Shown: positions 1-59,778 of the stretch, piece after piece
Position numbering within the stretch: the first letter of the stretch is position 1
Layout of the letters: each line of letters starts with the position of its first letter
Origin: an uncultured Verrucomicrobiota bacterium
Lineage (GTDB): Bacteria > Verrucomicrobiota > Verrucomicrobiia > Opitutales > Intestinicryptomonadaceae
Length of the DNA: 59,778 nucleotides
Assembly (NCBI GenBank): GCA_949293415.1
Contig: CASFDK010000028.1
Location: forward strand, 1 to 59,778
Direction of reading: 5' to 3'
Notes under the pieces: generated by a model
What the model was told of the DNA's origin: nothing
Database searches by the model: none
Seen by the model: only the letters and a program-made list of their open reading frames with translations
Translations under genes and position numbers: made by a program

Positions 1-1
1 G

Positions 2-91
2 ATGAAGTTGATACAACGCAGAGCCTACGGATACAGAAACTTTGAAAATTACCGCTTGAGAGTACTTGTAGAATGCGGAGCAAAACTATGA
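2..91 (+). pseudogene. C-terminal end of an ISL3-type transposase, cut by the window edge
   Basis: The first base is the end of a codon. An open frame then runs 29 residues to a TGA at 89-91. It ends with a motif of the type RRAYGYRNFENYRLRVL, followed by VECG. This basic, aromatic tail resembles the C-terminus of DDE transposases of the ISL3 (IS204/IS1001/IS1096/IS1165) family. The rest of the gene lies to the left of the window, so whether the element is intact cannot be judged. The type label pseudogene is used only because the gene is partial here. The family assignment rests on the short tail alone. Confidence 0.6.
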
Positions 92-103
92 AAGACAAAT
101 CTA

Positions 104-140
104 AAAAATCAACCTATTCCACAACCTTTGGTGTTGACCC
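104..140. repeat. Possible terminal repeat of the ISL3-type element
   Basis: Just after the transposase stop is an AT-rich stretch leading into CAACCTTTGGTGTTGACCC, ending at 140. Its position is where the right terminal inverted repeat of an ISL3-type element would lie. The matching left end is outside the window, so this is a positional inference only. Confidence 0.25.
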
Positions 141-264
141 TTGTTATCAGCGATTTGCGGGCTTTTTATTTGTGTTTTCCCGCCGTGCAAATACCCGCGT
201 TTTTCTCTTTTACCCTCATCCCACTATCTTCGACGATGAGCGATAAAATTTAACTTCGAAAGAT

Positions 265-306
265 AAAAAGAACGGGCGGCAAGTTTACCACGCCGTCCGT
301 TCTTTT
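265..306 (-). terminator. Rho-independent terminator of rpsO-pnp
   Basis: On the minus strand the hairpin arms AGAACGGACGGC and GCCGCCCGTTCT (one G-T mismatch) are followed by TTTTTATC. It lies about 70 bases downstream of the pnp stop. A second, tighter hairpin lies between it and the gene. Confidence 0.75.
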
Positions 307-313
307 ATATGCA

Positions 314-342
314 AACGGCGGCAACTAAATGTTGCCGCCGTT
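314..342 (-). other. Stable 12-bp hairpin downstream of pnp
   Basis: The arms AACGGCGGCAAC and GTTGCCGCCGTT are perfect complements around a 5-base loop. It has no long T-run, so it may protect the mRNA 3' end or support the terminator next to it. Confidence 0.6.
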
Positions 343-376
343 GTATTGCAAAAGTAATTTGCTTTTCAAGCTCCGA

Positions 377-2524
377 TTAACGGGCTCTCTGTTCGTAGGG
401 AACGCCCCTTTGTTCGCAGAGTGCCGCGCGGCGCGAGAGCTTTACGCGCCCCTTATCGTCAATGCCGATGCACTTGACCATAATTTCGTCGCCGAGCTTG
501 CACACGTCTTCGGTCTTGTCTACGCGGAAGTCCGCCAGTTCCGAAATGTGAACCAGACCTTCCTTGCCGGGGAGGCATTCGACGAATGCGCCGAATTCCT
601 TAATCGAACGCACAATACCGCGGTAGGTTTTGCCCACTTCGATTTCGCCCGTTACCAGTTCGATTTCCGAAACCGCCCTATTCATCGATTCCGCGCTTGT
701 GGCGTATACGAGAACGCGTCCGGGGTTGTCGTCGTCGACATCGATTTGCGCGCCCGAGACTTCTACTATGCGGCGGATATTCTTGCCTCCGGGACCGATG
801 AGCATACCGATTTTGTCGGGATCGATTTGAAGAGCCTTGATGCGGGGAGCCGAGGGCTTGAGTTCCGTATTGGGCTTTTCGATTTCCGCCTTCATAATGT
901 CGAGAATCTGCATTCTCGTGTCGCGGTTGCGGTAGATTGCCTCTTTGGCGATGTCCATCGGCAGACCCTGAATTTTGAGGTCGAGCTGGAAGCCCGTGAT
1001 ACCGTTCTTCGTGCCGCAGATTTTGAAGTCCATATCGCCGAAGTGGTCTTCCGCACCGATGATATCGGTGAGAACTACATGCTTGAGAAGCTTGCCGTTT
1101 TCGTCGAAGCGCGTTACCAAACCGCAGCTGATGCCCGCCACGGGGGTTTCAATCGGAACGCCCGCGTCCATAAGGCTCAGGCAGCCGCCGCAGACGGAAG
1201 CCATCGAAGTCGAACCGTTCGATTCCATAATTTCGGAAACGACGCGGATTGCGTAGGGGAATTCGTCTTCCGAGGGAAGGACGGGCAGCAGCGAGCGTTC
1301 AGCCAGTGCACCGTGCCCTATTTCGCGGCGTCCGGGGGTGCCGAAACGGCCCGTTTCGCCAACAGAGTAAGGCGGGAAGTTGTAGTGAAGGATGAACGAC
1401 TTCTGTTTTGTGCCGCCCGTGAGACCGTCAAGCTCTTGGAAGTCTTTGCTCGTTCCGAGGGTGGTCATAACCAACGCCTGCGTTTCGCCGCGCGTGAAGA
1501 TTGCGCTGCCGTGTACGCGGGGCAGAACGTTTGTCTTGCACCAAATGGGGCGGAGGTCGGTATAGGTTCTGCCGTCGCAACGCTTGCCGGCGTCGAGAAT
1601 ATTTTCGCGGTAGACTTCTTCCTGAAGAACTTCGAACGCCATTTTGATTTGCGCCATATCGAATTCCTCTTCGCCGATTTTAGCCTTGATGGCTTCGCCC
1701 GTTTCGTTCATAAGCGCGTCGACGTCGGCCTGACGCTTGAGCTTGTTGTCTTGGAAGACGGCTTCGAGCAGTCTGCCGCCGACATATTCCTTGCACATTG
1801 CGAGGATTTCGGGTTTGCAGACGATGAGCGGGAATTCCTTTTTCTGCTTGCCGCAGAGCTTTGCAAGTTCCTTTTGCGCGTCGATGATTTTCTGGATTTC
1901 CTTCTGCGCAAATTCGAGTGCTTCCACGAAGCGATCCACGGGAATCTGTTCGGCGGAACCTTCAATCATCATCATTTCGCGTTCGTTGCCGACGTAGATG
2001 AGGTCGAGGGTAGAGTCGAGCATTTGCTCGTGCGTGGGGTTGACCACAAACTGACCGTCGATTTCGCCGAGGCGGATGCAACCCACGGGACCGTTCCACG
2101 GAATGTCGGAAATGAGCATTGCCGCCGACGCGCCGTTTACCATAAGGATGTCGGGCTCGTTGACCATATCGGCGGAGAGGAGCAGACCGATAACCTGAAC
2201 TTCGTTCATAAAGCCCTTGGGGAAGAGCGGACGAAGCGGACGGTCGCAAAGGCGCGATGTAAGAATTTCCTTTTCGCTGGGACGGCCTTCGCGCTTGAAA
2301 TAGCCGCCGGGGAATTTGCCCGCCGCCGAGAAAGTTTCGCGGTAGTCGACGGTGAGGGGGAAGAAATCCTGCCCGTCGCGGAGCGCGCCTGCGGCGGTCG
2401 CGTTAACGAGAAGGGTTGTTTCGCCCAGACTGATTGTAACCGAGCCGTTCGCCTGCTTGGCGATAGTGCCGGTCGAGATTGTGATACCGAGGTCTTTAAC
2501 CTCTACGCTATATTTTTGTTCCAT
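377..2524 (-). CDS. pnp: Polynucleotide phosphorylase (PNPase)
   Basis: This is a 3'-5' phosphorolytic exoribonuclease that degrades RNA with inorganic phosphate, usually as a trimer and as part of the RNA degradosome. The 715 residues match the family length and order: two RNase PH-like domains (roughly 10-145 and 325-460) separated by a helical linker, then a KH domain with the GPGG loop at 577-580, then an S1 domain from about 632 to 700 ([14 protein letters not shown]). It begins with [11 protein letters not shown] and ends shortly after the S1 fold. It lies 141 bases downstream of rpsO on the same strand, the classical rpsO-pnp arrangement. A hairpin between them may be a processing site. 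Confidence 0.97.
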
Positions 2525-2609
2525 ATTCTACTTCTTGTTGTGCCGCGGACGGATCGGACGTTCCACTCGGCTGATTCAAAATTTCCTGTCGTACCTATAA
2601 AGCAAATGA

Positions 2610-2636
2610 GACAAGAACGTATTGCGCGTTCTTGTC
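2610..2636 (-). other. Intergenic hairpin between rpsO and pnp
   Basis: The arms ACAAGAACG and CGTTCTTGT pair perfectly, with one further G-C pair outside. In enterobacteria the rpsO-pnp spacer holds a partial terminator and an RNase III site that controls pnp. Position suggests a similar role here, but there is no T-run, so processing or partial attenuation is an inference. Confidence 0.5.
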
Positions 2637-2665
2637 CCATTGAAATTCTTAGCCAAACCGCTGCA

Positions 2666-2938
2666 TTATTTGCGGAGCTTTAGTCTCTGGATGATGTTGC
2701 TGTAGCGGTCGAGCGAGTGCTTCTTGAGGTAGTCGAGAAGCTTTCTGCGGCGGCTTGTCATAGCGATAAGACCGCGACGCGAGTGGAAGTCTTTCTTGTT
2801 CGTCGCCAAGTGGTTCGTCAGGTGGGCGATACGCGCACTGAGAATCGCGATTTGGACTTCGCAGGAGCCCGTGTCTTTTTCGTCGAGACGGTATTCGTTG
2901 ATGATTGCAGTTTTGTCTATTGTATTGTGATCGGACAT
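2666..2938 (-). CDS. rpsO: 30S ribosomal protein S15
   Basis: This is a primary 16S rRNA binding protein of the small subunit platform that also forms bridge B4 to the large subunit. The 90 residues match the usual 88-90. The typical features are visible: the ESC-like [21 protein letters not shown] helix region, [21 protein letters not shown] and the terminal [12 protein letters not shown]. The start ATG lies 8 codons before the conserved KTAIINEYR. It is the first gene of an rpsO-pnp transcription unit. S15 often represses its own mRNA, and a perfect hairpin lies 34-51 bases upstream. Confidence 0.97.
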
Positions 2939-3321
2939 ATTATGTTCTTTCTTTTATTCGCAATTTTTCGGGGGTTCGAATCCGAACCCGCGTCCGCGGC
3001 ACCCCGCCGAAAACGCCGTTGAACCTTCAAACGAAGGAATTGCGGAACGGTTTGCGATTCGACCCGCCGTCGCCCGATTCTTTTTCATCGCGAAAAACTT
3101 CGCAAAAAAAGAGCCCGAGCCGACCGGTCAAACGCGCCCCACTCTAACGCCGATTCTTGGACAGGATGTAGACAAACCTCCGTCTGACAAGCTTTTTCTT
3201 CAAAAAAAAGGCACAAAAAAAAGGAGCTTTGTAGAATTCCCATTTCGGAAAGTCGTTTTAGGGTCTTCTGCGGCAGGTCGCCAAACCCGAGGCAATCGCG
3301 CCGAAAAAAAGCGCAACCGCG
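2939..3321. other. Gene-free stretch upstream of rpsO; leader hairpin
   Basis: I find no credible gene here. The region between the convergent ends holds the rpsO leader. A perfect 7-bp hairpin, GGGTTCG-AATC-CGAACCC, lies at 2972-2989. A run of A/T tracts (3195-3230) lies upstream of it on the minus strand. The hairpin may belong to an S15 autoregulatory leader, but the fold cannot be assigned to a known S15 class by eye. No clear sigma-70 promoter stands out. Confidence 0.4.
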
Positions 3322-3975
3322 TTATTCGGCGGAAGGCTCTCGCAGATATTCGATAAGCTCGAGATGCGAATCGAACACGGGCGCGCCGAGCTTTTCGAGA
3401 TTTTCCCTGCAAATATGCCCTACCGAAAGCAGGGCACAGTCCGTCCCGAGCGCATCGGCGACAGCCTTATCGTGGTCGGTATCGCCCACGATTATCGTTT
3501 CGAGGGGATTTGCGCCTAGCTCCGCCATCAGCGATTTTCCGCGTTCGACTTTCGACCCCGCAAGAACGTTGTCGAGTCCGTAAACGCAGTCCATAAACCT
3601 GTCGAGTTCAAAGCGCAACACGCACTTCAGCAGAAAGTTCTGCTCGTACGCCGACAGTATGCTCTGCCCGCAGCCAGCCGCCTGCAAAGCCGACATAACC
3701 TCCACAACCCCCTTGTGTAGCTTGCAGTGAAAACGACGTTTGTTGTACTCGGACACATAGAAATGCCCCACTTTCTGGAAGTCGATTTTCGAAAAGTCGT
3801 AGCCGTGCTCCTCGTAGAATTTAATCACGGGGAACTTGAAATCGCGGCGGTACGTCTCGAGCGAAATTGTCGGGATTGCGAAGTACAGACACATCTTGTT
3901 GAAAATCTCGACACTCAAAGCGACGTCGTCGAGAAGAGTTCCGTTCCAGTCCCAAATTACATATTTGTATTTCAT
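3322..3975 (-). CDS. HAD-family hydrolase, phosphoglycolate phosphatase-like
   Basis: The 217-residue protein has the HAD fold seen in phosphoglycolate phosphatases and related small-molecule phosphatases, with an alpha-helical cap between motif I and motif II. Motif I is W8-D9-W10-N11-G12-T13-L14. The nucleophile D9 is present, but the +2 position, usually a catalytic Asp, is Asn. Motif IV is clear as GDTDHDKAVADALG near residue 165. Substrate is unknown. It is transcribed divergently from the dehydrogenase gene at 4034, with a 58-base shared upstream region. The N11 substitution occurs in some HAD subgroups but may lower phosphatase turnover. Confidence 0.8.
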   Translation of the reverse strand: MKYKYVIWDWNGTLLDDVALSVEIFNKMCLYFAIPTISLETYRRDFKFPVIKFYEEHGYDFSKIDFQKVGHFYVSEYNKRRFHCKLHKGVVEVMSALQAAGCGQSILSAYEQNFLLKCVLRFELDRFMDCVYGLDNVLAGSKVERGKSLMAELGANPLETIIVGDTDHDKAVADALGTDCALLSVGHICRENLEKLGAPVFDSHLELIEYLREPSAE

Positions 3976-3979
3976 TTTA

Positions 3980-4007
3980 TTGAAAAATTAGAAAACATCC
4001 TTTTAAT
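3980..4007 (+). promoter_or_regulatory. Possible sigma-70 promoter for the dehydrogenase gene
   Basis: A TTGAAA at 3980-3985 and a TTTAAT at 4002-4007 are separated by 16 bases. They lie about 27 bases before the ATG at 4034, in an AT-rich divergent spacer. The match is fair and the spacing slightly short. Confidence 0.35.
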
Positions 4008-4033
4008 GGAAACAAGATTAAAAAATTTTGCCT

Positions 4034-5011
4034 ATGAAAATCAACAAAATCGTAATTCTCGACGCATTCACATCGGTGCGCGACGACTTAAACTGGAACG
4101 CATTCGAAGCCGTCGCAAAGGTGGACGCATTCGACAGAACATCGCCCGACCAAGTTGTCGAACGCTGCGCGGGCGCGGAAGTTGTTCTTACAAACAAAGT
4201 GGTGCTCAACAGTGCGCATTTCGAAGAATTGCCCGACCTCAAATACGTTGGCGTTCTGGCGACGGGCTTCAACAATGTAGACCTCTCGGCGGCGCGCGCG
4301 CGCGGCATCGACGTAACAAACATTCCCGCATACAGCACCGACAGCGTGGCGCAGGCGGTTTTCTCGCACATCCTCGAATTTGCGAATATGACGGCAAAGC
4401 ACGCCGCCGCAGTCCGCGAAGGTCAGTGGTCGACATCGAAAGACATCTGTTTCAGCCTCGGCAGACTCACCGAACTTGCGGGGATGACGCTCGGAATCAT
4501 CGGCTACGGCGCAATCGGCAAGACGGTGGCGAAAATCGCGCGAGCATTCGGCATGAGGGTTATCGCCTACACACCGCGCCTGAAAGTGGGCTGCTCCGAC
4601 ATCTTCGCAACGTTCGCATCGCTCGACGAAGTTTTCGCAACGTCCGACATCGTAAGCCTCAACTGCCCGCTCAACGACTTCACGCGCGGAATCATCAACG
4701 AAAAGAACATCGCCAAGATGAAAGACGGCGCGTGGATTATCAACACGGGACGCGGCTCGCTCGTCGACGAAAAGGCTCTTGCCGAAGCTCTGAGAAGCGG
4801 GAAAATCGGCGCGGCGGGTCTTGACGTGCTCTCTTCCGAACCGCCCTCTTCGGCAAATCCGCTAATCGGCGCACCGAACTGCAATATTACTCCCCACAAC
4901 GCGTGGACGACATACGCCGCCCGCAAACGCCTGCTCGACATCGCCCTCGACAACCTCAACTCGTGGATTGCGGGCGAAAAGAAAAACGTGGTAAACCAGA
5001 ACGCGTGGTAG
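4034..5011 (+). CDS. D-isomer-specific 2-hydroxyacid dehydrogenase (glycerate/hydroxypyruvate reductase-like)
   Basis: This NAD(P)-dependent oxidoreductase interconverts 2-keto acids and D-2-hydroxy acids. The 325 residues match the family. Counting from the ATG at 4034, the Rossmann motif GYGAIG is at 157-162, the catalytic Arg is R240 in NTGRGSLVDE, the Glu is E269 in DVLSSEPP and the His is H288 in ITPHNAW. The overall look is closest to glycerate dehydrogenases (hprA/ghrA type), with hydroxypyruvate or glyoxylate as likely substrates. A TTG two codons upstream is an alternative start. It appears monocistronic, with terminator-like hairpins following. Confidence 0.9.
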   Translation: MKINKIVILDAFTSVRDDLNWNAFEAVAKVDAFDRTSPDQVVERCAGAEVVLTNKVVLNSAHFEELPDLKYVGVLATGFNNVDLSAARARGIDVTNIPAYSTDSVAQAVFSHILEFANMTAKHAAAVREGQWSTSKDICFSLGRLTELAGMTLGIIGYGAIGKTVAKIARAFGMRVIAYTPRLKVGCSDIFATFASLDEVFATSDIVSLNCPLNDFTRGIINEKNIAKMKDGAWIINTGRGSLVDEKALAEALRSGKIGAAGLDVLSSEPPSSANPLIGAPNCNITPHNAWTTYAARKRLLDIALDNLNSWIAGEKKNVVNQNAW

Positions 5012-5048
5012 GCTAAATACGCGCTCAGTTCGTTTTTTTAGAACGGTC

Positions 5049-5075
5049 GCCTTCGGTTTCGGAGGCGGCTGTTTT
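5049..5075 (+). terminator. Possible terminator after the dehydrogenase gene
   Basis: The arms GCCTTCG and CGGAGGC (one T-G pair) enclose GTTT and are followed by GGCTGTTTT. The T-run is short and offset by four bases. Confidence 0.4.
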
Positions 5076-5121
5076 GTTCGGAGGCATTGGAGAACGGAAA
5101 AATTCACCGAGCCGAAAACGC

Positions 5122-5150
5122 AAAAAGCCCGCCGACTGGCGGGCTTTAGT
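5122..5150. terminator. Bidirectional terminator between the dehydrogenase and tatA genes
   Basis: The perfect 10-bp stem AAAGCCCGCC/GGCGGGCTTT has a GACT loop. It is flanked by As on the left and TTTAGTTTT on the right, so it can serve the plus-strand gene and, with its A5 flank, minus-strand tatA. Confidence 0.75.
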
Positions 5151-5182
5151 TTTATTTAAATTGGATAAGAGAAAGAAGCCGC

Positions 5183-5452
5183 TTATTCCACTTTATCGCC
5201 GTCTTTTGCGGAAGCTTCGGTCTCGACAGGCTGCGACTTCTTCGCTTCCACCTTCTTGACCTCTTCTTCTCGGATGGCGTCGCGGATGCTGTCTTCAACT
5301 TCGCTCGTCGCTTTCTTGAACTCGCGAATAGATTTCCCCAACCCCTTTGCCAATTCGGGGAGACGTTTCGCCCCGAACAAAAGGAGAATTGCGAGAAATA
5401 TGACTATCCATTCGGTGCCACCGGGCATACCAAACATCAGTATGTTATTCAT
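5183..5452 (-). CDS. tatA: Sec-independent translocase subunit TatA
   Basis: TatA forms the size-variable pore of the twin-arginine pathway, which exports folded proteins across the inner membrane. The 89-residue protein has the family layout. One hydrophobic N-terminal helix (about 13-32) is followed by the FGAKRLPELAKGLG hinge, an amphipathic helix (KSIREFKKATSEVEDSI) and a charged, disordered tail rich in E and K. TatB and TatC are not in this window. TatA and TatE cannot be told apart here. It lies just downstream of the exported-protein operon on the same strand (41-base gap), so read-through is possible. Confidence 0.93.
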   Translation of the reverse strand: MNNILMFGMPGGTEWIVIFLAILLLFGAKRLPELAKGLGKSIREFKKATSEVEDSIRDAIREEEVKKVEAKKSQPVETEASAKDGDKVE

Positions 5453-5493
5453 AAGGTTTCAAAATCTACTTTTACTTCGCGGGTAGTCAAGCG

Positions 5494-6867
5494 TTATTTT
5501 GAAACGGGTTTGATTACATAGCCGTACCCGACGGGTTGAGCTTTGACGTAAACTTGGGCGAGCAGTTCGCGCGACTGGGCGAACGTTTTTTGCTGAGCCG
5601 CCTTCTGTTGCGGATAGCGTTTTGCGCAGGCCCTTATATAGGGATGGCGGGGCGGCAAATCCGCCTTTACACTGGCTTGGATTTTTGCGATTTTCTCTTC
5701 CGTAGTCTTCAGATCTTCGACGCGCCACCACATTTCGGTTGCGTTTATTTCGCGCAAAGAACCGCAAATCGAGCGGTACGCCTCGACGGCTTTGAAAACC
5801 TCCGCGCTCTGTGCATATTGCGGCGTGTTCTTGTTGTCCGCCAAATTTACGCCCGCTGCGAGCGCGTCGGCGGAATACGTTCCGACATTTTTGCCGTCGA
5901 TTAGAAGTTCGTAGTCGCCTTTCGCCAAGCCCGAGACCTTCAGGATTTGTTTGTTGAACGCCGCCGTGAAGCCCGTGTATTTATCGGCAAACTCGCCGCC
6001 CTTCGTGGGGATGAACGGGAGCGAGTGCTCGAGAAGCGTAAAATTCACCGTACCGCCGTCGAACGCCAAATTTGAGACATCGCAGTTGAAGTTTTCGACA
6101 ACCGATTTTTTTGCGGCGTCAATCGAAAGCTTCGAAACGACCGCCGATTCGTTCATAACGCTTATGAAGTTCGCCGCCATCACGGACGCGCCCATATCCT
6201 GCGGGTGTACCCTGTCGTTGCCCGCGACCGATTCCGACGGGTTGTCGCGCTGGATTTCCGCGTTGATGCGCATCATATAGCCGAACATATCCACAAGCTT
6301 CAGGTTGCGGTCTTTGGACTCCTTGAAAATGTAGCCCGCGAATGTTTCAAGCTCTTTGTTTTTACCCGCCAAGAGCGTTGCCTTGCTCTTCACCGTTTCG
6401 TCGTAGGGCGATGGCGTGAACGCTATGACTTTGCAGTTTGCCGCGGCGAACTTGTCGAGCACCGAGCGCACGGCGTTGCGGTACGACCGCCTGTTTGCCT
6501 CGACCTTTTTCGCCTGCTCTTTCGACCCCGCCTTGAGCACGACATTGCCGTTGTTCATCCCAATCATCAGAGTGGAAACGACGGGCTTGATTGCCAGAAT
6601 GTCCGATTCCATCCGCTTATTGACGTGCTCGGCGTAGTCGCCGCTGATTCCGAGATTATAGAACTCGATTTTGCTTTCGGGGTAGCGCGTCGCATAAAAG
6701 TAAATGATGTCGCGCACATACCTGCCGCCGTGTGTTATGCTGTCGCCGACAAAGCAGACGTTGCCTTCCGTCGGGAATGCGTTGGGGCGGTTGTCGATTC
6801 CCGCGAAAAGGCACGCCGCCGAGAACATCGCCGTTGCGGTTACAATTTGTTTTGCCACTGTTTTCAT
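5494..6867 (-). CDS. Exported SGNH/GDSL-type hydrolase
   Basis: The protein has an N-terminal signal peptide (about 1-23) and an SGNH esterase domain. Block I is FVGDSITHGG with nucleophile S43. Block II is NLGISGD with G76. Block III is MIGMNNG with N105. Block V is DRVHP with D218 and H221. These four blocks predict a serine esterase acting in the periplasm or outside, probably de-acylating a polysaccharide. The region after about residue 235 is an extra C-terminal part of some 220 residues that I do not recognise; it ends in a basic stretch. This is the last gene of a compact operon of exported proteins starting at 11332, with only 2 bases between it and the gene before. Confidence 0.88.
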   Translation of the reverse strand: MKTVAKQIVTATAMFSAACLFAGIDNRPNAFPTEGNVCFVGDSITHGGRYVRDIIYFYATRYPESKIEFYNLGISGDYAEHVNKRMESDILAIKPVVSTLMIGMNNGNVVLKAGSKEQAKKVEANRRSYRNAVRSVLDKFAAANCKVIAFTPSPYDETVKSKATLLAGKNKELETFAGYIFKESKDRNLKLVDMFGYMMRINAEIQRDNPSESVAGNDRVHPQDMGASVMAANFISVMNESAVVSKLSIDAAKKSVVENFNCDVSNLAFDGGTVNFTLLEHSLPFIPTKGGEFADKYTGFTAAFNKQILKVSGLAKGDYELLIDGKNVGTYSADALAAGVNLADNKNTPQYAQSAEVFKAVEAYRSICGSLREINATEMWWRVEDLKTTEEKIAKIQASVKADLPPRHPYIRACAKRYPQQKAAQQKTFAQSRELLAQVYVKAQPVGYGYVIKPVSK

Positions 6868-6869
6868 TT

Positions 6870-8429
6870 TTATTTTTCCATCATGGATTTTACGATTTCG
6901 CTCTTGTTTCGGGCATTTTTAAACTCGTCCAAAAAGCGTTTTTTCGACTCGCCGAAAGCCTCGGCGTCGCCGTCGGACACGGCTTCGTAAAGTCTGCCCA
7001 GCTCCACGAGCGCGTTGTGGTAGAGCGGGTTTATGTTAGAAAACGCCACTTTAATTTCGAGCAGCCGCAGTTTCACCGTTTCGGAATAATCTTCGCGCAA
7101 GTCGAACAGTTTTTCGAAAGGCACTCCCGTTCTTCCGCCGTCGGGGGTGTCTACCTGCAAAACGGCAAGCCGCGCGATTTCGTCCGCCGAACGGCGAGGC
7201 GAATACACGCCGCCGATACGCGCATAGATTTCTCCCGAGACAAGACACCGCCACCACGTTGCGAAGTCGAAATTTTGCGGCTTCAACGCTTCGATGCGTT
7301 TGGAAAGCTTTTCGGGCGTTTCGCCAGCAAGTGCCGCGCCGACGAAACGGGCGAGAGCGTTTTTGTCTTTCGAAGCTTTCGCCACCGCCGCAAGAGTCCA
7401 ATACGCGGCGGCGGATTTTTCGGGCGAAAGCGCGGTCATCGCGAACACTTCGGCGGGAAGCGGCGGCGGGTTTTCGGCGGCAACCGCTGCCGTATCGCGC
7501 GCCACACCGAAGCGCACCGCCCTTTCGAAAGCCGTCGCAAACGCCGATTTCAGCCAAAGCGGAACATTTCTCGCCGCCGACTCTCCCCCGCGTTCGTAGG
7601 CGATTTTCGCGAGCAGACATTCCGCCGTTGCGCGGCAATAGGTTTCAAGAGGCAGGTCTTTCGCAAATTTGAATGTGATTGTCGCGCCGCCGTCGGGCGA
7701 AAACGACATCTTGTAGCCGCTTGCAATTTCGAGCGATTTGTCCGTAAAAATCTGCACGAGAATTTTTCTGCGCAGCGGAAAATCGCCCTTCGCGCCGCCG
7801 ATGTACTCGAGTGCGGCGCATTCGAATTCGGCAATAGTGCCCGTCGCCGTCGAATGGGCATTGTAGTCGTCGGAGACAATCGAGAACAGGCGCGTCTCGT
7901 AGGAGTACACGCGCGGGGCGGCGGCGGCAAGTTTCGCAAGCTTTTTGCGCTCGTCCACGGCTTTCTCGGCGGTCTTTTCGTCGTCGCCAAGCCTCGGAAC
8001 GTAGTAGCCGTTGACGAAATTTTTCGTCGTATCGACAACGGGTTTGTCGGACGTTTTTTTTGCGGGCGGTTGCGGTTTTTCCGCATTTCCCGCCGATTTT
8101 GAAGCCGTTTCGAACGGCGGTCTGCGCGGGGCTTCGGGCATTGCCGAGTCTTCGGATTGCGGTTTGCCCGCAGGCGAAAGCTCGGTTATGTCGGAATCTT
8201 CGGGCGCGACTTCGGAGTAGCGGAATTTTGCCGATGCGCGGAATTTGCGCAGTTCCGCGTCGAAGTCGAAATCGTTGGTCAGAACACGCCCCTCGGGGGC
8301 TTTGCCGGCGGCTGCTTCGTCGGCAAGATGGCGGGCGAGCGCGATTTTTTCGGCAAGGCTCGCCGCCGAACAAACCGCCGAAACGCACAAAAACGCCGTT
8401 GTGAAAATTGCGAAAAACGCCCTGTTCAT
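6870..8429 (-). CDS. Exported protein of unknown function (519 aa)
   Basis: I do not recognise a family with confidence. A signal peptide (MNRAFFAIFTTAFLCVSAVCSA) is followed by a variable Pro/Glu/Ser-rich stretch to about residue 115, then a conserved-looking globular region. The middle part, with VPLWLKSAFATAFERAV, recalls the layout of peptidase-MA-like proteins, but I see no HExxH zinc motif, so catalysis is not supported. The C-terminus is helical and charged. Its start overlaps the previous gene's stop by 4 bases (ATGA), so the two are probably translationally coupled. It is the fourth gene of the 11332-5494 operon. Confidence 0.75.
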   Translation of the reverse strand: MNRAFFAIFTTAFLCVSAVCSAASLAEKIALARHLADEAAAGKAPEGRVLTNDFDFDAELRKFRASAKFRYSEVAPEDSDITELSPAGKPQSEDSAMPEAPRRPPFETASKSAGNAEKPQPPAKKTSDKPVVDTTKNFVNGYYVPRLGDDEKTAEKAVDERKKLAKLAAAAPRVYSYETRLFSIVSDDYNAHSTATGTIAEFECAALEYIGGAKGDFPLRRKILVQIFTDKSLEIASGYKMSFSPDGGATITFKFAKDLPLETYCRATAECLLAKIAYERGGESAARNVPLWLKSAFATAFERAVRFGVARDTAAVAAENPPPLPAEVFAMTALSPEKSAAAYWTLAAVAKASKDKNALARFVGAALAGETPEKLSKRIEALKPQNFDFATWWRCLVSGEIYARIGGVYSPRRSADEIARLAVLQVDTPDGGRTGVPFEKLFDLREDYSETVKLRLLEIKVAFSNINPLYHNALVELGRLYEAVSDGDAEAFGESKKRFLDEFKNARNKSEIVKSMMEK

Positions 8430-9010
8430 TTTCTAAAAACCGCCTTCCCCGAGTCGGACACGATTTTCATTTTGTCGAACGCCGCAAGATATTTTTCGGC
8501 GGGCTTGAGGTGCGAATAAAAGCCCGTGAAGGTCCGTCCCAAGCGCACTGCGAGCGGACGCGGCAGCCGCGCGTTGCCTATCCTGCCCGAAACGACCCTG
8601 CATCCCGAACCGTCGAACTCAAGCCCTACATACGCGCCGAGCAAAACGTGGCGCGACATCGCCACCGCCGCAAACGGCACGCACACTTCGATGTTTCCGC
8701 CGTCGAGCAAAACCGCGGGAGCTTCGGGCGCGGCTACCCCGCCGTTTTGTGTCCTCGCCTGTTCACGGGCGGCGTCCATCACTATTCCGAAAAGCCCCGC
8801 GGAAAGTTCTTCCGCCGTAAACGAAGCCGACTTTTCGGAGGAATCCAAAAACCGCGCAAGCGAAGCGTCGGTGTAATCGGGCTGTTTCGGATTTTCGGCT
8901 GAAAGCGCGAGGGCAAGAAACGCCGCCAGCGCGCCGAACAAGCCGAAAAGGCACGCCGAAACGGCTAGCGAGCACGCTCCGAAAAAAACGCCTTTAAAAA
9001 AATTCCCCAT
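8426..9010 (-). CDS. Membrane-anchored protein of unknown function (194 aa)
   Basis: No family is recognised. The N-terminus has one long hydrophobic segment (about 8-38), either a signal anchor or an uncleaved signal. The rest is probably periplasmic, with a helical part (YTDASLARFLDSSEKSASF) and a beta-rich part around 105-150. That part contains a possible ligand-binding fold but no catalytic motif that I can name. It overlaps the next gene by 4 bases and lies 8 bases after the previous one. This tight packing argues that the operon products work together. Confidence 0.72.
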   Translation of the reverse strand: MGNFFKGVFFGACSLAVSACLFGLFGALAAFLALALSAENPKQPDYTDASLARFLDSSEKSASFTAEELSAGLFGIVMDAAREQARTQNGGVAAPEAPAVLLDGGNIEVCVPFAAVAMSRHVLLGAYVGLEFDGSGCRVVSGRIGNARLPRPLAVRLGRTFTGFYSHLKPAEKYLAAFDKMKIVSDSGKAVFRK

Positions 9011-9018
9011 CGAAATGC

Positions 9019-10947
9019 CTATTTTGTGTAGAGCGGCGCGACGCGTTCAATGCCAACTCGGCACTGGCGCGATGCGGGGAAAATCTCCTGCGCCGCCAAA
9101 TAGCAGTTGAGGGCGACGGCGTAACTTTCGGTTTTCTCGGCTTCGGCGGCTCGGGAGAGCAGCTTTACATAGTCGGAAACTTCGGGCGCAAGACGCGCGA
9201 GCGCGAGCGCAAGCTTTGGGTCGTCGCCGTCGATTGCGCGCGCCTGTTCGAGAATGTCCCACGCAAAATATTTGTTGTTTTGCTTTTCGAATTCTTCGGC
9301 TTGGGCGATGAGCATATCGATTTGCGAGACGCGTACGACTATTTTCTTGAGCTGTTCGGCGCGTGCTGCGTCCTTGCGGAACGCAAGCGCGTACTCGGCG
9401 GCTTCGGCCGCGATTTCGCGGTAGTTTTTGCGGGCGACGAAGCCGTCGAACTTTGAAACATACTGCGCCGCGCCCGTCGCCATTCCCAGAAGTTCCGAAT
9501 TGAAGGTCTGGATTGCGGGGTTTAAAGGCCACGCCTCCATTGCGGCGGTCAGCGATTTTTTCACCTCTTCGACCTTGTCGAGTGCCGCCGCCTGCTTTGC
9601 CGCCATCACGTGCATATCGGAGACGCGCTCTGCGGCGCGGATTTTTGCGAGTGCCTCTTTTGCGGGAAAGTCGGGAGCTATCGTCTGGAACTCCTCGAGA
9701 ATCCTCTCCATCGCGCCCCAGTCGCGCGAGTCGGCAAGGCTTTTGAGAGCAGAGATGTCGCGGTAGATTTTGTGGAGCGTCTTGCGCTTTTCGTAGGGGA
9801 AGACCGCAAGCTGCGGGTCGAATTCGCCGAGCGCGAAAGTTTCCATCAGGCGTTCGAGCGCGCCGTAGCGTTCGCCCGCGTTGTAGAGTGTTTCGACGCT
9901 CCGCATACCATCGGAAACGTCTTTGCGGGCTTCGGTTGCGATGTTCTCGAACGTGCCCACCACGGGGGTAAAACTCGAAACGGGCATAAGAGTCTGGATT
10001 TGCTCCAGCCCCACCTGCAGATTCTGCTGACTGCCGCGGTAGATGTGGCGGTAGAACATCGAGGCAATCTGCGCCTGCTGGAATTTGCGCTCGAACAGAA
10101 ACGATGCGATTTGCGACTGGAATTGGAGAACCGTCGAAGTTGCAACCGCCGAAGTGGCCGCCTGTTTTGCGGCGAGCTTTGCGGTCTCGGCGGTCAGGTC
10201 TTGCGTGCGGTAGGAAAGGTCGGAAACGCCCTGCGTGCGTACAATAGTGTTTTTGTTGTGGGCGGACGGATTTGCCCGCTTTAGTTTGTCGTTGGCGTAT
10301 TCGAGGAAATTCGCCATTTCGCGGGCTTCGAACTTTGCCTGTTTCTGCGCGGCTTCCTGCTCAGCCTCTTCCCGTTTCGCGGTTTTGAATTCGTTGCGCA
10401 TGCGCCACGACTGGTAGACCAAATTGGCTATCGTTATCGACGAACCGCCGTCGACATCGTATTGCGCGGCATCGAAAAGCCTGTCCCAAGCGGCGCGGAG
10501 GGCGGCATCGGACAGCCTGTCGTTTTCGGCGGAAAGGCTCGCGGAAATGTCGTCGATAATCGCCTTGTATTTATCGAAATTCTGGTCGGTTGCGGGCATC
10601 GAAAGATAGCGTTCGAAGCGCGCACGTACGAGCCTCGAATTGCCCACGTTGAAGGTCTTCCCCTTCCAGTTGAGCGTGCCGTTTTCGAAATCGAGGGAGT
10701 CTTTGTTGGTATCGAAAATTCTGTCCGCCATACGCTCGGAAGTCGCGCTTTCGAAAAATCCGCCCGTCGGGGCGTTGACGCTGGCTGAAGTGGACTGCTG
10801 CCGCCCCGCCGCCGGCGCATTGCCCGCGTTCCCGACCCCCGCAGGCGAGCCGCCATTTGCCCCGCCCTGATTGAACCACTGCGCCGACTGCGAAAAAGCC
10901 AATGTACCCGCCGAAAGGCAAACCGCCAAACAAACTGCATTCTTCAT
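9019..10947 (-). CDS. Exported helical-repeat protein of unknown function (642 aa)
   Basis: A signal peptide ends near ...LAFSQ (about residue 20). A Gly/Asn-rich linker follows (QGGANGGSPAGVGNAG), then an almost wholly alpha-helical protein rich in Ala, Glu and Lys. The C-terminal 250 residues look like TPR-type repeats (for example ALARLAPEVSDYVKLLSRAAEAEKTES followed by YAVALNCYLAAQEIFP), which suggests a protein-protein scaffold in the periplasm. The middle (about 185-225) is a predicted coiled coil. No enzymatic motif is seen. It lies 10 bases after the small membrane protein gene and 8 bases before the next. Confidence 0.75.
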   Translation of the reverse strand: MKNAVCLAVCLSAGTLAFSQSAQWFNQGGANGGSPAGVGNAGNAPAAGRQQSTSASVNAPTGGFFESATSERMADRIFDTNKDSLDFENGTLNWKGKTFNVGNSRLVRARFERYLSMPATDQNFDKYKAIIDDISASLSAENDRLSDAALRAAWDRLFDAAQYDVDGGSSITIANLVYQSWRMRNEFKTAKREEAEQEAAQKQAKFEAREMANFLEYANDKLKRANPSAHNKNTIVRTQGVSDLSYRTQDLTAETAKLAAKQAATSAVATSTVLQFQSQIASFLFERKFQQAQIASMFYRHIYRGSQQNLQVGLEQIQTLMPVSSFTPVVGTFENIATEARKDVSDGMRSVETLYNAGERYGALERLMETFALGEFDPQLAVFPYEKRKTLHKIYRDISALKSLADSRDWGAMERILEEFQTIAPDFPAKEALAKIRAAERVSDMHVMAAKQAAALDKVEEVKKSLTAAMEAWPLNPAIQTFNSELLGMATGAAQYVSKFDGFVARKNYREIAAEAAEYALAFRKDAARAEQLKKIVVRVSQIDMLIAQAEEFEKQNNKYFAWDILEQARAIDGDDPKLALALARLAPEVSDYVKLLSRAAEAEKTESYAVALNCYLAAQEIFPASRQCRVGIERVAPLYTK

Positions 10948-10957
10948 AAGCGTATCC

Positions 10958-11332
10958 TCAGTATTTTTTCATCGACTTGACCGTTATCGAGCCGTCCCTG
11001 CCCACGACAACGTCCATGTCGTAGCGTTGTTTTGTCTGGGCGTTGACTTTCAGCGAATCGGGAATGAGCACAGCGAACTTTGCGCCCCGACTATCGCGTA
11101 CGGAAACCACCCTGCCCTTTTCCGGAATCGCGGCAAGCTGCATTTCAAGTTCCGCGTCGAGGCTGTAGCGGTTGCCCGCAAGACTCTTCGGCGACGACAT
11201 ATAGTCGGCATACGGAAACACAAAGCGCGTATCATCCGAACTTTTCTTGGCGTACAGCAAAGCCAGTGCCGCGACGACCGACAAAAGCGGTATCGTTACC
11301 GCGGCGATTATGGGCGTTGTTTTTGATTTCAT
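10958..11332 (-). CDS. Small membrane-anchored protein of unknown function (124 aa)
   Basis: One N-terminal transmembrane helix (about 8-28, IIAAVTIPLLSVVAALALLYA) carries a periplasmic domain of about 95 residues with a beta-rich pattern. I do not recognise a family. It is probably the first gene of the tight five-gene operon. The ABC transporter gene lies 97 bases upstream on the same strand and may be co-transcribed. Confidence 0.7.
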   Translation of the reverse strand: MKSKTTPIIAAVTIPLLSVVAALALLYAKKSSDDTRFVFPYADYMSSPKSLAGNRYSLDAELEMQLAAIPEKGRVVSVRDSRGAKFAVLIPDSLKVNAQTKQRYDMDVVVGRDGSITVKSMKKY

Positions 11333-11429
11333 ATTCCCGAAAATTCTCCTTTCGTGCGCGTTTGCACCGCATACGGATTTTCAACGCCGTCCATTCTCGC
11401 AGAACGGGCGCGGATTTCAAGCATTAACA

Positions 11430-13106
11430 TCAGTTCCATTTCCTTGTTTTGCATCCCCAGAACACGGCCGCCGCCGCCGCCGCAAAATGCAGAAGCAAAA
11501 CGGCTGCGGCAAGCGACGGGCTTGGCACAAACTCCCAGTCCGGCTTTGTCTGGATGTATGCATCGTAAATGCGCGTGTGCTTCATCGACGACATGTAGCC
11601 AGCCCATCCCCAATATGTGCCTATAAACGGGCGGCAGACCCATTTCAGAGCCTCGGGCAGCGCGAGCACCACGCCCGAGAGCGGAAGTTGGAAGCCCACC
11701 AAGTATATCGACACCAAATTCGCCTTGTCGGACGACGAAAAAATCGAGCTGAACGCAAGGCAAATTGCCGTCATCGCAACGCACACGAGCGAAAGCTCCG
11801 CCGCCTGCACCGCGAACGCCCCGGGGAAGCCGCAGACGCATTTGACAAACCCGCACATCCACACGCCCTGAAAAACCGCCAATGCCGAGGTGAACAATAC
11901 CTTCGAAAGCGCGTACGCCGACGGGCGCAGACCTATCAGCCGCTCCTTTTCGTATAGGTTGCGCTCGCCCGCGATTTCGCGGGCGGAATTGTTCGCGCCG
12001 ATTAGCGAAAGCAGCACCACTTGGAAGAGGATAAGCCCCGTTACAATCGCCGACGTGTTCGCCGCTCCTATCTGGAATTTCAGGTTCTCGCGCAGTTCGT
12101 CGAGCGCGCCGAGGCTGCGGTCGAGCGCAAGGCTCTCAATCTGCGGAAGCCCGCCTATCGAAAAAACGACGACCACAAGCGGAAATCCGAAAGTGATACC
12201 GAGTGTCAAAAGCAGATATGTGCTGTCCCGGAAAAACAATTTCCATCGACGCAATAAAAGCGCGAAAAGCTGCGCCGAAAAGCCCGGGCGTTTGCACGGA
12301 ACACCTGTGCCATCCCCGCCCGCTTCGGGCAAATCCGCTTCGGGGAACGGCGGTTTTGCGGCGTTCCATTTTTTGCGCCAATGGGCTGCGTCGAAATCGT
12401 TCAGCCTGTCGTAGAGCGAAAGCGGCGTGTCTATTTCGAAATACTTTTTCAGTTCGTCGGGAGTGCCCTGAAAGACCACTCCGCCGCCGAATACAACGGT
12501 CACCCTTTCGAAATAGTCGAGCTTTGCAAGATTGTGGATTATGCAAATGAAAGTCTTGCCGCGTCCGCGCGAAAGGCTTTGCAGAAGGTCGAGAATCGAA
12601 TTTTCGGAAAGCGGGTCGAGCCCCGAAGTCACTTCGTCGCAGACCATCGTCGCGGGATCGTTTACAAGCTCCACGGCAAGCCCTATGCGCCGCAGCTGTC
12701 CGCCCGAAAGGGAACCGACAAGCGTATCGGCGCGGTCGTCAAGCCCCACGATTTTCAAAATTTCGTCTATGCGCCCATCCCTGTTCGACGAACCCTCAAC
12801 CGCGATGTCGAACGCGCTTTCGAGTGCCTCTCGGACGGTGAGCATAGGGTGCACGCAGGTAAACTGCGGCGCAAATCCCACGCGCCCGACAAGCTCTTCG
12901 CCCGAGTCGACTTTTTCTCCGCCGAAATAAACGTCGCCCGAAGACGGAAATATTCGGAGCATAGCCTTGACGAGAGTCGTCTTGCCGCAACCCGACGGAC
13001 CTATGACCGCGTTCATTGCGTGCGGCTCGAAGACTGCCTCGGCGTTGTCGAGAATGGGCGTACCCGAATTGGGCGCGCGCACTGTGAGATTTCTGCATCC
13101 TATCAT
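11430..13106 (-). CDS. ABC transporter half-molecule, ATPase fused to ABC-2 permease (ABCG-like)
   Basis: The N-terminal nucleotide-binding domain has Walker A GPSGCGKT at 36-43, signature LSGGQ at 133-137, Walker B TMVCDE at 153-158 and H-loop H191. The C-terminal half holds about six hydrophobic segments of the ABC-2 permease type (from around residue 300). An NBD-TMD polypeptide of this order is the ABCG/white layout, so it probably works as a homodimer. Substrate is unknown; ABC-2 transporters usually export lipids, polysaccharides or drugs. Its neighbours downstream are all exported or membrane proteins, which suggests a cell-envelope role. Confidence 0.85.
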   Translation of the reverse strand: MIGCRNLTVRAPNSGTPILDNAEAVFEPHAMNAVIGPSGCGKTTLVKAMLRIFPSSGDVYFGGEKVDSGEELVGRVGFAPQFTCVHPMLTVREALESAFDIAVEGSSNRDGRIDEILKIVGLDDRADTLVGSLSGGQLRRIGLAVELVNDPATMVCDEVTSGLDPLSENSILDLLQSLSRGRGKTFICIIHNLAKLDYFERVTVVFGGGVVFQGTPDELKKYFEIDTPLSLYDRLNDFDAAHWRKKWNAAKPPFPEADLPEAGGDGTGVPCKRPGFSAQLFALLLRRWKLFFRDSTYLLLTLGITFGFPLVVVVFSIGGLPQIESLALDRSLGALDELRENLKFQIGAANTSAIVTGLILFQVVLLSLIGANNSAREIAGERNLYEKERLIGLRPSAYALSKVLFTSALAVFQGVWMCGFVKCVCGFPGAFAVQAAELSLVCVAMTAICLAFSSIFSSSDKANLVSIYLVGFQLPLSGVVLALPEALKWVCRPFIGTYWGWAGYMSSMKHTRIYDAYIQTKPDWEFVPSPSLAAAVLLLHFAAAAAAVFWGCKTRKWN

Positions 13107-13167
13107 CTTGGTAAAACTCCGAAAAATTCAGTTGAGATTATTTATATTTCATACAATAATTGCAACT

Positions 13168-13821
13168 ATGAAGATTTTTAAATTTACCGCGGTGTTTTGC
13201 GCGTTCGCGCTGTCCCTTCAGACATCTTTCGCGCTGAAAATAGACGACACTACCATCCGCAACCCCAACCGGTTCGGGATACAGTTCCCCAACGGCACGG
13301 CTTATTACGGGGCGGCAAACAAGATTGTCTCGATTTCCAAACAGTCTTTTTTCGTGGACGCAAGCCCCGTGCTTGTTACGGAAATCTGTATAGAGCTTGA
13401 CCAGTCGCCGCTTCAGGTGCGCATCTACAACGCTCGGATAATCGGGGCGGACGAAATGGCAAGCCGCGCCGCCGACTCCCTGCCGGCGGGGCTAAAGCCC
13501 TACGCCAACCCGCCCGAATCGGTCAAAAAGATGATCGGCAACGCCGCCGAAAAGACGTCTTCGGCGAATACGCTGCGCGACATCCGCAAAAACTACCCTG
13601 CCACCACGCACGCGCGCACGCTCGAATTTATCGTCGAGGACATCGATGAACTCAACGAGCTTTTCGACACAATGCAAAGCCACTTCACGGGCAAGCCCAA
13701 GTCGAAGCTCCAGAAAATCAGCGTACAGCACGACGGCTCGAAAACGGTCACAAATTACCAGACAAAAGAGGTTGAAACAATCGCGAGAAAGACCTACATA
13801 GTTGAAAAGAAGGAAAAATAG
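13168..13821 (+). CDS. Exported protein of unknown function (217 aa)
   Basis: The start is the ATG at 13168, chosen because it opens a clear signal peptide (MKIFKFTAVFCAFALSLQTSFA); longer in-frame extensions run into the divergent transporter gene. The mature part begins with a beta-rich domain (KIDDTTIRNPNRFGIQFPNGTAYYG) and ends with a Lys-rich tail. No family is recognised. It is divergent from the ABC transporter gene and lies 3 bases before a second exported-protein gene. A TACAAT at 13152-13157 could be a -10 box, but the nearest TTGAGA is only 14 bases away. Confidence 0.72.
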   Translation: MKIFKFTAVFCAFALSLQTSFALKIDDTTIRNPNRFGIQFPNGTAYYGAANKIVSISKQSFFVDASPVLVTEICIELDQSPLQVRIYNARIIGADEMASRAADSLPAGLKPYANPPESVKKMIGNAAEKTSSANTLRDIRKNYPATTHARTLEFIVEDIDELNELFDTMQSHFTGKPKSKLQKISVQHDGSKTVTNYQTKEVETIARKTYIVEKKEK

Positions 13822-13824
13822 GAA

Positions 13825-14619
13825 ATGAAAAAATTTATCACATCGGCACTCGCCTGCGCGGCGGCGTTCGGCACATTTGCGCAGGAGAAAATCGGCGATA
13901 CCGCAAAAGTCGGCGACACAACCTATATGTTCGTCTGCGAACTTAAAACCCCCGAGGAAAACGCGAACTTCCAGCGCAACCTCAACATAATGCAGCGCGA
14001 CTCTCAGGCGGTTGAATTTTTCAAAAAACAGCTCGCCGCCGAAACCGACGCGGCGAAAAAAGCCGACCTCCGGAAAAAACTCGAAATTCTCGAAAAAAAT
14101 TTCGCCACAAACGACTCCGCTATGCAAAAGGCGTACAACTTCGCGGCAAGCCGCAAATACAGAATCGTGTTTCTCGAATCGAATATCTGCGTGCCGCTTA
14201 CGAACGACGAACTCTCGTCGCTCAAAGACGCCGACGGCAACGCGCTCGACCCGATGAAAATCTTCAAGCGCGGCGGAAGGACGCTCTATACGAAAAGCTC
14301 GGTAAAAGGCGTGCGCGAAAACGAAGTGCTCCAGCGCATGATAGGTTTCGTAATAACACGGCGCAACGAAATAGAAAACCTGCGCAAACAGCTCGCCCAA
14401 ACGACCGACCCAGCCAAACAGATGGAAATCACAACGAAACTCGGCGCGGGCGAAAAAGCTCTTGCGGAAGCCGAGGGAAAGCTGCGCGCGCAATACGCAA
14501 TCAAGCCGAAATCGGACTACGTTATCGAGACTGCAAAGTCCAAGCTCTACCTCATTCTCACGCCCGAGGAAATCCTGAAAATAGAGGCGCAGAACAAACT
14601 GCAATCGGCGAACAAATAG
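13825..14619 (+). CDS. Exported coiled-coil protein of unknown function (264 aa)
   Basis: A signal peptide (MKKFITSALACAAAFGTFA) precedes a protein with two helical, coiled-coil-like stretches, about 45-95 and 170-215, separated by a compact middle part. Runs of Lys, Ala and Glu dominate. No enzymatic motif is seen. It is the second gene of a two-gene operon with the 217-aa protein (3-base spacing), closed by a good terminator. Being back to back with the ABC transporter and exported-protein operon, it may belong to the same envelope function. Confidence 0.72.
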   Translation: MKKFITSALACAAAFGTFAQEKIGDTAKVGDTTYMFVCELKTPEENANFQRNLNIMQRDSQAVEFFKKQLAAETDAAKKADLRKKLEILEKNFATNDSAMQKAYNFAASRKYRIVFLESNICVPLTNDELSSLKDADGNALDPMKIFKRGGRTLYTKSSVKGVRENEVLQRMIGFVITRRNEIENLRKQLAQTTDPAKQMEITTKLGAGEKALAEAEGKLRAQYAIKPKSDYVIETAKSKLYLILTPEEILKIEAQNKLQSANK

Positions 14620-14650
14620 CCGTCGCGACGCACCGAAATTTTGCGGCAAA

Positions 14651-14688
14651 AAACCCCGCGTCCGAATCGGACTGCGGGGCTTTTGTTT
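14651..14688. terminator. Terminator after the two-gene exported-protein operon
   Basis: A long stem, CCCCGC/GCGGGG with an inner GTCCGA/TCGGAC-like arm, is preceded by AAAAA and followed by TTTTGTTT. It can end both the plus-strand operon and the minus-strand lipoprotein gene. Confidence 0.8.
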
Positions 14689-14703
14689 ATCGGAGAATGG
14701 AAA

Positions 14704-15069
14704 CTATTTCGACTGCGCGGCGGCCGCTGCCTTAGACTTCAGCTCTTCGACATAGACACCGAGCTGTGTCTGAATTTTCTTTACCGATTCGGCGATTTTC
14801 GAAGCCTCTTCGCGCAGGGCTTTCGCGTCGTTGCCCATCTGTTCCGCGAGCGAAATTTTCGAAAGTTTTTCGGCGAGAGCCTTTGCCTCGTCGTTCTTCT
14901 CAGCGATAAACGCCTTAAGCGCGTCGACCTGTTTTTGAAGCGAAGCAGCATCCATCGAAGCAGCCTCGGTCTTTGCCTGCTCGGGAGTCTTGTTTTCGTT
15001 TACGTTTGCGCCGCAACCGCAGAGAACGAGGGCGGATGCGGCGACGAATATTGCCAATATTTTTTTCAT
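14704..15069 (-). CDS. Small coiled-coil lipoprotein
   Basis: The start is the ATG at 15069, which has a GGAAA ribosome binding site; an ATG three codons earlier is an alternative. The signal peptide ends in a lipobox-like L-C-G-C, so the lipidated residue is probably C19 (C17 is less likely). The mature protein, about 103 residues, is a continuous Ala/Lys/Glu-rich heptad-like helix (ASLQKQVDALKAFIAEKNDE and on). This recalls Braun-type lipoproteins, but it lacks the C-terminal Lys motif used for peptidoglycan linkage. It may trimerise. Confidence 0.75.
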   Translation of the reverse strand: MKKILAIFVAASALVLCGCGANVNENKTPEQAKTEAASMDAASLQKQVDALKAFIAEKNDEAKALAEKLSKISLAEQMGNDAKALREEASKIAESVKKIQTQLGVYVEELKSKAAAAAQSK

Positions 15070-15170
15070 GATTTCCATATCTTTTACGGACGCCCGTTTT
15101 GGACGTCCGCCAAATTTGACTGTATTAATGGAACGTATCGTACATTCGCAAAATTTTTAAAGATTTTCTA

Positions 15171-15203
15171 AAAAAAATGCGCGACTTAAAAAAAAGCCGC
15201 GCA
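15171..15203 (-). terminator. Terminator of the DUF1080 gene
   Basis: On the minus strand the arms TGCGCG and CGCGCA enclose a 14-base T-rich loop and are followed by seven Ts. The stem is only 6 bp. Confidence 0.55.
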
Positions 15204-15225
15204 CCCGAGAGTTAAAGTCTACCGA

Positions 15226-16299
15226 TTAGAGTTCCTGAATCCAAATGTTGCGGTACGAAACGGGGTTGAGGTGGTCCTGCAACTGTATCTGGAGGGGCGT
15301 ATTGGGGTGTTTGAATTTGAGCGCATCCCTGGGGCCGATACTCGTGGAATACGGAACGGGAGTTTCGTGCTGAACGCGCTTGCCGTTGTGGTAAACCGTG
15401 AACTTGGGATATTCAACGCACTTGTCGCCGTCGAACTTGGCGGGAGTGTAGATGATGTCGTAGGTCTGCCATACGCCGGGTTCGAGCGAAGCGTTGTACT
15501 GCGAGGGAGTCTGGCGGTAGAGCGCGCCGCAGTGGTCCCAAGTCGCCTCGGCGCCGAACGAGTCGAGAACCTGAACTTCGTACGGTCCGAAGATTACGCC
15601 GGAATTTGCGCGGCTTTGCGAAAGCTGGTCGTACATCGGGGGAATATTGAATTCCACGTGCAGTTTGCACTTGCCGAAAGCTTTTTTAGTGCGGATATTC
15701 GCCGACAAACGCTTGCCGTCGGGACGCTTTGCATCGCTCTTAACGGTCATCGCCCCGTCCTTAAGAATCCAGTTGACGGGAATCTTGGGGTCGGCAATCA
15801 TTTCCCAGTTTTCCGAAGGGTTGCCGCCGTCGTATAGTACGATCGCGCCCGCGGGAGCTTTCTGACCGAGAGTCGGCGACTTGAATTCGAAACGCTTGAG
15901 GTCGAGCTTGATGTCCTGACCGGCGTATCTGCCCGTTGCAACCAATGCCTGCGGAGTTACCGTACCTTTGATGGTCATGTAACCTCTTATATCGAAGTCG
16001 ATTTTGCCGTCTTTCGCGGTGAGGTCGTCGGCGGTCGCAGCCGATTCCGCGCGCGACAAAATGCCCGTGAGAATCTTTACGCGATACTTCGCCTGCGGTC
16101 CCCTGTAAACTTCGGCGTAGATTTCGGGATACATCGAAACGGGGTAGCCCTTTTTCAGTTCGCCTCCGTCGGCGAGCGTGATTTTGCCCTTATAGAAGCC
16201 TGCAAAAGCGTCCTTCGGTTCGCGTCCAAGCTCGTTCTTTTGCGCAAAAACGGGCAGAGTTAAAATTGCGGTTAAAATAATGAATAATGTTTTCCTCAT
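15226..16299 (-). CDS. Exported DUF1080 (3-keto-disaccharide hydrolase-like) protein
   Basis: The signal peptide (MRKTLFIILTAILTLPVFA) is followed by about 130 residues of unassigned sequence and then a DUF1080 domain from about 160 to the end. The domain features are a jelly-roll fold seen in FDGDKCVEYPKFTVYHNGKRV and LQIQLQDHLNPVSYRNIWI. DUF1080 proteins are abundant in Verrucomicrobiota and Planctomycetota. Some members act on 3-keto-glycosides and others may only bind glycans, so the activity here is inferred. It ends with a conserved-looking NIWIQEL. It stands alone on the minus strand. Confidence 0.85.
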   Translation of the reverse strand: MRKTLFIILTAILTLPVFAQKNELGREPKDAFAGFYKGKITLADGGELKKGYPVSMYPEIYAEVYRGPQAKYRVKILTGILSRAESAATADDLTAKDGKIDFDIRGYMTIKGTVTPQALVATGRYAGQDIKLDLKRFEFKSPTLGQKAPAGAIVLYDGGNPSENWEMIADPKIPVNWILKDGAMTVKSDAKRPDGKRLSANIRTKKAFGKCKLHVEFNIPPMYDQLSQSRANSGVIFGPYEVQVLDSFGAEATWDHCGALYRQTPSQYNASLEPGVWQTYDIIYTPAKFDGDKCVEYPKFTVYHNGKRVQHETPVPYSTSIGPRDALKFKHPNTPLQIQLQDHLNPVSYRNIWIQEL

Positions 16300-16485
16300 A
16301 AAGCAGGCAACGATAATCCGACGCCGCCGTTCGTCAACAAAAAAACACCCCTTTTGCGCACTCCTTAAATTTTACTTGCCTTAAATATCGGTTGATTCAT
16401 TCTTATAACCTTACAAACAAATTGGGCGGACGGGCTGTTTGCGCGTCGGTCAAAACACTTTCAATAAAACATACAAGGATAAAAA

Positions 16486-17991
16486 ATGGTCGATATGGCA
16501 ACAATCGAAGGCCTTTGCAAACGCAGGGGATTCATCTACCGCTCCTCCGAAATCTACGGGGGCTTTAACGGATTTTTCGACTACGGCCCGCTGGGCGTGG
16601 AAGTAAAAAACAACATCAAGCGCGCATGGTGGAACGACTTTGTCCACGGCCGCGACGACATCGTCGGCTTGGACGCATCCATCATTATGCATCCCGACGT
16701 TTGGCGCGCTTCGGGGCACGTTGCCGGCTTCTCCGACCCGATGGTAGACTGCAAGGAGTCGAAACTGCGCTTCCGCGCCGACCAGATTTTCTTCGCCGAA
16801 GTCAAGGTTGACGGCGAAACAATCGGCTACGTCAGTGTTCTCGAAGACGAAAATATGCAGAAGGAAGCCGACAAAAAGGCGGCGGAACTAAAGCGCAAGC
16901 TCGCGAAACAGGGCGAGCTCGGCGAAGTCGTCCTCAAAAACTATATGGACGCAAAGCCGTCGGAGTACGAACTAATCCCCTCGCCCGCCACGGGCAAGGC
17001 CGGCACGCTCACCCCTCCGCGCGACTTCAACCTGATGTTCCAGACCTACGTCGGCGCGTTGCGCGACGAAACGGCAATCGCATACCTGCGCCCCGAAACG
17101 GCTCAGGGCATATTCGCCGACTTCAAAAACATCTGCGACACGACCCGCGTAAAACTCCCCTTCGGTATCGCGCAAATCGGCAAGGCGTTCAGAAACGAAA
17201 TCACGCCCCGCAACTTCATCTTCCGCAGCAGGGAATTCGAGCAGATGGAAATCGAATACTTCATCTCGCCATATGACGACTGGAAGACGCTCCACCGCCA
17301 GTGGATTGATGCGTGCAAGGCTTGGTTTGTTTCCATCGGTCTGCCCGCCGATGCGCTCGCAGAAGACGTGCACCCGCAGGAAAAGCTCGCGCACTACGCA
17401 AAGGCGTGCACCGACATCACCTTCCACTTCCCGCACGGCTTGCAGGAACTGCAGGGAATCGCCGTCCGCGGCAACTTCGACCTCACCCAACACCAGAACG
17501 CCTCGGGCAAGAACCTCGAATATTTCGACGAAGCCCGCAAGGAAAAGTATCTGCCGCACGTCATCGAGCCGTCGCTCGGCGTGGACCGCACGTTCCTTGC
17601 CGTAATGACGGCGGCCTATGAAGAGGACGAAGTTCCCAACGACAAAGGTCAGCCCGAAAAGCGCGTTCTGCTCAAGTTCAGCCCGCGCGTTGCTCCGTTC
17701 AAGGCGGCGGTCTTCCCGCTCGTCAAGAACAAGCCCGAACTGTACGCGCGCGCCGAAGCCCTCTACAAAAAGCTCCGCCGCCGCTGGAACATATTCTTCG
17801 ACGCGTCGGGGGCAATCGGCCGCCGCTACCGCCGTCAGGACGAAATCGGCACGCCTTTCGGCATCACGGTCGACTTCCAGACAATCGAAGGCGACGGCAC
17901 GGTAACGCTCAGAGACCGCGACACGACGCAGCAGGTGCGTATGAGCGAAGCCGAACTCGTCGCCTACCTCTCGGAAAAAATCGACGGTTAA
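16486..17991 (+). CDS. glyS: Glycyl-tRNA synthetase, class II dimeric type
   Basis: This enzyme charges tRNA-Gly with glycine. It is the alpha2 (eukaryote/archaea-like) form, not the alpha2beta2 form of proteobacteria. The N-terminal part has [19 protein letters not shown] (motif 1 region). Motif 2 appears as [19 protein letters not shown], and motif 3 as [17 protein letters not shown]. The C-terminal anticodon-binding domain ends with [16 protein letters not shown]. The length of 501 residues is typical. The ATG has an AAGGATAA ribosome binding site. It is followed by a strong terminator and looks monocistronic. Confidence 0.96.
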
Positions 17992-18017
17992 CGGGAATAC
18001 AAAAGATTTTAAAGGCG

Positions 18018-18057
18018 CGGACGCATCCGATTTTTTCGGAAGCGTCCGTTTTTTTTT
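18018..18057 (+). terminator. Strong terminator of glyS
   Basis: The arms CGGACGC-A-TCCGA and TCGGA-A-GCGTCCG pair with one A-A mismatch around a short T loop, followed by nine Ts. Confidence 0.88.
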
Positions 18058-18157
18058 CGTCCGATTTCGAAAAAAACTTTCTTTTGCTATTGACTTTATG
18101 CCCGATTGACTCTGATGTCGGTTGTCGTTAAACTGAGAAAATGGGAGAAAAATTTTT

Positions 18158-19060
18158 ATGGACAATGAAAAAAAGATACTCGTCATAGGCAGTGCAAACG
18201 TCGATATGGTCGTGAAATCGGCGAAGATTCCGCGCACGGGCGAAACCGTGCTCGGCGGCGTTTTCAGCCAACACCAAGGCGGCAAGGGCGCGAATCAGGC
18301 TGTCGCGGCAAAGACGCTTTTCGACGGTGTCGCGTTCTGCGCGGGCATCGGCGAAGACGCAATCGGACGCGAATACATCGACTATCTGAAAAAGTGCGGA
18401 CTCGACCTTTCGCTGACGAAAACCTACGCCGACGCGCACACGGGCGTTGCGCTAATCACCGTCGCAAAAGAGGGGCAGAACATCATCACGGTAGCCCCCG
18501 GAGCGAACCTGCTGCTGTCGCCCGACGATATGGCGGAGATTGATTTTTCGCAGTTTTCTCATGCGGCATTCCAGCTGGAAAACTCGCTCGAGACAGTCGC
18601 GGAGGGGCTGAAACGGGCGAAGGAGGCGGGCTGTACAACGGTGCTCACTCCAGCCCCCGCAAAGCTTTTGTCCGACGAAATTCTGGCTAATGTGGATTTC
18701 CTCGTGCCGAACGAAATCGAAATCCTGCAAGTGCTGCGCGGCTTTACGAGTATGCAGAAGGCGGCGGAATCGCTGCTTGCAAAGGGCGTGAAAAACGTGC
18801 TCGTAACGCTCGGCGAACGCGGGTGCGCACTGTTCACCGCCGACGGCGAAAAACGCTTTCCCGCCCTATCCGTCCGCCCGATTGATACGGTGGGCGCGGG
18901 CGACTGCTTCACGGGCTCGCTGCTGGCGGGCTTCAAACTCTACGACGACATCGACTCGGCAATAAAATTTGCATCGGCTGCCGCGGCGTTGAAAATCACA
19001 AAAGCCGGCGCGCAATCGTTCTCGCCGCTGAAAGACGTTTTGAAAATGATGAAAAAGTAA
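18158..19060 (+). CDS. rbsK: Ribokinase (PfkB family)
   Basis: This enzyme phosphorylates ribose with ATP to ribose 5-phosphate in the cytosol. The N-terminal PfkB signature GGKGANQAVA starts at 41. The C-terminal signature DTVGAGDCFTGS includes the anion hole and the catalytic base D249 (GAGD 246-249). The 300-residue length fits ribokinase rather than fructokinase. It starts at an ATG preceded by GGGAGAAA. A gene for an exported ADP-ribosylglycohydrolase follows after 15 bases, suggesting that ribose released from ribosides is its substrate in vivo; this is an inference from context. Confidence 0.88.
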   Translation: MDNEKKILVIGSANVDMVVKSAKIPRTGETVLGGVFSQHQGGKGANQAVAAKTLFDGVAFCAGIGEDAIGREYIDYLKKCGLDLSLTKTYADAHTGVALITVAKEGQNIITVAPGANLLLSPDDMAEIDFSQFSHAAFQLENSLETVAEGLKRAKEAGCTTVLTPAPAKLLSDEILANVDFLVPNEIEILQVLRGFTSMQKAAESLLAKGVKNVLVTLGERGCALFTADGEKRFPALSVRPIDTVGAGDCFTGSLLAGFKLYDDIDSAIKFASAAAALKITKAGAQSFSPLKDVLKMMKK

Positions 19061-19075
19061 ACGAAGGAAATACCC

Positions 19076-20608
19076 ATGACAAAAAAACTATTACAACTTA
19101 TATCCATGGTGTCCGTTTCGGCATACATATGCGCTGCTGCGGAGCTACCCAAACAGGTCGAATTCACAAAAGCCCAAGTTTACGACAAAATCAAAGGCGG
19201 TTGGGCGGGACAGATTATAGGCTGTTCCTACGGCGGTCCGACCGAATTTAAATTCAAGTTCGAACGAATCCCCGACAACCACAACATACCGTGGGGTATC
19301 GACAATATAATAAACGACACAAACACTGCGGGCGATTTCAGCGGACTGTACGACGACCTATACTTGGACATAACGTTTATGGATATTTTCGAGCGATTCG
19401 GGCTCGATGCCCCGCGCCGCGAATTCAAGAAGGCGATAGCCGAATCCAAATATCCCCTGTGGTGCGCAAACAGACAGGCGCGCTTGGAATACATAGACGG
19501 AATGGATCCCGACGCTCCCGTGTCGTGGAAAACAAATCAATACTCGAACGACATCGACTTCCAGATTGAGTCGGACTTTGCCGGACTGATGTCGCCCGCC
19601 CTCCCCCAAGCCGCACTGAAATACGCCGACACTGTCGGGCGCGCAATCAACGGCGGAGACGGTTTCTACTGCGGTGCATATGTGGCAACAATGTACTCCT
19701 TGGCGTTCGTTTTCGACAATCCGCGCGATGTCGTGGTCGAGGCGATGAGAATACTGCCCAAAGAAAGCCATACCTACAAAATCGTTTCCTCCATCTGCAA
19801 TTTCCACGCAAAAAACCCGAACGACTGGAAATCCGCGTGGCAGGATTTCTCCGACAAGTTCTGCAAACCCGAAGGACGAAAAGACCCAATCTACGCCCCG
19901 TACAATCTAGCGTACATAATAATCGGTCTGCTTTACGGAAACGGCGACTTCGGCAAAACGGCGGACATCGCCACGCGTTGCGGACTCGACTCCGACTGTA
20001 ACCCGTCGAATGCCTGCGGCATACTCGGCGCGATACAGGGGTATTCGAAAATCCCCGAAAAATGGATCGCGCCGTTGCGCCCGTACGAATCCACGGTGTT
20101 CTTTTGCGGGACATCATACACCTGCGAAAAGCTCTATTCCGTAGGATTTTCGCAGGCGGTTGAAACGCTCAAAAACTACGGCGCAAAAATTTCGAAAGAC
20201 GGAAAAATTTCCGTCGAAATCAAGATGCCTGCGCCGATAGAATTCGAAGCTGAACCAGATCTCGAAAAAGTCTCCGAGACAAAGCTCCCCATTTTGAATG
20301 CGGAAAATCCCGTTGTGGAATGCGAAGCGGAGGGGCTTATCATATTGTGCAAAAACGAAGTACGCAAAGAAAAATCGCCGCATCCCGAAATCGGCGGAAT
20401 ATGCGCATCGGTAGATTGTTATGTCGACGGGGAAAAAGTGCGCACCGCAAACTTCCATTTCGACAAGTTCAAATACTGCCGAAATCAGGTGCTGTTCAAA
20501 TGCGAAGCGAAGACCGCAGGTAAACACAAGATACGCATCGAACTGAAAAATCCGCATCCGAAATTCGAGCCTCTGACCCTGAGCATCCACGGATTCAAAA
20601 CCCGATAA
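19076..20608 (+). CDS. Exported ADP-ribosylglycohydrolase family protein
   Basis: The family (DraG/ARH fold) cleaves N- or O-glycosidic bonds to ribose using two metal ions. A signal peptide (about 1-21) is unusual for it and places this enzyme outside the cytosol. The metal-site motifs are visible as YDDLYLDITFMD with D93-D94, and GLDSDCNPSNACG with D305 and D307. The last 150 residues form a beta-rich extension ending LSIHGFKTR. The ribosome binding site is AAGGAA before the ATG. It sits in an apparent operon with ribokinase, which suggests degradation of ribosides, for example nucleosides or ADP-ribosyl groups, as a ribose source. Confidence 0.87.
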   Translation: MTKKLLQLISMVSVSAYICAAAELPKQVEFTKAQVYDKIKGGWAGQIIGCSYGGPTEFKFKFERIPDNHNIPWGIDNIINDTNTAGDFSGLYDDLYLDITFMDIFERFGLDAPRREFKKAIAESKYPLWCANRQARLEYIDGMDPDAPVSWKTNQYSNDIDFQIESDFAGLMSPALPQAALKYADTVGRAINGGDGFYCGAYVATMYSLAFVFDNPRDVVVEAMRILPKESHTYKIVSSICNFHAKNPNDWKSAWQDFSDKFCKPEGRKDPIYAPYNLAYIIIGLLYGNGDFGKTADIATRCGLDSDCNPSNACGILGAIQGYSKIPEKWIAPLRPYESTVFFCGTSYTCEKLYSVGFSQAVETLKNYGAKISKDGKISVEIKMPAPIEFEAEPDLEKVSETKLPILNAENPVVECEAEGLIILCKNEVRKEKSPHPEIGGICASVDCYVDGEKVRTANFHFDKFKYCRNQVLFKCEAKTAGKHKIRIELKNPHPKFEPLTLSIHGFKTR

Positions 20609-20624
20609 AGCAATCTCCACTCCA

Positions 20625-20652
20625 CCCCGCCCTCTCGGCGGGGTTTTATTTT
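20625..20652 (+). terminator. Terminator after the ADP-ribosylglycohydrolase gene
   Basis: The perfect 7-bp stem CCCCGCC/GGCGGGG with a CTCTC loop is followed by TTTTATTTT. Confidence 0.8.
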
Positions 20653-20811
20653 GTCCGTATATATTGCGCCGACGCCGCTCCCGCTACTTTGAATTACCGC
20701 TTTAAACGCATCCGTAAAGCTGCGCGAACATCGTAACATTCAAAATTAGATTGAAATACATAACGCCGCACATATTATCAAAATAAAATAATCCCGAAAA
20801 AGCGTCGGATA

Positions 20812-21009
20812 ATGGACAACCACACAATAAATGTTAACCCCAATACGAACGCAGCTGGCAAAGGGCACGGCTTCGGAAACGGACGCTTTGCACGCAACAT
20901 TTTCGACAAGACAATAGAAATACAATCCATACGCTTGGCGACGCAGGCGCAACTGACCCCCGTCGAATTGTCGAGAATCCTGCCCGAGGACATCCCCGCG
21001 CAGGGATAA
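20812..21009 (+). pseudogene. Remnant of a SpoVK/CbbX-type AAA+ ATPase (C-terminal lid)
   Basis: A 65-codon open frame contains GHGFGNGRFARNIFDKTIE followed by IQSIRLA and ends EDIPAQG. This matches the sensor-2 and lid region typical of SpoVK/CbbX-like AAA+ proteins (G-x-GN-x-R-x-x-RN-x-F-E-x-A, then LT..EDI). No Walker A or B motif lies upstream in any frame, and the 200 bases before it are AT-rich and gene-free. It is therefore most likely a decayed fragment. Expression as an independent small protein cannot be excluded. The surrounding stretch from 20653 to 21064 holds nothing else that I can name. Confidence 0.55.
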
Positions 21010-21064
21010 ACGCCGCGCAAACATCGGCAGATCTTGTTGCAGCGTCCGCAACAAAAACATACAC

Positions 21065-21099
21065 AAAAAGCCCGCTTCGGAAACCGAAACGGGCTTTTT
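21065..21099 (-). terminator. Terminator after tRNA-Arg
   Basis: The arms AAAAGCCCG and CGGGCTTTT are extended inside by a TTCGG/CCGAA stem around AAA. It lies just beyond the 3' end of the minus-strand tRNA, with T-runs on both strands. Confidence 0.85.
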
Positions 21100-21107
21100 A
21101 AGAAACG

Positions 21108-21181
<74 letters not shown>

Positions 21182-21519
21182 AGGTTTTTAATAAAATGGT
21201 GTAGAATGTATTTTCGGGGTCTGTTTGCAAGCTTTTTTTCAAAAATTTTTCCTTTTTTACGCAACACATTACAACCCTTGTTGTTCCATCGTAAAAGAGT
21301 TTCGACTGCCGCATTTACCCTCCTTGAAAATACGGCAAAAAGTTTCAATCGGCGAATGAAAAGTGTCGGGATTTCGGACGAAAAATAGTACAACATAAAA
21401 TTTGCGGGAAAACGGAAAGCGGACGCATTCGAAAAAAAATGAAAAAATGTCTTGCAATAAAACCCAGCCTCCCCACCATAAGAGAGATATTTTTATTTAA
21501 ACGTATAAGAAACACCGAT
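21182..21519. other. AT-rich spacer between tRNA-Arg and rpsR
   Basis: This 338-base stretch has no credible gene. It must hold the promoters of the minus-strand tRNA and of plus-strand rpsR. A TTGCAA at 21453 lies upstream of rpsR, but its spacing to an ATAAGA (21479) is too long to be convincing. A run of T/A tracts (21230-21260) is visible. Confidence 0.4.
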
Positions 21520-21705
21520 ATGACAGAAGAATCAAAGAAAAAGAACGCTGCGGAACTCAAATTTACCGAAACTGACGCTCTCAATCGTTATGTTACGGAA
21601 ACGGGCAAGATCCTGCCCCGCAAATTCACGGGTCTTACCTCGAAAGAGCAGCGCCACGTCAAGAAGACGATCAAGCACGCTCGCAATATGCTTTTGATGA
21701 AATAG
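21520..21705 (+). CDS. rpsR: 30S ribosomal protein S18
   Basis: S18 binds with S6 to the platform of the 30S subunit. The start is the ATG at 21520 (MTEESKKKN); an ATG 27 codons upstream would add an unrelated, hydrophobic sequence. The 61-residue protein is on the short side of the family. It retains the diagnostic segment GKILPRKFTGLTSKEQRHV followed by KKTIKHARNMLLM. Unlike the usual arrangement it is not next to rpsF or rplI, which are not in this window. Confidence 0.88.
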   Translation: MTEESKKKNAAELKFTETDALNRYVTETGKILPRKFTGLTSKEQRHVKKTIKHARNMLLMK

Positions 21706-21754
21706 CCTCGGGGCTGTTTCAGTCTGCCCCGCTTGAGGGGTGTTAAAAGCCGAT

Positions 21755-22729
21755 ATGGGCAATAAAAGTTCCAGTCAACAGCCGCAATGCGACATTCGTA
21801 TGGCGGCTGATTTTATTTTATCGGGCGGTATCGGCGGCGTTCCCACCGAAACCGTCTACGGACTCTCCGCCGATGCAACGAATGAAAGCGCGGTTCGGAA
21901 AATCTTCGCGGCAAAGGGAAGACCGTTCATCGACCCGCTGATTGTCCACGTCAGCGATATGCGGATGGCGGAATCGGTCGCCCGTTTCGACGACGATGCA
22001 AGAAAGCTTGCCGCCGCGTTTTGGGCTGGTCCCCTTACGATGATTCTGCCGCGAAGGGAATGTGTGGGCGACATCGTAACAGCGGGGCTCGACACCGTTG
22101 CGGTGCGTATGCCATCGCACCCGATTATGCACGAGCTAATCAAGGTTTCGGGCAAGCCCATTGCCGCGCCGAGCGCAAATCCTTTCGGCTACGTAAGCCC
22201 CACCCGAGCGGAACACGTCCGCGAACAGCTCGGCGACAAAATCGACTTCGTTCTCGACGGCGGCGAATGCGCGTGTGGCGTGGAGTCCACAATCGTCCTG
22301 ATGACATCCAAGCCAAAAAAGCTTCTGCGCCCCGGTCCGATAGACGCAAAGCTTATCGAAGAGGTCTTGGGCGAGGAAATCGACAAAGACCCGAAAAAGA
22401 ACGAGGCGCACCCGCAAGCTCCGGGGATGCTGAAAAGCCACTACAGCCCGAAGTCGCGCCTGACGCTTTTTGACGACCCAAGCGAAATTCCGCAGAATTT
22501 TGCGGGCGAGATAATCCATTTCAAACGTCCCGCATCGCCGGAAAAGAACGACTACTGGCTGACGGAAAACGGCGATGTTTGCGAGGCGGCGCGCAATCTT
22601 TTCGCACTTCTCCGCTCGCTCGACAAAATCTCGAAATGCGGTTTCTACTGCCAACGCGCGCCGAACGAAGGCGTTGGAGTTGCCGTAAACGACAGGCTTT
22701 CGCGCGCCGAAACAAAGTTTGACAAATAG
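21755..22729 (+). CDS. tsaC: L-threonylcarbamoyladenylate synthase (Sua5/TsaC family)
   Basis: This enzyme makes threonylcarbamoyl-AMP for the t6A37 modification of ANN-decoding tRNAs. The YrdC domain carries the signatures GVPTETVYGLSADA, AAKGRPFIDPLIVHV and the SANPFGYVSPT region. The C-terminal half (from about 215) is the extra Sua5 domain, with APGMLKSHYSP at its start, so the gene is Sua5-like rather than short TsaC. The start chosen is the ATG at 21755; an in-frame GTG at 21740 is possible. A hairpin just after the stop ends the transcript and overlaps the next gene's leader. Confidence 0.93.
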   Translation: MGNKSSSQQPQCDIRMAADFILSGGIGGVPTETVYGLSADATNESAVRKIFAAKGRPFIDPLIVHVSDMRMAESVARFDDDARKLAAAFWAGPLTMILPRRECVGDIVTAGLDTVAVRMPSHPIMHELIKVSGKPIAAPSANPFGYVSPTRAEHVREQLGDKIDFVLDGGECACGVESTIVLMTSKPKKLLRPGPIDAKLIEEVLGEEIDKDPKKNEAHPQAPGMLKSHYSPKSRLTLFDDPSEIPQNFAGEIIHFKRPASPEKNDYWLTENGDVCEAARNLFALLRSLDKISKCGFYCQRAPNEGVGVAVNDRLSRAETKFDK

Positions 22730-22740
22730 CGGCGTTTTTG

Positions 22741-22770
22741 AAATCCTCCGAGCCGTTCGGAGGATTTTTT
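22741..22770 (+). terminator. Terminator that also holds the next gene's ribosome binding site
   Basis: The arms AAATCCTCCGA and TTCGGAGGATTT enclose GCCG and run into a T-run, so this is a good intrinsic terminator for the Sua5 gene. The 3' arm contains GGAGG at 22759-22763, seven bases before the ATG at 22771. The hairpin would therefore both end the upstream transcript and mask the ribosome binding site of the beta-helix gene. Confidence 0.8.
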
Positions 22771-24849
22771 ATGTTGAAACGCGTTTTTCTTAATATGCTC
22801 GCATTCTCGGCGGCTTCAATCTGCGCAGCCGCAGGCGGCAAAATTTTCGTGGCGAAAAACGGTTCGGATGCTTCGGGCGACGGCTCGGAGAGCAGACCGT
22901 ATGCGACGCTCGCGCGGGCGTTGAAAGACTGCGGCGGCGGCGGCGAAATTTTCGTAAAGTCGGGCGTATACGAGTTCTCGCAAACGGCGGGTATCGAAAA
23001 GTCGAAGTCGAAGATTTCGATAACGGGCGAATCGGGCGCGGGGAAATGTGTCGAATTTATCGGGGCGAGGCGCATCGACGCGTCGAATCTGAAAAAAGTC
23101 GAAGACCCGCAAATTCTCGACCGACTTCGCAAGCCGTCGAACGGCGCGCTCTATTGTCTCGACCTCAAGAAATTCGGGCTTACGGATTACGGCAAAATGT
23201 CGAAGCGCGGCTTCGGCTCTCCGAACAAACCGATGCAAATGGAGGTCTTTTACAGTGCGGCGCGCGGACTGCGTCTTGCGCAGTATCCGAACAAGGGCCT
23301 GTTGCACATCGGCGAAGTCTTAAAAATCGGCGCGGTGGAATCGAAAGAATGGCGCAAAAAGCTTGGGGTAGCCGACTCCGAAAAGGACGGCGCAATATTC
23401 CGCGCCGCGCACGAAATCCCCGAATCGTGGCTGAAACACGACGACATCTGGCTCTCGGGCACCTTCTCGGTCGGTTGGGCGGACGACCACCAACACGTCA
23501 AAAAAATCGACCCCGAAAAAAAGACAATCGAGCTTGAATTCCCCACAAGCTACGGCGTTCTCTGTTCCGTCCCCGAACTCGCCGAGAACAAACAGGACAT
23601 TTCCGTACGCGGCTATGTCGTCTACAATCTGCTTGAGGAAATCGACGAGCCGCTCGAGTACTACATCGACCGCAAAAGCGGGATGTTTTTCGTGATGCTC
23701 GCCGAAGTGCCGCGCAAAGGGCAATACCTCGACTTCACAACGCTCGCATCGCCGATTCTTAAAATAACGGAATCGAAAAACGTTTCCGTATCGGGGATAA
23801 AATTCTCGGCGGGACGCGACGTTGGGCTGTCCGTTCTCGATTCGAACGACATCAAAATAACAAACTGCGAATTTTCGAATTTCGGCGGATTCGGCGCAAA
23901 AGCGGAAGGCGATGAATACAATCCGCGCAACAACTACCTCTTCGAAAAATGCCGCTTCGCCGACAACGGAAGCGGCGGGCTGCGCATAGCCGGCGGCGAC
24001 AGAAAAAAACTTCTGCCGTCGGGCAACGCCGTCCGCGCGTGCGACTTTTTTTGGAACTGCCGCGTCAAGCGCAATTATTCGCCGTCGGTTTCGGTGGGCG
24101 GTGTCGGCGTACTCGTCGAGCATTGCCGTCTGCGCGGGGCGGAGCACCAGTTGCTCTCGTTTTGGGGCAACGACATAACGATACGCAACAACTCGTTCGA
24201 AGACGCCTGCGCGAATACATCGGACATGGGCGCGATATACACGGGGCGCGACCCGTCGAACAAGGGCATTGTCATCGAGAACAATTTCTTCTCGAACATC
24301 CGCGCGGCAAATCCCGACTCGAAAGTCTGCGCCGTCTATATCGACGACGGCTCGGGCGGAATGAAAATCTCGAAAAACATTTTCTGCCGCAGCGGAACTG
24401 CGGGAAGCACCGACGCTTTCGCCGCGGTCTTCCTGCACGGCGGACACGACAACATAATATCGAAAAACGTTTTCATCGAGTGCGACGCGTCAGCCGCCCA
24501 CGGAAGGTGGGACGACAAACGCTGGAAAAAAACGTTCTTCGACGAGTATCTTTTCAGGCTCAAAAAAGTCGTGGACATCGAATCCGAGCCGTACAAAAAA
24601 TACAAGAGCCTCGACAATTTCTTCACCACAACGCGAGAGCGGTTCAATGTTTTCGAGCACAACCTGCTCTACAAAACCCCGCCGCCGTTCTGGGGCGACT
24701 TCAAACTGCTAAACAGAAAGGCCGCGCTCGCACCGTCGGAAACGCCGAAAATCGACGGCGAGTGGACTCTTGCCGACGTCGAAAAATACTTCGGCAAAAA
24801 TCCGCTCGTCAAGAGCATCCTCGACGGAAAAATCGGACTGCCGAAGTAG
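22771..24849 (+). CDS. Exported right-handed parallel beta-helix protein
   Basis: The start is the ATG at 22771, preceded by GGAGG at a 7-base spacing; it opens a signal peptide (MLKRVFLNMLAFSAASICAAA). Right after it comes a DUF1565-like opening, KIFVAKNGSDASGDGSESRP followed by YATLARAL. A series of PbH1-type repeats follows between about 340 and 560 (NDIKITNCEFSNFGGFG, NDITIRNNSFEDA and similar). Such folds are common in polysaccharide lyases and glycan hydrolases, so a carbohydrate substrate is likely, but no catalytic residues can be assigned. The length is 692 residues. Its ribosome binding site lies inside the preceding terminator hairpin. Confidence 0.85.
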   Translation: MLKRVFLNMLAFSAASICAAAGGKIFVAKNGSDASGDGSESRPYATLARALKDCGGGGEIFVKSGVYEFSQTAGIEKSKSKISITGESGAGKCVEFIGARRIDASNLKKVEDPQILDRLRKPSNGALYCLDLKKFGLTDYGKMSKRGFGSPNKPMQMEVFYSAARGLRLAQYPNKGLLHIGEVLKIGAVESKEWRKKLGVADSEKDGAIFRAAHEIPESWLKHDDIWLSGTFSVGWADDHQHVKKIDPEKKTIELEFPTSYGVLCSVPELAENKQDISVRGYVVYNLLEEIDEPLEYYIDRKSGMFFVMLAEVPRKGQYLDFTTLASPILKITESKNVSVSGIKFSAGRDVGLSVLDSNDIKITNCEFSNFGGFGAKAEGDEYNPRNNYLFEKCRFADNGSGGLRIAGGDRKKLLPSGNAVRACDFFWNCRVKRNYSPSVSVGGVGVLVEHCRLRGAEHQLLSFWGNDITIRNNSFEDACANTSDMGAIYTGRDPSNKGIVIENNFFSNIRAANPDSKVCAVYIDDGSGGMKISKNIFCRSGTAGSTDAFAAVFLHGGHDNIISKNVFIECDASAAHGRWDDKRWKKTFFDEYLFRLKKVVDIESEPYKKYKSLDNFFTTTRERFNVFEHNLLYKTPPPFWGDFKLLNRKAALAPSETPKIDGEWTLADVEKYFGKNPLVKSILDGKIGLPK

Positions 24850-24864
24850 GCGCAGTACGCGCAA

Positions 24865-25188
24865 TCAGTGCTCGGAAACGAAATTGATTCCGATAATCCC
24901 CACGACAACCATCGAAAGGAACAGCAGCTGCCAGAAACCCGTCGGTTCGTGGAAAAGCACGATGCCCGCGACGACCGCGCCCGCCGCGCCCATTCCCGTC
25001 CATATCGCGTACGACAGTCCGAGCGGAAGCGAGCGTATCGCGAAATTGAGCAGCAAAAAACTTGCGACAATCGAAACCACAAACCCAACCGTCGGTACGA
25101 GTTTCGAAAAGTTTTCGGAATATTTCAGCGCGACCACCCAGACAATTTCGAGCACTCCCGCCGTGAAAAGAGATATCCAGCTAAGCAT
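24865..25188 (-). CDS. gdx: SMR-family transporter, guanidinium exporter type
   Basis: The 107-residue protein has four transmembrane helices and the SMR-family glutamate at E14 (GVLEIVWVVALKYS). The WxxALKYS-type segment after the glutamate and the central SLPLGLSYAIWTGMGAAGA are typical of the Gdx (formerly SugE) subtype, which exchanges guanidinium for protons as an antiparallel dimer. It is the last gene of the tyrA operon, 2 bases after plsC. No guanidine riboswitch precedes it, so it may not be guanidine-controlled. Confidence 0.88.
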   Translation of the reverse strand: MLSWISLFTAGVLEIVWVVALKYSENFSKLVPTVGFVVSIVASFLLLNFAIRSLPLGLSYAIWTGMGAAGAVVAGIVLFHEPTGFWQLLFLSMVVVGIIGINFVSEH

Positions 25189-25190
25189 AA

Positions 25191-25850
25191 TTAAATTTCG
25201 TTTAGTTCGGGCGGCTCTATCGCCGCGATTCGTTCCATTATTCTGTCCACAATAATCTGCGCGCGCTCCGGCGCGTCCTTTCCGGGGTCGATTTCTTTCG
25301 GGTCGATTGGCTTGCCCGCACAGAGAATCAGCCGCGTGCCGCCGCGCAGTCTGCCCGTGCGCGGAAGAATGTCGTACATATTGAAAAACCTCAGCGGCAG
25401 AATCGGCGCGCCCGACTTTATCGCGAGAAGCCCCGCACCCGCCTTGCCCTTTTGCAGTTTGCCGTCGAAACTGCGCGTGCCCTCGGGAAAAATTATCACC
25501 CCGATACCCGACTTTATGCGCGAAAGCACGTCGCGAAAAGCCCCGAGATTGCCCGAAGAGCCGCGCTTAATCGGGATGGCGTTGAGCCTGCGGAATAGCG
25601 CGCCCGAAAGTTTGCCGTTCATCAGCGTATCGCGCGCAACCGCGCACAACTCGGTTTCGTGGAAGAACGCCGCCGCCATCGGGTCGAGATAGCTGACGTG
25701 GTTCGCCACGATAATGCACGGCTCTTTCGGCACATTCTCGTAGCCGTACAGCTCGATTCTGCCGAAAACGTCGCAGACAATCGACGAAAAAATCCACCAC
25801 CCCTTGTAGACGTAGCGACCCTTGCCGATGTTGAAAAAACGCGTTCTCAT
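25191..25850 (-). CDS. plsC: 1-acyl-sn-glycerol-3-phosphate acyltransferase (PlsC family)
   Basis: PlsC acylates lysophosphatidic acid to phosphatidic acid at the inner membrane. The H(X4)D motif is NHVSYLDP with H51 and D56. The second motif FPEGTRS begins at 121, followed by a KGKAGAGLLAIKSGAPILP segment. The length of 219 residues is normal. It lies 6 bases after the aroA-cmk fusion gene; a cmk-plsC neighbourhood is common in bacteria. Confidence 0.9.
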   Translation of the reverse strand: MRTRFFNIGKGRYVYKGWWIFSSIVCDVFGRIELYGYENVPKEPCIIVANHVSYLDPMAAAFFHETELCAVARDTLMNGKLSGALFRRLNAIPIKRGSSGNLGAFRDVLSRIKSGIGVIIFPEGTRSFDGKLQKGKAGAGLLAIKSGAPILPLRFFNMYDILPRTGRLRGGTRLILCAGKPIDPKEIDPGKDAPERAQIIVDRIMERIAAIEPPELNEI

Positions 25851-25856
25851 CGAAGG

Positions 25857-27860
25857 CTACGATTCGAGTATCGCCGAAAGCGTGCGTTCCACGACCTCGT
25901 CCTTAGTCATATGCGAAGTGTCTATGCGCAACGCGCCTTCGGGGCATACGAGCGGCGCGGTTTTGCGTTTTTTGTCGAGGTCGTCGCGCTTTTTAATCGA
26001 GTCGGTTATACCCTCTTTCGCACGGCGCGCGGCGCGGGTCTGCTCGTCCGCGTCGAGATATATTCGCGTGTCGGCGTCGGGGAAAATCACCGAGCCGATG
26101 TCGCGCCCCTCCATAATCATTCCGTCGAAACCGTGCGAGCGGGCGAAGTCCGCCATCGAACGCTGGTAGTTTTTCAGAAATTCGCGCACGAGGGGCATCG
26201 ACGCGTATTCGGCGACCTTCGAGTTTATGCGCTCGTTTCTGATTTCCGAGTCTGGTACGATTTTTCCGCCGAGTGTTATTTTTGCCGAATTGCCTTCAAG
26301 CTCCGCGCCGATTTCGAGACAGCCGAGTTTCTCCGAAACCTTTGCGACATCAGAAGAATCCGCGCCGCGTTCGAGAAGCCCGTACGCCACCGTCCGGTAG
26401 TGCGCCCCCGTATCGACGTGCATATAGCGCAGAATCCGCGAACACTCGCGCGAGACGCTCGACTTGCCGACCGCCGCGCCTCCGTCGATTGCCACCACGC
26501 GGAATTTGCGCGAATCCTCCCGCACGGTGTAGAGCACCTCGAAAAATTCGCCCCACGTCTTCGAAGTGCATTCGGGATTGACAATTTTAATCCACGGCGA
26601 ACCGTCGCCGCGAATGTCAACGCACCCCGCAATCGCAAAACTCATCGCGATTCTGTGGTCGTCGTAGGTTTCCACGGGCGTTTCGCCCGAAAGTTTTTCG
26701 CGCAGCTCCGCGCGCGTGTACGGCGTAATCAGAATATCGCCCGCCCCCTCCTCGACCGACACGCAGAACTTGCGTAGCTCGCGCGCAACCGCCGCAACCC
26801 TGTCGGTCTCCTGCTTGCGGGTGTGCCCGATTCCCGTGATTTTGAGCTTGAACGGCAACAGCATCGCAACCGCCGCAAGGCTGAGGAACGTGTCGGATAT
26901 GTCGTTGAAATCGACTTCGGCGGTTTCGGGAAACGCCGCGCCGTCGCCGCCGAATACGAGCAGACTGTCTCCGACTTTCGCGGTCTTTACAAGCCCGAGC
27001 GACTTCAGCACATCGACATACGCCGCATCGCCCTGAAGCGCGCAACCGCCGAAATTCGGCAGCTCCGAAACGCCTCCGACAACCGCGGGAAGCGTCGCAA
27101 AATAGCTCGCCGCCGTCGCGTCGGGCTCGATTGCATAAACGCGCTCGCCCGCGCCCGCCTTGCGGGGCTTGACCGTAAACGTTTCGCCGTCCGACGGGCA
27201 TTCGAAACCGAACTGTGCCATCATCGAAAGCGTCATTTTAACGAAGGGCTTCGAAACCGTACCGCCCGAAAGTTTCACAGTCGTTGGAGCGTCCGCGCCG
27301 ACCGCCGCCATCAGTAGCCCCGAGAGCATCTGGCTCGACTCGCCCGCGTCTATCGCGATTTCGCCGCCGTGCAGTCCGCAGGTCTTCATTCTGAACGGAA
27401 AGTGGTTTTCTTCGCCGAGAAATTCGAAGGTTGCCCCCTGCGATTTCAGCGCGTCGATAAGCCCCTTGAGCGGACGCGCGCGCATTGCCCCATCGCATGT
27501 GAAGAGGTAGTTGCCGCCCTTGCGGAGCGCGACAAACGCCGTCACGAAGCGCGCAACCGTACCCGCGTTGCCAACATCCATTTCCGCCGACGAATTGGGA
27601 ATGCCCGAACCCGCCGACTCAATCTCTATCCGCTTTGCGTCGGAATCGAGATGCACCATATAGCCGAGCTTGCGCAGGCAGTCCGCCATAATAAGCGTGT
27701 CGCGCGAGAAAAGCGCGCCCTCGAGCACCGTGCGTCCGCCCGCGATTGCCGCAAGAATCATCGCGCGGTTCGTTATACTCTTCGACCCCGGGAGTGCGGC
27801 GGCAGCCCTGCATTCGCGGAAAGGTTTTATCGAAATTTCGGATTTCATATCATTTTGCAT
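25857..27860 (-). CDS. aroA: Bifunctional EPSP synthase / cytidylate kinase (AroA-Cmk fusion)
   Basis: The first 445 residues are 3-phosphoshikimate 1-carboxyvinyltransferase, the sixth step of the shikimate pathway. Signatures are LPGSKSITNRAM, GNAGTVARFVTAF and RPLKGLIDALKSQGA. From about 452 to the end is a cytidylate kinase (CMP to CDP) with P-loop GGAAVGKSS and the MEGRDIGSVIFPDADTRIYL segment. Each part has normal length, joined by a short linker. The P-loop has Ala-Val where DGPAGAGKS is usual, but Gly and Lys-Ser remain. The start ATG overlaps the tyrA stop (TAATG), which supports translation coupling. Confidence 0.93.
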   Translation of the reverse strand: MQNDMKSEISIKPFRECRAAAALPGSKSITNRAMILAAIAGGRTVLEGALFSRDTLIMADCLRKLGYMVHLDSDAKRIEIESAGSGIPNSSAEMDVGNAGTVARFVTAFVALRKGGNYLFTCDGAMRARPLKGLIDALKSQGATFEFLGEENHFPFRMKTCGLHGGEIAIDAGESSQMLSGLLMAAVGADAPTTVKLSGGTVSKPFVKMTLSMMAQFGFECPSDGETFTVKPRKAGAGERVYAIEPDATAASYFATLPAVVGGVSELPNFGGCALQGDAAYVDVLKSLGLVKTAKVGDSLLVFGGDGAAFPETAEVDFNDISDTFLSLAAVAMLLPFKLKITGIGHTRKQETDRVAAVARELRKFCVSVEEGAGDILITPYTRAELREKLSGETPVETYDDHRIAMSFAIAGCVDIRGDGSPWIKIVNPECTSKTWGEFFEVLYTVREDSRKFRVVAIDGGAAVGKSSVSRECSRILRYMHVDTGAHYRTVAYGLLERGADSSDVAKVSEKLGCLEIGAELEGNSAKITLGGKIVPDSEIRNERINSKVAEYASMPLVREFLKNYQRSMADFARSHGFDGMIMEGRDIGSVIFPDADTRIYLDADEQTRAARRAKEGITDSIKKRDDLDKKRKTAPLVCPEGALRIDTSHMTKDEVVERTLSAILES

Positions 27861-28720
27861 TAAAGTTTATCCCTATACGCCTTTGCGGTTCTCAGCATTT
27901 TGCCGATTTTTTCGGAATCTCCAGATTCGATATCGGCTATTGTCGCGGAAAGTTTTTCCGAAAAATGTTTGAGCGCATTGAGAATTTCCGCGCGGTTGTC
28001 GGCGATTATCGAATCCCAAATTTCGGGATTGCCCGACGATATGCGGGTGCTGTCCCTGAACCCAGGGCCCGCATAGTCGCGCAAATCGCCGCCTTTGAAT
28101 TCCGCCGCGCAGCAGCACTGAAGCCCCGCGATTATGTGCGGCATGTGGCTTACATTTGCGACAATTTCGTCGTGCTTCGACGGCGCGACTTCGTAAACTC
28201 GCATGCCCAACGCCGACCAAATTTTCGAAAGCAGTTTCGCCGCCGCCCGCGATTGAGCCGATTCCGAGGGCGTAACGAAGCACGGGCGGGTTCGGAACAA
28301 ATCCGCGTCGGAATAGTCTATGCCGATTTTTTCCGAGCCTGCCATCGGGTGCGAGCCGACGAAAACCGCGCCATAATTTTCGAGAACCCCGCCGCAGGAG
28401 TCGCAGATTATTTTTTTGACACTGCCGACGTCCGTTACGATTGCGCCTTTTTTGAGAACGGGCGCAATCTGCGCCGCGAGTTCGGGAATGTTTGCCGTCG
28501 GGGCGCAAATCACGACCAAATCGGCGGCTGCGGCGGCGGCCTGCGGCGTGTCGAAAACCGCGTCGAACACTTCGGGCAACGCGGCACACTTTGCGCGTGT
28601 CGTTGCGCCGCGCGACCATACGCAGACTCTTTCGGCAACTCCGTATTTTTTCGCCGCCTTTGCAAATGACGCGCCCAAAAGCCCCGCGCCCAAAACAGTC
28701 GCTGTTCCGATTAAATTCAT
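27860..28720 (-). CDS. tyrA: Prephenate dehydrogenase
   Basis: The enzyme converts prephenate to 4-hydroxyphenylpyruvate in tyrosine synthesis. The Rossmann fold starts at once with TATVLGAGLLGASFA. Further family signatures are VGSVKKIICD, GSHPMAGSEKIG and the MPHIIAG segment. The start at 28720 (MNLIGTATVLG) is preferred because the family begins just before the Rossmann loop; an upstream ATG at 28789 would add 23 residues without support. It is the first gene of the tyrA, aroA-cmk, plsC, gdx operon. The C-terminus overlaps the aroA start by one base. Confidence 0.9.
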   Translation of the reverse strand: MNLIGTATVLGAGLLGASFAKAAKKYGVAERVCVWSRGATTRAKCAALPEVFDAVFDTPQAAAAAADLVVICAPTANIPELAAQIAPVLKKGAIVTDVGSVKKIICDSCGGVLENYGAVFVGSHPMAGSEKIGIDYSDADLFRTRPCFVTPSESAQSRAAAKLLSKIWSALGMRVYEVAPSKHDEIVANVSHMPHIIAGLQCCCAAEFKGGDLRDYAGPGFRDSTRISSGNPEIWDSIIADNRAEILNALKHFSEKLSATIADIESGDSEKIGKMLRTAKAYRDKL

Positions 28721-28806
28721 ACCGACAACCCTAACATTAACAGACTCCCCCGCAACACTTTTTTCGACAAAGACCAAGCCGCTGTCCATAGGCTTAACGT
28801 AATAAA

Positions 28807-29058
28807 TAATGAAAAATGAATAATTGGGATTTGCTCCGCTCTGCGGGCAAACCCTATTGTCTCACTGGTGTTGTACTTTGTTGCAGTTGGTGTCTCGGAG
28901 CCTTTTGTTCTTCCAATACAAGAGAAGAATCTCCAACATCGTATCTTGGAAATCTCGAATTATCCGTAAACACCAAACAAATTATAAAACAATAAAATTC
29001 GCCTGTCAGACCCGAGGGCGCGAATGCGCCCCGTTTTTTCATTATTCATTTTTTATTA
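28807..29058. mobile_element. MITE-like element with 18-bp terminal inverted repeats
   Basis: The ends 28807-28824 and 29041-29058 are inverted repeats matching at 17 of 18 positions (TAATGAAAAATGAATAAT against TAATAAAAAATGAATAAT). The 252-bp interval has no open frame with a recognisable product. It contains the dispersed repeat listed next and, near the right end, a GGGCGC-GAAT-GCGCCC hairpin with a T-run. The size, AT-rich ends and position in an intergenic space suit a non-autonomous element. No target duplication can be assigned. Confidence 0.5.
28834..28893. repeat. Dispersed repeat, copy 1
   Basis: This stretch resembles 59125-59193, with matches including CTCCGCT, GGGCAA, TCTCACTGG and GTTGT. 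Read on the minus strand, both copies encode a similar peptide pattern of the form TAT-x-YN-x-SE-x-IG-x-AR-x-AE. The similarity at amino-acid level suggests a shared coding remnant. Confidence 0.5.
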
Positions 29059-29066
29059 AAAAAAGC

Positions 29067-30056
29067 TCACTCTTCCTTGACTTGAACTTTTATCGTCGCC
29101 TTTGAGCGCATATTCTCGGGCACGTTCAGGAAGTGGAGTTTTTTCGCCCTGTTCGGGTCTATCGTTTCCTCCGCCACGTCCTTGCGCGGCGGCGTGCGAA
29201 CCTGCGAACTCGGGCTTACCGCGCGCGTTTGCGTATATTCGCCGTTCGTGGTTTGCCGCCGCACAACGGGCGTTTGCGGGGAAGTCTGCGCGGGCAGATT
29301 CCGTGCGGAATTTTGCGGAAGTTCCGCCGTTTGCGTACTGCCGCCGCGCTTTGAAATTTCGGCTTCGGCTGCGCGTCTGCCGAAAAATTCGTCGCGCGAA
29401 ACTTCGCGTCCCGAGAACGAAACGGGACTGCGTTCGATTTTCTCCTTCGAGGAGAGGAAATCGAAAAAGTCGTCGGAATCGCCATTTAGCTGAGCCCCCG
29501 CCTGTTTCACTTTGTCGGCAGCCGACGGGTCGCGCGAAGCGCGGGAATAAAACTTGTTAATCTCGTCCATCGAACGGGATGTCAGCGACGAATAGTATGC
29601 GTCTATTTCGCGCTGTTTGTCGACATCGCGCTTGTAAATGTCTATTTTCCCCTCGTACTTTTTCGAGAGGTTCAATTCGGAATTCGTCATCTGGGCGCGT
29701 TTGCCGCCGATGGAAAGGTTTTCTCGCGTGCCTTCGAACATTTTACCGTCGAATTTCTTGGAAGCGTCGGGAGAGATTTTGTCGAACTGCGCCCGCGCCG
29801 CCTGCGAGTCGCCCGCGCCGAATTTTTCGCCCTGAAATTCGGAGGTGTCCGTTTTGGGCGAAAACATTTTCGAGTCGGCGCGTTTGTCCTGCATTTTGGA
29901 GCGTTCCTGTCCGTACCTGCTTTTTTCCGTCTGGTATTTGCGCGAGTGCGAGTTCGACGCTTTTGTAAAGTCGTTGCTTTTTATCGCAAAACAAGAAAGC
30001 GGAAGAGCAAAAAGCAATCCCGCCGCAAGCATCGAAGTTTTGCGAAACAAGCGCAT
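29067..30056 (-). CDS. Exported low-complexity protein of unknown function (329 aa)
   Basis: The signal peptide (MRLFRKTSMLAAGLLFALPLSCFA) precedes a hydrophilic chain rich in Lys, Ser, Gln, Asp and Glu. A helical region spans about 125-215. A Pro/Thr/Gln-rich stretch follows (about 235-290), and a short compact end reads KKLHFLNVPENMRSKATIKV. No family is recognised; most of it is probably disordered. Its start overlaps the parB stop by one base (TGATG), so the two are co-translated although the products seem unrelated. Confidence 0.72.
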   Translation of the reverse strand: MRLFRKTSMLAAGLLFALPLSCFAIKSNDFTKASNSHSRKYQTEKSRYGQERSKMQDKRADSKMFSPKTDTSEFQGEKFGAGDSQAARAQFDKISPDASKKFDGKMFEGTRENLSIGGKRAQMTNSELNLSKKYEGKIDIYKRDVDKQREIDAYYSSLTSRSMDEINKFYSRASRDPSAADKVKQAGAQLNGDSDDFFDFLSSKEKIERSPVSFSGREVSRDEFFGRRAAEAEISKRGGSTQTAELPQNSARNLPAQTSPQTPVVRRQTTNGEYTQTRAVSPSSQVRTPPRKDVAEETIDPNRAKKLHFLNVPENMRSKATIKVQVKEE

Positions 30057-30994
30057 CAGAGTTTTACGCCGATGAGCTGCAGAATGCGCTCCAAATCGTC
30101 GTTGCCGATATACGATATGACGATTTTCCCGCGTTTCTGTCCGTGTTTTATTTCCACTTCGGCATTCAGGCGCGAAGAAATCCTGTTTTGGATGTCGCGG
30201 ATTACCGCATTCTTGGCGGTGGATGTCAACGACGGCGTTATTCTGTCGGACGAGCCGCCCTTCATACGCTTTACGGTGTCTTCGGCCGCGCGGACGTTGA
30301 GGTCGTTCTCGATGATTTTTCGGGCGAGAACGGTCTGTTGCACTGCGTCGTCCAAGCCCATAATCACCTTTGCGTGCCCCAAGCTCAACAGACCTTTCGA
30401 CAGGTATCCGCGGATTTCCTCGGGCAGCTTTAGCAGACGCAGAGAGTTTGCCACGCTCGAGCGCGGCTTGCCCAGACGCTGCGAAACCGCCTCCTGCGTG
30501 AGGTGGAAATTCTCCATCATATTGAGGATTCCGCGCGCCTCTTCAATCGGGTTGAGGTCGGAACGCTGGAGGTTTTCGATAAGTCCCTTTGCTGCCGACG
30601 AAGCGTCGCTTGCCGACTGCACGCACGCGACGACGCGCTTCATCCCGAGTTGTCTGCAGGCGCGCAAACGGCGTTCGCCCGCCAACAGTTCGTACTGTCC
30701 GTCCTTCAGCTGGCGGACGAGAAGCGGCTGCAAAAGCCCCTCCGATGCGATAGAGTCGGCAAGTTGCGAAATTTGCTCTTCGTCGAATTCTGTGCGAGCC
30801 TGATAGGGGCTGGGAATGATTTTTTCCGTCGGGATTTCGCTGAAGAGTCCGTGCGAGGCTATTTTGACGTCTTTCGGAAGCGCGGACGGAGCCGCCGCGG
30901 CGACCTTGCGCGCGCCGCTGTCCGCCGCCTTTTTCGCGCCTGCCGATATAATCGAATTCAATCCGCGACCGAGCGTTTTACGGGGAACTGCCAT
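30056..30994 (-). CDS. parB: Chromosome-partitioning protein ParB (CTPase)
   Basis: ParB binds parS sites and spreads by a CTP-dependent clamp to load SMC and separate origins. The N-terminal domain contains the CTP-binding signature GERRLRA (106-112) and ENLQRSDLNPIEEARG. A helix-turn-helix DNA-binding domain lies at about 150-200 (LTQEAVSQRLGKPRSSVANS). A C-terminal dimerisation region ends at 312. The usual parA partner is not next to it; no gene upstream on the strand resembles ParA. Confidence 0.95.
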   Translation of the reverse strand: MAVPRKTLGRGLNSIISAGAKKAADSGARKVAAAAPSALPKDVKIASHGLFSEIPTEKIIPSPYQARTEFDEEQISQLADSIASEGLLQPLLVRQLKDGQYELLAGERRLRACRQLGMKRVVACVQSASDASSAAKGLIENLQRSDLNPIEEARGILNMMENFHLTQEAVSQRLGKPRSSVANSLRLLKLPEEIRGYLSKGLLSLGHAKVIMGLDDAVQQTVLARKIIENDLNVRAAEDTVKRMKGGSSDRITPSLTSTAKNAVIRDIQNRISSRLNAEVEIKHGQKRGKIVISYIGNDDLERILQLIGVKL

Positions 30995-31008
30995 AGTCTT
31001 TGTCTATC

Positions 31009-31581
31009 CTAATTTTGGGGGATGAAAATGGATTCGCCCACGCGCAGACCGCGGTTGGGGTCGGCGATTTTATTGGCATCCTGAATCCACTTGATTTTGG
31101 AATTGTTTGCCCGCGCGATTTTGCCGAGCGTGTCGCCCGATTTCACGGTGTAGGTTATGCCCATCTTCGGGTAGTCGTCGCCGAAAGACTTCGGCATTTC
31201 GGCTTGCGGACGCTGACCGATTGCCTTGGCGAGCTTTTGAACCGCGTCGTTTGTCTGGGCGGCGAGGGCTTCGATGTCCTTCTTGACAATCGAAACGATT
31301 TCGCGCTTGAGAGCCTCGTTTTGCGAGCTTACGTCGGAGCGGACGGAAGCCATCTGTGCCCTTACCAAATCGGTCGAAGAGCTCGAATTTTTCATCTGCT
31401 GAATCTTACGCTCAAGGGCTGCGTTCTCGCGCGAGAGCTGTTCGACCTCGAGGCGGAGATTGCCGACTTCGCGCTTGAGCAAAGCCATATCCTGTTGCAT
31501 ATCAGCCAAAGACTGCGAATATGCCGATTGCGCGGCAAACAGCGCAAATACCGCAAATAATCTTATAGTAAATTTCTTCAT
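31009..31581 (-). CDS. Exported coiled-coil protein with a LysM domain
   Basis: The start is the ATG at 31581, which opens a clear signal peptide (MKKFTIRLFAVFALFAAQSAYS); a longer in-frame start adds an unlikely hydrophilic head. Next comes a helical coiled-coil part (MALLKREVGNLRLEVEQL), and at the C-terminus a single LysM domain (YTVKSGDTLGKIARANNSK ending FIPQN). LysM binds peptidoglycan GlcNAc. The protein is therefore likely a periplasmic cell-wall-associated factor. It lies 14 bases upstream of parB on the same strand. Confidence 0.85.
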   Translation of the reverse strand: MKKFTIRLFAVFALFAAQSAYSQSLADMQQDMALLKREVGNLRLEVEQLSRENAALERKIQQMKNSSSSTDLVRAQMASVRSDVSSQNEALKREIVSIVKKDIEALAAQTNDAVQKLAKAIGQRPQAEMPKSFGDDYPKMGITYTVKSGDTLGKIARANNSKIKWIQDANKIADPNRGLRVGESIFIPQN

Positions 31582-31771
31582 CTTAACGTCGATTTCCGTA
31601 TTATTGTTTATTCGGCAATATAGTCCGTCCGTCCGCTCTTTCAAGCATTTTCAAGCATTTCGACACCGATTTTTAGCGGCGGTTTCCGCCGTCCCGAAAA
31701 AAACCGCGAAACGAAACGAAATTGTAGGTGTCGAAGTTAACCCGCGTTCGGCGCAGGCGGACTGCTTTGGC

Positions 31772-31798
31772 TTGTCGGGTCGGGCAAACCATTATAGA
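31772..31798 (+). promoter_or_regulatory. Weak candidate promoter upstream of glmS
   Basis: A TTGTCG (31772) and a TATAGA (31793) are separated by 15 bases and lie about 55 bases before the ATG. Both boxes match the consensus at four of six positions, and the spacing is short. Confidence 0.25.
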
Positions 31799-31852
31799 CT
31801 TGCAAGAGTCAAGGAAATCTAACAAACTGTCTTTTTTATACAATCAACCATT

Positions 31853-33700
31853 ATGTGTGGAATTACAGGATACATAGGTTGTCGCGATGCAACCCCAATC
31901 TTAATCGAAGGCTTGATGAAGCTTGAATACCGCGGCTACGACTCGGCTGGGCTTGCCCTGCTCGACCACGGAGTTATCGATGTCGAAAAGAAAAAGGGCA
32001 GAGTTGCCGTCCTCGCAAAGGAAATCGCCGCCCGCCCCTTCCACGCAACGATGGGAATCAGCCACACACGCTGGGCGACGCACGGCGGAGTGACCGACAC
32101 CAACGCCCACCCGCACCTTTCAAGCGACGGCAATTTCGCGCTCGTCCACAACGGCATCATCGAAAATTACGAGAACATCAAAAAATTTCTAACCGGCAAA
32201 GGCTACACTTTCGCAAGCCAGACCGACACCGAAGCCCTCGTAAACCTCATCGACTACCACTTTATCTACCGAACCTCCGAAAAGGACGAAAACCGTTTCC
32301 TCGAAGCCGTCCGCAAGACGCTGCGCCACGTCGAGGGCACTTACGGGTTTGCGATAATCAGCAAACTTGCGCCCGACGAAATCATAGCGGCACGCAAAGG
32401 CTCGCCGCTGATTATCGGCGTGGGAAAAAACGAATATCTTGTATCGAGCGACATCCTCGGCTTTGCGGGGAGAGCCTCGAACGTCATCTACCTCGAAGAC
32501 GGTCAGATTGCATCGCTCACGCGCGACAACTGCGACATCATCACCACCGCAAACGCCCCCGTAGACGTGCGCGTCGACGAAATCGACTGGGAGCTTGAAA
32601 ACGCCGATCTCGGCGGATTCAAAACCTATATGGAAAAGGAGATTTTCGAACAGCCCAAAGCCCTCGAAAACGCGCTAAGGGGCAGAATCGCCGACGACCT
32701 CTCAACCGCCCAGCTGAACGGCTTGAACATCACGCCCACCGAAATGCGCCAGATCGACCGCATACTGTTCTGCGCCTGCGGAACGGCGTGGCACGCGTGC
32801 CTCGCGGCGGAATACCTCATCGAAAAATACGCGAGAATCCCCGTAGAGGTAGAATACGCAAGCGAATTCAGATACCGCAACGCGCCAATCGACAAAAACA
32901 CGCTCGTATTTGTAATCAGCCAAAGCGGCGAAACACTCGATACACTCGAAGCCCTGCGCGAATCGAAACGCAAGGGATTCCGCACACTGGCGATTACAAA
33001 TTCCATCGGCTCGACAATTTCGCGCGAATCCGACGGCGGCTTGTACCAGTACGCAGGCAAGGAAGTCGGTGTCGCCTCGACAAAGGCGTTCACCTCGCAG
33101 GTGCTGATATGCCTGCTCATAGCCCTCTACATCGGCAGAATGCGCGACCTTTCCTTCGCCGAAGGACGCGAAATAGTCAAGGCGGTCTCCGAACTGCCGA
33201 AGGTCGTGGAGGACGTGCTGAAACAGGCGGGAAACATCGAAAAAATCGCAAAGAAATACGCCAAGTGCAACGATTTCCTCTTCTTGGGCAGACTCGCCGA
33301 ATTTCCGATCGCCCTCGAAGGCGCATTGAAACTCAAGGAAATTTCGTACATCCACGCCGAGGGCTATCCCGCGGCTGAAATGAAACACGGACCGATTGCG
33401 CTGATTTGCCCCGAATGCCCGTCGGTAATGCTGGCAAACTCCGACGACATCGCCCTGAAAATAGTCTCGAACGCGCAGGAGGTAAAGGCGAGGAAAGGTC
33501 CGATTATCGCGGTAAGCGACCAACCCGAACTTTTCAAGGGAATCGCCGACGACATAATTCCGATGCCCAAAGTGCACGAATCCGTAAGGGGAATTCTGGC
33601 GACAATACCGCTCCAACTTCTGGCATACTATATAGCCAGAGAACGCGGCTGCGACGTCGACAAGCCGAGAAACCTCGCAAAAGCCGTAACGGTGGAATAA
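31853..33700 (+). CDS. glmS: Glutamine--fructose-6-phosphate aminotransferase (isomerizing)
   Basis: GlmS makes glucosamine 6-phosphate, the first step of amino-sugar and peptidoglycan precursor synthesis. The N-terminal glutaminase uses the Cys at position 2 after Met removal (MCGITGYIG). It is followed by the HTRWATHGG and NGIIENY segments. Two SIS sugar-isomerase domains fill about 285-420 and 460-600, with AFTSQV in the first. The C-terminus ends LAKAVTVE. The length of 615 residues is typical. No glmS ribozyme is seen upstream. Confidence 0.97.
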   Translation: MCGITGYIGCRDATPILIEGLMKLEYRGYDSAGLALLDHGVIDVEKKKGRVAVLAKEIAARPFHATMGISHTRWATHGGVTDTNAHPHLSSDGNFALVHNGIIENYENIKKFLTGKGYTFASQTDTEALVNLIDYHFIYRTSEKDENRFLEAVRKTLRHVEGTYGFAIISKLAPDEIIAARKGSPLIIGVGKNEYLVSSDILGFAGRASNVIYLEDGQIASLTRDNCDIITTANAPVDVRVDEIDWELENADLGGFKTYMEKEIFEQPKALENALRGRIADDLSTAQLNGLNITPTEMRQIDRILFCACGTAWHACLAAEYLIEKYARIPVEVEYASEFRYRNAPIDKNTLVFVISQSGETLDTLEALRESKRKGFRTLAITNSIGSTISRESDGGLYQYAGKEVGVASTKAFTSQVLICLLIALYIGRMRDLSFAEGREIVKAVSELPKVVEDVLKQAGNIEKIAKKYAKCNDFLFLGRLAEFPIALEGALKLKEISYIHAEGYPAAEMKHGPIALICPECPSVMLANSDDIALKIVSNAQEVKARKGPIIAVSDQPELFKGIADDIIPMPKVHESVRGILATIPLQLLAYYIARERGCDVDKPRNLAKAVTVE

Positions 33701-33718
33701 AAAATCGGAATCTTAAGG

Positions 33719-33746
33719 GGCTCGGTTAACCGCCGAGCCTTTTTTG
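33719..33746 (+). terminator. Terminator of glmS
   Basis: The perfect stem GGCTCGG/CCGAGCC is followed by seven Ts. Confidence 0.88.
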
Positions 33747-33825
33747 TTCCCCCAAAAAACGCGGACTGCCCAGCGCGAACAAACGGATTTTTGTAAAACC
33801 GACAACAATCGTACCGTAGGCAAAG

Positions 33826-33939
33826 ATGAAAAAGATAATTGAAATGTTTGAAACATCAGCCGAAAAACTTGCTATAGAAATAATGATAAGATACGACGCA
33901 AACAAACTGCAAGACACCGACTTCACAGCAGGTCTGTAA
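33826..33939 (+). CDS. Possible small protein (37 aa)
   Basis: An ATG-started frame of 37 codons begins MKKIIEMFETSAEKLAIEIM and ends at TAA 33939. It would fold as an amphipathic helix. An upstream in-frame TAG at 33817 limits the frame. The only ribosome-binding hint is TAGG six bases before the ATG. It lies between two terminators, so its own promoter would be needed. Without conservation data it could be chance. The rest of the 33747-34030 gap holds nothing else recognisable. Confidence 0.2.
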   Translation: MKKIIEMFETSAEKLAIEIMIRYDANKLQDTDFTAGL

Positions 33940-33968
33940 ATATAAACGGTTTCGAAATATGCACAAAA

Positions 33969-33996
33969 AAAGGCGGCAAATATATTTGCCGCCTTT
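33969..33996. terminator. Terminator of the rhamnosidase gene
   Basis: The long stem AAAAGGCGGCAAA/TTTGCCGCCTTTT has A and T runs on both sides, so it can work in both directions. It ends the minus-strand gene 34 bases after its stop. Confidence 0.85.
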
Positions 33997-34030
33997 TGTC
34001 GGTGAGCCGACCGACAAGTCATTTCGGTAG

Positions 34031-36424
34031 TCACCTTATGTTTATCTCGTTTTTGCCCGATTTCAGGGGAATTTTTACCCCTTTCCAGTTGAAGTTTCCC
34101 GTTAGATCTTTCGGCAGAATCACCGTGCCGTTTATTTTGCCTTCCGTATTCTTGCGGAACGAAACTTTGATGTCGCCTTTCGGATGCGGAACGGTGCCGT
34201 GGATTTCCCCGAGACCGCCCAAGTTCGGCGATACCGATACCCTCTCGAAACCGTAACCCTCGGGCATAATTCCGCAGACGAGCGAAAGCAGGTGGTAGTT
34301 GGGGCTTGCGCTCCACGCGTGGCAGTCGGAGCGGGTCGGCTCGGGATTTTCTGCGAATGTGCTCAGTCCGATTTTTATCATATCGCGCCACGGCTCGAGT
34401 TGCGAAACGTACAAGTCGCCCATTCCGCATTTGCGCATCGCTTCGGTCAGATAGAATCGATAGTAGAACGTGCACTGTGTAAGCGATTTGTCTTCGATAA
34501 TCTTTTTCATCAGCACGGGCTGTTCCGCCTCGGGAAGCGCGTCGGCGAGAATCGCCAGAATGTTGACGTGCTGGCTCGAGGAAACCGCCCCCTCGAAATC
34601 CGCAAACAAACCGCGTTTTGCGTTCCAACATCTTTGATAAACAGCTTTTACAATTTTCTCATAACGCCGCATATATTCCGACGCCTCTCCGGCGAAGCCG
34701 TAGCGGGTCATAAGTTGCGCCGCTTCGCGCAGGGTCAACGCCAAGTGCAGCGACGTAATCGCCGTTCCCGCGTTTTCGCCCTCGGGCGGTATGCCTCGCC
34801 GCCAACCAGTCGAGTTGTCGCCCTTTGTCGCGGGGTCGGATTCCGACCAGTCGACGAAATTCCAGAACGGCATTTTCGCCTTGAGGATACCCGTGTTCGG
34901 ATCGATTTGCCCGTCGTACCACGCCAGAACGGTGCGGACGCCGCCGAGCATTTCGCGGACGAATTCGGGGTCGTTGCGGAATTTGGCGTAGTCGTTTACC
35001 ATCGAAACCCAGTAGAGGGAGAACGGCGGAATGAACTGCTCTATGCGCGACGGATAGCGCGATTTCGTGATTCCGTGAAATGAACGCGATTGGTTGAACG
35101 CCCTTATCGCCTGACGCACAAGTCGGTCGTCGCCCGAGACGTAGAGCGAAATCAACGCCTGAATGCGCGTATCGCCGACATATTGAAGCTGCTCGTAATA
35201 GGGGCAGTCCATATACGTTTCGGTTGCGCAAAGGCGCGCCGTGCGCCAGCCGACCTCCCAAATTTTGTCTATCGACTTGTCGTCCGATTTGAACGAGCCG
35301 TTCTCCCCGAACGGATACCCCGTGAAGTCGCCGTAGTAGTCTTTGATTACGAGCGGCTCGTCTTTCGTTTCGATGTCCATTCCGACATAGCGGTAGGTTC
35401 TGTACCAGAGGGGCGAGAACGTGCGGTTGTCGCCGCCGTCGAAAACGAATTCGTCGCTCACCGTGAACGCGGGGTTGAAGTCGCGCCCGTCGATGTCGTT
35501 GCGGTTTGCCTTCTGGCGTTTTGCGTCTACGAGGGCTTCGGCGTAGCGCACTTTCATTGTCGCGCCTTTGCCTTTCGAGACCGTCAAAATCGGGTACGCA
35601 TTTGTCAGAATGCCGTTGTCGAGAAGCAGCGTACATTTTGTGTTTGCGGGAACGGTAAATTCGCCTTTGCCCGAAATGAAATCCGGCACTTTTTCCGCGC
35701 CCGAGAACCTGCGGATTTCCCTAAGCCGAACGGTTTTCGATTCCATCTGCGGAAGACCGCTAGGCTTGACAATCCAATGGGTCTCGCCGTAGGGCCCCGC
35801 ATCGTTCTCGTAGGCGGGAATGGAATAGAAATCGCTGCGCCATTTGGAGTCGTCGAAGTCGGGCTGTTCCCAGCCCCAATCGAACTTGCCCGCGTCGATG
35901 CGGTCGCCCTGTCCCACATACCATTTCAGCGCGACAGGCGAATACGCCGCCGAAATCTTCATTTTCCATTTTAGGGGAGTTGCTATTATGTCCTCCGTCT
36001 CAGTTTCGCCGTCGAGGACAAACCCGAGCCTGTGCGAATGCTGCGCAATGGGACGCCTCGGACCGCCGTCCCATACGAGCGCGGCAACGACGTTCTTACC
36101 CGACTTCAGGAACGGCGCGATGTCGAATGTCTCGTAGTTCCAGTTGAGAATATCTCCGCGCGACGGTCCCCTGCCAGCGATTTTCCCGTTTACGTAGAGC
36201 ACGAAACGGTTGTCGGCACTGACTTTTATCCTGAACGATTCGGGCTTTTCCTTAAGCTCGAACGTGCGGCGCAAATGCGCAACTTTGTACTCGGGAACAA
36301 GCGAATCGGCACGGACGATCCATTTTCCCTTCCATTGGCGCAATTCAGAATCGACAATCGACGCACTTGCAACCGCCGAAAAAGCAACCCCAAACGCCAA
36401 AATTTTGACAAGCAATTTATTCAT
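34031..36424 (-). CDS. Exported alpha-L-rhamnosidase (GH78)
   Basis: The start is the ATG at 36424 (MNKLLVKILAFGVAFSAVASA), which opens a signal peptide; an upstream in-frame ATG adds a sequence that looks non-coding. The protein (797 aa) has an N-terminal beta-sandwich region with YVNGKIAGRGPSRGD, and a six-hairpin (alpha/alpha)6 catalytic part. That part carries the ETYMDCPYYEQLQYVGDTR motif holding the acidic residues of GH78. Such enzymes release rhamnose from plant glycans or flavonoid glycosides. It stands alone between two terminators. Confidence 0.92.
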   Translation of the reverse strand: MNKLLVKILAFGVAFSAVASASIVDSELRQWKGKWIVRADSLVPEYKVAHLRRTFELKEKPESFRIKVSADNRFVLYVNGKIAGRGPSRGDILNWNYETFDIAPFLKSGKNVVAALVWDGGPRRPIAQHSHRLGFVLDGETETEDIIATPLKWKMKISAAYSPVALKWYVGQGDRIDAGKFDWGWEQPDFDDSKWRSDFYSIPAYENDAGPYGETHWIVKPSGLPQMESKTVRLREIRRFSGAEKVPDFISGKGEFTVPANTKCTLLLDNGILTNAYPILTVSKGKGATMKVRYAEALVDAKRQKANRNDIDGRDFNPAFTVSDEFVFDGGDNRTFSPLWYRTYRYVGMDIETKDEPLVIKDYYGDFTGYPFGENGSFKSDDKSIDKIWEVGWRTARLCATETYMDCPYYEQLQYVGDTRIQALISLYVSGDDRLVRQAIRAFNQSRSFHGITKSRYPSRIEQFIPPFSLYWVSMVNDYAKFRNDPEFVREMLGGVRTVLAWYDGQIDPNTGILKAKMPFWNFVDWSESDPATKGDNSTGWRRGIPPEGENAGTAITSLHLALTLREAAQLMTRYGFAGEASEYMRRYEKIVKAVYQRCWNAKRGLFADFEGAVSSSQHVNILAILADALPEAEQPVLMKKIIEDKSLTQCTFYYRFYLTEAMRKCGMGDLYVSQLEPWRDMIKIGLSTFAENPEPTRSDCHAWSASPNYHLLSLVCGIMPEGYGFERVSVSPNLGGLGEIHGTVPHPKGDIKVSFRKNTEGKINGTVILPKDLTGNFNWKGVKIPLKSGKNEINIR

Positions 36425-36500
36425 AAAATATAAAACCTTCGGCAAAACATTCCGCCAAAAATCCAAATTTGTCAACATTAAACCGCCCGCAAACGGACAC

Positions 36501-36530
36501 AAAAAAACGCCGCGACAGATTGCCGCGACG
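36501..36530 (-). terminator. Strand-specific terminator of the trp operon
   Basis: On the minus transcript CGTCGCGGC pairs with GTCGCGGCG over nine pairs, two of them G-U, around AATCT, followed by seven Ts. On the plus strand the same places would be A-C mismatches. It lies 27 bases after the trpA stop. Confidence 0.7.
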
Positions 36531-36556
36531 CTCGTCCAGTGTATTTGAAAAGCCTG

Positions 36557-37360
36557 CTAACGCTTCATCGCTCCGGCGAGCGAGGCGACAAACTCCGCCG
36601 CCGCGTCCAACGCCGCTTCTTCGCCCTTTTCGAGACGCGTCTTGAACGCGATGTCTACGAGCCTACTGCCCACAACAACCGCATCGGCGTTCAACGCCGC
36701 CGCGTGCGCCATCTCGGGGTTCGAAATTCCGAAACCCGCAGCAACGGGCAGAACCGAGGCCCTGCGAACCTGCGCCAAGCGTTCGCCGATACCCTCGGGC
36801 AACGCGCCGCGCGCGCCCGTTACGCCCGCAACCGTGACATAATAGAGAAATCCCGAGCCTTTTTTCGAAATCTTTTCGATTCGTTCCGGCGAAGATGTCG
36901 GCGCGGCGAGCGGAATAAACTCTATTCCCTTCGGCGCGGAAACCGAGACGACTTCATCCGCCTCTTCTAGCGGAACGTCCACCACGAGCAGCGAATCTAT
37001 GCCCGCCGCCGCGCATTCGTCGACTGTCTTTTCCGTGCCTAATTTGAAAATGGGGTTAAAGTACGAGAACATCACGAACGGCTTCTCCACGCCTTTCGCG
37101 CGCAGACGCTTCGCCATCGCTATAACCTTCCCGAGCGTCGCGCCGCCGTTGAGGGCCCTGCGGCTCGCCGCCTGTATCGATTTACCGTCCGCCATCGGGT
37201 CGGAAAACGGAACGCCGAGTTCAACGATGTCCGCGCCCGCTGCGCAAATGCGTTCTATCAATTTTTCGGAAAATTCAATTGTAGGGTCTCCGCAACTGAC
37301 AAACGCAACAAGTGCCGCCCTATTTTCCGATTTAAGTTGTTGAAATAATTTGGATGTCAT
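36557..37360 (-). CDS. trpA: Tryptophan synthase alpha chain
   Basis: TrpA splits indole-3-glycerol phosphate to indole and glyceraldehyde 3-phosphate, then passes indole through a tunnel to TrpB. The catalytic acids are E47 (ADIVELGVPFSDP) and D58 (MADG). The phosphate-binding GFGIS loop near 220 is present. The length of 267 residues is normal. It is the last gene of the trp operon, 11 bases after trpB. Confidence 0.97.
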   Translation of the reverse strand: MTSKLFQQLKSENRAALVAFVSCGDPTIEFSEKLIERICAAGADIVELGVPFSDPMADGKSIQAASRRALNGGATLGKVIAMAKRLRAKGVEKPFVMFSYFNPIFKLGTEKTVDECAAAGIDSLLVVDVPLEEADEVVSVSAPKGIEFIPLAAPTSSPERIEKISKKGSGFLYYVTVAGVTGARGALPEGIGERLAQVRRASVLPVAAGFGISNPEMAHAAALNADAVVVGSRLVDIAFKTRLEKGEEAALDAAAEFVASLAGAMKR

Positions 37361-37371
37361 ATGAGAAAATC

Positions 37372-38574
37372 CTATTTTCTGTTATTCAGATATTCGATTA
37401 CCGAAGCCATATCCTTGTCGCCGCGCCCCGAGAGGGAAACGACAATGATGTCGTCCTTCGAAAGCTCGCGGGCGTTGCGCATTGCAAGCGCGACGGCGTG
37501 CGAACTTTCGAGCGCGGGAATGATGCCCTCGTAACGGCAGAGGGCTTGGAAACCTTCGATTGCCGCTTGGTCGTCAATCGGTACATACGTCGCGCGCCCG
37601 CTCGTTTTCAGATAAGAGTGCTCGGGTCCGACTCCGGGGTAGTCAAGCCCCGCCGAAACCGAATGTGTGTCGAGAATCTGTCCAAAGTCGTCCTGCAAAA
37701 GATAGGTTTTGTTGCCGTGCAGAACGCCGACAGTTCCCGCCGCAAGACTCGCCGCGTGCCTGCCCGTCTCGATTCCGTCGCCCGCAGCCTCCGCGCCGAA
37801 AAGCGCAACCGACGGCTCTTCGATGAACGGCGCGAACATCCCTATTGCGTTGCTGCCGCCGCCTACGCACGCGACAACCTGAGCGGGAAGTCTGCCGAAT
37901 TTTTCGAGCATCTGCGCTTTCGTCTCGCGCCCGATAATCGCCTGAAACTCCTTTACCATCGTCGGATACGGGTGCGGACCCGCCGCAGTGCCGATAACGT
38001 AGAACGTGTCGTCAACGGTCGCAACCCAGTTGCGAAGAGCCTCGTTCATTGCGTCCTTTAGCGTAGCCGTGCCGTGTTCTACCTCGACGGCGTTGAGCTT
38101 TGCGCCGAGCATTTTCATTCTGCCGACATTCTGCGCCTGCCTGCGCACGTCCTCCGCGCCCATAAAAACTTCGCATTCCATTCCGAAGAGCGCGGCGACG
38201 GTTGCGGTCGCCACGCCGTGCATGCCCGCGCCCGTTTCGGCGATTAGCCTGCGCTTGCCCATTCTGCGGGCGAGCAGAACCTGTCCGACCGTGTTGTTTA
38301 CCTTGTGCGCGCCCGTGTGATTGAGGTCTTCGCGCTTGAGCAGAATGCGCGCGCCGCCGCAGTGCTCGGTGAGGCGTTTTGCATAGTAAAGCGGCGATGG
38401 TCTCCCAACATAGTCCTTTAAAATGGCGGCGTACTCCGACTGAAATGCGGGGTCGTCGACGGCTTTGAAGAACTCGGTTTCAAGCTCTTTGAGTGCGCTC
38501 ATCAGAGTTTCGGCAACGTACTGTCCGCCGAATTCTCCGAACTTTCCGTCTTTATTATATTCGGGTATTTTCAT
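37372..38574 (-). CDS. trpB: Tryptophan synthase beta chain
   Basis: This PLP enzyme joins indole and serine to tryptophan. The PLP lysine is K91 in [10 protein letters not shown]. The [13 protein letters not shown] segment that binds PLP phosphate and substrate is present, as is the [10 protein letters not shown] phosphate loop. It is the standard TrpB1 type (400 aa). It overlaps the end of trpF by 4 bases (ATGA). Confidence 0.97.
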
Positions 38575-39185
38575 TTTGATTTTAATTGTTTTAAATATTT
38601 TGAAATCAACGCGGTATCCTTTTTGCGCGGGTTGATTTCCACCGCGCTGTTCATATCGAGCCCGTAAGGTTCGACTTTATCGGCGGCCTCGAGCGCGTTT
38701 TCGAACGAGATTCCGCCCGCCAAAAAGCAGTCTCGGCGCGCCGCAAGGAGCGCGGCAAGCCGCCAGTCGGCGCGCACCCCCGTGCCCCCGCGCAACTTTC
38801 CGCGCGAGGAGTCTATCACGAGTTTGCCGCAGGGAAATTCCGCCGCCATTTCGACGTCGGCTTCCGACGAAAGCCAGACCGCCTTCCAGAGTTCCGCGCC
38901 CAAGCCGCGCAGACTTTCCAAATACCGCACGTCTTCGTTGCCGTGAAGCTGAACGGCAGCCAAGCCGTATTCCTCCGCCGTGCGCCGCACAAAATCTGCG
39001 GGCGAATCGACGAACACCCCGACGAGCTTCGCCGAAAGCCCCGCCGACGCCACCGCGCGGGTTGCGGATGCGTCGATACGGCGCGGGCTTTTTTCGGCGA
39101 AGATAAGCCCGATGTAGTCCGCGCCCGCAGCCGAGATTTCGGTTGCGTCTCCGAGATTCGAAACTCCGCAGATTTTGATTTTCAT
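38571..39185 (-). CDS. trpF: Phosphoribosylanthranilate isomerase
   Basis: TrpF performs the Amadori rearrangement of PRA to CdRP. The catalytic cysteine is C7 (KIKICGVSN). The general acid Asp lies in LVIDSSRGK. The C-terminal loop reads [13 protein letters not shown], where SSGVE..PG.KD is usual, so the Pro-Gly turn is replaced by Pro-Arg. The 204-aa length is normal. It overlaps both neighbours by 4 bases. Confidence 0.93.
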
Positions 39186-39970
39186 TTTGCCCCCAACAGT
39201 TTTTCCAGCTCGTCCGCAGGCGAATTCGACGCCATCAAAAGCGTGCCCACAAGCGCGGCGTCCGCGCCCGCATCGGTAGCCCGCAAAAGCGTTTCGCGCG
39301 AATTTACCCCGCTTTCGGCGACTTTCACAACGCCGTCCGGAATGAGTTTCAGAAGCCGCTCTGCCGTGGAAAAATCCAGTCCGAACGTACGCAGATTGCG
39401 GCAGTTCACCCCTGCGATGTCCGCGCCGTTTTCGAGAACGGTTTCAAGCTCCCGCTCGTCGTGCGCCTCGGCGAGAACGTCAAGTTCCAGACTTTTCGCA
39501 AACGCAAACAGCTCGGCGAAGCGTTCGGGCGAAAGCATTTTCGCAATCAGCAAAACCGCCGACGCGCCTATTGCCCGCGCCTGCGCAATCTGGTATTGGT
39601 CGTAGATGAAATCCTTGCGCAAAAGCGGAATCCCAACGCACTTTGCCGCGTCTTCGAGATATTCCGTAGAACCGAGAAAATAGTTGCGCTCGGTCAGAAC
39701 CGACAATGCCGACGCGCCCGCGCCCTCGAGCGCAACGCACAACTCCGACGGCCGAAAATCGGCGCGGATTATTCCCGCCGATGGCGACGCCTTTTTCATT
39801 TCGGCGATTATCGCGGGATTGCCGTTTTTGCGCCGAAGTGCCGCCATGAACGAAGCGCGCTTGGGCGCGGCTTTCGCGCGTTCGAGCATTTCGCCGAACG
39901 GCACCGCCGCCTTTTGCGCCTCGAGTTCGGCGCGGCTGCGTTCGCAGATTGTCTCCAAGATGTCGCTCAT
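39182..39970 (-). CDS. trpC: Indole-3-glycerol phosphate synthase
   Basis: TrpC closes the ring of CdRP to indole-3-glycerol phosphate. The start is the ATG at 39970, set by a 4-base overlap with the trpD stop; longer frames run into trpD. Signatures are IIAEMKKASPSAGIIRADF, LRKDFIYDQYQI and VNCRNLRTFGLDF. The length is 262 aa. It is not fused to trpF. Confidence 0.96.
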   Translation of the reverse strand: MSDILETICERSRAELEAQKAAVPFGEMLERAKAAPKRASFMAALRRKNGNPAIIAEMKKASPSAGIIRADFRPSELCVALEGAGASALSVLTERNYFLGSTEYLEDAAKCVGIPLLRKDFIYDQYQIAQARAIGASAVLLIAKMLSPERFAELFAFAKSLELDVLAEAHDERELETVLENGADIAGVNCRNLRTFGLDFSTAERLLKLIPDGVVKVAESGVNSRETLLRATDAGADAALVGTLLMASNSPADELEKLLGAK

Positions 39971-40989
39971 TGCCGTGAAAATTCTACGAGAGTTTCGAGT
40001 TTGCCGCGCGCCGCGCCCGAGTCGAGCGAGTCCTGCGCAAGTTCGAAAGCCGAAGCGAAATCCGCGCTTCCGCCGCCGGCCAGTATCCCCGCCGCCGCGT
40101 TCAGCAGGCAGGCGTTGCGCGCGCCGCCTTTGATTTTTCCGTCGAGAATTCCGCGCGTTATCCGCGCGTTCTCGGGCGCGTCGCCGCCGCGCAATTCGTA
40201 GATGTCGGCAAGTTCGGGGATGTATTTTAGCGGGTTGAATTCGTATGTCTTCACGAAGCCGTTTTTCAACTCGCTTACTTTCGTCGGAGCGCATGCGGAA
40301 ATTTCGTCAAGCCCGTCGCCGCCGTGGACGACGAACGCCCTGTGTCCGCCGAGCCGCTTGAGGCACTCGGCGACAAATTCGGTCATCGATGCGGAAAACA
40401 CGCCAACGACCTGCCCCGTCGCGCCCGCGGGATTGACGAGCGGCCCGAGCAAATTGAAAATCGTCCTAAAGCCAAGCAGCTTGCGGACGGGCGCGGCAAA
40501 GCGCATAGCGGGGTGCATTTTCGGCGCGAACAAAAACGCTATTCCGTGCTCCTGCAAACAGTGCTCCATCACTTCAGGATGGACATCGAGGTTGAAGCCG
40601 AGCGCGGCGAGAACGTCGCCCGAGCCGCATTTGCTCGCCGCCGCCCTGTTGCCGTGCTTAGCCACGGGAACGCCCGCGCCCGAAACGATGAACGCCGAAG
40701 TTGTCGAAATATTGAACGTGTTCATTCCGTCGCCGCCCGTGCCGCAAGTGTCTATCGGCGGACGCGCGCCGGCATTGACAAACGCCGCCTTTTTGCGCAT
40801 TGCCGAAGCCGCGCCCACAACTTCGTCGACCGTCTCGCCCTTCATCTTTAGAGCCGCAAGAAACGCTGCAAGGACCGTCGCGTCGACCTTGCCGTCCATA
40901 ATTTCGTCGAAGACAGCCCTGCTCTCGTCGAACGAAAGGTTCGCACGCAAGTCGGCAATCTTTTTCAGTGCTTCGGAAGTCGCGATCAT
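39967..40989 (-). CDS. trpD: Anthranilate phosphoribosyltransferase
   Basis: TrpD transfers phosphoribose from PRPP to anthranilate. The PRPP-binding motif DTCGTGGDGMNTFNIST is present, as are KHGNRAAASKCGSGDVLAALG and the VVHGGDGLDE loop. The length is 340 aa. It is a separate protein, not fused to trpG. It overlaps trpG and trpC by 4 bases each. Confidence 0.97.
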   Translation of the reverse strand: MIATSEALKKIADLRANLSFDESRAVFDEIMDGKVDATVLAAFLAALKMKGETVDEVVGAASAMRKKAAFVNAGARPPIDTCGTGGDGMNTFNISTTSAFIVSGAGVPVAKHGNRAAASKCGSGDVLAALGFNLDVHPEVMEHCLQEHGIAFLFAPKMHPAMRFAAPVRKLLGFRTIFNLLGPLVNPAGATGQVVGVFSASMTEFVAECLKRLGGHRAFVVHGGDGLDEISACAPTKVSELKNGFVKTYEFNPLKYIPELADIYELRGGDAPENARITRGILDGKIKGGARNACLLNAAAGILAGGGSADFASAFELAQDSLDSGAARGKLETLVEFSRQ

Positions 40990-41561
40990 TTTGCGTCCGC
41001 CTCTTCGAGAAAGTTGGCGAGCAACCGCTTGCCGCCGTAGGTTAGAATCGATTCGGGATGGAACTGCACGCCCTCAATCAGATACTGTTTGTGGCGGATG
41101 CCCATAATTTCGCCGTCCTCGGCGGTCGCGCTGACCTCGAGACAGTCGGGAAGCGTGGCGCGTTCGACAGCCAGCGAGTGGTAGCGCACAACCGACATCG
41201 GCGAGGCAATCCCCTTGAAGCAGCCTTTGCCGTCGTGGTCGATTTTGCTGATTTTGCCGTGCATCGTGCGCATCGCCCTGACGATGTTGCCGCCGAACGC
41301 GTAGCCGATTGACTGCATCCCCAAGCACACGCCGAACATCGGGATTCTACCCGCGAATTTTCGGATGAACTCCACACACACGCCCGCGTTTTTCGGCGAG
41401 CTCGGTCCGGGGGAGATTATCGCGGCGGCCGCGCCCAAGCCGAAGAGTTCGTCGGCGGTCATCGCGTCGTTCCTGACAACCTCCACGTCCGCGCCCAGAG
41501 TTTGCAGATAGTGCGAAAGGTTGTATGTGAAAGAATCGTAATTGTCGATAAGCAGTATCAT
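40986..41561 (-). CDS. trpG: Anthranilate synthase component II (glutamine amidotransferase)
   Basis: TrpG supplies ammonia from glutamine to TrpE. The nucleophile is C79 in FGVCLGMQSIGYAFGG. The His-Glu pair lies in GVQFHPESI. The opening MILLIDNYDSFTYNL is characteristic. The length is 191 aa. The same subunit may also serve 4-amino-4-deoxychorismate synthase, as in many bacteria; no pabB is in this window. Confidence 0.96.
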   Translation of the reverse strand: MILLIDNYDSFTYNLSHYLQTLGADVEVVRNDAMTADELFGLGAAAAIISPGPSSPKNAGVCVEFIRKFAGRIPMFGVCLGMQSIGYAFGGNIVRAMRTMHGKISKIDHDGKGCFKGIASPMSVVRYHSLAVERATLPDCLEVSATAEDGEIMGIRHKQYLIEGVQFHPESILTYGGKRLLANFLEEADAK

Positions 41562-41564
41562 TTT

Positions 41565-43073
41565 CTATTTCCTTCCAAGTTCGGCTACGTCGATCGATTC
41601 GAGATTGTGCGCCGCCTCGATTGCCCTTGCAACGGCGCGCGCCTTCATGCGGGTCTCCTCGTATTCGGATTCGGCGTTCGAGTCGTAGACAATGCCCGCG
41701 CCCGCCTGCACCGACGTTATGCCGTCGCAAATTTGGAGAGTTCTGATTGTAATCGCCAAGTCCATATTGCCGTCGTAGCCGATGTATCCGACCGCCCCGC
41801 CGTAGCAGCCCCTGCGCTCGGGCTCGAGCTCGTTGATAATCTGCATCGCGCGGATTTTAGGCGCGCCCGAAAGAGTGCCCGCGGGGAAGGCGGCGGCGAG
41901 AGCGTCGAACGCGTCCACTCCCTTTTTGACCTCGCCCGAAACGTCGGAGACAAGGTGCATGACGTGCGAATACCTTTCGACCGTCATAAAGTCGCCTACC
42001 TGCACACTGCCCGCCTCGCAGAAACGCGAGAGGTCGTTGCGCCCCAAGTCGACAAGCATAAGGTGCTCGGCGCGTTCCTTTTCGTTCGAGAGAAGCTCGT
42101 CGGCAAGCTTGATGTCCTCGTTTTCGTCCGAGCCCCTGCGGCGCGTGCCCGCAATCGGTCGGACGTGTGCCCTGCCGTCGCAGAAGCGCAGAAGCGTTTC
42201 GGGCGAAGAACCCACGAGATATTTTTCGCCCATTTTCAGGCAGAACATATACGGCGACGGATTTATGAGCCTCAACGCGCGGTATGCTGCAATCGGGTCG
42301 ATGGGCGCGTTCGTCGAGAAACGCTGCGACGGCACAACCTGAATGATTTCGCCCTGTCTTATATACTCCTTCGCCTTTTCGACCATCCCGCAGAAGTCGT
42401 CGTGCGACATATTCGACTTCAGCCTGATTTCGCCGATATTCTGCGCCGTCAGTTGGCGGCGGCGCGGCGACTTGTAGATTTCGGACATCTTCTCCACCCT
42501 AGCGCAGGCGTCTTTGTAGGCGGCTTCGGGCGAATCGAATTGGTCGATATTGGCGCAAGCCACGATTTTCGCGGTGTGGCGCAGATTGTCGAATATTATG
42601 ATGTCGTCGTAGATGCCGAAAAACGCGTCGTCGAACTTGCGTTCGCCCTTTGGCTCGGGCAGGCGTTCGAAGAGGTTTACGCACTCGTAGCCGAAGTAGC
42701 CGACAGCTCCGCCGAAGAAGCGCGGAAGCGTGGCGAGCTTGGCGGGTTTGCGCGATGCGAGGTAGTCGCGGAGCGGCGCAAGCGGGTCGAGCCCCTTTTC
42801 GGAGGTCGATTCAACCGTCCCGCCGTCGGCGAAGACTAACTTCGACTTTTTGCCGACAAGCGAGAAAGTCGCGCGCGGCGCAAAGCCTATGAAAGAATAG
42901 CGACCCCAGTTGTCGACGTTTTCCGCGCTTTCGAAGAGAAAGCAGTTTTCAAGCCCGTCGAGCTTGGTGAAGACCGAAACGGGAGTTTCCAAGTCGGCGA
43001 GCAATTCCGAATATACGGGTATTACGTTCGATTCCGAAGCGTACTTTTTGAATTGTTCAAGTGTAGGTGTCAT
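41565..43073 (-). CDS. trpE: Anthranilate synthase component I
   Basis: TrpE converts chorismate and ammonia to anthranilate. The start is the ATG at 43073 (MTPTLEQFKKYA), which follows the attenuator directly. The tryptophan feedback site LFESAEN...GRYS is near residue 45, so allosteric inhibition is expected in addition to attenuation. The catalytic chorismate-binding core holds IQVVPSQRF, PSPYMF and GTRRRGSDENED. The length is 502 aa. trpG follows after 3 bases. Confidence 0.96.
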   Translation of the reverse strand: MTPTLEQFKKYASESNVIPVYSELLADLETPVSVFTKLDGLENCFLFESAENVDNWGRYSFIGFAPRATFSLVGKKSKLVFADGGTVESTSEKGLDPLAPLRDYLASRKPAKLATLPRFFGGAVGYFGYECVNLFERLPEPKGERKFDDAFFGIYDDIIIFDNLRHTAKIVACANIDQFDSPEAAYKDACARVEKMSEIYKSPRRRQLTAQNIGEIRLKSNMSHDDFCGMVEKAKEYIRQGEIIQVVPSQRFSTNAPIDPIAAYRALRLINPSPYMFCLKMGEKYLVGSSPETLLRFCDGRAHVRPIAGTRRRGSDENEDIKLADELLSNEKERAEHLMLVDLGRNDLSRFCEAGSVQVGDFMTVERYSHVMHLVSDVSGEVKKGVDAFDALAAAFPAGTLSGAPKIRAMQIINELEPERRGCYGGAVGYIGYDGNMDLAITIRTLQICDGITSVQAGAGIVYDSNAESEYEETRMKARAVARAIEAAHNLESIDVAELGRK

Positions 43074-43085
43074 TTTGTTGAGCGC

Positions 43086-43116
43086 AAAAAAAAAGCGGCC
43101 CAGACAAAAGGCCGCC
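43086..43116 (-). terminator. Attenuator terminator in the trp leader
   Basis: In the minus transcript GCGGCC and GGCCGC pair around TTTTGTCTG and are followed by nine Ts. It lies between the leader peptide and trpE, so it would stop transcription before the structural genes. Confidence 0.9.
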
Positions 43117-43152
43117 AAAAGTTTAAACCGTTTTTAAACTCTATGCGACCTT
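43108..43152 (-). promoter_or_regulatory. Antiterminator pairing of the trp leader
   Basis: AAGGTCGC (43145-43152, the last sense codons of the leader) can pair over 8 bp, one G-U, with GCGGCCTT (43108-43115), the 5' arm of the terminator. Between them is a separate hairpin, AGTTTAAA/TTTAAACT at 43120-43140, which would be held as an internal stem. A ribosome stalled at the Trp codons leaves AAGGTCGC free, so the antiterminator forms; a ribosome that reaches the stop covers it. Confidence 0.75.
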
Positions 43153-43176
43153 ACGACTGAACCACCAATTCTGCAT
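43141..43176 (-). CDS. trpL: trp operon leader peptide (11 aa)
   Basis: The minus strand reads MQNWWFSRKVA followed by TAG. Two adjacent Trp codons (4 and 5) in an 11-codon frame just before an intrinsic terminator and trpE are the hallmark of a tryptophan attenuation leader. Translation rate over these codons reports charged tRNA-Trp. The ribosome binding site is weak (AAAAAACTA before the ATG). Confidence 0.88.
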   Translation of the reverse strand: MQNWWFSRKVA

Positions 43177-43222
43177 TAGTTTTTTGAAATATGGATAACG
43201 ATGCTTTACTCTACGATTATTC

Positions 43223-43228
43223 TGTCAA
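43223..43228 (-). promoter_or_regulatory. -35 box of the trp promoter
   Basis: A perfect TTGACA lies about 47 bases before the trpL ATG on the minus strand. A clear -10 box at the standard 16-18 base spacing is not visible, so an activator or a diverged -10 is possible. Confidence 0.4.
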
Positions 43229-43311
43229 GCCTTTTTTTCGCCGTTTCGAAAAAAATTTGCTTGCTGGAGGGCGGAAGATTCGGATGATGTTTCCCGAACA
43301 AAGGTTGTATT

Positions 43312-43554
43312 ATGGAGCACTTAAAAAAGGACGTTAAAACTTATCTTCTGGTGGGAATCTTCGCAACCGTGTTGTTTTGGCCGCCGCTCGGCTTGGCGGC
43401 GGTAATCTTCGCCGAACGGGCAAAGATGTACATCGCCCTCGACAACCCCGCAAAAGCCCTGCTCTCGGCGGGAAAAGCCAAGTTCTGGTCGGCTGCGGCG
43501 GTGTTTGTCGGCGCGATAACCTACCTCGCGGCGGGGCTTTCGATGTTGTTCTAA
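43312..43554 (+). CDS. Dispanin/CD225-like small membrane protein (80 aa)
   Basis: Two hydrophobic segments (about 11-32 and 58-79) flank a loop of the form ERAKMYIALDNPAKALLSAG followed by KAKFWS. This fits the bacterial members of the CD225/dispanin family, whose loop reads roughly AK...AL..GD...A...S..AK.W. Bacterial roles are not known. The ATG is at 43312, with AAGGTTG some 15 bases upstream. It is monocistronic and followed by a terminator. Confidence 0.6.
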   Translation: MEHLKKDVKTYLLVGIFATVLFWPPLGLAAVIFAERAKMYIALDNPAKALLSAGKAKFWSAAAVFVGAITYLAAGLSMLF

Positions 43555-43574
43555 GCACTCAAAACTAATGCGGC

Positions 43575-43609
43575 AAAGCCCGAGTTTTTTCAACCCCTCG
43601 GGCTTTTTT
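43575..43609 (+). terminator. Terminator of the dispanin-like gene
   Basis: The perfect 10-bp stem AAAGCCCGAG/CTCGGGCTTT is followed by a T-run. Confidence 0.88.
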
Positions 43610-43960
43610 CGTGCGCCTATTTTGCGGGCACACACGCAGAAAAATGTCTTCGTAAAACGTTTCATCAACCCGAGAATTTCCGTTTGTCGGAGCACCGTCA
43701 AGCCGAAACGGATACGCATCAAGCTCCTAATATTGTTTTTTGGAACATTTTGACATTTTGTAAATTTTTCCGCCCCCCTGCATGCCAGCCCGACAAACAG
43801 CGTATATATACCGAAAAATTTGAAAAATATGCTTGCGAAGACTCGATATCTGGGCAATTATCGGACACTTATTTTTAGATTGACGCATCCGACGGTCGGA
43901 TGCGCCGACTAAATCAACAACAATCAACCCGTTCCCCCGTGGAACGACCCAAGGAAAACA
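43610..43960 (+). other. Long rpsA leader with a 10-bp palindrome
   Basis: This 351-base gap has no credible gene. It contains the rpsA promoter region and a near-perfect palindrome at 43884-43904 (CGCATCCGAC-G-GTCGGATGCG), then GTTCC-CCCGT-GGAAC at 43931-43945, just before the AAGGA ribosome binding site. Both hairpins would lie in the rpsA 5' leader and could be part of S1 autoregulation. A TTGACA at 43750 has no matching -10. Confidence 0.5.
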
Positions 43961-45622
43961 ATGAACAACCAAATGGAAGAATTGCTGGCTAACAGCAGTT
44001 TTGCCGAACTCAAACAGGGCTCTATAATCAAGGGCAAAATCATCGAAATCCGCCAGAACGAAGTCGTAGTCGACATCGGCGGCAAGAGCGAAGGTGTCGT
44101 GCCGGTAGGCGAATTTATCGACATCAACGACATCCAAGTAGGTCAGGAAATCGAAGTTTTGTTGGAAAAACTCGAAGACCGCGAAGGCAATCCCGTAATC
44201 TCCTACGACAAGGCCCAGCAGAAGAAGAACTGGGAACAGATTCTCGCCAACTGTCAGGAAGGCGCAATCCTCCCCGGTCGCGTCAAGGCGAAAGTCAAGG
44301 GCGGTCTCATCGTCAGCATCGGTGTCGACTCGTTCCTGCCCGCTTCGCAGATCGACGTTCAGCCCCCCAAGAATTTGGATCAATACGTCGGTCAGACGTA
44401 CGACTTCAAGGTCGTCAAGATCAACGCGGAACGCAAGAACATCGTTGTATCGCGCCGCGAACTCATCGAAGAACAGCGCGCGGAAAAACGCCGCAAGCTC
44501 CTCTCCGAAGTAAAGCCCGGCGACATCCGCAAGGGTATCGTAAAGAACATCACCGACTACGGCGCGTTCATCGACCTCGACGGTCTCGACGGTCTGTTGC
44601 ACATCACCGACATGAGCTGGGGCAGAATCTCGCACCCGAGCGAAATGGTTAAGGTCGGCGAAGAAGTTTCGGTAATGATTATCGAAGTCGATCAGGAACG
44701 CGAACGCGTATCGCTCGGCCTCAAGCAGACGACCTCCAACCCGTGGGAAAACATCGAACGCAAGTACCCCGTGGGCGCGCACGTTCGCGGCAAGGTTGTC
44801 AACCTCGTCAACTACGGCGCATTTATCGAACTCGAAGAAGGCGTCGAAGGGTTGGTTCACATCACCGAATTCTCGTGGACAAAGCGCATTACAAAGCCCT
44901 CCGAAGTTCTCAAGGTCGGCGACGAAGTCGAAGCCGTCGTTCTCAGCATCGCCAAGGACGAACAGAAGATTTCGCTCGGTCTCCGTCAGCTCGAAGAAAA
45001 TCCGTGGGAAATGGCAGTGCACAACTATCCCGTTGGCGCACACGTTCGCGGCAAGGTTCGCAATCTGACGACATACGGCGCATTCGTCGAACTCGAAGAA
45101 GGCATCGACGGTATGGTTCACGTCTCCGATATGAGCTGGACACGCAAAATCAACCACCCGAGCGAAATGCTCAAGAAGGGCGACGAAGTTGACGCTATCG
45201 TTCTGGTTGTCGATCCCGAAAACCAGCGCATTTCGCTGGGCATCAAGCAGCTCACAGTCGATCCGTGGGAAGAAATCGACTCGCTCTTCAAGATCGGCGA
45301 TTTGGTCAAGGGCAAGGTCAGCAAAATCACAAACTACGGCGCGTTTGTCGAACTCAAGGACGACATCGACGGTTTGGTTCACATCAGCCAGATCAGCGAA
45401 GAACACGTCGACAAGATCAAGGACCACCTCAAGGTCGGCGACGAAGTTACGGCTCGCGTCGTAAAAATCGACCGCGACGAACGCCGCATCGGGCTCTCCA
45501 TCAAGGCTGCCCAGTACGATGCCGACAAGCTCGCGGAAGAAGTTGCCGCTTTCGAAAAAATCCGCAAGGACCAAGACCTCACCTCTCTCGGCGACCTCTT
45601 GGACGAAGCGACAAAAGAATAA
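43961..45622 (+). CDS. rpsA: 30S ribosomal protein S1
   Basis: S1 binds mRNA at the 30S platform and helps start translation of structured messages. The 553 residues hold six S1 domains in tandem, recognisable by repeats such as GKIIEIRQNEVVVDIGG, GIVKNITDYGAFIDL, GKVVNLVNYGAFIE, GKVRNLTTYGAFVE and GKVSKITNYGAFVE. The ribosome binding site is AAGGA with a 5-base spacing. Unlike many bacteria, cmk is not next to it; it lies at 25.9 kb fused to aroA. Confidence 0.96.
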   Translation: MNNQMEELLANSSFAELKQGSIIKGKIIEIRQNEVVVDIGGKSEGVVPVGEFIDINDIQVGQEIEVLLEKLEDREGNPVISYDKAQQKKNWEQILANCQEGAILPGRVKAKVKGGLIVSIGVDSFLPASQIDVQPPKNLDQYVGQTYDFKVVKINAERKNIVVSRRELIEEQRAEKRRKLLSEVKPGDIRKGIVKNITDYGAFIDLDGLDGLLHITDMSWGRISHPSEMVKVGEEVSVMIIEVDQERERVSLGLKQTTSNPWENIERKYPVGAHVRGKVVNLVNYGAFIELEEGVEGLVHITEFSWTKRITKPSEVLKVGDEVEAVVLSIAKDEQKISLGLRQLEENPWEMAVHNYPVGAHVRGKVRNLTTYGAFVELEEGIDGMVHVSDMSWTRKINHPSEMLKKGDEVDAIVLVVDPENQRISLGIKQLTVDPWEEIDSLFKIGDLVKGKVSKITNYGAFVELKDDIDGLVHISQISEEHVDKIKDHLKVGDEVTARVVKIDRDERRIGLSIKAAQYDADKLAEEVAAFEKIRKDQDLTSLGDLLDEATKE

Positions 45623-45645
45623 CGCAAAGTTATGGCTTTCACAAA

Positions 45646-45678
45646 AACGCACGGTTTCAACACCGTGCGTTTTTTTGT
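45646..45678 (+). terminator. Terminator of rpsA
   Basis: The stem AACGCACGGT/ACCGTGCGTT with loop TTCAAC is followed by TTTTTT and GTG. Confidence 0.88.
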
Positions 45679-45850
45679 GTCAATCAACGCGGAAACCGCG
45701 AAATGGCGCGGCTAAAAAAACGCGGCAACAACACACCAAGCCGAACACTTCGCGCCGATTGCGCGGAACGGAACAATCAGCCCGCTTCCTCGATGTCCAA
45801 TACAAAAATATCCAAACCGAAAGACGCATTCAGAGCGTCCGCACATCCCC

Positions 45851-45882
45851 AAAAAAAACGCCGAAGCGTTTCTGCTTCGGCG
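45851..45882 (-). terminator. Terminator of the HPr-like gene
   Basis: On the minus strand the perfect 9-bp stem CGCCGAAGC/GCTTCGGCG with loop AGAAAC is followed by eight Ts. Confidence 0.85.
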
Positions 45883-45920
45883 GGAAAATAACAATAAGAA
45901 AAACGATCGGGAAAAGGGAA

Positions 45921-46232
45921 TTATTCTTCGTCGAACTTGCGGTTGAAGAGAGCCTCTATTTCGTCGAGCATTGCACCCGCGTCCTCGCCGCTTGCAACGA
46001 AGTTCAGCTCCGAACCCCTACCCGCGGCGAGCATCATAAGGCTCATAATGCTTTTGCCGTTTACGCGCTCGCCGTCTTTTTCCACCCAAACATCGCAATG
46101 CGCATATTTGTTCGAAATGCGCACAATCATTGCGGCGGGACGGGCGTGTATGCCCATCTTGTTCTGGACGGTTAGGAGGCGCGATATTTCTGTTTCGGGC
46201 ATAGCCATTTGTGATTTAATTAAATTTGTCAT
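45921..46232 (-). CDS. HPr-like phosphocarrier protein
   Basis: The PTS phosphocarrier family fold is recognised by GIHARPAAMIVRI, with H29 as the site phosphorylated by enzyme I. It is also recognised by NGKSIMSLMMLAAGRGSEL, with S61 in the position of the regulatory serine. The length is 103 residues with a small N-terminal extension. No PTS enzyme I or sugar permease is in this window, so a regulatory (NPr-like) role is as likely as sugar transport. Alternative starts exist at M9 and M11. Confidence 0.88.
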   Translation of the reverse strand: MTNLIKSQMAMPETEISRLLTVQNKMGIHARPAAMIVRISNKYAHCDVWVEKDGERVNGKSIMSLMMLAAGRGSELNFVASGEDAGAMLDEIEALFNRKFDEE

Positions 46233-46373
46233 ACTGCCCCGCGGAATTTATGCGTCAAGAAAAATTTTATATAAATTTTTGCAATCCCACTATGTACGAT
46301 TGAGCAACGCGGCGGATTGAACCCGTTTTAAGTTGACTTTTTCCCGAATTTGGGAGGAAATCGAAACATTATT

Positions 46374-47852
46374 ATGCAGACAGGAAACCGTACATTTTCG
46401 ACAATTACTGCGACACTTTTTGCGCTCTCGGCAAACGTATCTTCGGCGGCGACAAATTCCGATACCGACGGACTTTCAACCGCACCGATGCTTGCAACTA
46501 CATTTGTTATACTCGCCGTTGCGGTCGCGTCCGTCTCCTTCATATTCTGTAAAAAAGCGGCAAAACGCGCGCTTGAAGAAATCGCGAAAAGAAAACGCCT
46601 CGAATGCATATTCGACAACCTGCCCTTCAACTTCGGCGCAATCGACAAAGACGGCAATTTCCTCTACCTGCACTACACAAACCCCCCGATGGCGGACGCC
46701 AAAAAATTGCGTGAGTTCGGCGGCAAGGAGGAACGCGCCTATATGCGCGCCTACCGCGAAATATCCGATACCGACGCAAAAACCGTAAAGTTCGAATTCG
46801 ATTCGCCCAACGTCGGGGCGCAGCGTTTCGAAGCGTTCGTCAAAGTCCTGCCCGAAAAAACTTTCAACACTCCGTGCTTTTTGGCAACCGCCATCAATAT
46901 AACAGAACGCTACAAAAACCAGAAACTTGCCGAAACGCTGCTCGGACAGGAAAAAATCTTCAGAATAGCCCTCCAAATGATAGCGCAAAACAGGGGCTTC
47001 GACGAATTTTCGGAATGGTTGCTCGAAAACATCGCCGAATGGCTCGACTGCGAAAGAATCACGGCTTTCAAATTCGCCGACAGCGGGAAGGCGGCGTGTC
47101 TGGTTGAATTTTCGAAGACATCCGCGCCCGTGCTCGATTTTAAAATGGACGAGTCCGCAAAATTCACGGCGAAACTGCGTCCGCAAAACGTCCTTGTCTA
47201 CAACTCTGCCGATACCTCTGCGGACGATTTCGACGCGGTGCTGCCGTCACTGAAAGCCGCAAACGTAAAGTCGGCTATGTTCTTCGGCGTTGTCGACGGG
47301 AACGACAAACTCGTCGGCTGCCTCGCGGCGGAATCCTTCAAAAACAGGCAAAAATTCAGCGAGCAAGACCGCAATCTGATGGCAAATGCCGCAAAAATCG
47401 TGCAAATAGCACTCGATAGAAGGGAATCGTTCCGCGAATTGAAGGAAAGCGAAGCACAGAAAAGCCTGATTCTGCAGACAATCGACAATCCCGTCATACT
47501 ATTCGACAAGAGCGGAAAAATCAAAAGCGTAAACAACGCCGCGGCAAAGGTAATCGGCAAAAGCGCGGACGCAATCAAAAGCTGCGAAGACCTCGCGCAA
47601 ATCTGCGGCAGAACCCCCGCCGACCCCAACTGCGACCTCCACGAAGTAATAAAGACAAAGGTCGGAAAAATCAAACAGGTACACATAAGGGACAGACTCT
47701 ACGAAATGTCGTATACGCCCGTTGTCGACAACGGCGAAATATCGAACATCGTTATGATTTCGACCGATATAACCCACCTAAACGAAGACGGCAACGACCT
47801 ACCCGCGTTGACAAAACAGCCGAACGCCGCCCCACAACCCGACGGCGAATAG
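46374..47852 (+). CDS. Membrane-bound PAS/GAF sensor protein without output domain
   Basis: The start is the ATG at 46374; GGAGG lies 16 bases before it, an unusually long spacing. The N-terminal signal (1-26) and a helix (about 38-60) anchor the protein. A PAS-like domain follows (about 75-185, ending CFLATAINITERYKNQK), then a GAF-like domain (about 195-355), then a second PAS (about 370-475, SLILQTIDNPVILFDKSGKI). It ends after the second PAS, so no histidine kinase, GGDEF or other output module is visible. It may pass its signal to a partner. Confidence 0.75.
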   Translation: MQTGNRTFSTITATLFALSANVSSAATNSDTDGLSTAPMLATTFVILAVAVASVSFIFCKKAAKRALEEIAKRKRLECIFDNLPFNFGAIDKDGNFLYLHYTNPPMADAKKLREFGGKEERAYMRAYREISDTDAKTVKFEFDSPNVGAQRFEAFVKVLPEKTFNTPCFLATAINITERYKNQKLAETLLGQEKIFRIALQMIAQNRGFDEFSEWLLENIAEWLDCERITAFKFADSGKAACLVEFSKTSAPVLDFKMDESAKFTAKLRPQNVLVYNSADTSADDFDAVLPSLKAANVKSAMFFGVVDGNDKLVGCLAAESFKNRQKFSEQDRNLMANAAKIVQIALDRRESFRELKESEAQKSLILQTIDNPVILFDKSGKIKSVNNAAAKVIGKSADAIKSCEDLAQICGRTPADPNCDLHEVIKTKVGKIKQVHIRDRLYEMSYTPVVDNGEISNIVMISTDITHLNEDGNDLPALTKQPNAAPQPDGE

Positions 47853-47903
47853 GAAATACCGTAACTCAATTATAAGCTTGCCAAATTTACCGATTCGCGG
47901 AAA

Positions 47904-48905
47904 ATGGCGCGCTTATTTATCGAAATGAACAAGACGGACAACAAGGTATCGGAAAAAACCGAAAGCACAGCATACCGCGCCCCCAAGAAAGACTACGAGG
48001 AAAATTTCGCCTCCGACACTGTCTATCGCAGCACGCTCCCCGATGTTCAAAACGCCCCGAAAGACGCAATCAGAGGGGCGAATGTCCCGATTATGCAGGT
48101 TGGCATGCACAACTTCAAACTGCCACTGAAATTCCTGACGGGCGACTGCCAAGTGCGCGAACTGCAGGCCTCGGTAACGGCAACGGTGTCGCTTGCGGCG
48201 GACTGCAAAGGCGTAAATATGTCGCGCATAATGCGTGTTTTCTACCTTTTCGCCGACAGAATTTTCACGCCCGACATCCTCGGGGAAGTGCTCGTAAAAA
48301 TGAAGGAGCAACTCGAAACATCGCGCGCGAGAATCAAAATTTCGTTTGAATACCCCATTTTACAGACAAGCCTGCGCAGCGGACACAAAGCGTGGCAATA
48401 CTACAAATGCGCCTACGAAGGTTTTATCGACGACCTCGATATCTTCCGCAAAATCATACACTTCGATTTTATATACTCGTCGGCGTGCCCCTGCTCGGCG
48501 GAACTTAGCGAACACGCAAGACGCACGCGCAACGTCTATTGCGTGCCCCACTCGCAGCGCAGCAAAGCGCGGGTAAGCGCGGAAATAGAAAAGGACGCCC
48601 ACGTTTCGATAGAAGATATGCACGCGCTTTGCCTCGAAGGTCTGAAGACCGAAACGCAGACAATAGTGCGCAGGGAGGACGAACAGGCGTTCGCCGAACT
48701 CAACGGCGCATACGCAAAGTTCATCGAAGACGCAACCCGCCTGCTCTATCAGGAATTCAACGCAGACAAGCGCATAAAGGACTTCGAAATAGCGTGCATC
48801 CACTTGGAAAGCCTGCACTCGCACGACGCAGTCGGCGTGATTTGCAAAGGCAGACCGGGGGGATTTACCGCCTCGTTCTCGGACTTTGAAGACCTCGTTT
48901 GCTAA
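47904..48905 (+). CDS. folE2: GTP cyclohydrolase IB (FolE2)
   Basis: This enzyme opens GTP to 7,8-dihydroneopterin triphosphate at the start of folate or queuosine synthesis. The type IB signatures are [16 protein letters not shown], with the metal Cys, [11 protein letters not shown], and the C-terminal [15 protein letters not shown]. The length is 333 aa. An ATG at 47925 would give a shorter N-terminus. FolE2 enzymes can use metals other than zinc. It stands alone, closed by a hairpin. Confidence 0.93.
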
Positions 48906-48918
48906 ATGCGGCGAAAGC

Positions 48919-48943
48919 GCGGGGGAATCCCCGCCGAGTTTTT
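48919..48943 (+). terminator. Terminator of folE2
   Basis: The perfect GCGGGG/CCCCGC stem with loop GAAT is followed by CGAGTTTTTA. Confidence 0.7.
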
Positions 48944-49829
48944 ACGATTTATATTCCGACAAATAGCGGCGGCAGTTGGCGTACGCCTTGATATACAGCA
49001 ACACCGGAATCAACACCGACGACACAACCCCGAACAAAATCAGGTAATATACGGCGGGTGCGGAAAATAGGTCGAGCGTCGGCTTGCCGGCTTTTGCGGA
49101 GTTCGCCTGCAGAACGGACAATACAATGCCCGTGTAGTAACTTACACAAGCCAGCGACGACATCCCCGCCGAGGCAAACGCGACAACCAACTTAGACATC
49201 GCCCCGCCGAAAACGCTTTTTGTGAACCAAACCGTTGTGAACGAAAACAAAACGCAGGCGACAACACCCCACTGTTGGACTTTTTCGAAAAACGCAAAAA
49301 ACGCCGAAGCCTTCATAAAGCCGTCGGCTTGATTCTTTTCGTTAAAATGGGTCGCAATAAGTTTGTTTCCAACATGCTCGAATGCCGCCGACTGGAAAGA
49401 AAACAGCCACAAAGACAGCAACACCGAAACAACGGCGGCGGCAATCAGCAAAACATCGACAAAACGGTTGCCGAAAAACGGCTTCTTGGCGAAATCATCG
49501 GCAATTTTCACCCTGTAGACGAGGTATGCATACGCAATCGCAAGAATCGACGAAACAACCAAAGCGAATGAAAACGAGTAAATTCCGATATTTCCCGAAA
49601 GGATGTTTGCCGCCGCCGAACAACAACAAAGGGGAATAATATATCCGGCGGCAACATTGGTATTTTTCCAAACGTCGTCGGAATACATCGACCAAGAACA
49701 CCGCAACCCGATTACTTTGTTCCGAGGAACAAAAAGCATGGAAAGCATAATAACAATGACAATAACGAAAAGGAAAAGAATCACTCCGGACATAACAATA
49801 ACTGAAACAAATCCCCGAACCCTTGTCAA
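48942..49829 (-). CDS. SdpI-family-like multi-pass membrane protein
   Basis: There are about six to seven hydrophobic segments. The segment VPRNKVIGLRCSWSMYSDDVWKNTN matches the SdpI signature (P-x-N-x-x-x-G-x-R, then ...D-x-V-W-x-x-T/A-N). SdpI of Bacillus subtilis gives immunity to the SDP toxin and passes a signal to its repressor; most family members have no known role. The C-terminal half (from about 130) is extra relative to SdpI and unassigned. There is no toxin-like neighbour. The start could also be the internal MSGVILFLF. Confidence 0.6.
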   Translation of the reverse strand: MTRVRGFVSVIVMSGVILFLFVIVIVIMLSMLFVPRNKVIGLRCSWSMYSDDVWKNTNVAAGYIIPLCCCSAAANILSGNIGIYSFSFALVVSSILAIAYAYLVYRVKIADDFAKKPFFGNRFVDVLLIAAAVVSVLLSLWLFSFQSAAFEHVGNKLIATHFNEKNQADGFMKASAFFAFFEKVQQWGVVACVLFSFTTVWFTKSVFGGAMSKLVVAFASAGMSSLACVSYYTGIVLSVLQANSAKAGKPTLDLFSAPAVYYLILFGVVSSVLIPVLLYIKAYANCRRYLSEYKS

Positions 49830-49890
49830 CCAAAAATCCCCTCCCTGTGCCTATGAGAAGGTTTCACAAGTGGTGTCATAGAAAAAGAAC

Positions 49891-50448
49891 TTAGACTCTA
49901 TTATTTATAACTTTGTCGGTAGCACCAAGTTTTGGTTTAACAACAGAAGGATTGCCGCGCACCGTAGAATGGCTCGGTACCGAATGATAGACAAATGTAT
50001 TGGGCGAAATAAGGACATCGTCGCCGATTTCGATGTCGCCGACGACCACGGCATTTGTTCCGATCCAAACATTATCTCCTATTGTTGGAGACTTCCCGTT
50101 TACCGCACCGATAGTAACTCCAGTACCGACATTGAGATTCTTGCCGATTTTCACCGCGCCGAAAATTATCCTGCCGTAGTGCCCAATGTACATACCGTCG
50201 CCAATCTCCGCATCATATGAGAATTGAAATCCGAACTTGTGCCCGTATTTTATTAGCTTGTACTTATAAAAAATAGCCCGCAGCCTACACCTGTTTTTCC
50301 TATAAAACTTGTATTTACGCCAAGCTATAGTAAACCCTATTTGCGGCTCAAAAAAATACGCCTTAAGAATCATTTTCAAAGACAATTTTCTGGTGCCGAA
50401 ATATCTAAACAAGTCCGACTCTATTGAATTTTTTAACTCTTTGTTCAT
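49891..50448 (-). CDS. Hexapeptide-repeat acyltransferase (serine acetyltransferase-like)
   Basis: The start is the ATG at 50448 (MNKELKNSIESDLFRYFG). The C-terminal half has left-handed beta-helix repeats (IGDGMYIGHYGRIIFG, NVWIGTNAVVVGDIEIG) ending with the NPSVVKP-type exit loop of the LbH family. This fold transfers acetyl or acyl groups, here probably to a sugar. It ends the MBOAT operon 10 bases after the SGNH gene, so a role in polysaccharide O-acylation is likely. Codon use is AT-richer than most of the window. Confidence 0.82.
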   Translation of the reverse strand: MNKELKNSIESDLFRYFGTRKLSLKMILKAYFFEPQIGFTIAWRKYKFYRKNRCRLRAIFYKYKLIKYGHKFGFQFSYDAEIGDGMYIGHYGRIIFGAVKIGKNLNVGTGVTIGAVNGKSPTIGDNVWIGTNAVVVGDIEIGDDVLISPNTFVYHSVPSHSTVRGNPSVVKPKLGATDKVINNRV

Positions 50449-50458
50449 ATTAATTCGT

Positions 50459-51499
50459 TTATTTTTCAGATTTCGCCCCATTGGCTATGCGCTTGAAAAA
50501 TTCCGTTTTTTCTACAGCCGAACACACGCGCTCGATTCCCCTCGCATTCCAATGACTGTCGTTGTGGAAATGGGAAAGGTCAGCTTCGTAATCCGAATGC
50601 GTTGCTGCGTCGATATCGACGCATTCAAAGCCGTATTTATGGAATTTTTCTTTGATTACATCGGAATTAAACTTTTCACGCGACATAAAAAGAATTCGTC
50701 TAGCATCACCGTCAACAATTTTCAGTATATCCAAAATAAACTGCTCTAAAATAGCATCTTCTTCCTTCGAAAGTTGTTGTTTATCGACGGTCTTTGGTTT
50801 TCCGGAACTCGCAATGCCAAACTCCGCCTTTAGTTTTGAGATAAAAGCCCCTGGCGAAAGTTGTAAATTCGAAAATATATACCGAATCAAGGCAACACTT
50901 TTGAATTTTTCAAATCCTCTGTATTTTGGGATAAGTTTTATTTCGGCCTTATCTCCGTCAAAAACATAGACAAAGTGTCCATCATTTTTACTTAAATCGT
51001 CCAGAATATCATAATAATCGAATTTAATGATAAAATATTTTATATTGTATTTTTCACGACCCAAACGCATAAAATTCACGATGTCGGCAAGCCCTGCTCC
51101 GCTGTTTCCAAAGCTGTAAACAGAGATATTCGTACTGCGATTGACAAATTTACGCGCCAGAGTGGGATGCATCAAGTGCTCGGAATCCACCATTATATTT
51201 TCAACCATAGAATCGCCAATAAATGCAACCGAATTGTCGTCACTACAACGCTCATAATCCGTTCCCGAATGGAAACCGTCTGCGTTTATCTCCACGAAAT
51301 TTCCAATTTGAAACATCCAACCACGAGAATAAACAACTCCTTGATTCGGAAGAATTGGCTTTGCAACATGCTTTGTATTTACAGCCGTAGTCATCGGCAA
51401 ATGGGAAGTCGGCAATATGCGCAATGCCAATTCCAGAAGCAAAGCGGCAATCAGCATTCCGCAGAAAATCTTCAAACTGACGAAAAGAAAATTCTTCAT
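50459..51499 (-). CDS. Membrane-anchored SGNH-type esterase/acyltransferase partner
   Basis: One N-terminal transmembrane helix (about 7-27) leads to a periplasmic SGNH domain. Block I is FIGDSMVEN with S97. The later block is NDSHWNARG with D314 and H316, close to the D-x-HW motif of AlgJ/AlgX-type O-acetylation proteins. The order (GDS first, DxH last) is that of ordinary SGNH hydrolases. It starts one base after the MBOAT gene, so it may accept the acyl group from it for transfer to a polymer. Base composition is clearly AT-rich. Confidence 0.8.
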   Translation of the reverse strand: MKNFLFVSLKIFCGMLIAALLLELALRILPTSHLPMTTAVNTKHVAKPILPNQGVVYSRGWMFQIGNFVEINADGFHSGTDYERCSDDNSVAFIGDSMVENIMVDSEHLMHPTLARKFVNRSTNISVYSFGNSGAGLADIVNFMRLGREKYNIKYFIIKFDYYDILDDLSKNDGHFVYVFDGDKAEIKLIPKYRGFEKFKSVALIRYIFSNLQLSPGAFISKLKAEFGIASSGKPKTVDKQQLSKEEDAILEQFILDILKIVDGDARRILFMSREKFNSDVIKEKFHKYGFECVDIDAATHSDYEADLSHFHNDSHWNARGIERVCSAVEKTEFFKRIANGAKSEK

Positions 51500-51500
51500 A

Positions 51501-53003
51501 CTAAAAATTGAAATATATAAAGCTGTTATTGCCAGTTCTGCCGATTAGTATTAGCGAGCAGAAGAATATCATGACCAGTGCGCCGCCTACCGACGCACAG
51601 AATTTGAATCCGCGCCTGTCGAGACTTTCAACAACCGACTGCATAAACACGGAGTTTTTCGCGAACAAACACACCGCAAGAAGAAATAACATCATCAGAT
51701 GTTGAAACCCTAAAGGCGTTTTCAGTCCGAAAAGCGAAAATTGGTTCAGGTCGAAATAGCGGTTTTGCGCAAAGCCCAAAGACGGATCGAACATTCCCGA
51801 AATAATCGTCCAAGCCGATTGGAAACTTTCGGCCCTGAAAAACACCCAAGCCATCGCCACGCAAACAAATGTCAGAATAACCGAAGCGCACTTGTATAGA
51901 GCAAAATTACGAATACCGTCAAAACCGAACTTTTTCAAAATATCGCGGAATATGTTGTTTATCACGAGCATCAACCCGTGCATTCCGCCCCACGCCACGA
52001 ACGTCCAAGCCGCGCCGTGCCACAAACCGCCTATCAGCATTGTTGCAAGCATATTGAAATGTTTTCGCAACTTGCCTTTTCTATTTCCGCCCATCGGAAT
52101 GTAAAGATAATCGCGCAGGAAGAATGAAAGCGTCATATGCCACCTGCGCCAGAACTCCGTAATACTCTTCGACTTGTACGGCGAATCGAAGTTGACGGGC
52201 AGTGAAAAGCCGAGCATTTTCGCGCAACCTACCGCCATATCGCAATATCCCGAGAAATCGAAGTAAAGTTGCAGCGAATAGGATACGGCAGCCTCCCAAC
52301 ATTCCGAACAAGTAAGGGAATTCCCTGCGGCTGTCGCATTGAAAAGCGGATTGGCTATTTCGCCGCAATAGTCCGCAAAAACGACCTTTTTGAATAAACC
52401 TATTGCGAAAATTATTATTCCGCATCCGACATTTCCGAACGAGAATTTTCCGCCGTCCCCCACAGTGCCGTCGATTTGGGGCATAAGCTGCCCGTAGCGC
52501 GAAATGGGCCCCGACAAAATATGCGGGAAAAATGTCACGAAGCACAGATATTCGGGAAACGAATTTTTCTTAGTAGTCCCCCTGTAAGTATCGACCAAAT
52601 AGGAAATTTGCTGGAACGAGAAAAACGATATCCCGAGCGGCGGAATTATCTTCCAAATTGAAAAATTAGCCCCGAAAAGCGCGTTGACGTTTTCGAGGAA
52701 AAATCCAGTATACTTAAAATATCCCATTAAGGCAATATTGAACGCAATACCCAGCCCTGTGAGAATCTTTCCGTATTTTTCTTTATCGCAACGAAATATG
52801 CAAACAGACACCGCGTAGTTTACAAATATCGAAAACAGCAGCAAAAATATGTACCGCCAATCGTAATAGCCGTAAAACACCAACGACAATGCGATAAAAC
52901 ACAATAGCGTCAGCGTGCGGTTTTTAAACGCCGACACAAAGAAAAAAGCGGAAACGCAAAAAGGCAAAAAGAGATATATAAAGGGTATGGAGGAAAATGA
53001 CAT
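51501..53003 (-). CDS. MBOAT O-acyltransferase (AlgI-like)
   Basis: The start is the ATG at 53003 (MSFSSIPFIYLF); a GTG two codons earlier is possible. The protein has about ten hydrophobic segments. The MBOAT signature is LYFDFSGYCDMAVGCAKMLG, followed by ITEFWRRWHMTLSFFLRDYL with H289 and LIGGLWHGAAWTF with the catalytic H329. AlgI-like enzymes move acetyl groups across the inner membrane for polysaccharide O-acetylation. It heads a three-gene operon with an SGNH protein and a hexapeptide acyltransferase. Confidence 0.9.
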   Translation of the reverse strand: MSFSSIPFIYLFLPFCVSAFFFVSAFKNRTLTLLCFIALSLVFYGYYDWRYIFLLLFSIFVNYAVSVCIFRCDKEKYGKILTGLGIAFNIALMGYFKYTGFFLENVNALFGANFSIWKIIPPLGISFFSFQQISYLVDTYRGTTKKNSFPEYLCFVTFFPHILSGPISRYGQLMPQIDGTVGDGGKFSFGNVGCGIIIFAIGLFKKVVFADYCGEIANPLFNATAAGNSLTCSECWEAAVSYSLQLYFDFSGYCDMAVGCAKMLGFSLPVNFDSPYKSKSITEFWRRWHMTLSFFLRDYLYIPMGGNRKGKLRKHFNMLATMLIGGLWHGAAWTFVAWGGMHGLMLVINNIFRDILKKFGFDGIRNFALYKCASVILTFVCVAMAWVFFRAESFQSAWTIISGMFDPSLGFAQNRYFDLNQFSLFGLKTPLGFQHLMMLFLLAVCLFAKNSVFMQSVVESLDRRGFKFCASVGGALVMIFFCSLILIGRTGNNSFIYFNF

Positions 53004-53086
53004 ACACACGATATGCTGAAGAATTGCCGTCGAAAGTCAACATATAATCGAAAACTCGGCAGCATTCCCCCGCCCCACCCACGCGC

Positions 53087-55042
53087 CTACCCGCAGGTTT
53101 TACGGATTGCCCTTATTTGGTCTCGCAGCAGGGCGGCTCTTTCGAAGTCGAGGCGGTCGGCGCAGGCGAGCATTTCCTGTTGCAGCTCGTCAAGAAGACG
53201 CGCAACTTCGCCCTTCGATTTCTTCGCGATATTTTCGAACTTGTTGTCCTTTTTTACGAGCGGCTGCTGCACTGGGCGCGACACCGATTTCGGCGTGATA
53301 TTGTGCGTCTTGTTGAATTCCGTTTGCGCGGCGCGGCGGGCGCGGCACGTTTCAATCGCCGTCTTCAGAGAGCCCGTCATATTGTCGGCGTAAAGGATTA
53401 CACGTCCGTCGACGTGGCGGGCGGCGCGCCCCGCCGTCTGAATCAGGCTTGTTGCGCTGCGCAGGAATCCCTCCTTGTCGGCGTCGAGTATGCACACAAG
53501 CGACACCTCGGGCACGTCCAAGCCCTCGCGCAAAAGGTTCACGCCCACGAGGGCGTCGGACTCGCCCAATCTCAGCCGCCGCAGAATGTCGACCCTCTCT
53601 ATTGCGTCGATGTCGCTGTGCAGATATTCAACTCGCACGCCGTTTTCGCGCAGGTAGTCGGTAATTTCCTCGCTCATCCGCTTTGTGAGGGTTGTCACGA
53701 AAACCTTCTCGCCGCGTTTTGCCGCCGCCTTGATTTCGGACGCGCAGTCTTCCACCTGCCCCTTTATCGGGCGGACAATCATTTCGGGGTCGAGCAGCCC
53801 CGTGGGGCGTATTATCTGCTCGACCACTCTTTCGCTCACCGACAGTTCGAAGGGCGACGGCGTTGCCGATACGAAAACGGTCTGCCCCGTCAGGGCGTCG
53901 AACTCCTCGGGGCGCAGGGGGCGGTTGTCGAGCGCGCTCGGCAGGCGGAAGCCGTATTCTATGAGCCGTTCCTTGCGCGAGCGGTCGCCGTGGTACATCG
54001 CGCGGATTTGCGGATAGGTTACATGGCTTTCGTCGAGAAACACGAGCGTATCCTTCGGGAAGAAGTCGAGCAGACACCACGGACGCGAACCCGCCGCCCT
54101 GCCCGCCAAATGGCGCGAGTAGTTCTCGATACCCGTGCAGAAACCCGTTTCGGCGAGCATATCCAAGTCCTGCTCGGTGCGCATTTTGATGCGCTGAGCC
54201 TCGAGCAGCTTGTTCTCCTTTTCGAGCTGGGCAATGCGCTCCCCGAGTTCGGCGCGAATCCGCACGATTGCCGCGTCAACCGTTTCCTTCGGCGTTACGA
54301 AGCCCGAGGCGGGGTAGAGATCGAAGCGTTGGAGAGTACCTAGTTTTTCGCCCGTAAGGGGGTCGATTTTTTTGAGCGAGTCTATTTCGTCGCCGAAAAA
54401 TTCGACGCGCAGAGCCGTGTCGAGATATGCGGGGTAGATGTCGATTACGTCGCCGCGCACGCGGAAGTTGCCGCGTTCGAATGCGGTGTCGTTGCGCGAG
54501 TAGCGGATGTCGACCATTTTTTGGGCGAGCTCTTCGCGCGAAATCGTCAACCCCTTTCGCAGGGGAATCATCATTTTCTTGAAGTCCTCGGGCGAGCCCA
54601 AGCCGTAGATGCACGAGACCGTGGCAATCACGATAACATCGCGCCGAGACACGAGCGAGCCTGCCGCAGAAATCCGCAGCTTTTCGATGTCGTCGTTTAT
54701 CGACGAATCCTTTTCGATGTAAGTATCGGTTTGCGGAATGTACGCCTCGGGCTGGTAATAGTCGTAATAGCTTACGAAATATTCGACCGCGTTTTCTGGG
54801 AAGAACTCTTTAAACTCGGAATAAAGTTGCGCCGAAAGTGTTTTGTTGTGCGAAATTATCAGCGCGGGACGGTCGAGCCTGTCGATAACGTTCGCCATCG
54901 TGAACGTTTTGCCCGAGCCCGTCACCCCAACGAGCGTGGAATATTTCGCCCCGCTCCGCACGCTTTGACAGAGTGCGTCAATCGCCTGCGGCTGGTCGCC
55001 CGAGGGCGCAAATTTCGACGACAACTTGAAGAGCTTGCCCAT
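53087..55042 (-). CDS. uvrB: Excinuclease ABC subunit B
   Basis: UvrB verifies DNA damage and recruits UvrC in nucleotide excision repair. The start is the ATG at 55042 ([19 protein letters not shown]), which overlaps the HAD gene stop (TAATG). Walker A is GVTGSGKT at 39-46. The damage-sensing beta-hairpin region [18 protein letters not shown] is present. The C-terminal UVR motif lies at about 605-651 ([17 protein letters not shown]). The length of 651 aa is near the usual value. Confidence 0.97.
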
Positions 55043-55710
55043 TACGCGAAAAGCCCCTGAATGTCGGATACGGAAAGCGGGGTAAAGTCGTTTATGATAA
55101 TGTCGGGGAAGCCCCTGTAGCGGCTTTCCCAAAATTCGGCGGGATGCGTCGTTGCGACGGCAACGCACTTCATTTTTGCCGCGATTACCGCGTCTATGCC
55201 TGCTTCCGAATCTTCAAAAACAACGCATTTGCGTGGCGGAATGCCCATTTTTTCGGCAGCGCACAGAAATACGTCGGGGGCTGGTTTGCCGTTTTTTACG
55301 TCCTCCATTGCGGCGGCGGCGGTAAAGAAATCGGTTAAACCCAGTTTTTCAATAGCCTGTTCGAGATTCTTGCGCGGCGTGGAACTGCCGATTGCGCATG
55401 GCACGCCCGCCGACTTCAGCGCGGCGAGAAACTCCCGCACGCCGCCGACAGTGGGCACTCCGCGCTCCGCCACGATTTTGCGGTAATAGACCTCCTTTTC
55501 GTCCGACATTTTCTCCGCTTCGGCGGGGTCGGAAGTCCACTTGAGAATGTCGGGAATGATTTCGAGATTCCGCTTGCCGAAGGTATCGAGCATAAAGTTC
55601 TCGGGAATTGTGTGTCCGTGGGCGGCGGCGAGCATTTTCCAGCTGTCGAGGTGCTCCGCGCAGGAGTTCACGACAACGCCGTCCCAATCGAATATTGCGC
55701 CAATTTTCAT
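55042..55710 (-). CDS. HAD hydrolase, beta-phosphoglucomutase-like
   Basis: The start is the ATG at 55710 ([16 protein letters not shown]). Motif I contains nucleophile D8 and general acid D10. Motif II is GSSTPRKN, motif III is [10 protein letters not shown], and motif IV is [12 protein letters not shown]. The alpha-helical cap and these motifs match subfamily IA members such as beta-phosphoglucomutase, sorbitol-6-phosphatase and 2-deoxyglucose-6-phosphatase; the substrate cannot be named. The length is 222 aa. It overlaps uvrB by one base and is divergent from trpS. Confidence 0.88.
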
Positions 55711-55809
55711 TACGGTTTCTTTATGACGTACTCGGTGGAATTTAAAGCAATATTTTGCAAAAATATTGTTGAACGACTTACGAAAGCCCTTAAAAATCGG
55801 CAGACAACA

Positions 55810-56823
55810 ATGAACGAAGCACAAGAAAACAGAAAAGTGGTTTTAACTGCGGCTCAGCCCACGGGCAAGCTCCATCTCGGCAACTATCTGGGAGCTGTCA
55901 AAAATTGGGTCGATATTTCCGAAAAATACGAATGCTATTTCGGCGTCGCCGATATGCACGCAATCACGATTCCTTACGTTCCCGCCGACCTGCGCAAAAA
56001 CGTCTACGACTGCGTGGCGCAATATATGGCGTGCGGTCTCGACCCCGAAAAGTGCAATCTCTTTTTGCAAAGCTCGGTTATCGGACACGCGGAACTTGCG
56101 TGGGTTCTCGCCTGCATTTGCCCGCTCGGACAGCTCGAGCGCATGACGCAATACAAGGACAAGGCGGCAAAACACAAGGACGCGCTCAACAGCGGGCTGC
56201 TCTACTATCCCGTCTTGATGGCGTCCGACATCCTGCTTTACAACGCCGACCTCATCCCCGTCGGCGAAGACCAAAAACAGCACATCGAACTTACGCGCGA
56301 CTTGGCGCAGAAATTCAACGCAAAATACTCCGATACGTTCAAGCTGCCCGAAGCGTACATTCCGAAGTCGGGCGCGAGAATTATGTCGCTGCAATCTCCC
56401 GATTCGAAGATGTCGAAGTCCGACCCCAACCAGAACGGCACACTCTACATCACCGACGAACCCGCCGTTCTCCGCAAAAAGATTATGTCGGCGGTGACCG
56501 ACTCGGGCGGCGAAGTAAAGTACGACATCAAGGAGAAGGCGGGCGTCTCCAACCTCATCGATATCATGTCGGCACTCTCGGGCAAGACCCGCGACGATAT
56601 CGAAGCCGAATTTGCGGGCAGAGGATACGGCGATTTCAAAAAGGCGGTCGCCGAAGTCGTGGTCGAAAAGCTCGCACCCGTGCGCGAACGCTATCTTGAA
56701 ATCTCCGCCGACAAGCCGCGCATCGAAGCCGCCCTCAAACGCGGTAACGAGGCTGCGCAACGCCGCGCAAACAAGATTCTTTCAAAAGTATACAGAAAAG
56801 CAGGCTTCCTCAGACTCGAATAG
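55810..56823 (+). CDS. trpS: Tryptophanyl-tRNA synthetase
   Basis: TrpRS charges tRNA-Trp; its product level is what the trp leader at 43.1 kb senses. The class I signatures are the HIGH motif TGKLHLGNY at 18-26 and the KMSKS motif at 200-204 (DSKMSKSDP). The start is the ATG at 55810 (MNEAQENRKVVLTAAQPTG); longer frames have no family support. The length of 337 aa is normal. It opens a three-gene unit with a coiled-coil membrane protein and hisF (15- and 6-base spacings). Confidence 0.96.
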   Translation: MNEAQENRKVVLTAAQPTGKLHLGNYLGAVKNWVDISEKYECYFGVADMHAITIPYVPADLRKNVYDCVAQYMACGLDPEKCNLFLQSSVIGHAELAWVLACICPLGQLERMTQYKDKAAKHKDALNSGLLYYPVLMASDILLYNADLIPVGEDQKQHIELTRDLAQKFNAKYSDTFKLPEAYIPKSGARIMSLQSPDSKMSKSDPNQNGTLYITDEPAVLRKKIMSAVTDSGGEVKYDIKEKAGVSNLIDIMSALSGKTRDDIEAEFAGRGYGDFKKAVAEVVVEKLAPVRERYLEISADKPRIEAALKRGNEAAQRRANKILSKVYRKAGFLRLE

Positions 56824-56838
56824 AAAAAAGGATAATTT

Positions 56839-58257
56839 ATGAAGAAAAACCAAGTACCGTTGTGGCCGCTCTACGTTGCGGACGCGCTCCTGTTGCTTCC
56901 AGTGTTGGCGGTTGTCGTGCCGAGCATTGCGGGCGGCGGTCAGCCGTCGGGCGGGGCGTTGTTTCTGTGCACGCTTGCGGTACTTGCGGGAATGGTGCTC
57001 GCCCTCGTGCCCTTCGCGCTCGACTACAAACTTCAGGCGGACAAAAAACGCGAACGCGCCGACGAAAACCAAAAGAACTTCGAAATAATCTTCGACGACC
57101 TGTCAGCATTGCGCCTGTCGCTTGCGGAACTCGTCGAGCGTGTCGAAAACGGCGAAGCCCTGACATCCGACCTGCCCGCCCTGCAGAAGGGAATTTCCGA
57201 AATGCGCGACAGTGTAAAGCGGAAATTTTTCGAAGCCGCCGAGTCGGCAGACAACATCGCCGCAGGGCTTTCCAAAACCGAAAGCGCACAAAAGGCGTTG
57301 AAAACTTCGGTAGAGGAAATCGGCGCGGACATCGTGGTTTTGAAGGAACTTTTCGCGGCCTCGCAAGAGTCGGTTAACGACGAACTCGCCCAGTTGCGTG
57401 CAAGAATCGAAGAACCCGAAACAAAGCCGACAGCGCAAACCGTTGTCGATGAAACTTCAGCCGAACCAAAAAGCGGCAAAGACGCCGAATCCGAACCGTT
57501 TTCGCCCGCAAAAATCCTCGCGGGCGGCTTGATGCAACGCGCATTGGAACAGGCTCAGGACACGAAAAATTCGGTCGAAAAATTCGTCGCAAAGACGGTT
57601 CAACCGAACGAGTCGCAGCCGACACAAGAACCCGTTGACGAACCGCAACCGCAGGATGTCTCCGCAAGCGGGTCGGAGGAGGAAACAAAGCCGAGCACGG
57701 CGGACAACGCGGCAGTTTCGCTTGAAACCGACACCCCGCGCCCTCCCGCAGCGGAACAAAATCCGCCTCAAGCGGAAACGCTTGCGGAAGCTTCAACGCT
57801 CGAAAAGGCAGAACACCCCGAAGACGCGGACGAAGATTTTTTTGATTCGGCGGATTCGCCCGTAAACGTCGAATCCGCGCAAAAAACAAAAGAACTATCC
57901 GTCCCCCAACCCGAAAAGCCCGCCCAAAATCTCCTTTTCGACGATATCCCGCCCTCGCGCGACCCGAGCGCAAAGCCCAAAAAAGCCGATGCCGTCATAA
58001 CCGTAAACGCCCTAATCGGAATAGGCAACAAGCCCTACCTTCGCGGCGACGGCGCGGGACTTTCGCCCGAAAAGGGCGTTCAAATGGACTACCTTGAAAT
58101 AGGAAAATGGCGTTATGTACTGCCCGATTTCGACGGTCAAATACATTTCAAAATTCTGAAAAACGATTCCGTTCCGCCGTCGGGCGAGTCGGAATTTGCA
58201 ATCTCGCGGGGCGAAAAGCTCGACTTGAACCTCGCATTTCCGATGGACAATTTATAA
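56839..58257 (+). CDS. Membrane coiled-coil protein with acidic linker and conserved C-terminal domain
   Basis: No family is named with certainty. Two transmembrane helices lie at about 9-30 and 39-62. A long coiled coil follows to about 185, then a disordered acidic and Pro/Gln-rich linker to about 390. The final 80 residues are compact (ITVNALIGIGNKPYLRGDGA followed by GLSPEKG...IGKWRYVLPDF...IHFKILKNDSVPP). From memory, this C-terminal pattern resembles a domain found in Verrucomicrobiota membrane proteins. The layout suggests an anchored scaffold with a cytosolic binding domain. It lies between trpS and hisF. Confidence 0.7.
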   Translation: MKKNQVPLWPLYVADALLLLPVLAVVVPSIAGGGQPSGGALFLCTLAVLAGMVLALVPFALDYKLQADKKRERADENQKNFEIIFDDLSALRLSLAELVERVENGEALTSDLPALQKGISEMRDSVKRKFFEAAESADNIAAGLSKTESAQKALKTSVEEIGADIVVLKELFAASQESVNDELAQLRARIEEPETKPTAQTVVDETSAEPKSGKDAESEPFSPAKILAGGLMQRALEQAQDTKNSVEKFVAKTVQPNESQPTQEPVDEPQPQDVSASGSEEETKPSTADNAAVSLETDTPRPPAAEQNPPQAETLAEASTLEKAEHPEDADEDFFDSADSPVNVESAQKTKELSVPQPEKPAQNLLFDDIPPSRDPSAKPKKADAVITVNALIGIGNKPYLRGDGAGLSPEKGVQMDYLEIGKWRYVLPDFDGQIHFKILKNDSVPPSGESEFAISRGEKLDLNLAFPMDNL

Positions 58258-58263
58258 TAAAAT

Positions 58264-59022
58264 ATGTTAAGCGTAAGAATAATTCCGTGTCTTGACGTGC
58301 ACGCGGGGCGTGTCGTCAAAGGCGTAAATTTCGTGAATCTTGTCGACGCGGGCGACCCCGTCGAACAGGCGAAAGCCTACGAGACACAGGGAGCGGACGA
58401 ACTCGTTTTTCTCGACATCACGGCATCGAGCGACAAACGCGCGATTATGCTCGACGTTGTGGAACGCACGGCTTCGCAGTGTTTTATGCCGCTGACTGTC
58501 GGCGGAGGTCTACGGACGGTCGAAGATATCCGCAAGATGCTGAACGCGGGCGCGGACAAAGTTTCGCTCAACACGGCGGCAATTCTCAATCCCGACTTGG
58601 TTTCGGAAGCATCGGCAAAATTCGGCAACCAGTGCATCGTGGTTGCAATCGACGCAAAGAAGGAAGCCGACGGCAAGTGGAATGTGTACACGCATGGCGG
58701 GCGCAACCGAACGGAACTCGACGCCGTTGAATGGGCGAAAGAAGTGGAACGTAGGGGCGCGGGCGAAATCCTGCTGACATCGATGGATGCCGACGGCACA
58801 AAAGACGGCTACGATATTGCCCTTACAAAGGCGGTATCCGACGCGGTTTCAATCCCCGTGATAGCTTCGGGCGGCGCGGGCAAGCTCGAACATCTGGTAG
58901 ACGTGGTGAAAAACGGCGGGGCAAACGCCGTCTTGGCCGCCTCGATTTTCCACTTCGGCACATACACAATAACACAGGCAAAAAAGGCACTGCAAGAAGC
59001 GGGACTGCCCGCACGGTTGTAG
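58264..59022 (+). CDS. hisF: Imidazole glycerol phosphate synthase subunit HisF
   Basis: HisF is the cyclase of histidine synthesis; with HisH it makes IGP and AICAR from PRFAR. It is a (beta/alpha)8 barrel with catalytic D11 ([15 protein letters not shown]) and D130 (VVAIDAKKE). Phosphate loops [15 protein letters not shown] and [10 protein letters not shown] are present. The length is 252 aa. It starts 6 bases after the coiled-coil gene. The other his genes, including hisH, are not in the window. Confidence 0.96.
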
Positions 59023-59124
59023 GATGAATTTCAGCATTTATAATAGATGCTGAAAAAAGACACGCGGCGATAGGAGCTGTAAACCTATATTTAGTCGAAG
59101 AGGAATTTATTTATTAAATAACTT

Positions 59125-59193
59125 CTCCGCTTTACGGGCAACTCCTATTATCTCACTGGCGTTGTAGGTTGTTGCGGTGGTTTTCGTTGGTGT
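59125..59193. repeat. Dispersed repeat, copy 2
   Basis: This is the partner of 28834-28893. On the minus strand its frame reads a peptide containing TATTYNASEIIGVARKAEK, close to the TATKYNTSETIGFARRAEQ read from copy 1. Confidence 0.5.
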
Positions 59194-59583
59194 TGAAAAT
59201 TATCCGCGCGCCGATTTACCGTAGTTGATAATACAAAAAAATTACTGTGTAATTTTTCAAGTAGAATGATAACCGACGTAATGAAACAAAGCTTCACGCA
59301 AAGGCGAAGCCCTCGACGAACGGAACTTCGTTCCTTTTTGTGATGCTGCGGCGCGGCTATAGCCGCGCCTTTTGTGTATAAGCACGCATTGGCTCTGCCA
59401 ATGGTTTCGGTTGTGCGAACTTAGTTTTTGTTTTCCGAAACCGAATTTAGAATTACCCCAAAAGAGCGAAGCGAGTTTTGCTGTAGAATCAAATTCGACA
59501 ATCCGCAAACAAAAATCTAAAAATTCCACGCGTAGCAAAGCTACGCTGTTTAGGCTTGTCAAAATAGGTTTCAGGCGGCGGCT

Positions 59584-59644
59584 TTACATTTCGGCGGCGG
59601 TGCGAGCATATTTACATATGCGACCACTGCCGCCGAAATGTGAA
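59584..59644. repeat. Long imperfect inverted repeat (28-bp arms)
   Basis: The arms TTACATTTCGGCGGC... and ...GCCGCCGAAATGTGAA pair over about 28 bases with few mismatches around a TTAC loop. The inner stem is GCATAT/ATATGC. It resembles a REP-type element. Confidence 0.75.
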
Positions 59645-59645
59645 A

Positions 59646-59778
59646 CGCCCTTGACTGGCAATTTGCGCTTTGCTTCGCAAAACGCCAATCGCCCTTGACT
59701 GGCAATTTGCGCTTTGCTTCGCAAAACGCCAATCGCTCTTGACTGGCAATTTGCGCTTTGCTTCGCAAAACGCCAATC
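59646..59778. repeat. Tandem repeat of a 44-bp hairpin unit, three copies
   Basis: The units begin at 59646, 59690 and 59734. Units one and two are identical and unit three differs by one base (CGCCC to CGCTC). The last base of the window is the first of a fourth unit. Each unit can fold as TGGC-AATT-TGCG...CGCA-AAAC-GCCA. There are no unique spacers, so it is not CRISPR. Confidence 0.9.

What the first reader, a model, noticed from the sequence alone, without database searches (positions are those of the whole stretch)
43086..43176. Ribosome-mediated trp attenuator with an 11-codon leader and a short antiterminator
The minus strand shows, in order, a leader peptide MQNWWFSRKVA with Trp codons at positions 4 and 5, a stand-alone AGTTTAAA/TTTAAACT hairpin right after its stop, and an intrinsic terminator with nine Ts, before trpE. 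AAGGTCGC in codons 9-11 of the leader can pair over 8 bases with the terminator 5' arm. This gives a compact switch without the long 1-2 pause hairpin of the E. coli type. Leader attenuation is established in proteobacteria and actinobacteria; in this lineage it appears less documented to my knowledge.
Basis: partly seen in the sequence, partly recalled or inferred. Interest (0 to 1): 0.85.

Follow-up and report, generated by a model that had tools for sequence, protein, structure and literature searches.

The report
Default-on tryptophan attenuator in Opitutales
In front of the tryptophan-making genes of what is likely an uncultured Opitutales bacterium lies a tiny 11-codon gene with two tryptophan codons and a transcription stop signal, conserved in its relatives, which is predicted to switch the genes off only when a ribosome finishes the tiny gene, so that, unlike in E. 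coli, an untranslated leader would leave them on.

Summary
It is very probably a ribosome-mediated trp attenuator. The leader recurs as 15 copies in 14 of 19 family genomes: 12 before trpE, 2 before trpB and 1 before trpA. The last three lie in two relatives in which no trpE or trpD was found, so the element stays with the remaining trp genes. Tandem UGG UGG is in all 15.

The Trp codons and the following CAG also pair with the terminator's 3' arm (133 of 135 cells). With AAGGUCGC:GCGGCCUU (118 of 120) and the central hairpin, the leader folds as one long antiterminator that captures both terminator arms. Without a ribosome, terminator probability is 0.00-0.03 in 15 of 15, against 0.96 for E. 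coli trpL. With a ribosome at the stop codon it is 0.98-1.00. The inferred logic is therefore default ON, without a strong I:II protector. A sister genus has a different WW leader with a strong I:II-like hairpin.

Rfam Trp_leader finds E. coli but neither the window nor four sampled copies. My searches listed no paper reporting it in this phylum. New variant of a known kind; no expression data.

The parts
43223..43228 (-). TTGACA, candidate -35 box of the trp promoter
   Evidence: a TTGAC box lies 46-84 nt upstream of the leader start in 15 of 15 copies, 46-53 nt in 11 of them; no shuffle control was made, the -10 is weak, and the consensus scan does not list this site
43141..43176 (-). leader ORF MQNWWFSRKVA with its stop codon; TGG TGG at 43167-43162
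   Evidence: tandem TGG TGG in 15 of 15 copies
43157..43166 (-). segment A, GGUGGUUCAG: Trp codons plus CAG, predicted to pair with the terminator 3' arm
   Evidence: fold; 133 of 135 cells paired in 15 copies against 31-59% when the partner is slid
43145..43152 (-). segment B, AAGGUCGC: predicted to pair with the terminator 5' arm
   Evidence: fold; 118 of 120 cells paired, 2 pairs with double changes
43120..43140 (-). central hairpin AGUUUAAA-AACGG-UUUAAACU, tip of the antiterminator
   Evidence: 126 of 135 cells paired against 13-73% when slid; 4 pairs with double changes, but slid versions show up to 5
43108..43115 (-). segment B', GCGGCCUU: terminator 5' arm, shared with the antiterminator
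43094..43103 (-). segment A', CUGGGCCGCU: terminator 3' arm and end of the loop, shared with the antiterminator
43086..43094 (-). U-tract of the intrinsic terminator (nine T)
41565..43073 (-). trpE
   Evidence: PF00425 and PF04715
40986..41561 (-). trpG
   Evidence: PF00117; assignment by position in the operon
39967..40989 (-). trpD
   Evidence: PF00591 and PF02885
39182..39970 (-). trpC
   Evidence: PF00218 IGPS
38571..39185 (-). trpF
   Evidence: PF00697
37372..38574 (-). trpB
   Evidence: PF00291; homologues in 15 of 19 family genomes
36557..37360 (-). trpA
   Evidence: PF00290

Best explanation
An 11-codon leader ORF with tandem Trp codons and an intrinsic terminator lie in that order before trpE, and with a predicted antiterminator between them they likely act as a ribosome-mediated tryptophan attenuator that would terminate transcription only while a ribosome sits at the leader's stop codon. 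Shown by sequence and comparison: the ORF, the terminator, and the complementarity for two mutually exclusive folds with its conservation. Inferred: (1) when charged tRNA-Trp is short, the ribosome stalls on codon 4 or 5; its leading edge stops before segment B, so B pairs with the terminator 5' arm, the central hairpin zips the two together, and RNA polymerase reads into trpEGDCFBA. [quoted passage not shown] (3) With no ribosome, segment A (the Trp codons and CAG) also captures the terminator 3' arm, so the default is read-through. This is the opposite of E. coli trp, where an untranslated leader forms I:II plus the terminator (super-attenuation).
For: Tandem UGG in 15 of 15 copies. All 12 family genomes with this clade's trpE and its upstream DNA carry the leader. 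The leader precedes trpB in G004 and G009 and trpA in G004; in both genomes no trpE and no trpD was found. Pairing is kept at A:A' 133/135, B:B' 118/120, hairpin 126/135 and terminator 90/90 cells. Double changes occur in 1, 2, 4 and 1 pairs; slid versions of A:A', B:B' and the terminator show none. The codon after WW encodes F, Y, H, R or S but ends in C in 14 of 15, as the CAG:CUG pairing requires. P(terminator) is 0.00-0.03 with no ribosome and 0.98-1.00 with a ribosome at the stop in 15 of 15; E. coli trpL gives 0.96 with no ribosome. When the 5' arm has emerged, B:B' probability is 0.99-1.00 with the ribosome at either Trp codon, and the core of B is covered with the ribosome at the stop, for assumed footprint edges of 13, 15 and 17 nt, 15 of 15. 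No TrpR, T-box or TRAP was found in the window's genome.
Against: There are no expression or footprint data. At equilibrium the stalled state does not clearly favour the antiterminator: P(terminator) is 0.9 or more in 5 of 15 copies and 0.03-0.71 in the other 10. E. coli trpL also gives 0.94 there and 0.96 at the stop, so for E. coli the method does not separate ON from OFF and the decision must be kinetic. The A:A' helix has only one double change, and its outer part is forced by UGG UGG and by the terminator sequence. The hairpin's double changes weigh little, because slid versions show up to 5 such pairs (6 cells, against 4 pairs and 11 cells). Some weak pairing inside the leader ORF exists: 2.3-6.7 kcal/mol beyond the hairpin. 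No Shine-Dalgarno-like motif is visible before the leader ATG (by eye), so translation is assumed. The family genomes are drafts, so absent genes may be assembly gaps.
Confidence: 0.9

Rival explanations
1. A conventional E. coli-type attenuator with a protector/pause hairpin I:II, so that an untranslated leader terminates (default OFF).
For: Same overall kind: tandem Trp codons, terminator, antiterminator. Sister genus g2 does have a strong I:II-like hairpin (GUCUUUC/GAAAGAC) after its WW codons. The leader ORF alone folds at -2.4 to -7.9 kcal/mol in the 15 copies, and E. coli's ORF alone at -6.8, so weak pairing there is not excluded.
Against: From ORF start to terminator the copies reach -7.8 to -13.0 kcal/mol, of which the central hairpin gives -4.3 to -8.0, against -23.1 for E. 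coli; P(terminator) without ribosome is 0.00-0.03 in 15 of 15.
Confidence: 0.07
2. The switch is worked by a trans factor or tRNA (TRAP, TrpR, T-box) and the small ORF is incidental.
For: Terminator/antiterminator pairs are shared by several attenuator types.
Against: No Trp repressor, T-box or TRAP in the window's genome (94.8% complete), with controls ringing in 2, 5 and 1 of 14 named genomes; the only Rfam match at gathering score in the window is a tRNA elsewhere. TGG TGG stays in frame in 15 of 15 while neighbouring codons change.
Confidence: 0.03
3. An ordinary terminator of an upstream gene plus a chance ORF.
For: Short ORFs are common.
Against: The neighbouring gene (43312-43551, +) points away, so nothing upstream needs ending here. 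Conservation in 15 copies, also before trpB and trpA in trpE-less relatives; 7 of 1080 shuffles against 27 of 108 regions.
Confidence: 0.01
4. The terminated leader RNA or leader peptide additionally acts in trans, as reported for peTrpL of Sinorhizobium meliloti.
For: Precedent only (PMC7298713, seen as search listing with the start of its abstract).
Against: Peptide residues after WW vary while the RNA pairing is kept.
Confidence: 0.04

Closest known systems
E. coli trp operon leader (trpL, Rfam RF00513)
   Same: Short leader ORF with tandem Trp codons, an intrinsic terminator before trpE, and an antiterminator that uses the terminator 5' arm (sequence; scheme from passages of PMC1183508).
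   Different: E. coli has 14 codons and a I:II pause/protector hairpin; without a ribosome it terminates (P 0.96; super-attenuation, passages of PMC1183508). Here no strong I:II hairpin is predicted, the Trp codons pair with the terminator 3' arm, and the predicted default is read-through. RF00513 finds E. coli (E 5.6e-19) but none of the four homologous loci given to it, nor the window.
Actinobacterial trp attenuators (Corynebacterium, Streptomyces)
   Same: Double or triple UGG repeats, GC-rich terminator, antiterminator sharing complementary triples (passages of PMC1262725), also found before a separate trpB2A operon in C. diphtheriae.
   Different: The passages describe complementary triples gGCC-rGCy-GGCC; the capture of both terminator arms by the coding region, with a hairpin at the tip, is not described in the passages I read (figures are not held). 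No sequence alignment between the two was attempted.
trpB-first leader of the sister genus (G014, G016)
   Same: In-frame WW codons, then a terminator, before trp genes of the same bacterial family.
   Different: 28- and 25-codon peptides, strong I:II-like hairpin, P(terminator) 1.0 without ribosome, and a trpB-trpE gene order with a TrpE only 41% identical.
Lentisphaerota- and Kiritimatiellota-type trpE leaders (L038, L040, L044, L046, L048, L052, L056, L058)
   Same: Short ORFs with clustered Trp codons followed by a terminator before trpE.
   Different: Peptides differ and the sequences were not found by similarity to this leader; their alternative folds were not analysed.

Membership tests
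Ribosome-mediated (leader-peptide) amino-acid attenuator | Short leader ORF with clustered codons for the regulated amino acid | tested here: met
   TGG TGG in frame in 15 of 15 copies
Ribosome-mediated (leader-peptide) amino-acid attenuator | Intrinsic terminator between leader ORF and first structural gene | tested here: met
   Stem plus T-run in 15 of 15 (window); terminator pairs 90 of 90 cells
Ribosome-mediated (leader-peptide) amino-acid attenuator | Antiterminator that excludes the terminator and is left free by a ribosome stalled at the regulatory codons | tested here: met
   As a prediction: B:B' 118/120 cells; geometry holds for leading edges of 13-17 nt; equilibrium folding of the stalled state is mixed
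Ribosome-mediated (leader-peptide) amino-acid attenuator | Sits before genes that make the amino acid read by the leader | tested here: met
   Before trpE (12 copies), trpB (2), trpA (1)
Ribosome-mediated (leader-peptide) amino-acid attenuator | Read-through rises on starvation for that amino acid | not testable with these tools
   Needs expression data
E. coli-type trp leader (Rfam RF00513) | Match to the Rfam Trp_leader model | tested here: not met
   No Trp_leader match up to E 10 in the window nor up to E 0.01 in L122, L132, L127, L006; E. coli control E 5.6e-19. The other copies were not given to it.
E. coli-type trp leader (Rfam RF00513) | I:II protector/pause hairpin, default OFF when untranslated | tested here: not met
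   P(terminator) 0.00-0.03 without ribosome in 15 of 15, E. coli 0.96; prediction
T-box | Match to RF00230 | tested here: not met
   0 in the window's genome; controls ring in 5 of 14, over the cut-off in 2
TRAP-type attenuator | TRAP protein in the genome | tested here: not met
   PF02081: 0 in the window's genome; control rings in B. subtilis

The most novel reading that the evidence does not exclude
A distinct class of trp attenuator: the leader coding region captures both arms of the terminator in one long hairpin zipped by a central stem, so the switch is ON by default and OFF only with a ribosome at the leader's stop codon. It has no pause/protector hairpin and has been redeployed in front of trpB and trpA separately after loss of the upstream pathway.
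Probability: 0.6. Interest if true: 0.68.

Novelty: new variant of a known kind. Interest (0 to 1): 0.57.

Why it matters
If the default-ON logic holds, it is a minimal two-state design for ribosome-mediated attenuation with the opposite response to an untranslated leader from the textbook E. coli case, and a ribosome-free transcription assay can test it directly. It also adds conserved leader-peptide attenuation to Verrucomicrobiota. A 2010 survey named only Proteobacteria and Actinobacteria as having shown leader-peptide systems before its own Firmicutes case (passages of PMC2965389). The copies before trpB and trpA in relatives without trpE and trpD suggest a regulatory RNA following the surviving genes of a shrinking pathway.

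Tried and rejected
Horizontal transfer of the trp operon together with attenuation from Lentisphaerota-like donors: a quick TrpE tree of 102 rows puts the family's TrpE with the Lentisphaerota/Kiritimatiellota-type rows (SH-aLRT 99). However, an AU test does not reject grouping it with the Verrucomicrobiae-type TrpEs (p 0.256), so the transfer is not claimed. The association of Trp leaders with that TrpE group (11 of 11 family rows, 8 of 22 Lentisphaerota-type rows, 0 of 52 Verrucomicrobiae-type rows, 2 of the other 17) stands as an observation on a similarity-picked sample.

Wider spread of this exact RNA: the covariance model gives strong hits only in the family. In the order, 8 of 132 genomes drawn, all of the window's genus. 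In the phylum, 3 of 387 genomes drawn: two of the window's genus, and G363 (E 0.001). I rejected G363 because the hit lies opposite a 647-codon open frame and has no TGGTGG on either strand nearby. Both searches used stricter filters that lose weak matches. Antisense model hits at the same places come from the near-palindromic shape; hits at E 0.005-0.09 elsewhere in the family were taken as chance and not examined.

The first terminator scan lost true cases by a merging fault and was replaced. One row of the first folding script (G003) was cut short at a T-run and was redone. Rows dropped: L061 and L077 (2 of 80 named loci) have no usable upstream DNA and were left out; L032-L037 are the same contigs as G005, G012, G007, G003, G011 and G008 and were dropped before the counts. 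TrpE matches that got no locus were not scanned, except G006 (taken) and, at trpB, G014 and G016. Family genomes without the RNA: G010 and G015 (no trpE, trpB or trpD found), G017 (its trp contig starts inside trpD), G014 and G016 (other operon, other leader) (trpD was not sought in G016).

Equilibrium folding of the stalled state does not separate ON from OFF, either here or for E. coli. Papers; by title and abstract start, no listed paper reports a trp or other leader-peptide attenuator in Verrucomicrobiota or Lentisphaerota. Three lists were cut (20 of 30, 10 of 12, 10 of 15) and the library holds only open-licence PMC papers.

Full report
What is there. On the minus strand a candidate -35 box TTGACA (43228-43223) is followed by an 11-codon ORF MQNWWFSRKVA (43176-43141), the hairpin AGUUUAAA-AACGG-UUUAAACU (43140-43120), a terminator with nine U (43116-43086) and, 12 nt after the U-tract, the trpE start at 43073. 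Pfam supports the order trpE, trpG, trpD, trpC, trpF, trpB, trpA down to 36557. The neighbouring gene on the other side points away (43312-43551, +). Of the six named loci with 65-80% identical TrpE, five are uncultured Opitutales and one an uncultured Verrucomicrobiota, so the organism is taken to be a member of Opitutales, Verrucomicrobiota (inferred; the window itself is unnamed).

Conservation. A TrpE search hit 42 of 54 genomes, own included, some of these being paralogues. All 12 family genomes (window included) that carry this clade's trpE with its upstream DNA have the leader. A covariance model built from these 12 was run over the 19 family genomes. It gave strong hits (E under 1e-12) in 14 of 19, 15 copies in all. 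Three copies are new. G004 has one before trpB and one before trpA on different contigs; G009 has one before trpB, with a trpA frame overlapping the trpB end (Pfam). In both genomes, drafts of 97% and 93% completeness, no trpE and no trpD was found. The five family genomes without it are G010 and G015 (no trpE, trpB or trpD found), G017 (trp contig begins inside trpD), and G014 and G016, which have another trp operon. In the order, 8 of 132 genomes drawn hit, all from the window's genus. In the phylum, 3 of 387 drawn hit, one of them rejected.

Structure. The minimum-energy fold of the window leader is one long hairpin of -41.2 kcal/mol, z -7.4. Read 5' to 3' the segments are A (GGUGGUUCAG, the Trp codons and CAG), B (AAGGUCGC), the central hairpin, B' (GCGGCCUU, terminator 5' arm) and A' (CUGGGCCGCU, terminator 3' arm with the end of its loop). 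The antiterminator is A:A' plus B:B' plus the hairpin; the terminator is B':A'. In 15 copies, with gaps placed by hand for one inserted G, paired cells are A:A' 133/135, B:B' 118/120, hairpin 126/135 and terminator 90/90. Partners slid by 1-3 columns give 31-59%, 20-62% and 13-73% for the first three. The terminator gives 25-59%, except one slide (+3) at 44 of 45 cells. Changes on both sides occur in 1, 2, 4 and 1 pairs. Slid versions of A:A', B:B' and the terminator show none, but slid versions of the hairpin show up to 5 pairs (6 cells, against 4 pairs and 11 cells), so the hairpin's double changes weigh little. Covariation is therefore modest evidence overall. The codon after WW encodes F, Y, H, R or S but ends in C in 14 of 15. 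This fits RNA-level selection on CAG:CUG, the part of A:A' that the Trp codons do not fix and that lies in or at the edge of the terminator loop.

Ribosome geometry. At the moment the terminator 5' arm has emerged, and with the ribosome at either Trp codon, B:B' forms with probability 0.99-1.00 in 15 of 15. With the ribosome at the stop codon, the core of B is covered in 15 of 15. Both hold for assumed leading edges of 13, 15 and 17 nt. With the full terminator transcribed, P(terminator) is 0.98-1.00 with the ribosome at the stop and 0.00-0.03 with no ribosome, in 15 of 15; E. coli trpL gives 0.96 with no ribosome. The published account of E. coli says the untranslated leader prefers I:II and III:IV, called super-attenuation (passages of PMC1183508), so the control behaves as expected in that state. 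With the ribosome stalled, equilibrium values are mixed (0.03-1.00; 0.9 or more in 5 of 15), and E. coli also gives 0.94. The stalled state therefore rests on kinetics, which were not simulated beyond the single snapshot. Pairing inside the leader ORF is weak but not nil: beyond the central hairpin it adds 2.3-6.7 kcal/mol, against -23.1 kcal/mol for the E. coli leader up to its terminator.

Relation to other leaders. A scan of 108 trp upstream regions finds a clustered-Trp leader plus terminator in 27, against 7 of 1080 shuffles. Besides the 15 homologues these are eight Lentisphaerota- or Kiritimatiellota-type TrpE loci, two from other phyla (L063, L110) and both genomes of sister genus g2. 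The g2 leaders lie before trpB-trpE and contain a strong hairpin GUCUUUC/GAAAGAC soon after the WW codons, and P(terminator) is 1.0 without ribosome. One bacterial family thus appears to hold two attenuator designs. Rfam Trp_leader recognises E. coli (E 5.6e-19) but not the window or the four homologous loci given to it. The window's genome has no TrpR, T-box or TRAP at the tools' thresholds.

Literature. A 2005 comparative study describes classical trp attenuators in Actinobacteria (passages of PMC1262725). A 2010 survey states that, to its authors' knowledge, leader-peptide systems had not been shown outside Proteobacteria and Actinobacteria before their Firmicutes hisS case (passages of PMC2965389). 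Later Firmicutes work exists, for example a leucine-rich attenuator peptide in Staphylococcus aureus (PMC5794164, listing and abstract start only). Searches listed no paper on such attenuation in Verrucomicrobiota or Lentisphaerota, judged by title and abstract start; three lists were cut and the library is limited to open-licence papers, so this is not proof of absence.

Judgement. That this is a ribosome-mediated tryptophan attenuator is about 90% likely. The default-ON, protector-free logic is the new part and about 60% likely. It is a new variant of a known kind.

Noticed in passing
window 43312-43551 (+): 80-aa CD225/IFITM-like membrane protein gene (PF04505, E 5.4e-9) directly divergent from the trp leader.
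   Followed up: no
L160 and L161 (G016, G014), upstream of trpB: Sister genus has a different WW leader (MNIFAGADFSWWRLSDRK..., MNTSVCASFSWWRLSCRK...) with a strong hairpin after the Trp codons and a terminator, before a trpB-trpE operon.
   Followed up: partly
L052, L056, L058 (Victivallis-type), L044, L046, L048, L040, L038, upstream of trpE: Trp-rich leader peptides with terminators, unlike this one in sequence, e.g. GWRWQWRKPAMAV and WQWRWCGRGVP.
   Followed up: partly
L039, L040, L041, L044, L046, L048, within about 300 nt upstream of trpE: Recurrent motif around TGTTCT and GAAACA or GTTTCG, a clear inverted repeat GTTCTA...TAGAAC in L039 and L044, near the presumed promoter; perhaps a repressor site (seen by eye).
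   Followed up: no
L063 (Deltaproteobacteria MAG) and L110 (Krumholzibacteriia MAG), upstream of trpE: Clustered-Trp ORF plus terminator, LARWWCWHIGR... and LNPCTRKQNWRWSLWRWQ...; could be chance or attenuators in further phyla.
   Followed up: no
G004 C2 and C14 (L122, L132): trpB and trpA lie on different contigs, each with its own copy of the leader (88% alike), in a genome where no trpE or trpD was found; suggests synthesis of Trp from scavenged indole.
   Followed up: partly
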